Below, one piece after another: positions 1 through 36,958 of a DNA stretch of 36,958 nucleotides; position 1 is the first letter of the stretch, and each line of letters starts with the position of its first letter. Made by a program: the position numbers and the translations under genes. The stretch spans positions 1 to 36,958 of the forward strand of contig CAMOYA010000012.1 in assembly GCA_946629635.1 (NCBI GenBank). The letters are read 5' to 3'. The notes beneath the pieces are model-generated. The model searched no databases. It saw only the letters and a list, made by a program, of their open reading frames with translations, and was not told the DNA's origin. The DNA is from an uncultured Clostridia bacterium (GTDB lineage Bacteria > Bacillota > Clostridia > Christensenellales > Aristaeellaceae).

Positions 1-1437
1 ATGTTCATCATCACCGACAAGGAGCCCTGCGGGCCGGACTGCTCCCCCGCCTGCTCCTGCGGCCGCTATCTGGAAATCTGGAACGACGTGTTCATGGAAT
101 ACAACAAGACCGCCGAGGGCAAGTACGAACCCCTGGCGAAGAAAAACGTGGACACCGGCATGGGCCTGGAGCGGACGATCCTGGTGCTCAACGGCAAGAA
201 GAGCGTCTATGAAATCGACGCCTTTGCCGGCATTCTGGCCAAGATCAGCGAGCTGAGCGGCAAGGAATACGGGAAGAACGACGCGGATACCAAGGCCTTC
301 CGCATCATCGCGGACCATATGCGCACCTCCACCTTCATCCTGGGAGACGACCGGGGCGTCAGCCCCTCCAACACGGACCAGGGATACATCCTGCGCCGGC
401 TGATCCGCCGTGCCGTCCGCTACGGCATGCAGCTGGGCATGGCCGAAGGCTTCACCGTGGAAATCGCCAGGGTGATCATCGACCAGTACAAGGACGTGTA
501 TCCGGAGCTGGAGCGGAACTCCGCCTTCGTGCTGGAGCAGCTGCAGCTGGAGGAGGCGCGCTTCGCCCGGACGCTGAAGCAGGGCGAAAAGGAATTCGAC
601 AAGGTTTATGAAAACGTGTGCCGGACCCGGGAGCTGCTGAGCAGCATTCTGGCTGCGGACGACAAGGTCGCCGTCGCCCGGGAGATGGCGCAGACGAAGA
701 AGCTCCGCCCCATGCCGGAGAACCAGCCCATGATCGAGGCCGCCAGCAGCGGAGACGCCGCGAAGCTGGAGTCCCTGATCCGCGAGCGGCTTGCTTCCCT
801 GTCCACGCTGGACGGTCGCAGCGCCTTCAAGCTCTACGACACCTATGGCTTCCCGATCGAAATGACCCGGGAGCTGGCCGCGGAAAAGGGCATGACCATC
901 GATGAGGCGGACTTTGCCGAGCGCTTCAAGAAACACCAGGAGCTGAGCCATCAGGGCGCCGATCAGAAATTCAAGGGTGGCCTGGCGGATCACAGCGTAG
1001 AAACGGCCCGGCTGCATACCGCGACCCATCTGCTTCACGCTGCCCTGCGCAAGGTGCTGGGAGACGAGGTCGCCCAGAAGGGTTCCAACATCACCGCGGA
1101 GCGCCTGCGCTTTGACTTCAGCTTCGGCCGGAAGATGACGCCGGAGGAGCTGACCGAGGTGGAGCGCCTGGTCAACGAGGCCATCGATGCCGATGTGCCG
1201 GTGGTCTGCGAGGAAATGACCGTGCCGGAAGCCAAGGAAAAGGGCGCGATCGGCCTGTTCGAGAACAAGTACGGCGAGCGGGTGCGCACCTACAAGATGG
1301 GCGATTATTCCTTCGAAATCTGCGGCGGTCCCCATGCCACCCATACGGGCGAGCTCGGATCCTTCAAGATCCGGAAGGAAGAATCCTCCTCTGCCGGCGT
1401 TCGCCGCATCAAGGCCACGATTCAGCCGAAGGAGTAA
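1..1437 (+). CDS. alaS: Alanyl-tRNA synthetase, short form, 5' end outside the window
   Basis: Charges tRNA-Ala with alanine and clears mischarged tRNA. The visible 478 codons begin inside the class II catalytic domain (RYLEIWNDVF, residues 23-32; DTGMGLERT just after) and run through the helical tRNA-recognition region to the editing domain. Editing and zinc ligands are present: HTATH with H339 and H343, and CGGPH with C441 and H445. The protein stops right after the editing domain, so the C-terminal C-Ala domain is missing. The FYxExGGQxGD beta-barrel segment that normally precedes the HxxxH motif is also absent; a short FKGGLADHSVET linker stands there. This matches the known short bacterial AlaRS type of about 600 residues. 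The ATG at base 1 is in frame but is not the start, because roughly 120-170 N-terminal residues are missing. The AAGGAG serving the next gene lies in its last codons. Confidence 0.93.
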   Translation: MFIITDKEPCGPDCSPACSCGRYLEIWNDVFMEYNKTAEGKYEPLAKKNVDTGMGLERTILVLNGKKSVYEIDAFAGILAKISELSGKEYGKNDADTKAFRIIADHMRTSTFILGDDRGVSPSNTDQGYILRRLIRRAVRYGMQLGMAEGFTVEIARVIIDQYKDVYPELERNSAFVLEQLQLEEARFARTLKQGEKEFDKVYENVCRTRELLSSILAADDKVAVAREMAQTKKLRPMPENQPMIEAASSGDAAKLESLIRERLASLSTLDGRSAFKLYDTYGFPIEMTRELAAEKGMTIDEADFAERFKKHQELSHQGADQKFKGGLADHSVETARLHTATHLLHAALRKVLGDEVAQKGSNITAERLRFDFSFGRKMTPEELTEVERLVNEAIDADVPVVCEEMTVPEAKEKGAIGLFENKYGERVRTYKMGDYSFEICGGPHATHTGELGSFKIRKEESSSAGVRRIKATIQPKE

Positions 1438-1442
1438 GCGCC

Positions 1443-2009
1443 ATGACATTTGATGCCAATCAGGAGAACGCCCGCCTGCGCGAGGTCCGGACCACCTCCG
1501 AGGATATCTTCGACGGCGTCGTACTGAACGTGAAGCGGGACATGGTTCGCCTGCCCAACGGCAATGAAGCCGTCCGCGAGGTGATCCGGCATATCGGCGC
1601 CGTCTGTGTCATCCCCGTCACGGATGACGGGAAGGTCATCATGGAGCGTCAGTACCGCTATCCGCTGGACCGGGTGATTCTGGAAATCCCCGCCGGGAAG
1701 CTGGACGCGCCGGACGAGAACCGGATGTCCGCCATCCAGCGGGAGCTCCGGGAAGAAACCGGCTACACCGCGGACGACTGGCAGGAGCTCGGCGATCTGC
1801 ATCCCGCTCCCGCCTACAGCGATGAATACATCTCCATGTATCTCGCTCGCGGGCTGCACAAGGGAGACCGGCATCTGGACGCGGACGAGTTCCTGGATGT
1901 CCACGCCATCCCGCTGAAGGACCTGGTGCAAGACGTGATGAACGGAAAGATTTCCGATGCCAAAACCCAGATCTGCATTCTGAAGGCCGCCCGGATTATG
2001 GGCGTATGA
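1443..2009 (+). CDS. Nudix hydrolase, ADP-ribose pyrophosphatase type
   Basis: Predicted to hydrolyse ADP-ribose or related nucleoside diphosphate sugars to AMP and sugar phosphate in the cytoplasm. The Nudix box starts at G85 (AGKLDAP), has E92, then REL at 100-102, EE at 104-105 and G107. The first spacer is six residues instead of the canonical five, a loop variation seen in this subfamily. The preceding RQYRYPLDRVILEIPAGK segment is typical of ADP-ribose pyrophosphatases. Length (188 aa) is normal. The start is fixed by AAGGAG at 1428-1433, inside the end of alaS; the two genes are 5 bases apart and surely co-transcribed. A strong terminator follows. Exact substrate cannot be read from sequence. 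Confidence 0.88.
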   Translation: MTFDANQENARLREVRTTSEDIFDGVVLNVKRDMVRLPNGNEAVREVIRHIGAVCVIPVTDDGKVIMERQYRYPLDRVILEIPAGKLDAPDENRMSAIQRELREETGYTADDWQELGDLHPAPAYSDEYISMYLARGLHKGDRHLDADEFLDVHAIPLKDLVQDVMNGKISDAKTQICILKAARIMGV

Positions 2010-2019
2010 ACCCTTGACG

Positions 2020-2058
2020 AAAAAACGGAGCATGCTTCATTGCATGTTCCGTTTTTTT
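2020..2058 (+). terminator. Intrinsic terminator of alaS-nudix
   Basis: A 12-bp stem (2024-2035 with 2042-2053, one G-U pair) encloses a 6-base loop. The 3' arm runs into seven T (2052-2058). It lies 11 bases after the Nudix stop codon. Confidence 0.93.
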
Positions 2059-2142
2059 CAGGAACTTTTTCCCCGCCTGTTTCGTCAGATAGGATGGAGC
2101 CCGAAATCGCGCCACCGGCGCAGGAGAAAGGAAGTCTCAATC

Positions 2143-2847
2143 ATGATGAAGAAATTAGTCGCTCTTTTGACCGCTCTGATGCTGCTGGCGGCGTCCTCCG
2201 CCATGGCGGAAACCAAAATCGCCGTAACCGGCAGCGGCGAAACCCCGGTCGGCGCCGATACGGCAATCATCTCCCTCGGCGTCAGCGCGCGGAACCGGGA
2301 TGTGCTTACGGCCCAGCAGCAGGTGAATGCGGCCATCGCCGCCATCCGCAAGGCCCTGACCGAAAAAGGCGTCCGCGATGAGTGCATCAACACGGACTGC
2401 ATGAACATTTACGCCATGTACGATTATTCCAAGGAGCAGGAGGAAATATCCGCCTACAACGCCACGTCCACCCTGGCCATCCGAACGACGGACATGGACA
2501 GCATCGGCGCGCTGATTGACACCGCCTTCGCGGCCGGCGCCAATACGCTCAACGGCATTTCCTTCTCCGCCTCCGATACGGAGGCCGCCAAGGCCGAGTC
2601 CCTGAAAAAAGCGGTGGCCGAGGCAAAGGCCAAGGCGCAAATTCTGGCGGAGGCTGCCGGGATGAAGATCACCGGCATGGAATCGATGTCCGAAATCGGC
2701 GTATACAGCTATGACAATTCCGTCAGCAACTTCGCCGCCCGGGGGCTGGACGTGGAGGAAGCGCAGGACATGGGCGCGGAAACCGTCGTGCAGGCAGCCA
2801 AGCTGATCGTCAACGCCTCCGTCAGCATCACCTTCATTGCCGAATAA
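2143..2847 (+). CDS. Secreted SIMPL-domain (DUF541) protein
   Basis: Exported protein of 234 residues. It has a signal peptide (MMKKLVALLTALMLLAASSAMA, then ETKIAVTG) followed by one SIMPL domain. Typical family features are the opening beta strand with TGSGE, the long helix around TAQQQVNAAIAAIRKAL, and the AKAESLKKAVAEAKAKAQ helix followed by an ILAEAAGM motif. SIMPL proteins are periplasmic or cell-surface proteins of poorly defined function, some linked to oxidative stress. The frame is open from 2014, but that stretch overlaps the preceding terminator. The ATG at 2143, preceded by AAAGGAAG and opening a clean signal peptide, is the better start. Only a weak promoter candidate (TAGGAT near 2092) was seen. 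Its last 14 bases overlap the convergent kinase gene. Confidence 0.88.
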   Translation: MMKKLVALLTALMLLAASSAMAETKIAVTGSGETPVGADTAIISLGVSARNRDVLTAQQQVNAAIAAIRKALTEKGVRDECINTDCMNIYAMYDYSKEQEEISAYNATSTLAIRTTDMDSIGALIDTAFAAGANTLNGISFSASDTEAAKAESLKKAVAEAKAKAQILAEAAGMKITGMESMSEIGVYSYDNSVSNFAARGLDVEEAQDMGAETVVQAAKLIVNASVSITFIAE

Positions 2848-3400
2848 CCCGGCATCCATCATCCGGAAGATGATACGCCTCGAAATAGGCGTTCTCCAGC
2901 GGGATCCACCGATCCAGGAACATCTGCAGGGCCGCCGGCGTTTCCCGCGCGCTGAGCCTTTCCATCCGCGTTTCCCAGGAAGCCTCGAGGAAAAGCCGCA
3001 CATCCGCATACGCCCGGATTTCCGGCAGGTTGCAGTAGCTTCCCTCCAGAATCAGGAAGCGGGTTTCCGGCAGCTGCTCCGCCGGCATCATCCGATCCTC
3101 ACGGAAGTTATACCGGCGGTACCGGACCGGATCGCCCCGCCGGAAGGGCGCAACCACCTCCCGCACCAGGCGCTCCGCGTCGCAGTTTCCCCCGGGAACG
3201 GCCAGCCGTTCCCGGGTTTTCTGCGCGTGGGGGATCACAAAATCGTCCGTATGGATCACCCCGGCCCCCAGCTCCCGGGCCAGCCGCCCGGCCAGCGTCG
3301 TCTTTCCGGTTGCGCAGGGCCCGTCCAGCGTCACCAGCACCCGGCGGTTCCCCGCTCCCTGCCGGACGATACTCTCAATGATTTCCTTCATTCGGCACAT
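2834..3400 (-). CDS. P-loop nucleoside/uridine kinase-like protein
   Basis: A 188-aa P-loop protein resembling the uridine kinase/phosphoribulokinase fold. Walker A is GPCATGKT (residues 27-34). An HTDDF motif near residue 51 occupies the place of the substrate-binding acidic pair. A Walker B-like strand FLILEGSY leads into a lid region rich in Arg (RMERLSARE). This suggests phosphorylation of a nucleoside or small metabolite in the cytoplasm, but the substrate is unknown. The ATG at 3400 immediately follows the stop codon of the flavin reductase-rubredoxin gene (stop at 3401-3403), and that gene's end supplies an AAAAGG site, so translation is probably coupled. A second ATG at 3391 is possible. 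Its 3' end overlaps the SIMPL gene by 14 bases. Confidence 0.75.
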   Translation of the reverse strand: MCRMKEIIESIVRQGAGNRRVLVTLDGPCATGKTTLAGRLARELGAGVIHTDDFVIPHAQKTRERLAVPGGNCDAERLVREVVAPFRRGDPVRYRRYNFREDRMMPAEQLPETRFLILEGSYCNLPEIRAYADVRLFLEASWETRMERLSARETPAALQMFLDRWIPLENAYFEAYHLPDDGCRVIRQ

Positions 3401-4015
3401 TCATACCTTTTCAAAATCCGATGCCGGATGCTTGCAGATCGGGCAGATGAAGTTTTCCGGCAGTTCCTCTCCCACGTATTCATATCCGCAGATCCGGCAG
3501 CGCCAGACCGTTTTTCCGTCGGCCGTCTGCCCCACCTTCTCCGGCTTCGGCTTGATATGCTCCAGGTAATACGCGTACGTCACGGACGGCATATCGCTCA
3601 GCACGTCCATATCCGTCACCCTGCCGATAAACAGCATGTGCGTTCCCAGGTCTATCGCCTGCTCCACCTCCGCCGCGATCCACGCGTTCGTCCCTTCAAA
3701 CACGATCATTCCGCTTTCCCCGGCCCAGGCCCCGGAGAAGCCCGCAAACTTGTCCACATCCCGTCCGCTCTGGAACCCGAAACGACGGAACAGGTCAAAG
3801 GTGGCGTTTTCCGCAATCACGCTGGCGGTAAACCGCCCGCTGGACGCAATCATCCCGCAGGTATGGTTGTTCTTGTTGACCGCGACGGAAATCCGGTACG
3901 GATCCCCGGTCAGCTGCATCACCGTATTCGTAATGCACCCATTGTGCTTTCCGTTCTCTGCCGCCGTCACCACAAACAGGCCGTAGGAAATGGCATACAT
4001 CGCCTTCGGATTCAT
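3401..4015 (-). CDS. Flavin reductase-rubredoxin fusion (high molecular weight rubredoxin type)
   Basis: Cytoplasmic electron carrier of 204 aa. Residues 1-150 form a flavin reductase-like FMN-binding domain (MNPKAMYAISYGLFVVTA; NKNNHTCGMI). Residues 170-204 form a short rubredoxin domain with iron ligands C173/C176 and C191/C194 (CRICGY, CPICK). This is the architecture of Moorella Hrb, which passes electrons from NAD(P)H to the diiron flavoprotein FprA in oxidative and nitrosative stress defence. No fprA is in the window. The rubredoxin part is the short rubrerythrin-style type. The frame is open further upstream, but the ATG at 4015 is preceded by a perfect AGGAGG and begins the conserved domain. 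Its own promoter lies at 4069-4097. Confidence 0.9.
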   Translation of the reverse strand: MNPKAMYAISYGLFVVTAAENGKHNGCITNTVMQLTGDPYRISVAVNKNNHTCGMIASSGRFTASVIAENATFDLFRRFGFQSGRDVDKFAGFSGAWAGESGMIVFEGTNAWIAAEVEQAIDLGTHMLFIGRVTDMDVLSDMPSVTYAYYLEHIKPKPEKVGQTADGKTVWRCRICGYEYVGEELPENFICPICKHPASDFEKV

Positions 4016-4068
4016 CCGATCCCCTCCTTCTGATGCAAAAACCGCTGTTGTTCTGTCCGACTGATGAC

Positions 4069-4097
4069 ATTGTACCATTCCCCGCGTTCCGGAGCAA
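4069..4097 (-). promoter_or_regulatory. Sigma-A promoter of the flavin reductase-rubredoxin gene
   Basis: On the minus strand TTGCTC (4092-4097) is 17 bases from TACAAT (4069-4074). It lies in the short gap after btuD, so this gene need not depend on the B12-controlled transcript. Confidence 0.7.
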
Positions 4098-4105
4098 CCA
4101 TCCGG

Positions 4106-4867
4106 TTATTCCGCTTCCCACGCCCGGAGGCTCTCCCGGATCCAGGCATATACATCCATACCATACACCTCTTCCAGATTCCGCCGGGTCAGCACCGCTT
4201 CCACGGGGCCGGAAGCAACGGCCTGCCCGCGGTTCATCAGCAGGGCATGCGACCCATAGCGTCTGGCCATGGTCAGATCATGCATCACGGTGATCACAGT
4301 ACGCCCCGGATGGGCCAGCCATGCCTGCACCATGTCAAAAAACTGCTTCTGAAACGGAAAATCCAGGTGATTCGCCGGCTCATCCAGCACCAGCACCTGC
4401 GGATCCTGCGCCAGCACCTGAGCAAGAAAAACCCGCTGCACTTCCCCACCCGAAAGCGTCAGCAGATTTCGTTTCCGCATTCCCAGAAGCCCCGTGGCTT
4501 CCAGCGCGTTTCGGATCTTCTCCTCTCCTTCCCGATCCCGGGGACGAAAATATCCTTCCCGCCATGCGTAGCGTCCCATTGATACCACTTCATCGACAGT
4601 AAACCCATATACTTGCCCGTTATTTTGGGATAATACACCCACTTTTCTGGCAAAGTTCTCGCCTGAGTGGTCCGATATTTCCACATCGTTTAAATACGCT
4701 TTTCCGGTAAAGGGAATTCCGCGGCACATCGCCTTCACCAGTGTGGACTTGCCTGCGCCATTCGGGCCGACAATCATCCACCACTGCCCTGCCTCCGGGC
4801 AGAAGCTTACATCCCTTACTGCTGCCGTATCGCCATAGTACACGGACAGATGTTCCACGCGCAGCAT
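4106..4867 (-). CDS. btuD: Corrinoid ABC transporter ATP-binding protein
   Basis: ATPase subunit (253 aa) of an Fe-siderophore/B12-type importer, acting at the inner face of the membrane. Walker A is GPNGAGKST (34-42), the Q-loop is near Q81, the signature is LSGGE (138-142), Walker B is VLVLDEP (158-164), and the switch histidine is H196 (VMHDL). It is the last gene of btuF-btuC-btuD: its ATG shares one base with the btuC stop (TGATG), so the two are translationally coupled. From sequence alone the family could carry haem, siderophore or B12. The cobalamin riboswitch ahead of btuF makes corrinoid the best assignment. Confidence 0.87.
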   Translation of the reverse strand: MLRVEHLSVYYGDTAAVRDVSFCPEAGQWWMIVGPNGAGKSTLVKAMCRGIPFTGKAYLNDVEISDHSGENFARKVGVLSQNNGQVYGFTVDEVVSMGRYAWREGYFRPRDREGEEKIRNALEATGLLGMRKRNLLTLSGGEVQRVFLAQVLAQDPQVLVLDEPANHLDFPFQKQFFDMVQAWLAHPGRTVITVMHDLTMARRYGSHALLMNRGQAVASGPVEAVLTRRNLEEVYGMDVYAWIRESLRAWEAE

Positions 4868-5907
4868 CAGAGTCTCCCCCCTCTCCGGGTCCGCACAAAG
4901 ATCACGATAAAGACCACCGCACCGATCAGCGAAGTAATCACGCCTACCGGCAGCTCCAGCGGGCTGAGCACCGTCCGGGCGGCCAGGTCTGCGAGCATCA
5001 GAAAAACAGCGCCCGCAAAAAATGACCGGGGCAGCAGTACCCGGTGATTGGGCCCTGAAATCAGACGAACCATGTGGGGAATGATCAGCCCCACATAGGC
5101 GATGCTTCCCCCGACGGATACGCAGACCCCGATCAGCGCCGAAGCGGAAATCATCACCAGGAGCTTTGTCCTTCTCACGGGGACACCCACATGCATCGCA
5201 TTCTCCTCCCCGATGGCAAAGGCGTTCAGCTCCCGCCCACGGGTCAGCAGCGCTCCTCCGAAGATCAGCAGCGCGGCGGCCAGCAGGATCACCTGCTCAT
5301 AGCTTTTGCCGCTCAGGGAACCCATCGTCCAGTAGGTGATCGTATGCAGCTTGTCCCCGGCGAACGTGATCAGCAGGCTCAGCAGGCTGGAAACAAACAT
5401 CGTAAAGATCACGCCGATCAGGATGATGTTGTGGGTCGCGAGAGAACGGTCCATGCCCCATGCCAGAAACAGGATCAGCATCAGGGAACCAAAGGAAAAG
5501 AGCATGGCCATGGCAGCCGGACCCGCCAGCGCGGCGCCCGGCACCGAAATGCCCAGCACGATGGACAGCGCCGCCCCGAGCGCCGCCCCGGAGGAGACGC
5601 CCAGGGTGGATCCGTCCGCCAGCGGGTTCCGGAGAAGCCCCTGCATCGCAGCGCCGCACACGGAAAGCGCCGCGCCCATGAGACCGGCACACAGAACCCG
5701 GGGAAGGCGCGTCCACAGCACGATGGACGCGTATGTCGCCCGGGATACCGGCAGGCCAAAAACAGCATTCCACACATCCTTCAGCGGAATGCCTACGCTG
5801 CCCGTGCTGACACACAGCGCCGCAACCGTCACCGTCAAGAGAAGCCAGAAGGCGCCTTCCGAAAGGCGGAAGGCACCCCCTGCATTTTTTTTACCGTCCA
5901 CCTGCAC
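4867..5907 (-). CDS. btuC: Corrinoid ABC transporter permease (FecCD/BtuC family)
   Basis: Integral membrane permease of 346 aa with about ten hydrophobic helices, the normal size for the FecCD/BtuC family. Family motifs include RLPRVLCAGLMGAALSVCGAA (the family's RLPR opening) near residue 68, RNPLADGSTLGVSSGA near 93, and the cytoplasmic coupling stretch VGLIIPHMVRLISGPNHR near 273-290. The start is GTG at 5907, 14 bases after the btuF stop, behind a GAGGG site. It overlaps btuD by one base at the other end. Two copies should pair with two BtuD subunits and receive substrate from the btuF product. Confidence 0.87.
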   Translation of the reverse strand: MQVDGKKNAGGAFRLSEGAFWLLLTVTVAALCVSTGSVGIPLKDVWNAVFGLPVSRATYASIVLWTRLPRVLCAGLMGAALSVCGAAMQGLLRNPLADGSTLGVSSGAALGAALSIVLGISVPGAALAGPAAMAMLFSFGSLMLILFLAWGMDRSLATHNIILIGVIFTMFVSSLLSLLITFAGDKLHTITYWTMGSLSGKSYEQVILLAAALLIFGGALLTRGRELNAFAIGEENAMHVGVPVRRTKLLVMISASALIGVCVSVGGSIAYVGLIIPHMVRLISGPNHRVLLPRSFFAGAVFLMLADLAARTVLSPLELPVGVITSLIGAVVFIVIFVRTRRGGRL

Positions 5908-5921
5908 GATCCCTCTGCCTG

Positions 5922-6833
5922 TCAGGCCGCCGGTGCTTCCGCCTCAGCGCCGGAGATGAAATCATACAGCGCCACCGCGGCATCCATCAGGCGGGGACCC
6001 GGCCGGGTGATCGCGTTGCTGTCCGCGTTGAAAACCTGTCCGTTCTGAACGGCCTTCAGGCTGTCCCATCCGTTCCGTCCCATGATTTCTTCCACGGGCG
6101 TGGGGCCTTCTCCCCAGTACATGGACGTGGTCACGATGTAGTCCGGATCGCGTTCCTTCACATCTTCCTCCGTCACGGCGCCCCAGCCTTCCACATCGGC
6201 AAAGGCATTGGTCAGGCCGCAGATCTCCGCCAGCTCATCCATAAAGGTGCCGCTGCCGGCCGCCCACAGGCCCCATTCCAGGGGAGAAACCTCAAAGTAA
6301 ACGGTTTTTCCGGTATTCTGCGCCTTTTCCTTCACGGAAGCAAACGTTTCCTTCATCTCTCCGATGATCGTATCCGCTTCAGCATTTTTTCCGGTAATCT
6401 GACCGATCATGGAAATGGCGGTGTACACGCCCTCCAGATTCTGTGCATCCGACACAATGACCTTTACGCCGGCCTTTTCCAGCGCTTCCACCTGATCCTT
6501 CGTCTGCGCCATGGTCGCCATGATCACCACGTCCGGTTCCAGGGCAAGAATTTCTTCCAGATTCGTTTCCGCACCGGACTTCACCACCGGCTTTTCCAGC
6601 ACTTCCTCCGGATAATCACAGTACTCGCCACGGCCCACCAGCAGATCGCCCGCGCCAAGCGCATAGATGATTTCCACATCCGAAGCCGTCAGCGCAACGA
6701 TCTTTTCCGCCGGCTTTTCCAGCACGATTTCCCGGCCGGTCATGTCCGTCAGAGTCAGGCCTTCGCCCAGGGCGGGCAGGCAGGCGCACAGCAGCGCAGC
6801 ACACAGAAACAGGGATACCATTTTACGGGTCAT
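5922..6833 (-). CDS. btuF: Corrinoid-binding protein of ABC transporter (BtuF type)
   Basis: Extracellular substrate-binding protein of 303 aa. The N-terminal signal sequence contains LLCACLPALG-EG. Cleavage by signal peptidase I after ALG or lipid attachment at C18 (LCAC) are both possible; an anchored form is expected for a Gram-positive cell. The mature part is a class III binding protein: DMTGREIVLEKPAEKIVAL opening, GRGEYCDYPEEV motif near 67-78 as in BtuF-like proteins, DVVIMA, and a C-terminal RPGPRLMDA segment. AGGAGGGG lies just upstream of the ATG at 6833. The transcript begins with a cobalamin riboswitch, so expression should fall when adenosylcobalamin is plentiful. Confidence 0.88.
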   Translation of the reverse strand: MTRKMVSLFLCAALLCACLPALGEGLTLTDMTGREIVLEKPAEKIVALTASDVEIIYALGAGDLLVGRGEYCDYPEEVLEKPVVKSGAETNLEEILALEPDVVIMATMAQTKDQVEALEKAGVKVIVSDAQNLEGVYTAISMIGQITGKNAEADTIIGEMKETFASVKEKAQNTGKTVYFEVSPLEWGLWAAGSGTFMDELAEICGLTNAFADVEGWGAVTEEDVKERDPDYIVTTSMYWGEGPTPVEEIMGRNGWDSLKAVQNGQVFNADSNAITRPGPRLMDAAVALYDFISGAEAEAPAA

Positions 6834-6871
6834 CAGAACCCCTCCTCAAGAAAAAGATCAAATGAAACAGC

Positions 6872-6898
6872 GGGAGACGCGCCGATGGCGCGTCTCCC
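6872..6898 (-). promoter_or_regulatory. Expression-platform hairpin between the riboswitch and btuF
   Basis: A perfect 12-bp GC-rich stem (6872-6883 with 6887-6898) has a 3-base loop and sits between the B12 aptamer and the btuF ribosome site. The sequence after it on the minus strand is U-rich (GTTTCATTTGATCTTTTT) but broken, so it could act as a conditional terminator or a pause structure. No alternative antiterminator pairing was worked out. Confidence 0.55.
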
Positions 6899-6965
6899 CG
6901 AGGAACACTAAAACGAACCGGTCACATCCCGGCCGAGATAGCATTTCCCACCCCCAGGGGAAAGA

Positions 6966-7180
6966 TAATCACGGCGCAAACAGGTCTCCCGACTTGGCCT
7001 CATCCTACCTGGAGCTCCTTCTCACGGCCGGATGGCCGCAATGGCTGAGATGCATGGATCCCGTGCTCCGTCGTCCGCTTCACGGTTTCTGGGAAAGTCC
7101 GGGAATTTCACCCGGTTCCCATGACAGGAGAGCGATTCCGCCCGCCTGCCGCGCGTTTCCGCGCAGATGCGCCGGCTATT
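6966..7180 (-). ncRNA. Cobalamin riboswitch aptamer
   Basis: Read on the minus strand, the leader contains the conserved blocks of a B12 riboswitch in order: GGGAACCGGGTGAAATTCCC, then AACCGTGAAGCGGAC, then GGTAGGATGAGGCCAAG running into the B12 box GTCGGGAGACCTG. A closing helix pairs CGGCGCA (7168-7174) with TGCGCCG (6972-6978). It lies about 15 bases after a consensus promoter and about 130 bases ahead of btuF. The family binds adenosylcobalamin or related corrinoids and turns off downstream transport genes. Ends are approximate. Confidence 0.93.
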
Positions 7181-7194
7181 CATTTGTCCTGACA

Positions 7195-7223
7195 ATTATA
7201 CCGGAACGCGTTTCCAGCGTCAA
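7195..7223 (-). promoter_or_regulatory. Sigma-A promoter of btuFCD
   Basis: TTGACG (7218-7223) is 17 bases from a perfect TATAAT (7195-7200) on the minus strand. It lies just downstream of the aquaporin terminator and starts the riboswitch leader. Confidence 0.92.
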
Positions 7224-7239
7224 CGATTCCCCGGAATGC

Positions 7240-7271
7240 AAAAACGGGGCCGTGCCAGCTGCACAGCCCCC
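7240..7271 (-). terminator. Intrinsic terminator of the aquaporin gene
   Basis: On the minus strand a 10-bp stem (GGGGCTGTGC with GCACGGCCCC, one G-U pair) is followed by GTTTTTG. It separates the aquaporin from the btu promoter. Confidence 0.88.
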
Positions 7272-7292
7272 GGACCGTTGATCCGTCATGCC

Positions 7293-7964
7293 TTACTTTT
7301 CCGCTTTTCCGAGCCATTTCCAGCAGAGCGCCGCCAGCGCGCCACCCGCCAGAGGTCCCACGATGAAGACCCACACATTGGCCAGCGCGTCTCCCCCGAC
7401 AAACAGGGCCGGTCCGATGGAACGGGCGGGATTGACGGAGGTGCCGGTAAAGTGGATGCCCAGGATATGAACCAGCGTCAGCGTCAGCCCGATGACCAGG
7501 CCCGCCATCCGGCTGTACTCCTCCTTGGAGGTCACCGCCAGGATCACCAGCACGAACACGAAGGTCAGAATGCATTCGATGATCAGGGAAGCAAGCACAT
7601 TGCCCTCAAACAGGCCATTGACGCCCAGCCCGCTGGCATTGCCGCCCAGCACCGCGGAAAGGCAGCCTGCGCCGGCAATCGCGCCGAGCACCTGCGCCAC
7701 CACGTATCCGCAGAACTCCGTTACCGTCATCTTTCCGCTCAGCAGCACGCCGAGGGAAACAGCCGGATTGATATGGCATCCGGAAACCTGGCCGATGGAA
7801 TACGCCATCGCCACAATCACCAGGCCAAAGGCCAGCGCGGTCAGCAGATACGCCGCGTCCGCAGAGTCCGTTTTGCAGCCCAGCACCGCCGCCGCGCCGC
7901 AGGCAAAAAACACCAGTACGAAGGTACCAAGGAATTCCGCCACCATTTTCTTTGTCAGTTTCAT
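7293..7964 (-). CDS. aqpZ: Aquaporin (AqpZ-like water channel)
   Basis: MIP-family channel of 223 aa with six predicted membrane helices. Both NPA boxes are intact: HINPAVSLG (N66) and TSVNPARS (N178). By comparison with E. coli AqpZ the selectivity-filter residues are F46, H166, T175 and R181, the F/H/T/R set of water-selective channels rather than the wider GlpF set. No glycerol gene is adjacent, which agrees. It is a single-gene unit: its promoter is at 7991-8020 and its terminator at 7240-7271. The ATG at 7964 has AAGGAG about 10 bases upstream. Confidence 0.93.
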   Translation of the reverse strand: MKLTKKMVAEFLGTFVLVFFACGAAAVLGCKTDSADAAYLLTALAFGLVIVAMAYSIGQVSGCHINPAVSLGVLLSGKMTVTEFCGYVVAQVLGAIAGAGCLSAVLGGNASGLGVNGLFEGNVLASLIIECILTFVFVLVILAVTSKEEYSRMAGLVIGLTLTLVHILGIHFTGTSVNPARSIGPALFVGGDALANVWVFIVGPLAGGALAALCWKWLGKAEK

Positions 7965-7990
7965 CCTTACTTCACTCCTTTCAGCCGCAT

Positions 7991-8020
7991 ATTGTACTTC
8001 ATTCTCCCCTGTTTTTGCAA
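7991..8020 (-). promoter_or_regulatory. Sigma-A promoter of the aquaporin gene
   Basis: TTGCAA (8015-8020) and TACAAT (7991-7996) are 18 bases apart on the minus strand, about 27 bases before the aquaporin ATG. Confidence 0.75.
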
Positions 8021-8050
8021 GCCTTTGCGCATCTGTCCGAACAGCTTTTG

Positions 8051-8077
8051 CAAAAAAAGATCCGGCAATCCGGATCC
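8051..8077 (-). terminator. Intrinsic terminator of murA-J-protein
   Basis: On the minus strand GATCCGG, loop ATTG and CCGGATC are followed by seven T. It begins four bases after the J-protein stop codon. Confidence 0.92.
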
Positions 8078-8080
8078 GCG

Positions 8081-8611
8081 TTACTTTTTGATGATTTTTT
8101 TCCAGGCTTTCCTGACACGGCCCTGCAGGGTCCCGGCCTTCCGGTGCGCCACCGCCGCGGCCAGCGCGCCGCTGCGGTATACATTGTTTTCCGGGCAGAG
8201 GCGGACCGCCTCGCGGAAGGACTGATGCGCGGATTCATACTGATCCATCGCCATCAGCACCCTGCCCTGGACATAATACCAGTCCCCGGTTCTCTGATCG
8301 CACTTTGTCAGATGGTGAAGCGCCATTTCCGGATTGCCCCGGGCCAGCGCTCTCTCAGCCAGCAGGATATAGGTGGCCGGATTGATTTCCTCCATCCCGG
8401 ACGGATGTTTTTTCTGACCGGGAGCGGCCAGCCGAAGCGCTTCCTCATAGGCCAGATTCAGCGCTACCATGCGCGCCTGCGCTTCCTTTTTCATGGCCGG
8501 ATCCTGGATCATATCCGGATGATACCGCTTCACAAGCATCCTGTAGGCAGACCGGATCTCATCCTGATCCGCCCACCCCTGCAGCCCCAGGACCTCAAAC
8601 GGATTGTCCAT
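8081..8611 (-). CDS. J-domain protein with TPR-like C-terminal half
   Basis: Small DnaJ-like co-chaperone of 176 aa. The J domain spans residues 1-65 with the essential HPD at 31-33 (RYHPDM) between helices II and III; J domains stimulate the ATPase of DnaK-type Hsp70s. Residues about 80-150 (NPATYILLAERALARGNPEM; DWYYVQGRVLMAMDQYESA) look like two tetratricopeptide repeats, probably a client-docking surface. The C-terminus is basic (KAWKKIIKK). There is no Gly/Phe region or zinc-finger domain, so this is not DnaJ itself. The start is the ATG at 8611 behind GGGAGG; an in-frame TTG at 8632 overlaps murA and lacks a site. It is the second gene of a murA operon, an unexplained pairing. Confidence 0.85.
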   Translation of the reverse strand: MDNPFEVLGLQGWADQDEIRSAYRMLVKRYHPDMIQDPAMKKEAQARMVALNLAYEEALRLAAPGQKKHPSGMEEINPATYILLAERALARGNPEMALHHLTKCDQRTGDWYYVQGRVLMAMDQYESAHQSFREAVRLCPENNVYRSGALAAAVAHRKAGTLQGRVRKAWKKIIKK

Positions 8612-8628
8612 CGGTATTGCCTCCCGGG

Positions 8629-9894
8629 TCAAAGAACAGGTTCCCGGCTGATCTCGGCGCCGAGGGAACGAAGCTTGTCTTCAATATGCTCATATCCCCG
8701 GTCGATATAACCGGGTTCATATATTTCCGAAACACCGTGGGCCATCAGGCTGGCAATGATGAGCGCCGCACCGGCCCGAAGATCCGTCGCCGTCATGGGT
8801 GCGCCGTAAAGCTCAGACACCCCTTCGATAATCGCCGTGCGCCCCATCACCCGCACATGCGCGCCCATTCTCCGGATCTCGTCAAGATGGCGGAACCGCT
8901 GTTCAAAGATCGTTTCCGTCACGATGCTGGTGCCCTTTGCCGTCGTCAGCAGCGCGCTCATGGGCTGCTGCAGATCCGTCGGGAAACCGGGATACACCTG
9001 CGTCTTGACATTGATCGCGCGCCGGGGACCGACCACATGCACCCGGATCGCATCATCATAGTCCGTCACCTTGACGCCCATCTCCAGAAGCTTTGCGCTC
9101 AGGGCATCCATATGCGTCGGGATGCAGCCGTTGATGATCACATCTCCCCCGGTGGCCGCCGCAGCGATCATCAGCGTACCGGTTTCAATCTGGTCCGGAA
9201 TGACCGCGTAGGTGCTTCCGTGCAGATACTGCACGCCGCGGATCCGGATGATATCGGTGCCGGCGCCCTTGATCCGCGCGCCCATGCTGTTGAGAAAGTT
9301 CGCCAGGTCAACGATATGCGGTTCCTTCGCCGCGTTGTAGATGACCGTGTTTCCTTTCGCCTTGGCCGCCGCAAGCATGACATTCACGGTCGCCCCGACG
9401 GTCACCATATCGAAAAAAACATCTCCCCCGGTCAGGTGATCACACTCGGCGCTCAGCACGCCGCCGATCTCCCCCGCTTCAGCGCCGATGGCCTGAAAGC
9501 CCTTGAGGTGCTGATCCACCGGGCGGGTTCCGATCTCGCAGCCGCCAGGCGTCGGCACCTTGGCCTTGCCGCAGCGCCCCAGCAGAGCGCCAAGCAGATA
9601 ATAGCTTGCGCGCAGGCGCTGGGCATTGTGATAGGAGACCCGGGTTCCCTCCGCCGGACGCGGATCCACACGCATCAGCTTTCCGGGCTCGTATTCCACC
9701 TTGGCCCCCAGCTCCCTGAGAATATCCGCGAGGGCATGCACATCCTCAATATCGGGCAGATTCTCAATCGTACAGGGCTCATCGCTGAGCAGGGTCGCCG
9801 GGATCACCGCCACAGCCGTATTTTTCCCTCCGCTGACCCGCACCTGGCCCTCCAGCGCATGACCGCCGGTGACCAGCATCCGCTCCTTCGCCAA
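8629..9894 (-). CDS. murA: UDP-N-acetylglucosamine 1-carboxyvinyltransferase
   Basis: First committed step of peptidoglycan synthesis: transfers enolpyruvate from PEP to UDP-GlcNAc in the cytoplasm. Length (421 aa) is standard. The catalytic K24-N25 pair (SGGKN) and the active-site cysteine C119 in PGGCEIGTRPVD are present. Cys rather than Asp at this position predicts sensitivity to fosfomycin. The start appears to be TTG at 9894, seven bases after GGGGGTGAG; the first ATG, at 9879, has AAGGAG only three bases away, too close to serve. A consensus promoter lies at 9933-9961. Many Firmicutes have two MurA paralogues, and the window does not show which this is. Confidence 0.95.
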   Translation of the reverse strand: MAKERMLVTGGHALEGQVRVSGGKNTAVAVIPATLLSDEPCTIENLPDIEDVHALADILRELGAKVEYEPGKLMRVDPRPAEGTRVSYHNAQRLRASYYLLGALLGRCGKAKVPTPGGCEIGTRPVDQHLKGFQAIGAEAGEIGGVLSAECDHLTGGDVFFDMVTVGATVNVMLAAAKAKGNTVIYNAAKEPHIVDLANFLNSMGARIKGAGTDIIRIRGVQYLHGSTYAVIPDQIETGTLMIAAAATGGDVIINGCIPTHMDALSAKLLEMGVKVTDYDDAIRVHVVGPRRAINVKTQVYPGFPTDLQQPMSALLTTAKGTSIVTETIFEQRFRHLDEIRRMGAHVRVMGRTAIIEGVSELYGAPMTATDLRAGAALIIASLMAHGVSEIYEPGYIDRGYEHIEDKLRSLGAEISREPVL

Positions 9895-9932
9895 GGAAGC
9901 TCACCCCCGTCCCGCAAAATCAGATTTCAATA

Positions 9933-9961
9933 ATTATACCAGTTTCCGCAGAAACTGACAA
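9933..9961 (-). promoter_or_regulatory. Sigma-A promoter of murA with an inverted repeat in the spacer
   Basis: TTGTCA (9956-9961) is 17 bases from TATAAT (9933-9938) on the minus strand. The spacer holds a perfect inverted repeat, CAGTTTC (9940-9946), CGCA, GAAACTG (9951-9957), a possible operator. Confidence 0.9.
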
Positions 9962-10047
9962 GCGGCCGCCAGCCCGTACCCCGCGGCAGAGCCGCATGAC
10001 ATTCATGTTTTTTTGATGTTGCCGGGGTGTCTCTGCGCACTGAAACA

Positions 10048-10056
10048 TGATATAAT
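10048..10056 (+). promoter_or_regulatory. Extended -10 promoter of smc
   Basis: TGATATAAT gives an extended -10 element with TATAAT at 10051-10056. No good -35 is visible 16-18 bases upstream. It lies about 100 bases before the smc ATG and diverges from the murA promoter. Confidence 0.65.
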
Positions 10057-10158
10057 ATTTCATCTTTGCTTTGGCAGCATGGCAGGGATGCGGGGGAAGA
10101 CGAAGCATACTCCCCCTGCGGATCGCGGAAAGCGAAATTGACCGGGAGAACGGAAGAA

Positions 10159-13100
10159 ATGCGACTGAAAAAACTGGAACTGTACGGATTCAAGTCCTTT
10201 GCCCAGCGGACGGAAATCGTCTTCAACGAAGGCATCACCGGCATCGTGGGGCCCAACGGTTCCGGAAAGAGCAACATCGGTGACGCAGTGCGTTGGGTGC
10301 TGGGAGAGCAGAGCGCCAAGACGCTCCGTGGATCCAGTATGCAGGATGTGATCTTCGGCGGGACCCAGAAGCGCAAGCCGATGAGTTACTGCGAGGTTTC
10401 ACTGGTATTTGACAACGAGGACCGGGCGCTTCCGCTCGACTACGCGGAGGTCATGGTCACGCGGCGGGTTTACCGCAGCGGCGAGAGCGAATACTACCTG
10501 AACCGCTCCGCCTGCCGCCTGAAGGATGTGGTGGATCTCTTCCGGGATACCGGCATCGGCAAGGAGGGTTATTCCATTATCGGCCAGGGCCGGATCGATG
10601 AGATTCTGTCCCGCAAGGGCGAAGACCGCCGCCTCGTATTTGAGGAAGCCGCCGGCATCGTCAAGTTCAAGGCCCGAAAGGAGGAAGCGGACAAGAAGCT
10701 GTCCCGCACGCTCGAAAACATGGGGCGGGTCGATGATATTCTGGACGAGCTGAAACGGCAGCTGGCTCCGCTGGAGATTCAGGCCAAAAACGCCCGGGAA
10801 TACCTCGAAAAAGCCGCGGAGCTGAAGGTGCTGGATCTGAATCTCTTTCTGATCCGTTCCGACAAAATGACCGCCAAACTGGCCGAAGCGGATCAGAACC
10901 TGCTGCAGATCCGCGGCGCGCTGGCGCAGACGGAGACCGCGCTGCAGGAGATGACGGAGCAGCGGGATGCCCGACAGGCCGAAATCGCCGAGCTCGACGG
11001 AAAAATCACGCAGGCCCATTCCGCCATGATGGCCGGAATGGAGGCGGTGCACACCGCCCAGGATGCCGTTCGCACAGTGGATGCCCGAAAACAGAGCCGG
11101 GAGGAAAATCGCAGACGCATCCGGGAGGAAATCCTTTCCGCACAGGAGCGACTCGCGGAGCTGGAAAAGCTGGAAGCCGAAAGCGCCGGTGACGCCGGCT
11201 CGGAAACGCTGCTCCGAAAGGAAGCACAGCTGACCGATGCCCGGGCGGCCGAAGCTTCGGCCCGGCAGAAAGCCCTGGAAAAGGAACAGATTCTCGAGGC
11301 GCACAAGTCGGCCATGATGGACGCCGCCAACCGGCGGGCTGCGGCACTGAGTGATCAGACCCGGCTGAAAACCATGCTTTCCGCCATGGAGGAACGCCTG
11401 AAGGAAATCACGGCAACCTGCGAAGAGATGAAAGCATCCGGCACTTTCCTGGAAGAAGCCGTGGCGGATGCGAACCGCCGCCTGCAGGAAGAAACGGATC
11501 TGCAGAACCGTCTGTCCGAATCCCTGACTGAGACCCGGCAGGCGCTGGAGGAAGCGGACGCTGCCGTCATCCGCGCCCGGCAGGAATATGACCGGAAGCT
11601 GGCAGAAACGCGGGATATTGAATCGCGCAGAAAAGTGCTGGAAGAGATGTCCCGGGACATGGAAGGATATCAGCATTCGGTGCGAACCGTCGTCCGTTAT
11701 GCCCGCGAAAGAAAGATGAGCCGGGTTTACGGACCGCTGAACCAGCTGATATCCGTACCGAAGGAATACGAAACAGCCATCGACATGGCGCTGGGAAGCG
11801 CCCAGCAGAACGTGGTCACCGAGGATGAGGAAACCGCCAAGGAGCTGATCGAGTATCTGCGGAAAAACCGCCTTGGCCGGGCCACCTTTCTGCCCGTTTC
11901 CGCCATCCGTTCCCGGACCCTGAATCCGAGGGAGCGGGAAGCGCTTCATCTGCCCGGGTGCCTGGGTGTTGCATCGGATCTGATCCAGTGCGATGACAAA
12001 TACCGTGGAATCGTAGAGAACATGCTCGGCCGCACCGTGGTGGCGGATAACCTGGCCAACGGCATTCAGATCATGCGGAATGGCGGGCACGAGTTCCGCC
12101 TCGTCACCCTGCAGGGAGACGTGATGCACTCCGGCGGATCCATGACCGGCGGATCCGTTTCCTCCCGAACCGCCAATCTGTTCTCCAGGGAGCGGGAGCT
12201 GAAGGAGATGACCGAAGCGCTGTCCGCCGGACAGGATGCCCTGGAAAAGCTTCTCCGGGAGATGAAGGACGGTCAGGCATGCAAGGACCAGCTGAAAGCG
12301 CGTTCGGCGGATGCGCTGGAAGAGCTGCATCAGCAGGAGATCGCCGTCGCACGGGAAACGGAGCGGACCCAGAACGCGGAGGAAGAGCTGCGCAGGCATT
12401 CCCTGCAGCTGAGCGAAACGGAAGCCGCACGGGAGCAGCTGATGGAATCACAGATGCAGATCCAGGAGCAGCTGTCCATGGCGGACAGCCACACCGAAAA
12501 GACGGAAGCCAGCCGCGAGGAAATGGAGCAGAAAACGGAGCTGCTGCAGCAGGAAGCGCAGGCTGCCCGTACCAGCGCTGAGGAAAAGGCGGAAGCCGTC
12601 GTGCAGCTCACACTGGAAGTCAATGATCTCCGGCATGAGCTGGAGACGATGCGGCGGGACAGGGAACGTCTTGGCCAGGAAAGAGAGCGGGTTCTCCAGG
12701 ATCAGGAAAGGCGCCGGCGTGAAATCGCAGATATGAACGTGCTGGAAAGCGCGGACGATGAAGAGCTGGCGCAGCTGACGCAGGCAAGAGAGGCTGCGGA
12801 GGCTGAGCAGAGCACACGGGAAGCCCGGACGCGCTCGCTGGAAGAGACCCGGGCTGATCGCCAGCAGGCGCTGCGGGATATCCTCTCCGCCATGGAAGAC
12901 CTGCACCAGACTTACTCCAGGGATTCGGACCGGGCACACCGGATGGAACTGAGCCGTTCCCGCACCGAAGGCGACCTGAAGGCCCTGCAGGACCGGATCT
13001 GGAACACCTACGAAGTCACATATGCCGGTGCGGAGGAATTCCGCGCCACGGAAGGGTTCAACGTCACAGAAGCGGATCGGCAGGCGGCGCAGCTCTCGAC

Positions 13101-13719
13101 GGAAATCCGTGCGCTCGGTCCGGTCAATGTGCACGCGGTCGAGGAATATGCGGAAACAAAAGCCAGGGCGGATGAGCTGGAAACGCAGCGGGAGGACCTG
13201 GTTCGGGCCGAAAAGGATCTGCGTGATCTGATTTCCCGGCTGCTTTCCCAGATGAAGGAAACCTTCGTGGAACGGTTCACCCTGCTGCAGGGCTATTTCT
13301 CCGAGACTTTCGTGCAGCTGTTCGGTGGCGGACATGCGGAACTGTCACTGATGGATCCTGAGGATCCGCTGAACTGCGGCATCGAAATCAACGTTCAGCC
13401 GCCGGGAAAGAAGCTGCAGCTGCTGAGCCTTTTGTCCGGCGGAGAACGGACGCTGACCGCCATCGCCATCCTGTTTGCCACGCTGAAGCTGAAGCCTACT
13501 CCGTTCTGCATCCTCGATGAGATTGAAGCGGCGCTGGATGATGCCAACATCGGCTATTTTGCGGACTATTTGGTGCAGTATTCCAAATCCACCCAGTTCG
13601 TGGTCGTCACCCATCGCAAGGGCACCATGGAAAGGGCAGACAGCCTGTATGGCGTCGCGATGGAGGAGCAGGGAGTCAGCAAGATGGTTTCCGTCTCCCT
13701 GCAGGACTACCGGGAATAA
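10159..13719 (+). CDS. smc: Chromosome segregation ATPase SMC
   Basis: Condensin core subunit of 1186 aa, the length of B. subtilis SMC. It organises and separates chromosomes as a dimer with ScpA and ScpB. The N-terminal head has Walker A GPNGSGKS (31-38). Two long heptad coiled coils flank a hinge at about 515-670 (VYGPLNQLISVP; GGSMTGGS). The C-terminal head carries the signature LLSGGERT (about 1091-1098) and Walker B FCILDEIEAALDD with D1120 and E1121. The frame is open from 10066, but the conserved MRLKKLELYGFKSF start is the ATG at 10159, with GGGAG and GGAAG upstream. The usual rnc-smc-ftsY order is not kept: lysA follows 19 bases later. Confidence 0.96.
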   Translation: MRLKKLELYGFKSFAQRTEIVFNEGITGIVGPNGSGKSNIGDAVRWVLGEQSAKTLRGSSMQDVIFGGTQKRKPMSYCEVSLVFDNEDRALPLDYAEVMVTRRVYRSGESEYYLNRSACRLKDVVDLFRDTGIGKEGYSIIGQGRIDEILSRKGEDRRLVFEEAAGIVKFKARKEEADKKLSRTLENMGRVDDILDELKRQLAPLEIQAKNAREYLEKAAELKVLDLNLFLIRSDKMTAKLAEADQNLLQIRGALAQTETALQEMTEQRDARQAEIAELDGKITQAHSAMMAGMEAVHTAQDAVRTVDARKQSREENRRRIREEILSAQERLAELEKLEAESAGDAGSETLLRKEAQLTDARAAEASARQKALEKEQILEAHKSAMMDAANRRAAALSDQTRLKTMLSAMEERLKEITATCEEMKASGTFLEEAVADANRRLQEETDLQNRLSESLTETRQALEEADAAVIRARQEYDRKLAETRDIESRRKVLEEMSRDMEGYQHSVRTVVRYARERKMSRVYGPLNQLISVPKEYETAIDMALGSAQQNVVTEDEETAKELIEYLRKNRLGRATFLPVSAIRSRTLNPREREALHLPGCLGVASDLIQCDDKYRGIVENMLGRTVVADNLANGIQIMRNGGHEFRLVTLQGDVMHSGGSMTGGSVSSRTANLFSRERELKEMTEALSAGQDALEKLLREMKDGQACKDQLKARSADALEELHQQEIAVARETERTQNAEEELRRHSLQLSETEAAREQLMESQMQIQEQLSMADSHTEKTEASREEMEQKTELLQQEAQAARTSAEEKAEAVVQLTLEVNDLRHELETMRRDRERLGQERERVLQDQERRRREIADMNVLESADDEELAQLTQAREAAEAEQSTREARTRSLEETRADRQQALRDILSAMEDLHQTYSRDSDRAHRMELSRSRTEGDLKALQDRIWNTYEVTYAGAEEFRATEGFNVTEADRQAAQLSTEIRALGPVNVHAVEEYAETKARADELETQREDLVRAEKDLRDLISRLLSQMKETFVERFTLLQGYFSETFVQLFGGGHAELSLMDPEDPLNCGIEINVQPPGKKLQLLSLLSGGERTLTAIAILFATLKLKPTPFCILDEIEAALDDANIGYFADYLVQYSKSTQFVVVTHRKGTMERADSLYGVAMEEQGVSKMVSVSLQDYRE

Positions 13720-13738
13720 AACAGAGGAGTTGATGCAA

Positions 13739-14998
13739 ATGCCCAATTTTGCACTTTCCGATTCCATATTTCAGGAGGCGGCCCGCCGCTTTCCCACCCC
13801 CTTTCATCTGTATGATGAAAACGGCATCCGGGAAAACGCCCGAAAGCTGAACGCCGCCTTCAGCTGGTGTCCCTCGTTCCGGGAGCACTTTGCCGTCAAG
13901 GCGCTGCCCAATCCTGCCATCCTGCGCATCCTGAAGGAAGAAGGCTGCGGGCTGGACTGCTCCTCCGCCACGGAGCTGACGCTGGCCAGGGTCTGCGGCT
14001 TCCGCGGGGAGGAAATCATCCTTTCCGCCAACGCGATGCCGCCGGAGGAATTTACCCAGGCCCGCGCCCTCGGCGCGATCATCAATCTCGACGATATCAC
14101 GGATATCGATGCCCTCCGGACCCATGGCGGCATTCCCGAAGAGGTCTGCCTGCGCTACAATCCCGGCGGCCGTTTTTCCATCGGCAACACGATCATGGGC
14201 AAGCCCGGCGAAGCGAAATACGGCATGACGGACGCGCAGCTGCGCGCCGCCCTGAAAACGCTTTCCGCCGAAGGCGTCACCGCCTTCGGACTGCATGCCT
14301 TCCTGTCCTCCAACACCACGGATGAATCCTACTATCCGACCCTGGCGGAAACGCTGCTCCGCCTGGGAAAAACGCTGGAGGAAGAAACCGGTCTCCGGTT
14401 TTCCTTTGCGGATCTTTCCGGCGGCATCGGCATTCCGTACCGGCCGGAGGAGGCCGCGCCGGATGTTATGAAGATCGGCGAAAGCGTGCGCAGGGTATAT
14501 GAAAAGATCTTTCCGCAGGGCGGCGTCGGCATCCGGACGGAGCTCGGCCGCTGGATGACCGGACCCCACGGATGGCTGGTCACCCGCGCGATCCACGAAA
14601 AAAAGATCTACCGGGATTATATCGGCGTTGACGCCTCAGCGGTCAACCTGATCCGTCCCGCCATGTACGGCGCCTATCATCATATTACGGTATGCGGAAA
14701 AAGAGACCTCCCGGCGGACCACATCTACGATGTGACGGGATGTCTCTGCGAAAACAATGATAAATTTGCCTGGGAGCGGCCGCTGCCGGAAATCCGGATC
14801 GGCGATCTGCTCCTGATCCATGATACCGGCGCGCACGGCTCCGCGATGGGATACAATTACAACGGCCGGCTGCGCGGCGCGGAAGTGCTCTACACCCGGG
14901 ACGGCGAATACCGGCTGATCCGCCGGGCGGAAACGGACCGGGACTACTTCGCCACGCTGGATTCGGATCCGGCTGCCGCGGAACTCGGCCTGGCCTGA
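13739..14998 (+). CDS. lysA: Diaminopimelate decarboxylase family enzyme
   Basis: Fold-type III PLP decarboxylase of 419 aa, predicted to convert meso-diaminopimelate to L-lysine, the last step of lysine synthesis. The PLP lysine is K54 (HFAVKALPNP). The phosphate-binding glycine motif is DLSGGIGIPY. The C-terminal half has GCLCENNDKFAWE and the GAHGSAMGYNYNGRLRGAEVL segment, matching the C-E-S-x-D and G-A-Y-x-x-x-x-x-x-Y-N-x-R-x-R motifs of LysA. GAGGAG at 13724-13729 decides the start: ATG 13739 is nine bases away, while ATG 13733 is only three away. It shares the smc transcript. A related carboxynorspermidine or ornithine decarboxylase is less likely. Confidence 0.85.
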   Translation: MPNFALSDSIFQEAARRFPTPFHLYDENGIRENARKLNAAFSWCPSFREHFAVKALPNPAILRILKEEGCGLDCSSATELTLARVCGFRGEEIILSANAMPPEEFTQARALGAIINLDDITDIDALRTHGGIPEEVCLRYNPGGRFSIGNTIMGKPGEAKYGMTDAQLRAALKTLSAEGVTAFGLHAFLSSNTTDESYYPTLAETLLRLGKTLEEETGLRFSFADLSGGIGIPYRPEEAAPDVMKIGESVRRVYEKIFPQGGVGIRTELGRWMTGPHGWLVTRAIHEKKIYRDYIGVDASAVNLIRPAMYGAYHHITVCGKRDLPADHIYDVTGCLCENNDKFAWERPLPEIRIGDLLLIHDTGAHGSAMGYNYNGRLRGAEVLYTRDGEYRLIRRAETDRDYFATLDSDPAAAELGLA

Positions 14999-15000
14999 AT

Positions 15001-16167
15001 TTACAGGACGATATCCCCGGGGCGATAGCCCGCGGGAAGCGGTTCCTCTTCCACAAAACTGAAATCCGGGTCTTCCAGCACGCTGAGGAAGGCCGCATAG
15101 GGGATGCGTTCGAACTCACAGCCATAGCTGCTGCGGCCGAACCATCCCCCTTCCTTTGCCGCCAGGTTCAGATCCCGGGCAATCTTTGTATGGTTCGAGC
15201 AGTCATGCACGGCGATGGGCCATCCTTCCTCGGCGGCCTCCCGCATCAGCCGGATGGAAAGATCCCGGCTGTGGATGGGGCTGAGATAGCCCATCCGGCA
15301 GAAGTACATCGGCTCCCCGAAGTAGTTGCCCAGGTTGTTCTCATTCAGATGGAGTTCCGCGCAGTTCATAAAGTCAATTCCGGTTGCCAGGATCTCCTGC
15401 TTCTTCTGCCGGAACGCCTTTTCAAAAGCGCGGGTCATCGGCGTTTCAATGCCGACCTGCGGAATATAATGCTTCGCGGTCCGCATGGCTTCAATGACCC
15501 GGTCCGCACACCCGCTGGCGCCAAGATTGAACCGCAGCTCATCCAGTCCGGCCTCCCCGAGCGCCCTCAGGTTCTCCTCATTCGCCTTCAGGCCGTTGGT
15601 ATACATATGCTGGTGGATGCCGGCGTCATGGAAGCGGCGGATCACGCCGTAATACTTTTCGATTTCCATGAAGGGCTCCAGGTAGACATAGGAAATACCC
15701 GTGGGTTTCCCCTGCAGCGAAAAGAGCAGCGGAAGATCCTCCTCCCGGTATTTCCCGCCCCCGATTTCCCACAGGCCTTCCCCGATGGGCGGAATGGCGT
15801 CCAATATGCCATAGTCATAGCAGAACGGGCAGGCCGCGTTACATTTGTTTGTCTTCCGCACGGCGGAAAGCCCGGTGCCCAGCAGGCAGCTCCGGCATCC
15901 CTGCGGAAACTTTTCCGCATGCCCGACATACAGCGTGCATGCCGGGATCTCCCTGCTCCAGGGAATCCCTTCCGGATGCCCGGGTACAACGGCCTTCAAC
16001 CCCGGAACCGCCGTGAGCATCGCCTCCCGCCGCTGATCCACGGCCGTTTCGATCTGGGCAAACACAGCCAGGGCAATTTCCTCCTGCCGGCATCCGAGGC
16101 TTTCCTCTTCGGGCAGCTCCGCGAAGAAGCGGAACCAGTTCAGGGCGTCTTTCCGGGAGATTTTCAT
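15001..16167 (-). CDS. Uncharacterised radical SAM protein
   Basis: A 388-aa radical SAM enzyme with the cluster motif CNAACPFC (C109, C113, C116), which binds a 4Fe-4S cluster and cleaves S-adenosylmethionine. Extra cysteines just ahead (C77, and C91/C94 in GCRSCLLG) could hold zinc or another cluster. After the barrel come ELHLNENNLGNY and a late AVHDCSNHTK stretch. There is no SPASM domain, B12-binding domain or RRE-like start, and I do not recognise the exact family. The ATG at 16167 is chosen because TGGAGG sits eight bases upstream; ATG 16182 has no site. It is a lone gene that meets lysA tail to tail with only two bases between. No peptide substrate gene was seen beside it. Confidence 0.8.
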   Translation of the reverse strand: MKISRKDALNWFRFFAELPEEESLGCRQEEIALAVFAQIETAVDQRREAMLTAVPGLKAVVPGHPEGIPWSREIPACTLYVGHAEKFPQGCRSCLLGTGLSAVRKTNKCNAACPFCYDYGILDAIPPIGEGLWEIGGGKYREEDLPLLFSLQGKPTGISYVYLEPFMEIEKYYGVIRRFHDAGIHQHMYTNGLKANEENLRALGEAGLDELRFNLGASGCADRVIEAMRTAKHYIPQVGIETPMTRAFEKAFRQKKQEILATGIDFMNCAELHLNENNLGNYFGEPMYFCRMGYLSPIHSRDLSIRLMREAAEEGWPIAVHDCSNHTKIARDLNLAAKEGGWFGRSSYGCEFERIPYAAFLSVLEDPDFSFVEEEPLPAGYRPGDIVL

Positions 16168-16234
16168 GCTGCGATCCTCCATGAATGATATGTTTTATCT
16201 TATCATCTTCCATTCCAAAAGAACAGCTGAATCG

Positions 16235-16254
16235 AATCATTGTCTTCAATGATT
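16235..16254. repeat. 8-bp perfect inverted repeat in an AT-rich divergent gap
   Basis: AATCATTG (16235-16242) and CAATGATT (16247-16254) are separated by TCTT. It lies between the radical SAM gene and the SH3-protein gene, upstream of both, in a stretch much richer in A+T than its surroundings. It could be an operator. Confidence 0.6.
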
Positions 16255-16286
16255 AAAATTTTATTCCAAAATTGTTACAAAAAAAT

Positions 16287-16316
16287 TTGACTGATTTATG
16301 CACCTCATGCTAAAAT
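16287..16316 (+). promoter_or_regulatory. Sigma-A promoter of the secreted SH3-protein gene
   Basis: TTGACT (16287-16292) and TAAAAT (16311-16316) are 18 bases apart. A 6-bp hairpin (CTGCCA 16329-16334 with TGGCAG 16340-16345) falls in the short leader. Confidence 0.85.
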
Positions 16317-16369
16317 AGAAAACAGCTCCTGCCAGCTGATGGCAGTACGAATTCCGCAGGAGGATTCTC

Positions 16370-17527
16370 ATGAAACGGATCATTGCTCTGCTCAGTGTGA
16401 TTCTGACGCTCTGCCTGGTTGCCGGATCCCTGGCCGATACGAGTCTGACCTTCAACCAGACATGCCGGAGCAAAACCGCTTCATCCACCATGATCTATGC
16501 GGAGGTGGACGGCGAGCTGGTGGAAACCTCCAGCCTCCCGGCGGGAAGCTATGTCATTCCGTCCGGCTCGGGTCCGAACGGGCTGACGCGGATCACCTAC
16601 AGCGCGGACAACAGAACCCCTCTGTACGGTTATATCGACCACTCCGTCATCACCTCCGCCACCGGCACCTATACCCTGTCCACCGGCGAGGTGGTTTCCC
16701 TTCCGGAGGCACTGCTGAACAGCAAGGCCGCGCTGAATCTGTATCTGGAAATGGAATACGGTGAAACGAATTCATCCGGCACATACACGGATGAAAACGG
16801 CAATGTCGGCGAGATCGGAAACGAAAGCGCCGCAACGGACGGAGGCGGCACAAACGACGCCGCCTGGGCCAGAGGTCTTGGAAAGGCCGCTGCCGCCAAC
16901 GGCGCGTTCACCGCGACCGTATACACGGATGAGCAGGGAAATCAAACCTCCGTCAGCGTGGTTTACATGGGGCTCGCCCGCTCCTGCATCCGGCTGAACG
17001 ATGCGGAAGTGATGGTGGACACCTATCGCCTGTCCTGGGAAACGGAAGCCCCGGCGAGCAAGATGCTGGCCATGGTCACCTCCAAAACGCCCGCCCGTCT
17101 GCGCGCCAAGAAAAGCAGCTCCGCCCTGGTGATGGACAGAATTCCTTACGGCACCGTGCTCCGGGTCGTCAACACGGGGAAGAACTGGACGTTTGTGGAC
17201 TGCAACGCCGGCCCCCGCGGATATATCCAGACCAGCTCCCTGACATTCTTTGCCAACGAACCCAGGACCTACCGAACCGGATGGGTGGCCACCAAGAGCG
17301 GGCATATTACCGGTGATTCCACCGTCCATGTGCGCAACACCACCAGCAGCAGCTCTCCCCAGCAGGAAGAATACCGCGTGGGAACGGAGCTGACCATTCT
17401 GGGGGAGGAAGGCAATTTCTGCGAGATCGAAGTCAACGGACATCACTGCTATATGCGCAAGGAATTTGTGTTATACAATGAAGAGGATCCCGTCACGAAG
17501 GCGGAGGCCGAAATCCCGGAATCCTGA
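16370..17527 (+). CDS. Secreted protein with bacterial SH3 domains
   Basis: Exported protein of 385 aa with a clear signal peptide (MKRIIALLSVILTLCLVAGS then LADTS). Residues 25-100 form a beta-rich domain, and residues 130-170 a Gly/Ser/Asn/Thr-rich linker. Two SH3b-like domains follow: one near 235-290 (TPARLRAKKSSSALVMDRIP; GYIQTSSLTFF) and one near 305-370 (STVHVRNTTSSS; CYMRKEFVLY). SH3b domains bind peptidoglycan or other surface polymers. No catalytic domain is recognisable, so a cell-wall-binding structural or sensory role is likely. AGGAGG lies eight bases before the ATG. It is a one-gene unit with its own promoter and terminator. Confidence 0.82.
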   Translation: MKRIIALLSVILTLCLVAGSLADTSLTFNQTCRSKTASSTMIYAEVDGELVETSSLPAGSYVIPSGSGPNGLTRITYSADNRTPLYGYIDHSVITSATGTYTLSTGEVVSLPEALLNSKAALNLYLEMEYGETNSSGTYTDENGNVGEIGNESAATDGGGTNDAAWARGLGKAAAANGAFTATVYTDEQGNQTSVSVVYMGLARSCIRLNDAEVMVDTYRLSWETEAPASKMLAMVTSKTPARLRAKKSSSALVMDRIPYGTVLRVVNTGKNWTFVDCNAGPRGYIQTSSLTFFANEPRTYRTGWVATKSGHITGDSTVHVRNTTSSSSPQQEEYRVGTELTILGEEGNFCEIEVNGHHCYMRKEFVLYNEEDPVTKAEAEIPES

Positions 17528-17542
17528 AGCATCCTGAACGCA

Positions 17543-17585
17543 GCAGGAGGAACCGCGAATTACGGTTCCTCCTGTTTCTTTTCTT
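17543..17585 (+). terminator. Terminator of the SH3-protein gene, overlapping the opposite CDS
   Basis: A perfect 12-bp stem (17544-17555 with 17563-17574) with a 7-base loop is followed by a T-rich run (GTTTCTTTTCTTTCTTTT). Its 3' arm and tail are also the last codons of the convergent small membrane protein gene. Confidence 0.88.
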
Positions 17586-17787
17586 TCTTTTCTGCGGCTG
17601 CCCGCTCTTCCTCATTCCGCCTGCGAATCCACGCCACCCCGCTGATTCCCAGCCCGATCAGAAAGACGATATTCCCGGCGATCGCCAGCCCGGACGACAT
17701 GCCGCCCTCCAGATTCAGCCCGACGATTGAAAGAATCAGCCCGACGATCCACAGGATTCCGCCGGTCACAGTCAGCTTTTTCTCCAC
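17560..17787 (-). CDS. Small two-helix membrane protein
   Basis: A 75-aa protein with two predicted membrane helices (about 8-25 and 32-53), joined by a short loop (NLEGGMSSG). A highly charged C-terminal tail follows (IRRRNEEERAAAEKKEKKQ), which should lie in the cytoplasm. It resembles the many small DUF-type membrane proteins of Firmicutes, and no function can be assigned. The start is GTG at 17787 with GGGAGGGAG just upstream. A near-consensus promoter at 17825-17853 supports it as a real gene. The C-terminal codons double as the 3' arm of the terminator of the opposite gene. Confidence 0.75.
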   Translation of the reverse strand: MEKKLTVTGGILWIVGLILSIVGLNLEGGMSSGLAIAGNIVFLIGLGISGVAWIRRRNEEERAAAEKKEKKQEEP

Positions 17788-17824
17788 GGTTCTCCCTCCC
17801 CTGGGTCAGTATCATGCGACGTCT

Positions 17825-17853
17825 ATTGTAGTCAATCCCGGCATGCCCGTCAA
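17825..17853 (-). promoter_or_regulatory. Sigma-A promoter of the small membrane protein gene
   Basis: TTGACG (17848-17853) and TACAAT (17825-17830) are 17 bases apart on the minus strand, giving a leader of about 30 bases. Confidence 0.87.
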
Positions 17854-17922
17854 TTGTCCGGCGCGGTTTTCCTGTCAGACGCCTTTGGGGGACAATCATG
17901 CGCAGAAATATGCAGGTTCCTA

Positions 17923-17950
17923 TTGACTTTCCCTCTCCAGCGGTTACAAT
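17923..17950 (+). promoter_or_regulatory. Sigma-A promoter of the MATE transporter gene
   Basis: TTGACT (17923-17928) and TACAAT (17945-17950) are 16 bases apart, about 45 bases before the ATG. Confidence 0.8.
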
Positions 17951-18000
17951 GGGCGGGTAATTGTCTCAGCGGACTTCCCGATTCGGAAAGGAAATCAACC

Positions 18001-19386
18001 ATGTTCAGGCGTTTTATCGGTACCCGTGCCTTCTACCGCAGCGTACTCACACTGCTCATTCCGATCATCGTGCAGCAGTTCATTTCTTCCTTTGTTTCCC
18101 TGCTGGACAACGTCATGGTCGGCAGCCTGGGAACGGAGGCCATTTCCGCCGCCTCCATCGCCAATCAGATCATGATGGTCTTCAACCTGGCCATCTTCGG
18201 CGGTCTCAGCGGCATCAGCATCTTCGGCGCGCAGTTTTACGGCAAGGGTGATATGGACGGCATGCGCCATACCTTCCGGATCAAGCTGTTTTTCGGCGTG
18301 ATCACCTGCATCGTCGGCATTCTGATCTATCTGTTCTTCGGGGAGGCCTTCATCGATTCCTTTCTCCGGGGGGAGAGCAACGGCGGCGATCTCGCGCTGA
18401 CGCTGGAAAGCGGCCTGAGCTATCTCCGGATCATGCTGATCGGGCTTCCGCCCTTCGCCTTCGTGCAGATCTATGCCGGTACGCTCCGGGAATCCGGAGA
18501 AACCGCCGCCCCCATGTACGCCGGCATTGTCGCCATCCTGACCAATCTTTTCCTGAACTGGGTGCTGATCTTCGGCAATCTCGGCGCCCCCGCGCTCGGC
18601 GTCAGCGGCGCCGCCATCGCCACGGTGATCTCCCGGTATGTGGAGCTGCTGATCGTCGCGATCTATTCCCACCGTCACGAAAACAAATACGTCTTCTTCA
18701 AAGGCGCCTACAGCAGTCTGTACGTCCCCGGGAAGCTGACCGTGCGGATCCTGCGCACCGGCTTTCCGCTGCTGATCAATGAAATACTCTGGTCGCTGGG
18801 GATGACCTTCATCAATCAGTTCTACTCCACCCGCGGGCTCAACGCGGTCGCCGCGCTGAACATCACCGGCACGGCCTGGAATCTTTTCTGCGTGATCATG
18901 TTTGCCATGGGCAGCGCCGTATCCATCATGGTCGGACAGCGGCTCGGCGCCGGAAAGATGGAGGAAGCCCGGGATGTGGACCGGAAGCTGATCTTCCTGA
19001 CCGAGGTGATTCATATCATCATCGGTCTGATCATGATTCTTGCTTCACCGCTGGTTCCCCGGCTGTACAACGTCGGGGACGAGGTGCGGAGCCTGACGCA
19101 GCGGCTGCTGGTCATCGCCGGGCTATCGCTGCCGATCCATTCCTTTGCCCATGTGACGTATTTCACCATCCGCTCCGGCGGGCGCACCGTGATCACCTTC
19201 TTCTTTGACGCGGTGTATATCTGGGTTGTGACCGTTCTGCTGGCCTTCTGCCTGACCCACTATACCGATATGGACGTGCTGCAGATCTACTTCTGCGTCC
19301 AGTTTATCGATATCATCAAGCTGATCATCGGCCTGATCATGCTCAAATCTGATTTCTGGGCCCGGAACGTCGTCAACGACACATGA
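18001..19386 (+). CDS. MATE family efflux transporter
   Basis: Multidrug/toxin extrusion protein of 461 aa with about twelve predicted membrane helices in two similar halves. MATE features include the opening LTLLIPIIVQQFISS, VSLLDNVMVGSLGTEAISA near 30-48, and the second-half counterpart NQFYSTRGLNAVAALNI. These pumps export cations or drugs in exchange for Na+ or H+; the substrate is unknown. The frame is open further upstream, but the ATG at 18001 has AAAGGAA seven bases before it, follows a promoter and begins the conserved first helix. The EamA gene follows after 47 bases on the same strand without a terminator between. Confidence 0.92.
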   Translation: MFRRFIGTRAFYRSVLTLLIPIIVQQFISSFVSLLDNVMVGSLGTEAISAASIANQIMMVFNLAIFGGLSGISIFGAQFYGKGDMDGMRHTFRIKLFFGVITCIVGILIYLFFGEAFIDSFLRGESNGGDLALTLESGLSYLRIMLIGLPPFAFVQIYAGTLRESGETAAPMYAGIVAILTNLFLNWVLIFGNLGAPALGVSGAAIATVISRYVELLIVAIYSHRHENKYVFFKGAYSSLYVPGKLTVRILRTGFPLLINEILWSLGMTFINQFYSTRGLNAVAALNITGTAWNLFCVIMFAMGSAVSIMVGQRLGAGKMEEARDVDRKLIFLTEVIHIIIGLIMILASPLVPRLYNVGDEVRSLTQRLLVIAGLSLPIHSFAHVTYFTIRSGGRTVITFFFDAVYIWVVTVLLAFCLTHYTDMDVLQIYFCVQFIDIIKLIIGLIMLKSDFWARNVVNDT

Positions 19387-19433
19387 GCCGGTCCCCGGTC
19401 AGCCGATCCAATCCGTTTCACTGGAGGTTCACG

Positions 19434-20273
19434 ATGAAATCCGCAAAATGGGGCCCGGTCCTCTGCGTTTTTATCGCTTCCCTGCTTTTCAGCACCGGCG
19501 GGCTGCTGATCAAGCTGATCCCATGGCAGCCGCTGGCCATCAACGGCGTCCGGAATCTGATCGGCGCAGCCGTGATCGGCATCTATCTGCTGGTCACGCA
19601 TCACCGACTGGTTTTCAGCCGCAGCGTATGGATCGGCGCCGTTTCCATGATCGGCGTGACCACGCTGTATGCCATCGCCAACAAAATGACCACCGCCGCC
19701 AATGCCATTGTGCTTCAGTTCACAGCGCCCGTTTTCGTCATTCTGCTGATGGCCGTGATTTTTCACTCGAAGCCTGACCGGGTGGAAATCTTCACCTGCC
19801 TGCTGGTGCTGACGGGCGTCATTCTCTTTTTCGTGGACGGTCTTCAGGCCGGCAACTGGCTGGGAAATCTGATCGCCGTGCTTTCCGGGATCTGCTACGC
19901 AGGCGTATTCATGATGAATTCCGGTAAAAACGCGGATGCCATTTCCTCCTGCTTTCTGGGTCAGCTGGCTGCCGGGATCATCTTCACGCCCACTGTTTTT
20001 CAGGAATCCGACTTCTCCCCTGCTGCCGTTGCGGCCGTGATCTGCCTCGGTGCATTTCAGGTCGGCCTGGCTTACGTGTTTTTTTCCATCGGCATCAAAA
20101 AAACGCCGGCAGTTACCGCCAGCCTGATTACCGGCCTGGAGCCCGTGCTCAATCCGATTCTCGTTGCCGTTTTCTATGGTGAGATGATTTCCACGCTCTC
20201 CGTGTTCGGCGCGGTGCTGGTCGTCGGAACGATCATCGCGTATAACGTTTATCTCTCACGGAAGCCATCCTGA
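19434..20273 (+). CDS. EamA/DMT family transporter
   Basis: Drug/metabolite transporter of 279 aa with ten predicted membrane helices formed by two EamA repeats. The first repeat includes STGGLLIKLIPWQPLAINGVR, and the second ends in SLITGLEPVLNPILVAVFYGE, a hallmark EamA stretch. Family members export amino acids, purines or other metabolites; the substrate cannot be inferred here. The start is the ATG at 19434 with GGAGG seven bases upstream; the longer open frame overlapping the MATE stop has no ribosome site. It is probably co-transcribed with the MATE gene and ends at a shared bidirectional terminator. Confidence 0.9.
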   Translation: MKSAKWGPVLCVFIASLLFSTGGLLIKLIPWQPLAINGVRNLIGAAVIGIYLLVTHHRLVFSRSVWIGAVSMIGVTTLYAIANKMTTAANAIVLQFTAPVFVILLMAVIFHSKPDRVEIFTCLLVLTGVILFFVDGLQAGNWLGNLIAVLSGICYAGVFMMNSGKNADAISSCFLGQLAAGIIFTPTVFQESDFSPAAVAAVICLGAFQVGLAYVFFSIGIKKTPAVTASLITGLEPVLNPILVAVFYGEMISTLSVFGAVLVVGTIIAYNVYLSRKPS

Positions 20274-20295
20274 CCGTCCCGGCAGCAAAACGGTT

Positions 20296-20336
20296 TTAAA
20301 AAACCAGCCCGCCCCAAGGGGCAGGCTGGTTTTGTT
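20296..20336. terminator. Bidirectional terminator between EamA and rpsR
   Basis: AAAACCAGCC (20300-20309) pairs with GGCTGGTTTT (20324-20333), with an inner GCCCC/GGGGC stem. T tracts occur on both strands (TTTTGTTT on plus, TTTTTT on minus), so it serves both convergent units. Confidence 0.92.
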
Positions 20337-20354
20337 TCGTCTCGCAGCGCGGAC

Positions 20355-20612
20355 TCAGTCCACGGTGTAGGGCATCAAGGCGATGGCACGGGCGCGCTTG
20401 ATGGCCTCACTCAGCTGGCGCTGATGCTTGGCGCAGTTTCCGCTCATCCGGCGGGGCAGGATCTTGCCCCGTTCGTTGGTAAAGCGGCGCAGGCGATTGA
20501 CATCCTTATAATCGATATATTCGATCTTATCGACACAGAAGTTGCAGACCTTCCGGCGAGGACGACGTCCTCCACGGGGGCGCGGCCTTCTTTCGCCACG
20601 TTCTTCAGACAT
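20355..20612 (-). CDS. rpsR: 30S ribosomal protein S18
   Basis: Small-subunit protein of 85 aa that pairs with S6 on the central domain of 16S rRNA. It has a basic Arg-rich N-terminus, then [18 protein letters not shown] and the core [18 protein letters not shown]23, C26, C60 and H63 form a C-x2-C...C-x2-H set, the zinc-binding version of S18. AGGAGG lies ahead of the ATG. It is the last gene of rpsF-ssb-rpsR. Confidence 0.97.
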
Positions 20613-20651
20613 GGGTTTTACCTCCTTTAAAGGATTCGCGCTATTTAAGCG

Positions 20652-21086
20652 TTAAAAGGGCAGCTCGTCAGTCTCCACCGCGGTGAAGCCAGCGGCCGGT
20701 TCAGCAGGCACGGAAGGAGCGGGAGCAGCGCTGTAGCTGCCGGCTCCGGAACCTTCCACGTCATTCCGGGAAGAAACAAACTCCACATCATCCGCGGTCA
20801 CTTCCAGGCTGGCACGGGTCACCCCGTCCTGGCCTGTAAAGGTGTGCACGCTCACCGCCCCGACGACGCAGACCTTGCGGCCCTTCGCCAGATATTTCGA
20901 ACAGACCTCGCCCAGCTGGCGCCAGGCGGTCACACGGAAGAAATCAGCTTCCGGCTGGCTGCTCTGTTCATCCCGACGGCCGCGGCGATTCACCGCAACG
21001 GTGAATGTGCAGACATTCACACCGGTTGTCGTAGTCCGCATTTCGGGATCCCGGGTCAGATTTCCGATGATCGTCAGTTTATTCAT
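20652..21086 (-). CDS. ssb: Single-stranded DNA-binding protein
   Basis: Protects single-stranded DNA in replication and repair and recruits partner proteins. The 144-aa protein has an OB fold at residues 1-105 (MNKLTIIGNLTRDPEMR; DFFRVTAWRQLGEVCSKYLAKG). A flexible Ala/Pro/Ser-rich linker and the conserved acidic tip DELPF at the C-terminus follow. The ATG at 21086 has GAGGGAAAG upstream. Its place between rpsF and rpsR is the classical bacterial order. Confidence 0.97.
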   Translation of the reverse strand: MNKLTIIGNLTRDPEMRTTTTGVNVCTFTVAVNRRGRRDEQSSQPEADFFRVTAWRQLGEVCSKYLAKGRKVCVVGAVSVHTFTGQDGVTRASLEVTADDVEFVSSRNDVEGSGAGSYSAAPAPSVPAEPAAGFTAVETDELPF

Positions 21087-21109
21087 ATCTTTCCCTCTTC
21101 TCTCAGCCG

Positions 21110-21568
21110 TTACTCGGCATCAGCCGGAGCGGCTTCTTCCACAGGCGCAGCTTCGACAGCCGCTTCCGCAGCGGGAGCTTCCTGGACGGGAGCCTCGTCA
21201 TCAACGGGAGCAGTGATCTCATCGGGAGCACCCAGGGGAGCGGGCTTGTTCGCACGCGGCTTTACGTTGGAGCGCTTTTCCACCAGCTTCACAACGAGGT
21301 AACGCAGCACGTTCTCATTGATCTGCAGGTTCCGCTCAAGCTCGCGGGGCAGCTCGGCCGGCGCCTTGAAGTTCACCAGCACGTACCATCCCTCGGTCTT
21401 GTAGTCGATCGCATAGGCCAGACGGCGCTTTCCCCATGTCTCATCGACCTTCTCGATCTCACCACCGTTTGCTTCGATCAGGGCGGATACCTTCTCAATC
21501 AGTTCCTTGCGAGCGGTTTCCTCCAGACCGGTGTCGATGATGTAGATCATTTCATACCTGTTCATCAT
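21110..21568 (-). CDS. rpsF: 30S ribosomal protein S6 with long acidic tail
   Basis: Small-subunit protein that binds 16S rRNA as a pair with S18. Residues 1-97 are the S6 fold (NRYEMIYIIDTGLEE; WGKRRLAYAIDYKTEGWYVL; INENVLRYLVVK). Residues about 105-152 are an extra Ala/Glu/Pro-rich tail (EAPVQEAPAAEAAVEAAPVE), longer than in most S6 proteins (95-110 aa) and probably disordered. AGGAGGTGA sits seven bases before the ATG at 21568. It is the first gene of the operon, and its leader contains a hairpin that may be the S6:S18 autoregulatory site. Confidence 0.96.
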   Translation of the reverse strand: MMNRYEMIYIIDTGLEETARKELIEKVSALIEANGGEIEKVDETWGKRRLAYAIDYKTEGWYVLVNFKAPAELPRELERNLQINENVLRYLVVKLVEKRSNVKPRANKPAPLGAPDEITAPVDDEAPVQEAPAAEAAVEAAPVEEAAPADAE

Positions 21569-21593
21569 TCTTTCACCTCCTCACGGACATTTG

Positions 21594-21612
21594 GCGCTGC
21601 TTCCTGCAGCGC
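21594..21612 (-). promoter_or_regulatory. Leader hairpin of rpsF, candidate S6:S18 binding site
   Basis: GCGCTGC and GCAGCGC form a 7-bp stem with a 5-base loop in the short rpsF leader. Flanking ACAT/ATGT could extend it across an internal loop. S6:S18 leader motifs are known at this position, but the expected CCG element is seen only just 3' of the stem (GTCCGTG), so the match is incomplete. Confidence 0.45.
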
Positions 21613-21631
21613 AAGGATGTGCCAATTGAGG

Positions 21632-21660
21632 ATTATACCAGATCAACCGTTGATATGCAA
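21632..21660 (-). promoter_or_regulatory. Sigma-A promoter of rpsF-ssb-rpsR
   Basis: TTGCAT (21655-21660) is 17 bases from a perfect TATAAT (21632-21637) on the minus strand. Confidence 0.87.
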
Positions 21661-21715
21661 CACATTTCTGCCCACATTCCATGAAAATCTTTCCGGATTT
21701 CTTCCATATTTTATA

Positions 21716-21744
21716 CGGACATATGATCAAATATGTGCTATAAT
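21716..21744 (+). promoter_or_regulatory. Promoter of the pyrophosphatase operon
   Basis: TGCTATAAT gives an extended -10 (TATAAT at 21739-21744). CGGACA (21716-21721) is a weak -35 at 17 bases. An inverted repeat, ACATAT (21719-21724) and ATATGT (21731-21736), fills most of the spacer and may be an operator. Confidence 0.72.
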
Positions 21745-21796
21745 GACCTCTGGTTTTTGTCGTCAGCAAAATATCCTTGAAACTGGAGGCCTCACC

Positions 21797-23947
21797 ATGT
21801 CTGTCAACTGGAATCTCATTGTCCTGTGCATCATTCTGCTGACCCTGGGATATGTCTTCTGGAATTACCAGCGGATCCGCAAAATGAAGGAAGGCACATC
21901 CGAAATGATCGAAATGGCCGGAATCATCCGTTCCGGCGCAAATACTTTCATGAAAACGGAATACCGCACCATCGTGATCGTCGTGCTGGCGCTGGCAGCG
22001 ATATTCAGCCTGTTTGTGGAACGGACCAGCGGCATCACCTTCGTCTTCGGCGCGCTGATGTCCTCCTGCGCCTGCGTGATCGGCATGCGTTCCGCGACCT
22101 ACGCCAATGTGCGGACCGCCAACAAGGCCCGGGAGAGCATGTCCATCGGCGAAACCGTGAAGGTCGCGCTGTGCGGCGGATCCATTTCCGGTCTGAGCGT
22201 ACAGGCCTTCGGCCTGCTCGGGCTGGTCGCCATCCTGTTCATCTTCGGCAGCGTAAAGTACAACGTGCTGGGCGGCGGCCTGCTGACCACGCTGGAGGGC
22301 GTAAATCCGACCATCATGCGGATCTCCACCTACTCCCTGGGCTGCTCCCTCGTGGCCATGTTCAACCGCGTGGCGGGCGGCAACTACACCAAGGCGGCGG
22401 ACATTTCCGCGGATATTCTGGCCAAGGTCCGGAATGATCTGCCGGAGGATGACTCCCGCGTTCCCAACGTCATCGCAGACTTCATCGGCGACAACGTCAA
22501 CGACATCGCCGGCAACTGCTCCGACCTGCTGGAGTCCTTCGTGGCCACGATTTCCGCCACGCTGATGATCGCCGTGATCCTGTTCCAGCAGTATGAGGGA
22601 AAGCTGGCCGGAAGCATGGCTGCGCTCGAAACCGTCTTTGGCGGCACGATTACCTATCCCCTGCTCGTCGCCGGCGCGGGCCTCCTCAGCTGCCTGCTGG
22701 GCCTGTTCTATGCCGCCCGGAAAAAGATGAGCGACAATCCCTCCCGGGAGCTGAATCTCGCCACCTGGATCTCCGCCGGACTGACGGTTCTGCTCGGCCT
22801 GGGTGCCGCAGCCATCTGCTTTGCCCATGTCGATGCTTCCATTCTCCGGGAAACCTACGGTTGGGTCGCCGGATGGGCTTCCCCCTGGATCTGCGCGGTG
22901 CTGGGCATTGCCAGCGGCGTCGCCATCGGTTCCATCACCGAGTACTATACCTCCACGGATTATAAGCCCACCCGTTCCCTCGCTGAGATGGCACCCGAAG
23001 GCGAAGCCTTCGTGATCACCAAGGGTGACGCCATCGGCTCCCGTTCCTGCCTGCTTCCCGTTCTGGTCATCGGAATTGCGCTGTTTGTATCCGGCAAGCT
23101 CGCCGGAACCTACGGCGTAGCGCTGGCCGCCCTGGGTATGCTGGCCTTTGTCGGCGCCACCGTTTCGATCGATGCCTTCGGCCCCATTGCCGACAACGCC
23201 GGCGGCCTGGCCGAAAGCTGCCATCTGGATGCCAAGGTGCGCGTGATCACCGATAAGCTGGACGCGGTCGGCAACACCACCGCCGCCGTCGGCAAGGGAT
23301 TTGCGATCGGTTCCGCCGCCTTCGCCACCGTTTCCCTGATCGTCTCCTATGTCGGCAACTATTCCGCCGAGATGAACCTGAACATCGCCTCCTTCGTCGT
23401 CGTCGCCGGCGCCATCATCGGCGGCGCACTGGTGGAATACTTCTCCGCCATGCTGACCGATAACACCATTGAATCCGCCAAACTGATGGCCGATGAGGGC
23501 GACAAGCAGCTGACCCCCGAAGTACTGGCCGGAAAGAAGGTCCCGGACTACAACCGGATGATCGCACTGGCCGCGCGCCAGGCGCTGAAGAAAATGCTCT
23601 TCCCCTCCGTGCTGGCCATGGTGATCCCGGTGATCGGAGGCTTCATCTTCGGCGTGGAATTCGTCGGCGGCCTGCTGATCGGCGCCACGATCGTTGCCAT
23701 TCCCCGCGCGCTGTTCATGGGCAATTCCGGCGGCGCCTTCGACAATGCCAAGAAGTATATCGAATCCGGCGCGCTGAAGGGCCACGGCAAGGGTTCCGCC
23801 GCCCATAAGGCAGCGGTCACCGGCGACACGGTCGGCGATACCCGCAAGGACGTTGTCGGCGTCGCGCTGGACATCTTCATCAAAACGATGTCCACCGTCG
23901 CCAATACACTCGTAAGCATCTTCCGGAACATCACCCTGATCCGCTGA
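21797..23947 (+). CDS. hppA: Membrane-bound ion-translocating pyrophosphatase, divergent
   Basis: Membrane pyrophosphatase of 716 aa with about 16 helices, coupling PPi hydrolysis to H+ (or Na+) export. Conserved catalytic parts are GGNYTKAADISADILAK (195-210), PEDDSR (216-221), IADFIGDNVND (226-236), SIDAFGPIADNAGG (457-470) and GDTVGDTRKD (676-685). GNTTAA (492-497) has Ala at the position linked to K+ dependence; K+-independent enzymes have Lys. The usual DVGADLVGKVE signature reads DISADILAKVR here, so the final Glu is Arg212. That places it among divergent members and leaves the transported ion open. ATG 21797 follows GGAGG by eight bases; earlier in-frame codons cross the promoter. DUF1538 and PII-like genes follow. 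Confidence 0.92.
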   Translation: MSVNWNLIVLCIILLTLGYVFWNYQRIRKMKEGTSEMIEMAGIIRSGANTFMKTEYRTIVIVVLALAAIFSLFVERTSGITFVFGALMSSCACVIGMRSATYANVRTANKARESMSIGETVKVALCGGSISGLSVQAFGLLGLVAILFIFGSVKYNVLGGGLLTTLEGVNPTIMRISTYSLGCSLVAMFNRVAGGNYTKAADISADILAKVRNDLPEDDSRVPNVIADFIGDNVNDIAGNCSDLLESFVATISATLMIAVILFQQYEGKLAGSMAALETVFGGTITYPLLVAGAGLLSCLLGLFYAARKKMSDNPSRELNLATWISAGLTVLLGLGAAAICFAHVDASILRETYGWVAGWASPWICAVLGIASGVAIGSITEYYTSTDYKPTRSLAEMAPEGEAFVITKGDAIGSRSCLLPVLVIGIALFVSGKLAGTYGVALAALGMLAFVGATVSIDAFGPIADNAGGLAESCHLDAKVRVITDKLDAVGNTTAAVGKGFAIGSAAFATVSLIVSYVGNYSAEMNLNIASFVVVAGAIIGGALVEYFSAMLTDNTIESAKLMADEGDKQLTPEVLAGKKVPDYNRMIALAARQALKKMLFPSVLAMVIPVIGGFIFGVEFVGGLLIGATIVAIPRALFMGNSGGAFDNAKKYIESGALKGHGKGSAAHKAAVTGDTVGDTRKDVVGVALDIFIKTMSTVANTLVSIFRNITLIR

Positions 23948-23991
23948 TCCGGGTTTCCTTTCACAGATGTCCTCAGTGAAGGAGATGCCTC

Positions 23992-25512
23992 ATGCCAAGC
24001 AAAAGCATTTTACTGGATAAAATCAAAGAATCCTCTGCCTCCGTGCTTCCGATCGTTACGATCGTCGCGGTGCTGTGCCTTCTGTGGGTTCCGATGCAGA
24101 ACGACCTGATGCTGTCGTTTCTGATCGGATCGGTATTTCTGATCGTTGGCATGGGGCTGTTTTCCGTCGGTGCGGACATGTCGATGACCCAGATCGGATC
24201 GCACATCGGCGCGAAGCTGACCCGCTCCCGGAACATTCCGCTGATTCTGATCGTCGGCTTTCTGGTCGGCGTCGCCGTCACCGTGGCCGAACCGGATCTG
24301 CAGGTGCTCTCCAGCAACGTTCCGGCCATCGATACCACTGTCCTGATCATCGTGGTATCCGTCGGTGTCGGCATCTTCCTGATGCTGAGCCTGCTCCGCA
24401 TCCTGAAGGCCTTTCCGCTCCGCTGGATGCTGATGGCCTTCTACGGGCTGATCTTCCTGCTGGTCATCTTTACCGATCCGAACTTTCTGTCTGTCGCGTT
24501 CGACTCCGGCGGTGTGACCACCGGGCCCATGACCGTTCCCTTCATCATGGCACTGGGTCTGGGCGTTGCCTCCGTCCGCAGCGACTCAAATGCGCAGCAG
24601 GACAGCTTCGGTCTGGTCGGCCTGTGCTCCATTGGCCCGGTGCTGGCCGTGCTGTTTCTCGGATTCATCTATCGCAGCGATTCCGTTTCCGCCTCCCAGA
24701 CCGTCAGCCAGTATGCGCATACGGTGGAGCTCGGGCGCAGCTATCTGTCCGCCCTGCCGGAAAACCTGGCGGAAATCGGCAAGGCGCTTGCCCCGATCGT
24801 CGTGATTTTCCTGATTTTCCAGGTCATTTCCCTCCGGCTGCGGAAGGAGCCGTTTCTCCGGATCTTTGCCGGACTGATTCTGACCCTGATCGGGCTGATG
24901 CTGTTCCTGACCGGCGTGAATGTCGGTTTCTCTTCCCTGGGCTATCTGCTCGGGCAGCAGCTGGCGGATCCGAAGTGGCGCTTCCTGCTGATTCCCATCA
25001 GCATGGTCATGGGCTGGTTCATCATCAATGCCGAGCCGGCCGTCCATGTGCTGAACAAGCAGGTGGAGGAGCTGAGCGCCGGCGCGATCTCCGCCCGGGC
25101 CATGGGGCTGAGCCTGTCCATCGCCGTATCGGCCGCCATGGGGCTGAGCATGCTCCGCGCGCTGACGGGCATCTCCATTCTGTGGATGATCATTCCCGGC
25201 TACGCGATCGCCCTGGCGCTGACGCTTTTCGTACCCGGAACCTTCACCGCCATCGCCTTTGACTCCGGCGGCGTCGCCAGCGGTCCGCTGACCGCGGCCT
25301 TCATGCTGCCCTTCGCGATGGGTGTCGTCTCCGCCACCGGCGGCAACATGATGACAGATGCCTTCGGCCTGGTCGCGCTCGTCGCGATGATGCCGCTGAT
25401 CACCGTCCAGATCATGGGCGTCATCGCATCGCTCGCATCCCGCCGCCATGCGGCCGCTCCGGCGCTGTCCTCCTATGGCGACAGCGATATCATCGAACTG
25501 TGGGAGGCATGA
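23992..25512 (+). CDS. DUF1538 family membrane protein with internal duplication
   Basis: A 506-aa polytopic membrane protein made of two homologous halves. Paired motifs are LFSVGADMSMTQIGSHIG (57-73) with LFLTGVNVGFSSLGYLLG (304-321), AEPDLQVL (99-106) with AEPAVHVL (347-354), and AFDSGGVTTGP (169-179) with AFDSGGVASGP (422-432). Repeats are about 250 residues apart. The conserved charged and Gly-rich AFDSGG loops within membrane regions look like re-entrant substrate or ion sites. The family is a predicted transporter; I know of no established substrate. AAGGAG is seven bases before the ATG. The next gene encodes tandem PII-like domains and starts one base after this stop, suggesting that PII-like binding controls transport. 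Confidence 0.85.
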   Translation: MPSKSILLDKIKESSASVLPIVTIVAVLCLLWVPMQNDLMLSFLIGSVFLIVGMGLFSVGADMSMTQIGSHIGAKLTRSRNIPLILIVGFLVGVAVTVAEPDLQVLSSNVPAIDTTVLIIVVSVGVGIFLMLSLLRILKAFPLRWMLMAFYGLIFLLVIFTDPNFLSVAFDSGGVTTGPMTVPFIMALGLGVASVRSDSNAQQDSFGLVGLCSIGPVLAVLFLGFIYRSDSVSASQTVSQYAHTVELGRSYLSALPENLAEIGKALAPIVVIFLIFQVISLRLRKEPFLRIFAGLILTLIGLMLFLTGVNVGFSSLGYLLGQQLADPKWRFLLIPISMVMGWFIINAEPAVHVLNKQVEELSAGAISARAMGLSLSIAVSAAMGLSMLRALTGISILWMIIPGYAIALALTLFVPGTFTAIAFDSGGVASGPLTAAFMLPFAMGVVSATGGNMMTDAFGLVALVAMMPLITVQIMGVIASLASRRHAAAPALSSYGDSDIIELWEA

Positions 25513-25513
25513 G

Positions 25514-26233
25514 ATGGAGCTGAATTTTGTCATTTCCATTCTGGACCGGGACAAGCGGAACCGAATGGAGAAAATATTCAAATCCCTGGGAATCCGGATT
25601 TCCATGACCATGCTCGGTGAGGGCACTGCGACCCTGGAACATCTTCGTCTCAGCGGCCTGACGCGAACGGAAAAAGCTGTGATCGGCGCTGTTGCCGACC
25701 GGGAAGGCACCCGGAAGCTGATCCGCCAGGCCAAGGAAAAGCTCTACATCGATATTCCCGGAAACGGCATCATGATTTCCGTCCCCATCAAAAGCGTAGG
25801 AGGAGGCAGCACCTTGGCCGTCATGACTGATCAGAAACCCGGAAGCGGAGAAAAGCCGGACATGAAATTTGATTACGAACTGATCTATGTGATCCTGAAC
25901 GAGGGGCATTCCGACGCCGTGATGGACGCGGCCCGCCCCGCCGGCGCATCCGGCGGCACGGTGCTCTCCGCCAAGGGAACCGGTATCCGCTCCGCGGAGA
26001 AGTTCGAGGGGCTTTCCCTGGCGGACGAAAAGGAAGTCATCCTGATCGTCGCCCGCGCATCCCGGAAGGCGGATATCATGCGCGCCATCATTGAAAAGGC
26101 CGGCACGCATACCAAGGCCGGCGCGATCTGTTTCTCCCTGCCCGTGACCCAGATTGCCGGTCTGCGGCGGCTGGATGAGGAAGAGGCGGAGTCCGGAGAA
26201 AACGCCGGCGCGTCCGCCGACGGCATGGCGTAA
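25514..26233 (+). CDS. Tandem PII-like regulatory protein
   Basis: A 239-aa cytoplasmic protein built from two PII-like (ferredoxin-fold) domains. Domain 1 is about residues 1-95 (MELNFVISILDRDKRNRMEK; ending GIMISVPIKSVGG). Domain 2 is about 118-213 (FDYELIYVILNEGHSDAVMD; GASGGTVLSAKGTG; EKEVILIVARASRKADIMRA; AGAICFSLPV). The Gly-rich GGTVLSAKGTG and the EKEVILI strand are typical of PII proteins. A charged Gly/Ala/Glu tail follows. Ordinary PII proteins are about 112 aa and form trimers; here fusion would give pseudo-hexameric symmetry or a split trimer. GGAGG inside the end of the DUF1538 gene drives translation. It probably senses a nucleotide or small ligand and gates the DUF1538 protein. 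Confidence 0.82.
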   Translation: MELNFVISILDRDKRNRMEKIFKSLGIRISMTMLGEGTATLEHLRLSGLTRTEKAVIGAVADREGTRKLIRQAKEKLYIDIPGNGIMISVPIKSVGGGSTLAVMTDQKPGSGEKPDMKFDYELIYVILNEGHSDAVMDAARPAGASGGTVLSAKGTGIRSAEKFEGLSLADEKEVILIVARASRKADIMRAIIEKAGTHTKAGAICFSLPVTQIAGLRRLDEEEAESGENAGASADGMA

Positions 26234-26252
26234 ACGCAGCTGCACCCGATTC

Positions 26253-26321
26253 AAAAAAACCGGATATGTCCCTGAGTCCCCGCTTTTCGCGGCCATTTCT
26301 CAGGGGACATATCCGGTTTTT
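26253..26321. terminator. Bidirectional terminator between the PII-like gene and the ABC exporter
   Basis: A long stem pairs ACCGGATATGTCCC-TGAG (5' arm) with CTCAGGGGACATATCCGGT (3' arm, one bulged base). An inner CCGC/GCGG hairpin sits in the loop. T tracts follow on both strands (TTTTT on plus, TTTTTTT on minus). Confidence 0.93.
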
Positions 26322-26326
26322 GCTGT

Positions 26327-28165
26327 TCATTCCGCCTTCTGGAACTGGGTTTCATACAGTTCCTGATACGTTCCGCCGGCATGGACCAGTTCCTGGTGCT
26401 TTCCCCGCTCCGCGATCACCCCGTCACGGACCACGAGAATCTCATCCGCCGCCAGGATCGTGGACAGGCGGTGCGCGATCAGAATCGACGTTCTTTCCTC
26501 AATCAGCGGGTTAATGGCGGCCTGAATGGCCGCTTCCGAAATGGAATCCAGCGCGGATGTCGCCTCATCAAAGATCAGGAGCGCCGGATCCTTCAGCAGG
26601 ACCCGCGCAATGGAGATCCGCTGCTTTTCCCCGCCGGACAGCTTCAGGCCCCGGTTTCCCACCATGGTATCCAGTCCTTCCGGCTGACGCTGAATGAAAT
26701 CGTAGATATTCGCCTTCCGGCAGGCCTCGATCATCTCCTCCTCCGTCGCGTCCGGCTTCGCGTACAGCAGATTGTCCCGGATCGTTCCGTTGAAAAGATA
26801 TGTCTCCTGGGTGACAACTCCGATCTCCTCCCGGAGGGACTGGAGCGTCCAGTCCCGGACATCCTGCCCGTCGAAGGTCACCCGGCCGCCGGAGACGTCC
26901 CACAGCCGCGGGATCAGGTTCACGATGGTGCTCTTGCCGCTGCCGCTGGGGCCGACAATCGCAATGCAGTCCCCGCTTTTCAGCTCAAAGGAAATATCCT
27001 TCAGGATCTGCCGGTCGCCGTCATAGCTGAAGCTGACATCTTCAAACCGGACCTCTCCCCGGGCTCCCGTCAGCTTTCGCGCGTCCGGCCGGTCCTCAAT
27101 TTCCGGCTTCATGTCGAAATACTCAAAGATCCGGTTGAACATGGCCATGGCCCGCATCCAGTCCACCTGGATGTTCAGCAGGCTGTTGACCGGCCCGTAC
27201 AGCCGGCCCAGCAGCGCCACCAGCACGGTGATGTCGCCCACCGTCAGCGAGCTGTCGTGCTCCATGATCAGAATCCCGCCGACCAGATACAGCAACATGG
27301 GCCCGATGGTCGTCAGCGTGCTCAGCAGCATGAAGAACCAGCGGCCGGCCATGCGCTCCCGGATGTTCAGCCGGATCATCCGGCCGTTCGCTTCCTCATA
27401 TCTCCGGTATTCCTTTTCCTCCCGCCCGAAGAGCTTGACCAGCAGCTGTCCGCTGACGGAAAGGGTTTCATTCAGGATGCCGTTGATCTCATCGTTGCAG
27501 GCCTGGGCCTCCCCTGCCAGCTTCCATCTTTTCTTGCCGGCCATGCGGGTCGGCAGAACAAACAGCGGGACCGCCACGAGGCCTACCAGCGCCAGGATCC
27601 AGCTTTTCCGGAACATGGCAATCACCGCAACGATCAGCGTAATCACATTGGACAGAATCGTGGTGAAGGATCCGGAAACCACGCTCTCCACGCCGGAGAT
27701 GTCGCTCGTCATCCGGGTGATGATATCCCCCTGGCTGGCGGAGGTAAAAAAGCGCTGCGACATCTTCTGCAGATGCCGGTACATCTGATTCCGCATGTCA
27801 AAGGAGATGTGCTGCGCGATCCAGGTATTCAGATAGCTTTCCCCCACACCGATCAGGTTGGAAAAGAAGTGCAGGGCCAGTGACAGCAGGATCAGCTTCA
27901 CCAGGGCGGAAACACCGTTTCCGATCCATCCGCCCATGTCCTTCCCCGTCAGCACATCCACGATGTTGCCCGTCAGGATCGACGGAAAAAGGCTGCACAC
28001 CGAAGAAACGGCAATGCAGCCCAGAACCAGCAGCAGCTGAGCGCTGTAAGGCCGCAGGTAGGAAAAAATCCGGATCAGCATCTCCCGGGTCACCCGGGGC
28101 ACCTGCTGTTTTTCCTCTTCCGTCAGATAACGACCCCTGCCCATCGGACCACCGGGACCCGGCAT
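26327..28165 (-). CDS. ABC exporter, fused permease and ATPase
   Basis: A 612-aa half-transporter of the multidrug/lipid (MdlB/MsbA-like) type. Residues 30-345 hold six membrane helices. The ATPase domain has Walker A GPSGSGKST (405-413), VTQETYLF with the Q-loop near 453, signature LSGGE (509-513), Walker B IFDEATSALD (531-540) and switch H565. The Gly/Pro-rich N-terminus (MPGPGGPMGRGRYL) is common in this clostridial group, where two such genes often form heterodimers; no partner gene lies beside it, so a homodimer is possible. The ATG at 28165 is preferred because AAGGAGG lies eight bases upstream; an in-frame TTG at 28198 has no such site. Substrate unknown. Confidence 0.92.
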   Translation of the reverse strand: MPGPGGPMGRGRYLTEEEKQQVPRVTREMLIRIFSYLRPYSAQLLLVLGCIAVSSVCSLFPSILTGNIVDVLTGKDMGGWIGNGVSALVKLILLSLALHFFSNLIGVGESYLNTWIAQHISFDMRNQMYRHLQKMSQRFFTSASQGDIITRMTSDISGVESVVSGSFTTILSNVITLIVAVIAMFRKSWILALVGLVAVPLFVLPTRMAGKKRWKLAGEAQACNDEINGILNETLSVSGQLLVKLFGREEKEYRRYEEANGRMIRLNIRERMAGRWFFMLLSTLTTIGPMLLYLVGGILIMEHDSSLTVGDITVLVALLGRLYGPVNSLLNIQVDWMRAMAMFNRIFEYFDMKPEIEDRPDARKLTGARGEVRFEDVSFSYDGDRQILKDISFELKSGDCIAIVGPSGSGKSTIVNLIPRLWDVSGGRVTFDGQDVRDWTLQSLREEIGVVTQETYLFNGTIRDNLLYAKPDATEEEMIEACRKANIYDFIQRQPEGLDTMVGNRGLKLSGGEKQRISIARVLLKDPALLIFDEATSALDSISEAAIQAAINPLIEERTSILIAHRLSTILAADEILVVRDGVIAERGKHQELVHAGGTYQELYETQFQKAE

Positions 28166-28208
28166 ACCGTCCGCCTCCTTCACGCTCCGTTTATTCAATG
28201 CTTACTGT

Positions 28209-28237
28209 ATTATAATCACCACCGTTTTCCGTTTCAA
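28209..28237 (-). promoter_or_regulatory. Sigma-A promoter of the ABC exporter gene
   Basis: TTGAAA (28232-28237) is 17 bases from a perfect TATAAT (28209-28214) on the minus strand. Confidence 0.87.
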
Positions 28238-28278
28238 TACCATTATTTCCAATTTTCCGTCCGCATCCGGCCGGCGGT

Positions 28279-30579
28279 TCATACCGCCGCCGGCTCCTCC
28301 GTCGCGCCGATGATGTTCAGCGCGCCGAGCACTTCCTCCACCGTATCCACCGGAACAATCTCCAGCTGCTCCCGGATTTCCCGGGGCACATCCTTCAGAT
28401 CCGTCTCATTCTCCCGCGGGATGAACACCCTGCGGACGCCCGAGCGCTGCGCCGCCATCAGCTTCTCCGGCAGGCCGCCGATCGGGCCCACGTCCCCCTG
28501 CAGCGAAACCTCTCCGGTCATGGCCACATCCGGCCGGACCGGCACGCCGGTGATCAGCGACGCCAGCGCGGTGGTCAGCGTGATGCCGGCGGAAGGGCCG
28601 TCCTTCGGGGTGGCGCCGTCCGGCACATGGATATGCAGATCGCTTTCGCCGAACCGGGCCGCCTGCTCCGGCAGCATCGCCTTCACCAGGGTCATCGCAA
28701 TCTCGGCCGATTCCTTCATCACATCCCCCAGCTGCCCGGTCACGGTGATCTTTCCGCTTCCCGCCGTCAGCAGCGTCTGGATATACAGGATTTCGCCGCC
28801 CACCGGCGTCCAGGCCAGCCCCGTCACGATGCCGGGCTTCGCGCTTTCCCCCACATGCCGGCGGCGCACCGGATTCATATCCATATATTCCGGCAGATTG
28901 TCCCGGTTCACCGAGATGCTTTCATCCGGCCGGTCCACCAGGGCGACCGCCGCCGTGCGGCACAGCTGATCCATGCACTTCTTCAGCCCGCGGACGCCCG
29001 CCTCACGGGTATATTCCTCGATCATCCGCGTGATCGCCTCATCGGAAACCGCCAGGGATTTCTGGGAAATGCCCACCGCACTCATGGCCCGGGGCAGCAG
29101 ATGCTCGCGGGCGATCTGCTGCTTTTCCAGGGGTGTATAGCCCTGGAACTGAATCACTTCCATCCGGTTCAGCAGCGGCTCCGGAATCGTGTCCACCGTA
29201 TTGGCCGTACAGATGAACAGAACGTCGCTCAGGTCAAACGGCACATTCAGATAATGATCCGTGAAGGAGAAATTCTGTTCCGGATCCAGCACCTCCAGCA
29301 GCGCGCTGGCCGGATCCCCGTTATAGGACGCGGAAAGCTTGTCCACCTCGTCCAGCACCATGACCGGATTGGAGGAGCCGCATTTGTGGATCCCGTCGAT
29401 GATCCGCCCGGGCATGGCGCCGATATAGGTCCGCCGATGGCCGCGGATGTCCGCCTCATCGCGGACGCCGCCCAGGGAAACGCGCACGTACTCCCTCCCC
29501 AGCGCCCGGGCAATGCTCTCCCCGATGCTGGTCTTCCCGGTTCCCGGCGCGCCCACGAAACACAGAATCGAACCGGACTGCTGCCCCTTCAGCCGCATCA
29601 CGGCGATCTGCTGCAGGATCCGCTTCTTGACTTTTTCCAGCCCGGAATGCTGCGAATCCAGCGCTTCCCGCGCCTGCTCCATGGAGATTTCCCGGCTTTC
29701 CGCCTTCTTCCAGGGCAGGCTCGTCAGCAGATCCAGCCAGTCCGTCAGCATGCCCGCCTCCGGACTGTTGCTGCCCTCGCCCTTCAGGCGGTTCAGCACC
29801 TTCCGCCCTTCCTTCAGGGCGGTCTCGTTCATCCCGGATTCCTCCAGCTTCAGCTCCAGCCGGCGGATCTCGGACACGTTTTCCGGATGCATGGCATCCA
29901 GTTCCTTCTGCAGGTATTCCATCTGCTTCTTGATGGCGGATTCCCGATAGAGCTTTTCATAATCCTGCTGCTGCGCCGTCTGGGCCGCGCTCTGGACGTC
30001 CACCATCTCCAGGCCCTCCAGCAGCGCATGCTCCACGGCATCAAACCGGCGGGAAACATCATCCTCCGCCAGCATCCCGTACCGCTCCTCCGCCGGGATC
30101 CTCAGCCAGGGCGACATCACCGCCGCCACCGTCCACAGCGTATCCCAGTACTGGGAAAAGCTTTTCAGGAAGCCCTCCCACTGCTGGCCTTCCGAAAAGG
30201 TCAGGATCCGGCTCTTCACCGCGTTCAGCCTGCGTTCCGCCTCCTCCGGCTGCATGGCGCCGGTATCCGCGCGGCGGGAAACGCTCATGCTGAAGCTGTG
30301 ATCCGGCAGCTGAACGATCTCTTCAATATTGACGCGGCCGGAAACCTCCACCGTCACGAAGCCGTTCTGATCGACCTCCGTCACCTGTCCGACCACGGCG
30401 ACCGGATAAAAGCTTTCCGCCGTCAGCTCATCCCGGTCCTCATTCTCCTTCTGCATCAGCACCGTCACCCGTTCGCCCACGGCCGCATCCTTCTGCGCCA
30501 GCAACTTGTAATCCGCCCGGCGAAGCCACAGCTTCGCCCCCGGCAGAACCAGCACATTGTATAAAGGCAGAATTGCCAT
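28279..30579 (-). CDS. lon: ATP-dependent protease Lon (LonA type)
   Basis: Cytosolic hexameric AAA+ protease degrading damaged and regulatory proteins. The 766-aa chain has an N-terminal substrate domain (about 1-200), a coiled-coil helix (205-265), and the ATPase with Walker A GAPGTGKTS (343-351) and Walker B VMVLDE (406-411). The serine-lysine protease domain has PKDGPSAG with catalytic S663 and GGLPEKLMAA with catalytic K706. All key residues are kept. The N-domain opening (MAILPLYNVLVLPGAKLWLR) is shorter and more divergent than in E. coli Lon. AAGGAGG lies nine bases before the ATG. Its promoter is back to back with that of a TetR regulator across a shared palindrome, implying control by that regulator. 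Confidence 0.95.
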   Translation of the reverse strand: MAILPLYNVLVLPGAKLWLRRADYKLLAQKDAAVGERVTVLMQKENEDRDELTAESFYPVAVVGQVTEVDQNGFVTVEVSGRVNIEEIVQLPDHSFSMSVSRRADTGAMQPEEAERRLNAVKSRILTFSEGQQWEGFLKSFSQYWDTLWTVAAVMSPWLRIPAEERYGMLAEDDVSRRFDAVEHALLEGLEMVDVQSAAQTAQQQDYEKLYRESAIKKQMEYLQKELDAMHPENVSEIRRLELKLEESGMNETALKEGRKVLNRLKGEGSNSPEAGMLTDWLDLLTSLPWKKAESREISMEQAREALDSQHSGLEKVKKRILQQIAVMRLKGQQSGSILCFVGAPGTGKTSIGESIARALGREYVRVSLGGVRDEADIRGHRRTYIGAMPGRIIDGIHKCGSSNPVMVLDEVDKLSASYNGDPASALLEVLDPEQNFSFTDHYLNVPFDLSDVLFICTANTVDTIPEPLLNRMEVIQFQGYTPLEKQQIAREHLLPRAMSAVGISQKSLAVSDEAITRMIEEYTREAGVRGLKKCMDQLCRTAAVALVDRPDESISVNRDNLPEYMDMNPVRRRHVGESAKPGIVTGLAWTPVGGEILYIQTLLTAGSGKITVTGQLGDVMKESAEIAMTLVKAMLPEQAARFGESDLHIHVPDGATPKDGPSAGITLTTALASLITGVPVRPDVAMTGEVSLQGDVGPIGGLPEKLMAAQRSGVRRVFIPRENETDLKDVPREIREQLEIVPVDTVEEVLGALNIIGATEEPAAV

Positions 30580-30692
30580 CTCTTCATTCCTCCTTCCGGC
30601 CCGCGCCGGCTGTTCAAACCGAACCCGCCTTCAGCCCGACGGGAGAATCCCGCCCCCCGCAGCCTTGACATCTGTCCAGGTTTGTTGGGGCC

Positions 30693-30721
30693 ATGATACA
30701 ATGAACATTGACAATTGTCAA
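30693..30721 (-). promoter_or_regulatory. Sigma-A promoter of lon
   Basis: On the minus strand a perfect TTGACA (30716-30721) is 17 bases from TATCAT (30693-30698). The -35 lies in the palindrome shared with the tetR promoter. Confidence 0.87.
30708..30721. promoter_or_regulatory. Perfect 14-base palindrome, probable TetR operator
   Basis: TTGACAATTGTCAA is its own reverse complement. It contains the -35 boxes of both divergent promoters, so a dimer bound here would block lon and tetR together. Such placement beside a TetR gene is typical of an autoregulatory operator. Confidence 0.78.
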
Positions 30722-30736
30722 GCCTTTTGTTATCAT
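30708..30736 (+). promoter_or_regulatory. Sigma-A promoter of the TetR regulator gene
   Basis: TTGACA (30708-30713) and TATCAT (30731-30736) are 17 bases apart, the mirror image of the lon promoter. Confidence 0.85.
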
Positions 30737-30780
30737 TTGTTCATTCCCGGCGCTCACCGGGAAGGGCGGGAGGAAACGAA

Positions 30781-31335
30781 ATGTATTGCGGCAACAATAA
30801 AACGGCGCTCATGTCCCAGGAGCAGATCTCCCAGGCCATGATGCGCCTGATTCGTCAGAAACCCTATGCGCAGATCTCCGTCAGCGAGCTCTGCAAAGCC
30901 GCCGGCATCTCCCGGCAGACTTTTTATTCCCTTTTCACCAGCCGGGAAAACGTGATGATCTTCACCCTGCAGGCGCAGTGCGGCTGTCAGGAGGCGGAAG
31001 AAAAGCGAAGGCCCGTTTCCTCTCCGGGAGAAAGCCTTCGCGAGATGTGCCGCGGCACCAGCGAATACCTGTACCGCAACCGGGATCTGATCCGCATCCT
31101 GGCGGACAATCATATCGATTACCTGCTGTACGACACCTTCCATGAGCTGCTCAGCCAGGCGGACTGCCTCTGGGGCCGGATGGATGAATGCACGCGGAGC
31201 TATGCCTCCAGCTTCTATGCCGGCGGCGTCTCCTGCGTCGCCCGGCAGTATGCCCGGGAAGGATGTGCGGCCAGCCCGCAGCAGCTGGAGGAGCTGCTGA
31301 TCCGCCTGTTTTCAGGGAGCCTGTTTATGGACTGA
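30781..31335 (+). CDS. TetR/AcrR family transcriptional regulator
   Basis: A 184-aa DNA-binding regulator. The N-terminal helix-turn-helix covers residues about 15-60 (AMMRLIRQKPYAQISVSELC; KAAGISRQTFYSLFTSRENV), with the recognition helix SRQTFYSLF typical of TetR proteins. The C-terminal half is helical and Cys-rich (CGCQ, C116-like positions, GGVSCVARQ, EGCAAS) and would bind an unknown inducer and form the dimer. GGGAGGAA precedes the ATG at 30781. It diverges from lon with a palindromic operator in between, so repression of itself and lon is the simplest model. Its last 24 bases overlap the convergent decarboxylase gene. Confidence 0.88.
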   Translation: MYCGNNKTALMSQEQISQAMMRLIRQKPYAQISVSELCKAAGISRQTFYSLFTSRENVMIFTLQAQCGCQEAEEKRRPVSSPGESLREMCRGTSEYLYRNRDLIRILADNHIDYLLYDTFHELLSQADCLWGRMDECTRSYASSFYAGGVSCVARQYAREGCAASPQQLEELLIRLFSGSLFMD

Positions 31336-32691
31336 TGCGACGGAGCGCCCCAAGCCGCGCATCATGACCGCACACTCGGCCACCCCATAGTAGAGAAAGC
31401 TCTGAACCGCCTCCTCCGTGATGCGTTCTCCGGCCATCAGCACCGGCACCGCCGGCGGACAGCTGACGCACGGATCCGCCAGGATCCGCCCCGCCGCGCG
31501 CTCCACGGGCACCATCTCCCAGGGGGAAAGCATCGCTTCGCGGACGGACACCGCCTTCTGCGGAGGCGCCACAAGGCAGGGGGATTCCCATTGCGCGCTG
31601 CCCTCCGGCAGGGAAAGGAGCGCGGCCTCCAGCCGGTTCCATTCCCCGTCCGACGTATACGGAGACGGCATCAGCACCAGATGGTCCCGATCCGCAAATT
31701 CACATTCGATTCCGGCGCTGCGGAGCATCGACTGAAGCTCCCCTCCCGGAATTTTTCTTTTCCGGGCGTCCAGCGTGATTTTCATCGGCTCATCGCCCGC
31801 GATCTGCCAGCCGGCGGCGCACAGCCGGCCCTTCAGCGCATCCGTCCGGGAAACCGCCTCCCGGAGCCGCCCGGGATACCCTCCGGCCAGCTCCTCGTTG
31901 GCCCGGTCCAGCGACTGAAGAATCAGCCAGGAGGGGCTGGTCGAGGCGAACAGGCGCATCGCCTGATCCGCCCGGGACCGCCATTCTTCCGGTGCTGCCT
32001 GCGAAATATGCAGATACGCCGCCCCGGTCAGGCAGGGCAGCGTCTTATGGGCGGAATCGCAGCACAGATCCGCTCCCAGCGAGATGGGATGACGGTCCTC
32101 CGGCAGAAACTTCAGATACGCCCCGTGGGCATTATCCACCAGCAGCGGCACGCCCTGCCTGCGGCATACCGACGCGATCGCCCGGATGTCCTGAAGGTTG
32201 CCCAGATAATCGGGCGAGGTCAGATATACCGCCATATATTCGCCGCGGGCGAGCTTTTTCTCCACCGTTTCCGGCTTCACCCGGCATGCGAGCAGCCCCT
32301 CCTCCGGAGACGGAAAGATCCAGTCCACCTCCAGATCCAGCAGCGCGGCGGCCGTCATAAACGCCTGGTGCGCATTCCGCGCCGCCAGCACCCGCCTGGG
32401 AATCCCCTTCTCCGCCGCGCGCAGGCCCGCCAGATGCAGCATGGCCCGGATGCACAGGGAGGAGCCCTCCGCGGAATAGACCGTCCGCGCCGACCCGAAC
32501 CGTCCGGCCGCGTTCTCCTCGCTCTCCCGGATGATCCCGCGGGCAGAATACAGCGCGTCCGCCCCGGTGATTTCCGTGATATCGGACGCCTCCGGCCCGA
32601 TCAGGGCGACCCCTTTATGGCCGGGCATATGCATCCGGACGGGGTCGGACGCCCGGTACCGGCGGACAAAATCGCAGATGGGCGTATTCAT
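31312..32691 (-). CDS. Orn/Lys/Arg-type PLP decarboxylase
   Basis: Fold-type I PLP enzyme of 459 aa from the arginine/lysine/ornithine decarboxylase family, short (Firmicute) form without the N-terminal wing domain. Motifs: MHMPGHKG near residue 20, VDNAHG with D186 and H189, and SAHKTLPCLTGAAYL with PLP lysine K216. The C-terminal domain contains SPWEMVPVERAAGRI. It likely makes agmatine, cadaverine or putrescine; the substrate cannot be decided from sequence. The ATG at 32691 overlaps the stop of the SCIFF maturase gene by four bases (ATGA), so the two are translationally coupled. It overlaps the convergent tetR gene by 24 bases at its 3' end. Confidence 0.88.
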   Translation of the reverse strand: MNTPICDFVRRYRASDPVRMHMPGHKGVALIGPEASDITEITGADALYSARGIIRESEENAAGRFGSARTVYSAEGSSLCIRAMLHLAGLRAAEKGIPRRVLAARNAHQAFMTAAALLDLEVDWIFPSPEEGLLACRVKPETVEKKLARGEYMAVYLTSPDYLGNLQDIRAIASVCRRQGVPLLVDNAHGAYLKFLPEDRHPISLGADLCCDSAHKTLPCLTGAAYLHISQAAPEEWRSRADQAMRLFASTSPSWLILQSLDRANEELAGGYPGRLREAVSRTDALKGRLCAAGWQIAGDEPMKITLDARKRKIPGGELQSMLRSAGIECEFADRDHLVLMPSPYTSDGEWNRLEAALLSLPEGSAQWESPCLVAPPQKAVSVREAMLSPWEMVPVERAAGRILADPCVSCPPAVPVLMAGERITEEAVQSFLYYGVAECAVMMRGLGRSVASVHKQAP

Positions 32692-34064
32692 GTTTCTTCC
32701 CGGTCCGTCTGCTGTGCCGCCTGCAGCGCAATCGCGCATTCCATCCGCTTGCGGAACAGCTCGCATCCGTATTCATACACCCCGGTGACGCTCCCGGTCG
32801 CATGATAAGCATTGGCCGCGCATCCGCCGGAGCAGTACAGCCGGGCCCAGCACTCGCGGCATTCCTTCCGGGCATAGACATTGCAGGCGGCAAACTCCTG
32901 CTGGACCGGCAGGTTCGTGACACCCTGCCACACGTCTCCCAGCCGGAACTTCTCCTCCCCCACAAACTGATGGCAGGGATACAGATCGCCCCAGGGGGTG
33001 ACCGCCATATATTCCGTTCCGGAGCCGCAGCCGGAAATCCGCTTATAGATGCAGGGGCCGCCGGAGAGATCGAGCATATAGTGATAGAAGGTGAACGGCC
33101 GACCCTCCTTCTGCCGCCTGCGCATCAGCCGGGCCAGCTCCTCATACTGGTTCATCACGACGGGCAGATCCTCCCGCGTCAGCGCGGCCGGATCATCCTC
33201 CGCGCAGACGACCGGCTCCATGCTCAGCTCCGTGAAGCCCAGGTCCAGCATGACCCTGATATCCTCCAGGAAATCCGGATTCGCGTGGGTGAAGGTGCCG
33301 CGCATATAATAGTTCTTTCCGCCGCGCGCCTTCACCAGCTTCTGAAACTTCGGCACAATCCGCTCCCAGCTGCCGTTGCCCGCGTAATCCACCCGGCAGC
33401 GGTCATGAATCTCCTTCCGCCCGTCCAGGCTCAGCACCACATTGCTCATTTCCCGGTTGGCAAAGTCGATCACATCGTCATCGATCAGCATGCCGTTGGT
33501 GGTCAGGGTGAAGCGGAAATGCTTGCCCTTCTCCTTCTCGATCGACCGGGCATAGGCCACCAGCTGTTTGACCACCTCGAAGTTCATCAGGGGTTCGCCG
33601 CCGAAGAAGTCCACCTCCAGATTATGCCGGGAGCCGGAATGCGCCACCAGAAAATCCAGCGCCTGCTTTCCGACCTCAAAGGACATGACGGCACGCTCCC
33701 CGTGATACTTGCCCTGGCTGGCAAAGCAGTAGGCGCAGTTCAGGTTGCAGGTGTGCGCCACGTGCAGGCACAGGGCCTTCACCACGCCGGCAGTCCGCTG
33801 CTTCAGCTCCCCGGCCATCGGCTCAAACGTGTCCGGAGAAAAGAGCTTGCCCTGATCCTTCAGGGCGGTGATCTCGTCATAAAGCGACGACAGCTCCGCC
33901 GGATCCTCCCCGAAGCGCGCGTGCATTTCCGCGATCAGGGCATCCCGGTTTTTTTCCTCATACCCCCCGATCATTTCATACGCGATCTCATCAACCGCGT
34001 GAACGCTGCCGGAGCAGACGTCCACCACAATATACTGATCATCCAGATGAAAACGATGAATCAT
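32688..34064 (-). CDS. scfB: SCIFF peptide radical SAM maturase
   Basis: Radical SAM/SPASM enzyme of 458 aa that forms thioether links in the SCIFF precursor encoded just upstream. Residues 1-90 form the peptide-recognition (RRE-like) region. The SAM cluster motif is CNLNCAYC (C106, C110, C113), followed by FFGGEPLMNF. The C-terminal SPASM/auxiliary-cluster region contains GCGSGTEYMAVTPWGDLYPC, then CNVYARKECRECWARLYC and SGGCAANAY. AAGGAG sits five bases before the ATG. A terminator-like hairpin between precursor and maturase genes should reduce maturase relative to peptide. The pair is one of the best markers of the class Clostridia. Confidence 0.95.
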   Translation of the reverse strand: MIHRFHLDDQYIVVDVCSGSVHAVDEIAYEMIGGYEEKNRDALIAEMHARFGEDPAELSSLYDEITALKDQGKLFSPDTFEPMAGELKQRTAGVVKALCLHVAHTCNLNCAYCFASQGKYHGERAVMSFEVGKQALDFLVAHSGSRHNLEVDFFGGEPLMNFEVVKQLVAYARSIEKEKGKHFRFTLTTNGMLIDDDVIDFANREMSNVVLSLDGRKEIHDRCRVDYAGNGSWERIVPKFQKLVKARGGKNYYMRGTFTHANPDFLEDIRVMLDLGFTELSMEPVVCAEDDPAALTREDLPVVMNQYEELARLMRRRQKEGRPFTFYHYMLDLSGGPCIYKRISGCGSGTEYMAVTPWGDLYPCHQFVGEEKFRLGDVWQGVTNLPVQQEFAACNVYARKECRECWARLYCSGGCAANAYHATGSVTGVYEYGCELFRKRMECAIALQAAQQTDREET

Positions 34065-34078
34065 GCTTTCTCCTTATA

Positions 34079-34102
34079 CAAGAAAAGCCGCCTTACGGCG
34101 GC
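34079..34102 (-). terminator. Attenuator between SCIFF precursor and maturase genes
   Basis: On the minus strand GCCGCC, loop GTAA and GGCGGC are followed by TTTTCTT. The T-rich run leads straight into the maturase ribosome site. Partial termination here would make more precursor mRNA than maturase mRNA. Confidence 0.8.
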
Positions 34103-34118
34103 AGAATGGATGCCCGAA

Positions 34119-34274
34119 TTACTTGTCCGCTTCCTGCTTGTTTTCACACTGCTGATTCGCGATGCCGCAGCTGGTCTTGCAGGCGGACTGGCAGGACGTC
34201 TGGCATTCGCCGCAGCCGCCCTTTTTGGCGCTCTCGCACAGGTCACGGGTATTCAGAGTCTGGATATGCTTCAT
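34119..34274 (-). CDS. scfA: SCIFF family ranthipeptide precursor
   Basis: A 51-aa peptide (six cysteines in forty-five family). It opens MKHIQTLNTRDLCESAKKGG, followed by CGECQTSCQSACKTSC and GIANQQC, then a charged tail. Cysteines are at 13, 21, 24, 28, 32, 36 and 43: seven, one more than the family name. The maturase links Cys side chains to acceptor residues by thioether bonds. In studied SCIFF peptides a link joins C32 to T37; here residue 37 is Gly. GGGAGG lies eight bases before the ATG. The gene has its own consensus promoter and is first in the scfA-scfB-decarboxylase unit. The natural function of SCIFF peptides is not settled. Confidence 0.95.
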   Translation of the reverse strand: MKHIQTLNTRDLCESAKKGGCGECQTSCQSACKTSCGIANQQCENKQEADK

Positions 34275-34307
34275 ATTTCAATACCTCCCGGTTCAAATTT
34301 CCTGAAT

Positions 34308-34336
34308 ATTCTAACACAGCTTCCCCATGAAGTCAA
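34308..34336 (-). promoter_or_regulatory. Sigma-A promoter of the SCIFF operon
   Basis: TTGACT (34331-34336) and TAGAAT (34308-34313) are 17 bases apart on the minus strand, just after the end of the GltD-like gene. Confidence 0.85.
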
Positions 34337-34341
34337 ACAAA

Positions 34342-35643
34342 TCAAAGGATCTGCTCCGCAAAAGCGTCGGAGCCCTTCGTTTCCGCAACGGGCACGTCCG
34401 GATAATCGGTCAGCACCGGCATCGGAAGGGACTGCATATAGGCATGCATGGCCTCCGCCACCCGCTTGCCGTTGGCCACGGCTTCCACCACGGTCCGGGC
34501 GCCGCTGGCGGCGTCTCCCGCAGCAAACACGCCATCCCGGCTGGTGCGCCCGTCCTCGTCCACGGTCAGCAGGCCGCGCCCGGTCGTATCGATCCCCCTG
34601 GTGGTCGTCACCAGGTTGCTTTCCGCCCCCTGGCTGACCGCGATGATCACGCCCGTGCAGGGATACAGCTTTTCCGTGCCCGCCACCGGGCGGATGCGGC
34701 CGTCTCCGTCGACCTGGCTGTCCGCCAGAATCACGCCGTCCTCCCGGATCTCCACGGTGCACTTGTTCATGATGAAATCGACGCCCTCCAGCCGGGCATA
34801 GCTGCTCTCGTACTGGCTGGCCGTCAGCGTATCCGTCAGATTCACGCAGGAAACGAAGCGCGCCCCCTTGCGGATCGCCGTGCGCGCACAGTCCATCGCG
34901 CTGTTGCCGGTGCCGATGACCAGGATCCGCTCGCCCAGATGGAACGCATCCGGACTGGCCAGATAATTGATCGCATAGGTCACATGGCCCAGGCTCTCCC
35001 CGCGGATGTTCAGCTTGTTCGGCTTCCACAGGCCCGCGCCGACGAAGATGCTCTGGTATCCGTCCCGGAACAGATCATCGATGGTGATCGCGCTGCCGAT
35101 ATAGGTATTCGGACGGAACTGGATGCCCTTGAGCTCCAGATGCCGGTACGCCAGGTCATCCAGCACCGAATCCGGCAGGCGGAAGTCCGGGATGCCGTAG
35201 CGCAGCACGCCGCCGATCTTGTCCCGGCTGTCGTAGATCGTGATCTTATAGCCATACCGGGCGAGGATGATCGCAATCGTCAGGCCGGCGGGGCCCGCGC
35301 CGATCACCGCGGCCTTCCGGCCGTTGGGCACGGCGGGACCCTTCACCATCTGATTCGCATAGGTGGAGGAGATATAGTTCTCGATGATGGAAAAATGGAC
35401 CGGAGATTCCTTGATTCCCCGGACGCAGTGCCCCTCGCACTGCTTTTCGTGGTTGCAGACCAGGGAGCACACCGTCGTCAGCGGGTTGTTCTCAAAGAGC
35501 ATCCAGCCCGCTTCGTTCAGCTTCCCGTCCTTCAGCAGGCGGATGACTTCCGGAATATTGGTGTGAATCGGGCAGCCCTCCTGACACCTGGGCTTTTTAC
35601 AGCCCAGGCACCGGCTGGCTTCTTCCATTACGTGAAGTGCCAT
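34342..35643 (-). CDS. GltD-like NAD(P)-dependent iron-sulfur flavoprotein
   Basis: A 433-aa flavoprotein like the small subunit of glutamate synthase and NfnB. The N-terminal domain has two four-cysteine sets, C12/C15/C20/C24 and C59/C63/C69/C73, for two 4Fe-4S clusters. FAD binds at GAGPAG (115-120), with IPDFRLP following. The NAD(P) site is GTGNSA (244-249), and GVFAAGDAASGARTVVEA is the C-terminal FAD motif. It moves electrons between NAD(P)H and a partner. No glutamate synthase large subunit or NfnA is visible, so the partner is unknown. The ATG at 35643 has no clear ribosome site, and an in-frame TGA nine bases upstream blocks extension; it may depend on coupling to upstream translation. 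Confidence 0.88.
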   Translation of the reverse strand: MALHVMEEASRCLGCKKPRCQEGCPIHTNIPEVIRLLKDGKLNEAGWMLFENNPLTTVCSLVCNHEKQCEGHCVRGIKESPVHFSIIENYISSTYANQMVKGPAVPNGRKAAVIGAGPAGLTIAIILARYGYKITIYDSRDKIGGVLRYGIPDFRLPDSVLDDLAYRHLELKGIQFRPNTYIGSAITIDDLFRDGYQSIFVGAGLWKPNKLNIRGESLGHVTYAINYLASPDAFHLGERILVIGTGNSAMDCARTAIRKGARFVSCVNLTDTLTASQYESSYARLEGVDFIMNKCTVEIREDGVILADSQVDGDGRIRPVAGTEKLYPCTGVIIAVSQGAESNLVTTTRGIDTTGRGLLTVDEDGRTSRDGVFAAGDAASGARTVVEAVANGKRVAEAMHAYMQSLPMPVLTDYPDVPVAETKGSDAFAEQIL

Positions 35644-35743
35644 GTTTGTTCACAGGGGGGCTTTCCGCATGGACTCGCGCCTCACCGCACGCGGCAGCGC
35701 CCCCTCACCTCCTTCGGATTCCTTGAATAATGATGTCGGGATA

Positions 35744-36958
35744 TTATTCCTCCACAATGTGCTGCGTCAGGCCGTTGATGTAGATCGGGGTCAGCTCCGC
35801 CTGAATCAGCGGGCGGGCATAGGAAAGGAACGGAGGCAGCATGTCCGTCCGCGTATCGTTGATCCATTCCAGCGGGATCTTCTTCTCGAAGTTCGCCACA
35901 TCCCGGATATCCACCAGCTTCGTGGTGCACTGATAGGGATCATTGCTCAGCCGCTCCAGCGCCACCATCTTGCCGGTGAGCCCTTCGAACGCGGCTTTGG
36001 CCGCCGCGCCGCCCACCTGGAAGGCCTCCGTGATGTCCGTCCGGCTGGTCAGGTGCGCCGCGCAGCGCTGCAGGATGGACAGCTCCACCGGGCGCGTCTT
36101 CGTCGGCAGATTTCTGGCCACCAGGTTGGACAGATACCGGGCCGTCCCGTTCAGGTTGATGTGTCCGAAGGCATCCTTCGAGCGGGCATCGTCGCTCAGC
36201 TCGCAGACGAACCGCCCGTCCGGGAGCTTCACACCCTCGGATACCGCGATGACGATGGATTCCTTTTCCTTCTGCATCCGTTCCACTTTTTCGAGGAACC
36301 GGTCCGTATGGAACGGCAGCTCCGGCAGGCAGATCAGATCCACGCCCTCACAGTCCTCGCCCCGGGCCAGCGCCGCTGCGGCGGTCAGCCAGCCGGCGTT
36401 CCGGCCCATGACTTCCACGATCGTCACATAGTTGGTGCCGTACACGGTGGCGTCCCGGATGATTTCCTTCATGACGACGCCGATATACTTCGCCGCAGAG
36501 CCGTAGCCGGGCGTATGGTCCGTCAGCATCAGGTCGTTGTCAATGGTCTTGGGCACGCCCATGAACCGGATGTCCGATCCGACCTTCTTTCCGTATTCCG
36601 AAAGCTTGCAGATCGTATCCATGCTGTCGTTTCCGCCGATATAGAAGAACCAGCGGATGTCCATCTTCTTCAGGATGGCAAACAGCTTCTCATAGACCGC
36701 TTCGTCCGCCTCCGGATCGGGCAGCTTATAGCGGCAGCTGCCCAGGAAGGAGGACGGCGTCCGCTTCAGCAGCTCAATGTCCAGGAAGGAACCAAGCCGC
36801 TCGGTCAGATCGCATACCTTTTCCTGCAGGAGTCCCTGAATTCCGTGGAGCATTCCGTAGACATGGTCCGCTCCGCGGGTCTGGCAGGCCTGGAATACGC
36901 CGGCCAGGCTGGCATTGATGACGGAGGTCGGGCCTCCGCTCTGTCCTACGATGGCGTT
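35744..36958 (-). CDS. pfp: PPi-type 6-phosphofructokinase, N-terminus outside the window
   Basis: Glycolytic enzyme phosphorylating fructose 6-phosphate. The reading frame runs through the right edge: the codons at 36854-36958 encode NAIVGQSGGPTSVINASLAGV, the normal start region, so only a few residues are missing and the ATG at 36853 is internal. Visible length is 404 aa. The GGNDS motif (Asp where ATP enzymes have Gly104) and PKTIDND (Lys where ATP enzymes have Gly124) mark a PPi-dependent enzyme. The first Asp of the usual GGDDS is Asn here, as in one PFK subgroup. MGRNAGW carries the sugar-phosphate site. No terminator follows, so the GltD-like gene is probably co-transcribed. Confidence 0.92.
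   Translation of the reverse strand, partial: NAIVGQSGGPTSVINASLAGVFQACQTRGADHVYGMLHGIQGLLQEKVCDLTERLGSFLDIELLKRTPSSFLGSCRYKLPDPEADEAVYEKLFAILKKMDIRWFFYIGGNDSMDTICKLSEYGKKVGSDIRFMGVPKTIDNDLMLTDHTPGYGSAAKYIGVVMKEIIRDATVYGTNYVTIVEVMGRNAGWLTAAAALARGEDCEGVDLICLPELPFHTDRFLEKVERMQKEKESIVIAVSEGVKLPDGRFVCELSDDARSKDAFGHINLNGTARYLSNLVARNLPTKTRPVELSILQRCAAHLTSRTDITEAFQVGGAAAKAAFEGLTGKMVALERLSNDPYQCTTKLVDIRDVANFEKKIPLEWINDTRTDMLPPFLSYARPLIQAELTPIYINGLTQHIVEE

Follow-up and report, generated by a model that had tools for sequence, protein, structure and literature searches.

A SCIFF locus with glycine at residue 37 in an uncultured Clostridia bacterium and the probable site of its thioether

The window analysed here, a stretch of 36,958 nucleotides that makes up positions 1 to 36,958 of contig CAMOYA010000012.1 (assembly GCA_946629635.1, an uncultured Clostridia bacterium), encodes a SCIFF precursor peptide with a glycine at residue 37, the position at which a threonine has been mapped in vitro as the thioether acceptor of two members of the family. 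This raises the question of whether such a peptide can still be cross-linked and, if so, at which residue. The first-pass annotation took Thr37 to be the one settled acceptor, and read Gly37 as the possible mark of an odd product. The answer put forward here is that the locus is quite probably an ordinary SCIFF (ranthipeptide) system, belonging to a widespread Gly37 variant lineage, whose ring would run from Cys32 to Thr34.

The precursor gene, its maturase and the gap between them

The precursor gene, scfA, occupies 34119..34274 on the reverse strand and encodes 51 amino acids plus a stop codon, the product being, when read from 34274 to 34119 (-), MKHIQTLNTRDLCESAKKGGCGECQTSCQSACKTSCGIANQQCENKQEADK. 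The peptide scores 81.5 bits (E 2.9e-23) against the SCIFF precursor model TIGR03973, whose cut-off is 50, and 83.3 bits against PF13165 (cut-off 27), and given that both scores exceed the cut-offs, the reading frame did not arise by chance. The family model gives this good score despite the absent Thr37. A false reading frame or a frameshift artefact was ruled out, as the models lie far above their cut-offs and the same core is found in 32/32 peptides of the genus.

The peptide contains seven cysteines (residues 13, 21, 24, 28, 32, 36 and 43), and the C-terminal six follow the 21-24-28-32-36-43 register of SCIFF precursors. The core segment C32-K33-T34-S35-C36-G37 lies at 34164..34181 (-), with the codon of Thr34, the acceptor mapped for co-expressed CteA, at 34173-34175, and that of Gly37 (GGC) at 34164-34166. 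Residues 1-21 align without gaps to residues 1-21 of CteA (PDB 5wgg), with C21 on C21, and the residue numbering therefore agrees with that of the literature. The description of a SCIFF precursor with Gly37 and a seventh cysteine, Cys13, was thus sound, and the numbering used in the first-pass annotation proved to be correct.

Upstream of scfA, a ribosome binding site, GGGAGG, was recognised by eye at 34284..34289 (-), and a candidate promoter, proposed on its match to the consensus (TTGACT, 17 bases, and an extended -10, TAGAAT), lies at 34308..34336 (-). It is the one site of this type in 33900-34700, where shuffled sequences gave a mean of 0.4. The source genome, which is 87% complete, has one SCIFF gene.

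The maturase gene, scfB, is found at 32688..34064 on the same strand, with its start 54 bases downstream of scfA, in the arrangement expected of a precursor and its adjacent maturase; a same-strand maturase also starts within 600 bases downstream in 156/165 of the Gly37 loci. It encodes a radical SAM/SPASM enzyme of 458 amino acids, collinear with CteB, which scores 741.7 bits against its best model, TIGR03974 (cut-off 425), and 271.3 bits against NF047865, under the cut-off of 340. Residues 1-450 align to the CteB of PDB 5wgg (E 3.2e-157), its best structural relative by sequence. The enzyme is complete, as had been claimed at first pass, and carries all twelve of the cysteines with a rounded conservation of 1.00 in an alignment of 399 maturases (99, 106, 110, 113, 338, 346, 364, 402, 405, 411, 415 and 434). 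The maturase is followed by a gene similar to Orn/Lys/Arg decarboxylases (31312-32766, reverse strand), and 67 of 80 GTDB loci include a homologue in the stretch that was fetched.

The gap between the two genes contains a terminator-like hairpin at 34087..34102 (-), GCCGCC-GTAA-GGCGGC followed by TTTTCTT, and the region 34062-34124, folded as RNA, has a z of -1.86. A simple scan of precursor-maturase gaps for GC hairpins trailed by T-rich sequence was positive in 31/31 scored loci of the genus, 125/156 Gly37 loci and 146/230 Thr37 loci, where base shuffles predict 1.1, 5.2 and 5.9, respectively, and it was negative in the sole Ser37 gap. The hairpin is probably an attenuator or leaky terminator, which would provide more precursor than enzyme. 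Such attenuators occur in other RiPP operons.

Distribution and origin of Gly37

Whole-genome searches with TIGR03973 were positive in 32/45 genomes of the genus, 43/60 of the family, 102/118 of the class and 313/398 of the phylum. The family set contains the window itself and one other member of its genus, the class draw counts leave out genome G508, and the phylum set is made up of 180 of the 313 positive genomes, 60 taken as the top-scoring loci in two listings and 120 picked to spread across families, which does not constitute a random draw. A further 80 loci were taken from the GTDB contigs most similar to the window peptide, and these lean towards Gly37 because the search patterns contained the Gly37 stretch; two extra families were also added. 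The peptides were located by a consensus mask, which includes Thr34 and accepts at least 10 of 15 positions, so that very divergent cores could be hidden, and 452/454 loci yielded a SCIFF peptide, the other two being L220 (a 22-bit match in a long frame) and L358 (core partly N). Second copies (L307 of L228, L426 of L268 and L428 of L289) were set aside. Given that some of the 80 GTDB loci duplicate peptides of other genomes, perhaps of the same species, the locus counts are partly non-independent; the distinct 43-mers number 121 with Gly37 and 274 with Thr37.

Gly37 was present in 32/32 peptides of the genus, 25/42 of the family, 22/100 of the class draw and 7/179 of the phylum draw. Over the 452 peptides, a partly biased set, residue 37 is Thr in 286, Gly in 165 and Ser in one, so that all the peptides outside the Gly37 clade have Thr, except for the single Ser. 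Labels on the Gly37 carriers among the GTDB loci include Oscillospiraceae, Lachnospiraceae, Gemmiger, Oscillibacter and Erysipelatoclostridium. The distribution of these counts indicates that Gly37 is normal in this lineage and frequent among Clostridia of the gut and rumen. The check proposed at first pass, of whether Gly37 is fixed in the lineage, thus has a positive outcome, with all 32 genus peptides sharing it and its carriers forming one clade on the maturase tree. Throughout this clade, the core (residues 21-41) is almost letter-for-letter constant.

A number of other variants were observed in the same searches. Leu or Ile takes the place of Cys36 in 7/452 peptides (L157, L165, L177, L183, L200, L218 and L285), all of them with Thr37. 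In two genomes of different families, a single frame of 95 residues (L359:201-449 and L360:201-452) contains two full leader-core SCIFF units in tandem, with 12 and 14 cysteines, respectively, both units being of the Gly37 type. Genome G621 carries SCIFF genes at two distinct places (88.5 and 77.7 bits), the first of which (L431) is Thr37. One family of the same order, whose genomes are small (0.8-1.1 Mb), gave no SCIFF match in any of the four that were sampled (G444, G474, G519 and G539).

The origin of the replacement was addressed on a 76-row IQ-TREE of the maturases, drawn from 363 long sequences (19 chosen, 22 Gly37 and 34 Thr37 at random, and the window) and run under LG+G4 without a mixture, with a bootstrap that was not fully settled (0.984). 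The Gly37 maturases form one side of a branch (96/90), with the sole Ser37 maturase, L289, as their sister (100/99), and the Thr37 rows L111, L236 and L248 next outward (100/100). The Ser37 codon, AGC, is one base from the Thr codon ACC and one from the Gly codon GGC. On a 399-row FastTree, two changes account for the three states of residue 37, which is the minimum possible; an earlier 301-row FastTree required three changes, and the deep forks of its Gly37 clade were unsupported (0 and 49). Three Thr37 rows that appeared to lie inside the Gly37 clade in an early look, at weak forks, and were considered as a joint reversion, are placed outside it by the 76-row tree, which leaves a single switch, with no independent replicate.

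Given this topology, in which the Gly37 rows are one clade, Ser37 is its sister and Thr37 comes next, Gly37 probably arose once, from Thr through Ser to Gly, in an ancestor shared by many Clostridia of the gut, and was then kept. It is a replacement retained in the lineage, and not damage. Thr37 is found in 17/42 peptides of the window's own family, and the five Thr37 maturases of that family in the 76-row tree (L330, L339, L344, L350 and L351) form a separate clade (100/100), which means that the family contains two versions of the SCIFF system. The Ser37 locus, L289, comes from a single draft genome (G107), and its peptide is also the only one of the 452 without the donor Cys32, which is replaced by Ser (AGC). 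Its maturase aligns across residues 1-452 of scfB (633.6 bits), and the search of its family covered three further genomes, all of which have Gly37 together with Cys32.

The additional leader cysteine, Cys13, whose codon lies at 34236..34238 (-), is usual in part of the Gly37 clade, being present in 126/165 Gly37 loci, against 3/286 Thr37 loci, and in 32/32 peptides of the genus. A leader cysteine is likewise seen in the Thr37 peptides of the window's family, 16/17 of which have it at position 11. As the leader is removed in related systems, the product need not contain Cys13. The leader pattern [TS]R/TK was found in 163/163 Gly37 loci and 6/258 Thr37 loci, with one locus counted twice, and a stricter pattern, applied to a thinned set, in 91/93 and 3/206. 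Co-selection of leader and core was ruled out as the cause, given that T[RK] leaders occur in 21/29 Thr37 peptides of a sister family (L429-L457), and the association between leader and Gly37 is therefore one of shared ancestry.

The acceptor of the thioether

In the excerpts available from two reviews (PMC8326336, PMC8172795), the links of Tte1186a and CteA are given as C32-T37 when mapped in vitro, whereas for CteA co-expressed with CteB a C32-T34 link at the gamma carbon is reported, with Hudson et al. 2019 cited; these excerpts leave the difference between the two results unexplained. A third review, in the part available, gives a Cys-Thr gamma link with no position (PMC11002830). The initial puzzle thus followed from the premise that Thr37 is the one acceptor, which is out of date and had already been doubted in the literature. 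Nor does Gly37 give support to the idea of an odd product, as it is shared by a large gut-bacterial clade in which Thr34 is kept. The first-pass suggestion of Thr34 as a possible site of the link is borne out to the extent that this residue is present, and that it is the acceptor these reviews report for co-expressed CteA.

Because residue 37 is Gly, the C32-T34 ring is the one favoured in the scfA peptide, and a clade that lacks Thr37 and keeps its maturase fits Thr34 as the acceptor. On these grounds, it is rather likely that the peptide carries the ordinary gamma-thioether between Cys32 and Thr34, with both the modification and its site being predictions. Among the SCIFF peptides, located with a mask that includes Thr34, this residue is present in 452/452, and Cys32 in 451/452. 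The invariance of Thr34 is unspecific, given that Q29, A31, K33 and S35 are equally invariant (452/452), and Thr34 could have been retained for recognition instead.

The steps of the reaction would be those described for CteA and CteB in the same review excerpts (PMC8326336, PMC8172795). The leader would dock onto the N-terminal recognition domain of the maturase, and the radical SAM cluster would generate a 5'-deoxyadenosyl radical, which would take a hydrogen from the side chain of the acceptor. The sulfur of Cys32, thought to be held at an auxiliary cluster, would then close the thioether, in the scfA peptide on the gamma carbon of Thr34, the site reported for co-expressed CteA.

A different reading would be that C32-T37 is the native link of the Thr37 peptides, and that the Gly37 lineage moved its ring to a new acceptor (Thr34 newly, or Thr26, Ser35 or Asn40), with an adapted active site in the maturase. 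The near-absolute presence of Thr37 outside the Gly37 clade is in its favour, and implies that Thr37 has some role there, perhaps that of the acceptor, so that a C32-T37 link is possible in those peptides. Six columns of the maturase (105, 109, 327, 329, 409 and 437) mostly separate the Gly37 enzymes from the Thr37 enzymes, both near and far, by the kind of residue that they hold, with changes of Asp to Thr at 105, which adjoins the first cysteine of the CX3CX2C motif, Phe to Tyr at 327 and 329, and Phe to Leu at 409. In the Ser37 enzyme (L289), columns 329 and 409 agree with the Gly37 enzymes, and 105 and 327 with the Thr37 enzymes.

This co-change in the active site was rejected as evidence when a control over 108 clades found a Thr37 clade with more such columns, the strict count being 5-6 in the large Gly37 clades and nine in a Thr37 clade of nine rows. 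The crowding of the columns near conserved cysteines also varies with how many of them are counted (p 0.0024 with the top seven, 0.05 with 12 and 0.14 with 20). The changes may thus be read as a weak hint, and are not evidence of a new chemistry. Similarly, Thr26, which sits in a second C-x-T-S-C motif of the scfA peptide (C24-QTS-C28), is present in 100% of the 121 distinct Gly37 peptides, against 57% of the 274 distinct Thr37 peptides, but it is also found in 33/33 peptides of the sister Thr37 family, and therefore predates Gly37. Overall, a displaced ring appears unlikely.

A bolder version would divide SCIFF systems into two chemistries, in which C32-T37 is the ring formed in vivo by the Thr37 systems, and one ancestor of many gut Clostridia lost this acceptor by way of Ser37 and rebuilt its maturase for a different ring, C32-T34 and perhaps, within the twin C-x-T-S-C motif, C24-T26 as well. 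If this were true, the whole clade would make a product of another shape, although the proposal is a speculative one, to which we give little credence.

It is highly improbable that a sactionine link forms between a cysteine and the alpha carbon of Gly37. This link would suit a clade-wide Gly37, the alpha carbon being the sole one that glycine offers, but scfB is the TIGR03974 SCIFF enzyme, and the review excerpts give a gamma-carbon link for CteA (PMC8326336, PMC8172795); no alpha linkage by the SCIFF family since the reassignment was found among the open-licence PMC papers listed by the searches. There is also little reason to suppose that the peptide has no thioether, as a decayed or re-used SCIFF whose cysteines serve in metal binding or disulfides. 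The L289 locus, which lacks both Cys32 and Thr37 and still has its maturase, would fit such a course, but the near invariance of residues 21-41 in the clade, and the retention of all twelve conserved cysteines by scfB, make it very unlikely here.

Relation to known systems

The Gly37 clade, in which the maturases are intact and which has a Ser37 relative, is of wider value, as it represents a natural experiment that could decide between the Thr34 and Thr37 assignments without designed mutants. If a Gly37 pair gives C32-T34, Thr37 is dispensable. The Gly37 peptides, many of which come from gut and rumen bacteria, account for about a third of the peptides in this partly biased set (165/452). The open-licence PMC papers listed by the searches showed no characterised representative of them, and no Gly37 peptide with a mapped product or ring pattern, and the letters of the core matched no paper.

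The closest comparison is with CteA/CteB (thermocellin) of Clostridium thermocellum (PDB 5wgg/5why), which has in common with the window locus the register of residues 1-21, the architecture of the maturase, Cys32 and Thr34. The window peptide differs from CteA in having Gly rather than Thr at 37, the extra leader Cys13 and a TRDL motif in its leader. Tte1186a/Tte1186 of Caldanaerobacter subterraneus is likewise a SCIFF precursor with its maturase and, in the review excerpts (PMC8326336, PMC8172795), has Cys32 as the reported donor, but its mapped acceptor, Thr37, is missing from the window peptide. PapA/PapB (freyrasin) belongs to the ranthipeptide class, of which the window peptide is a predicted member, and has a related maturase model (NF047865). 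Its precursor, PapA, carries six Cys-Asp beta links according to review excerpts, whereas the window peptide, inspected by eye, is without the C-x3-D motif.
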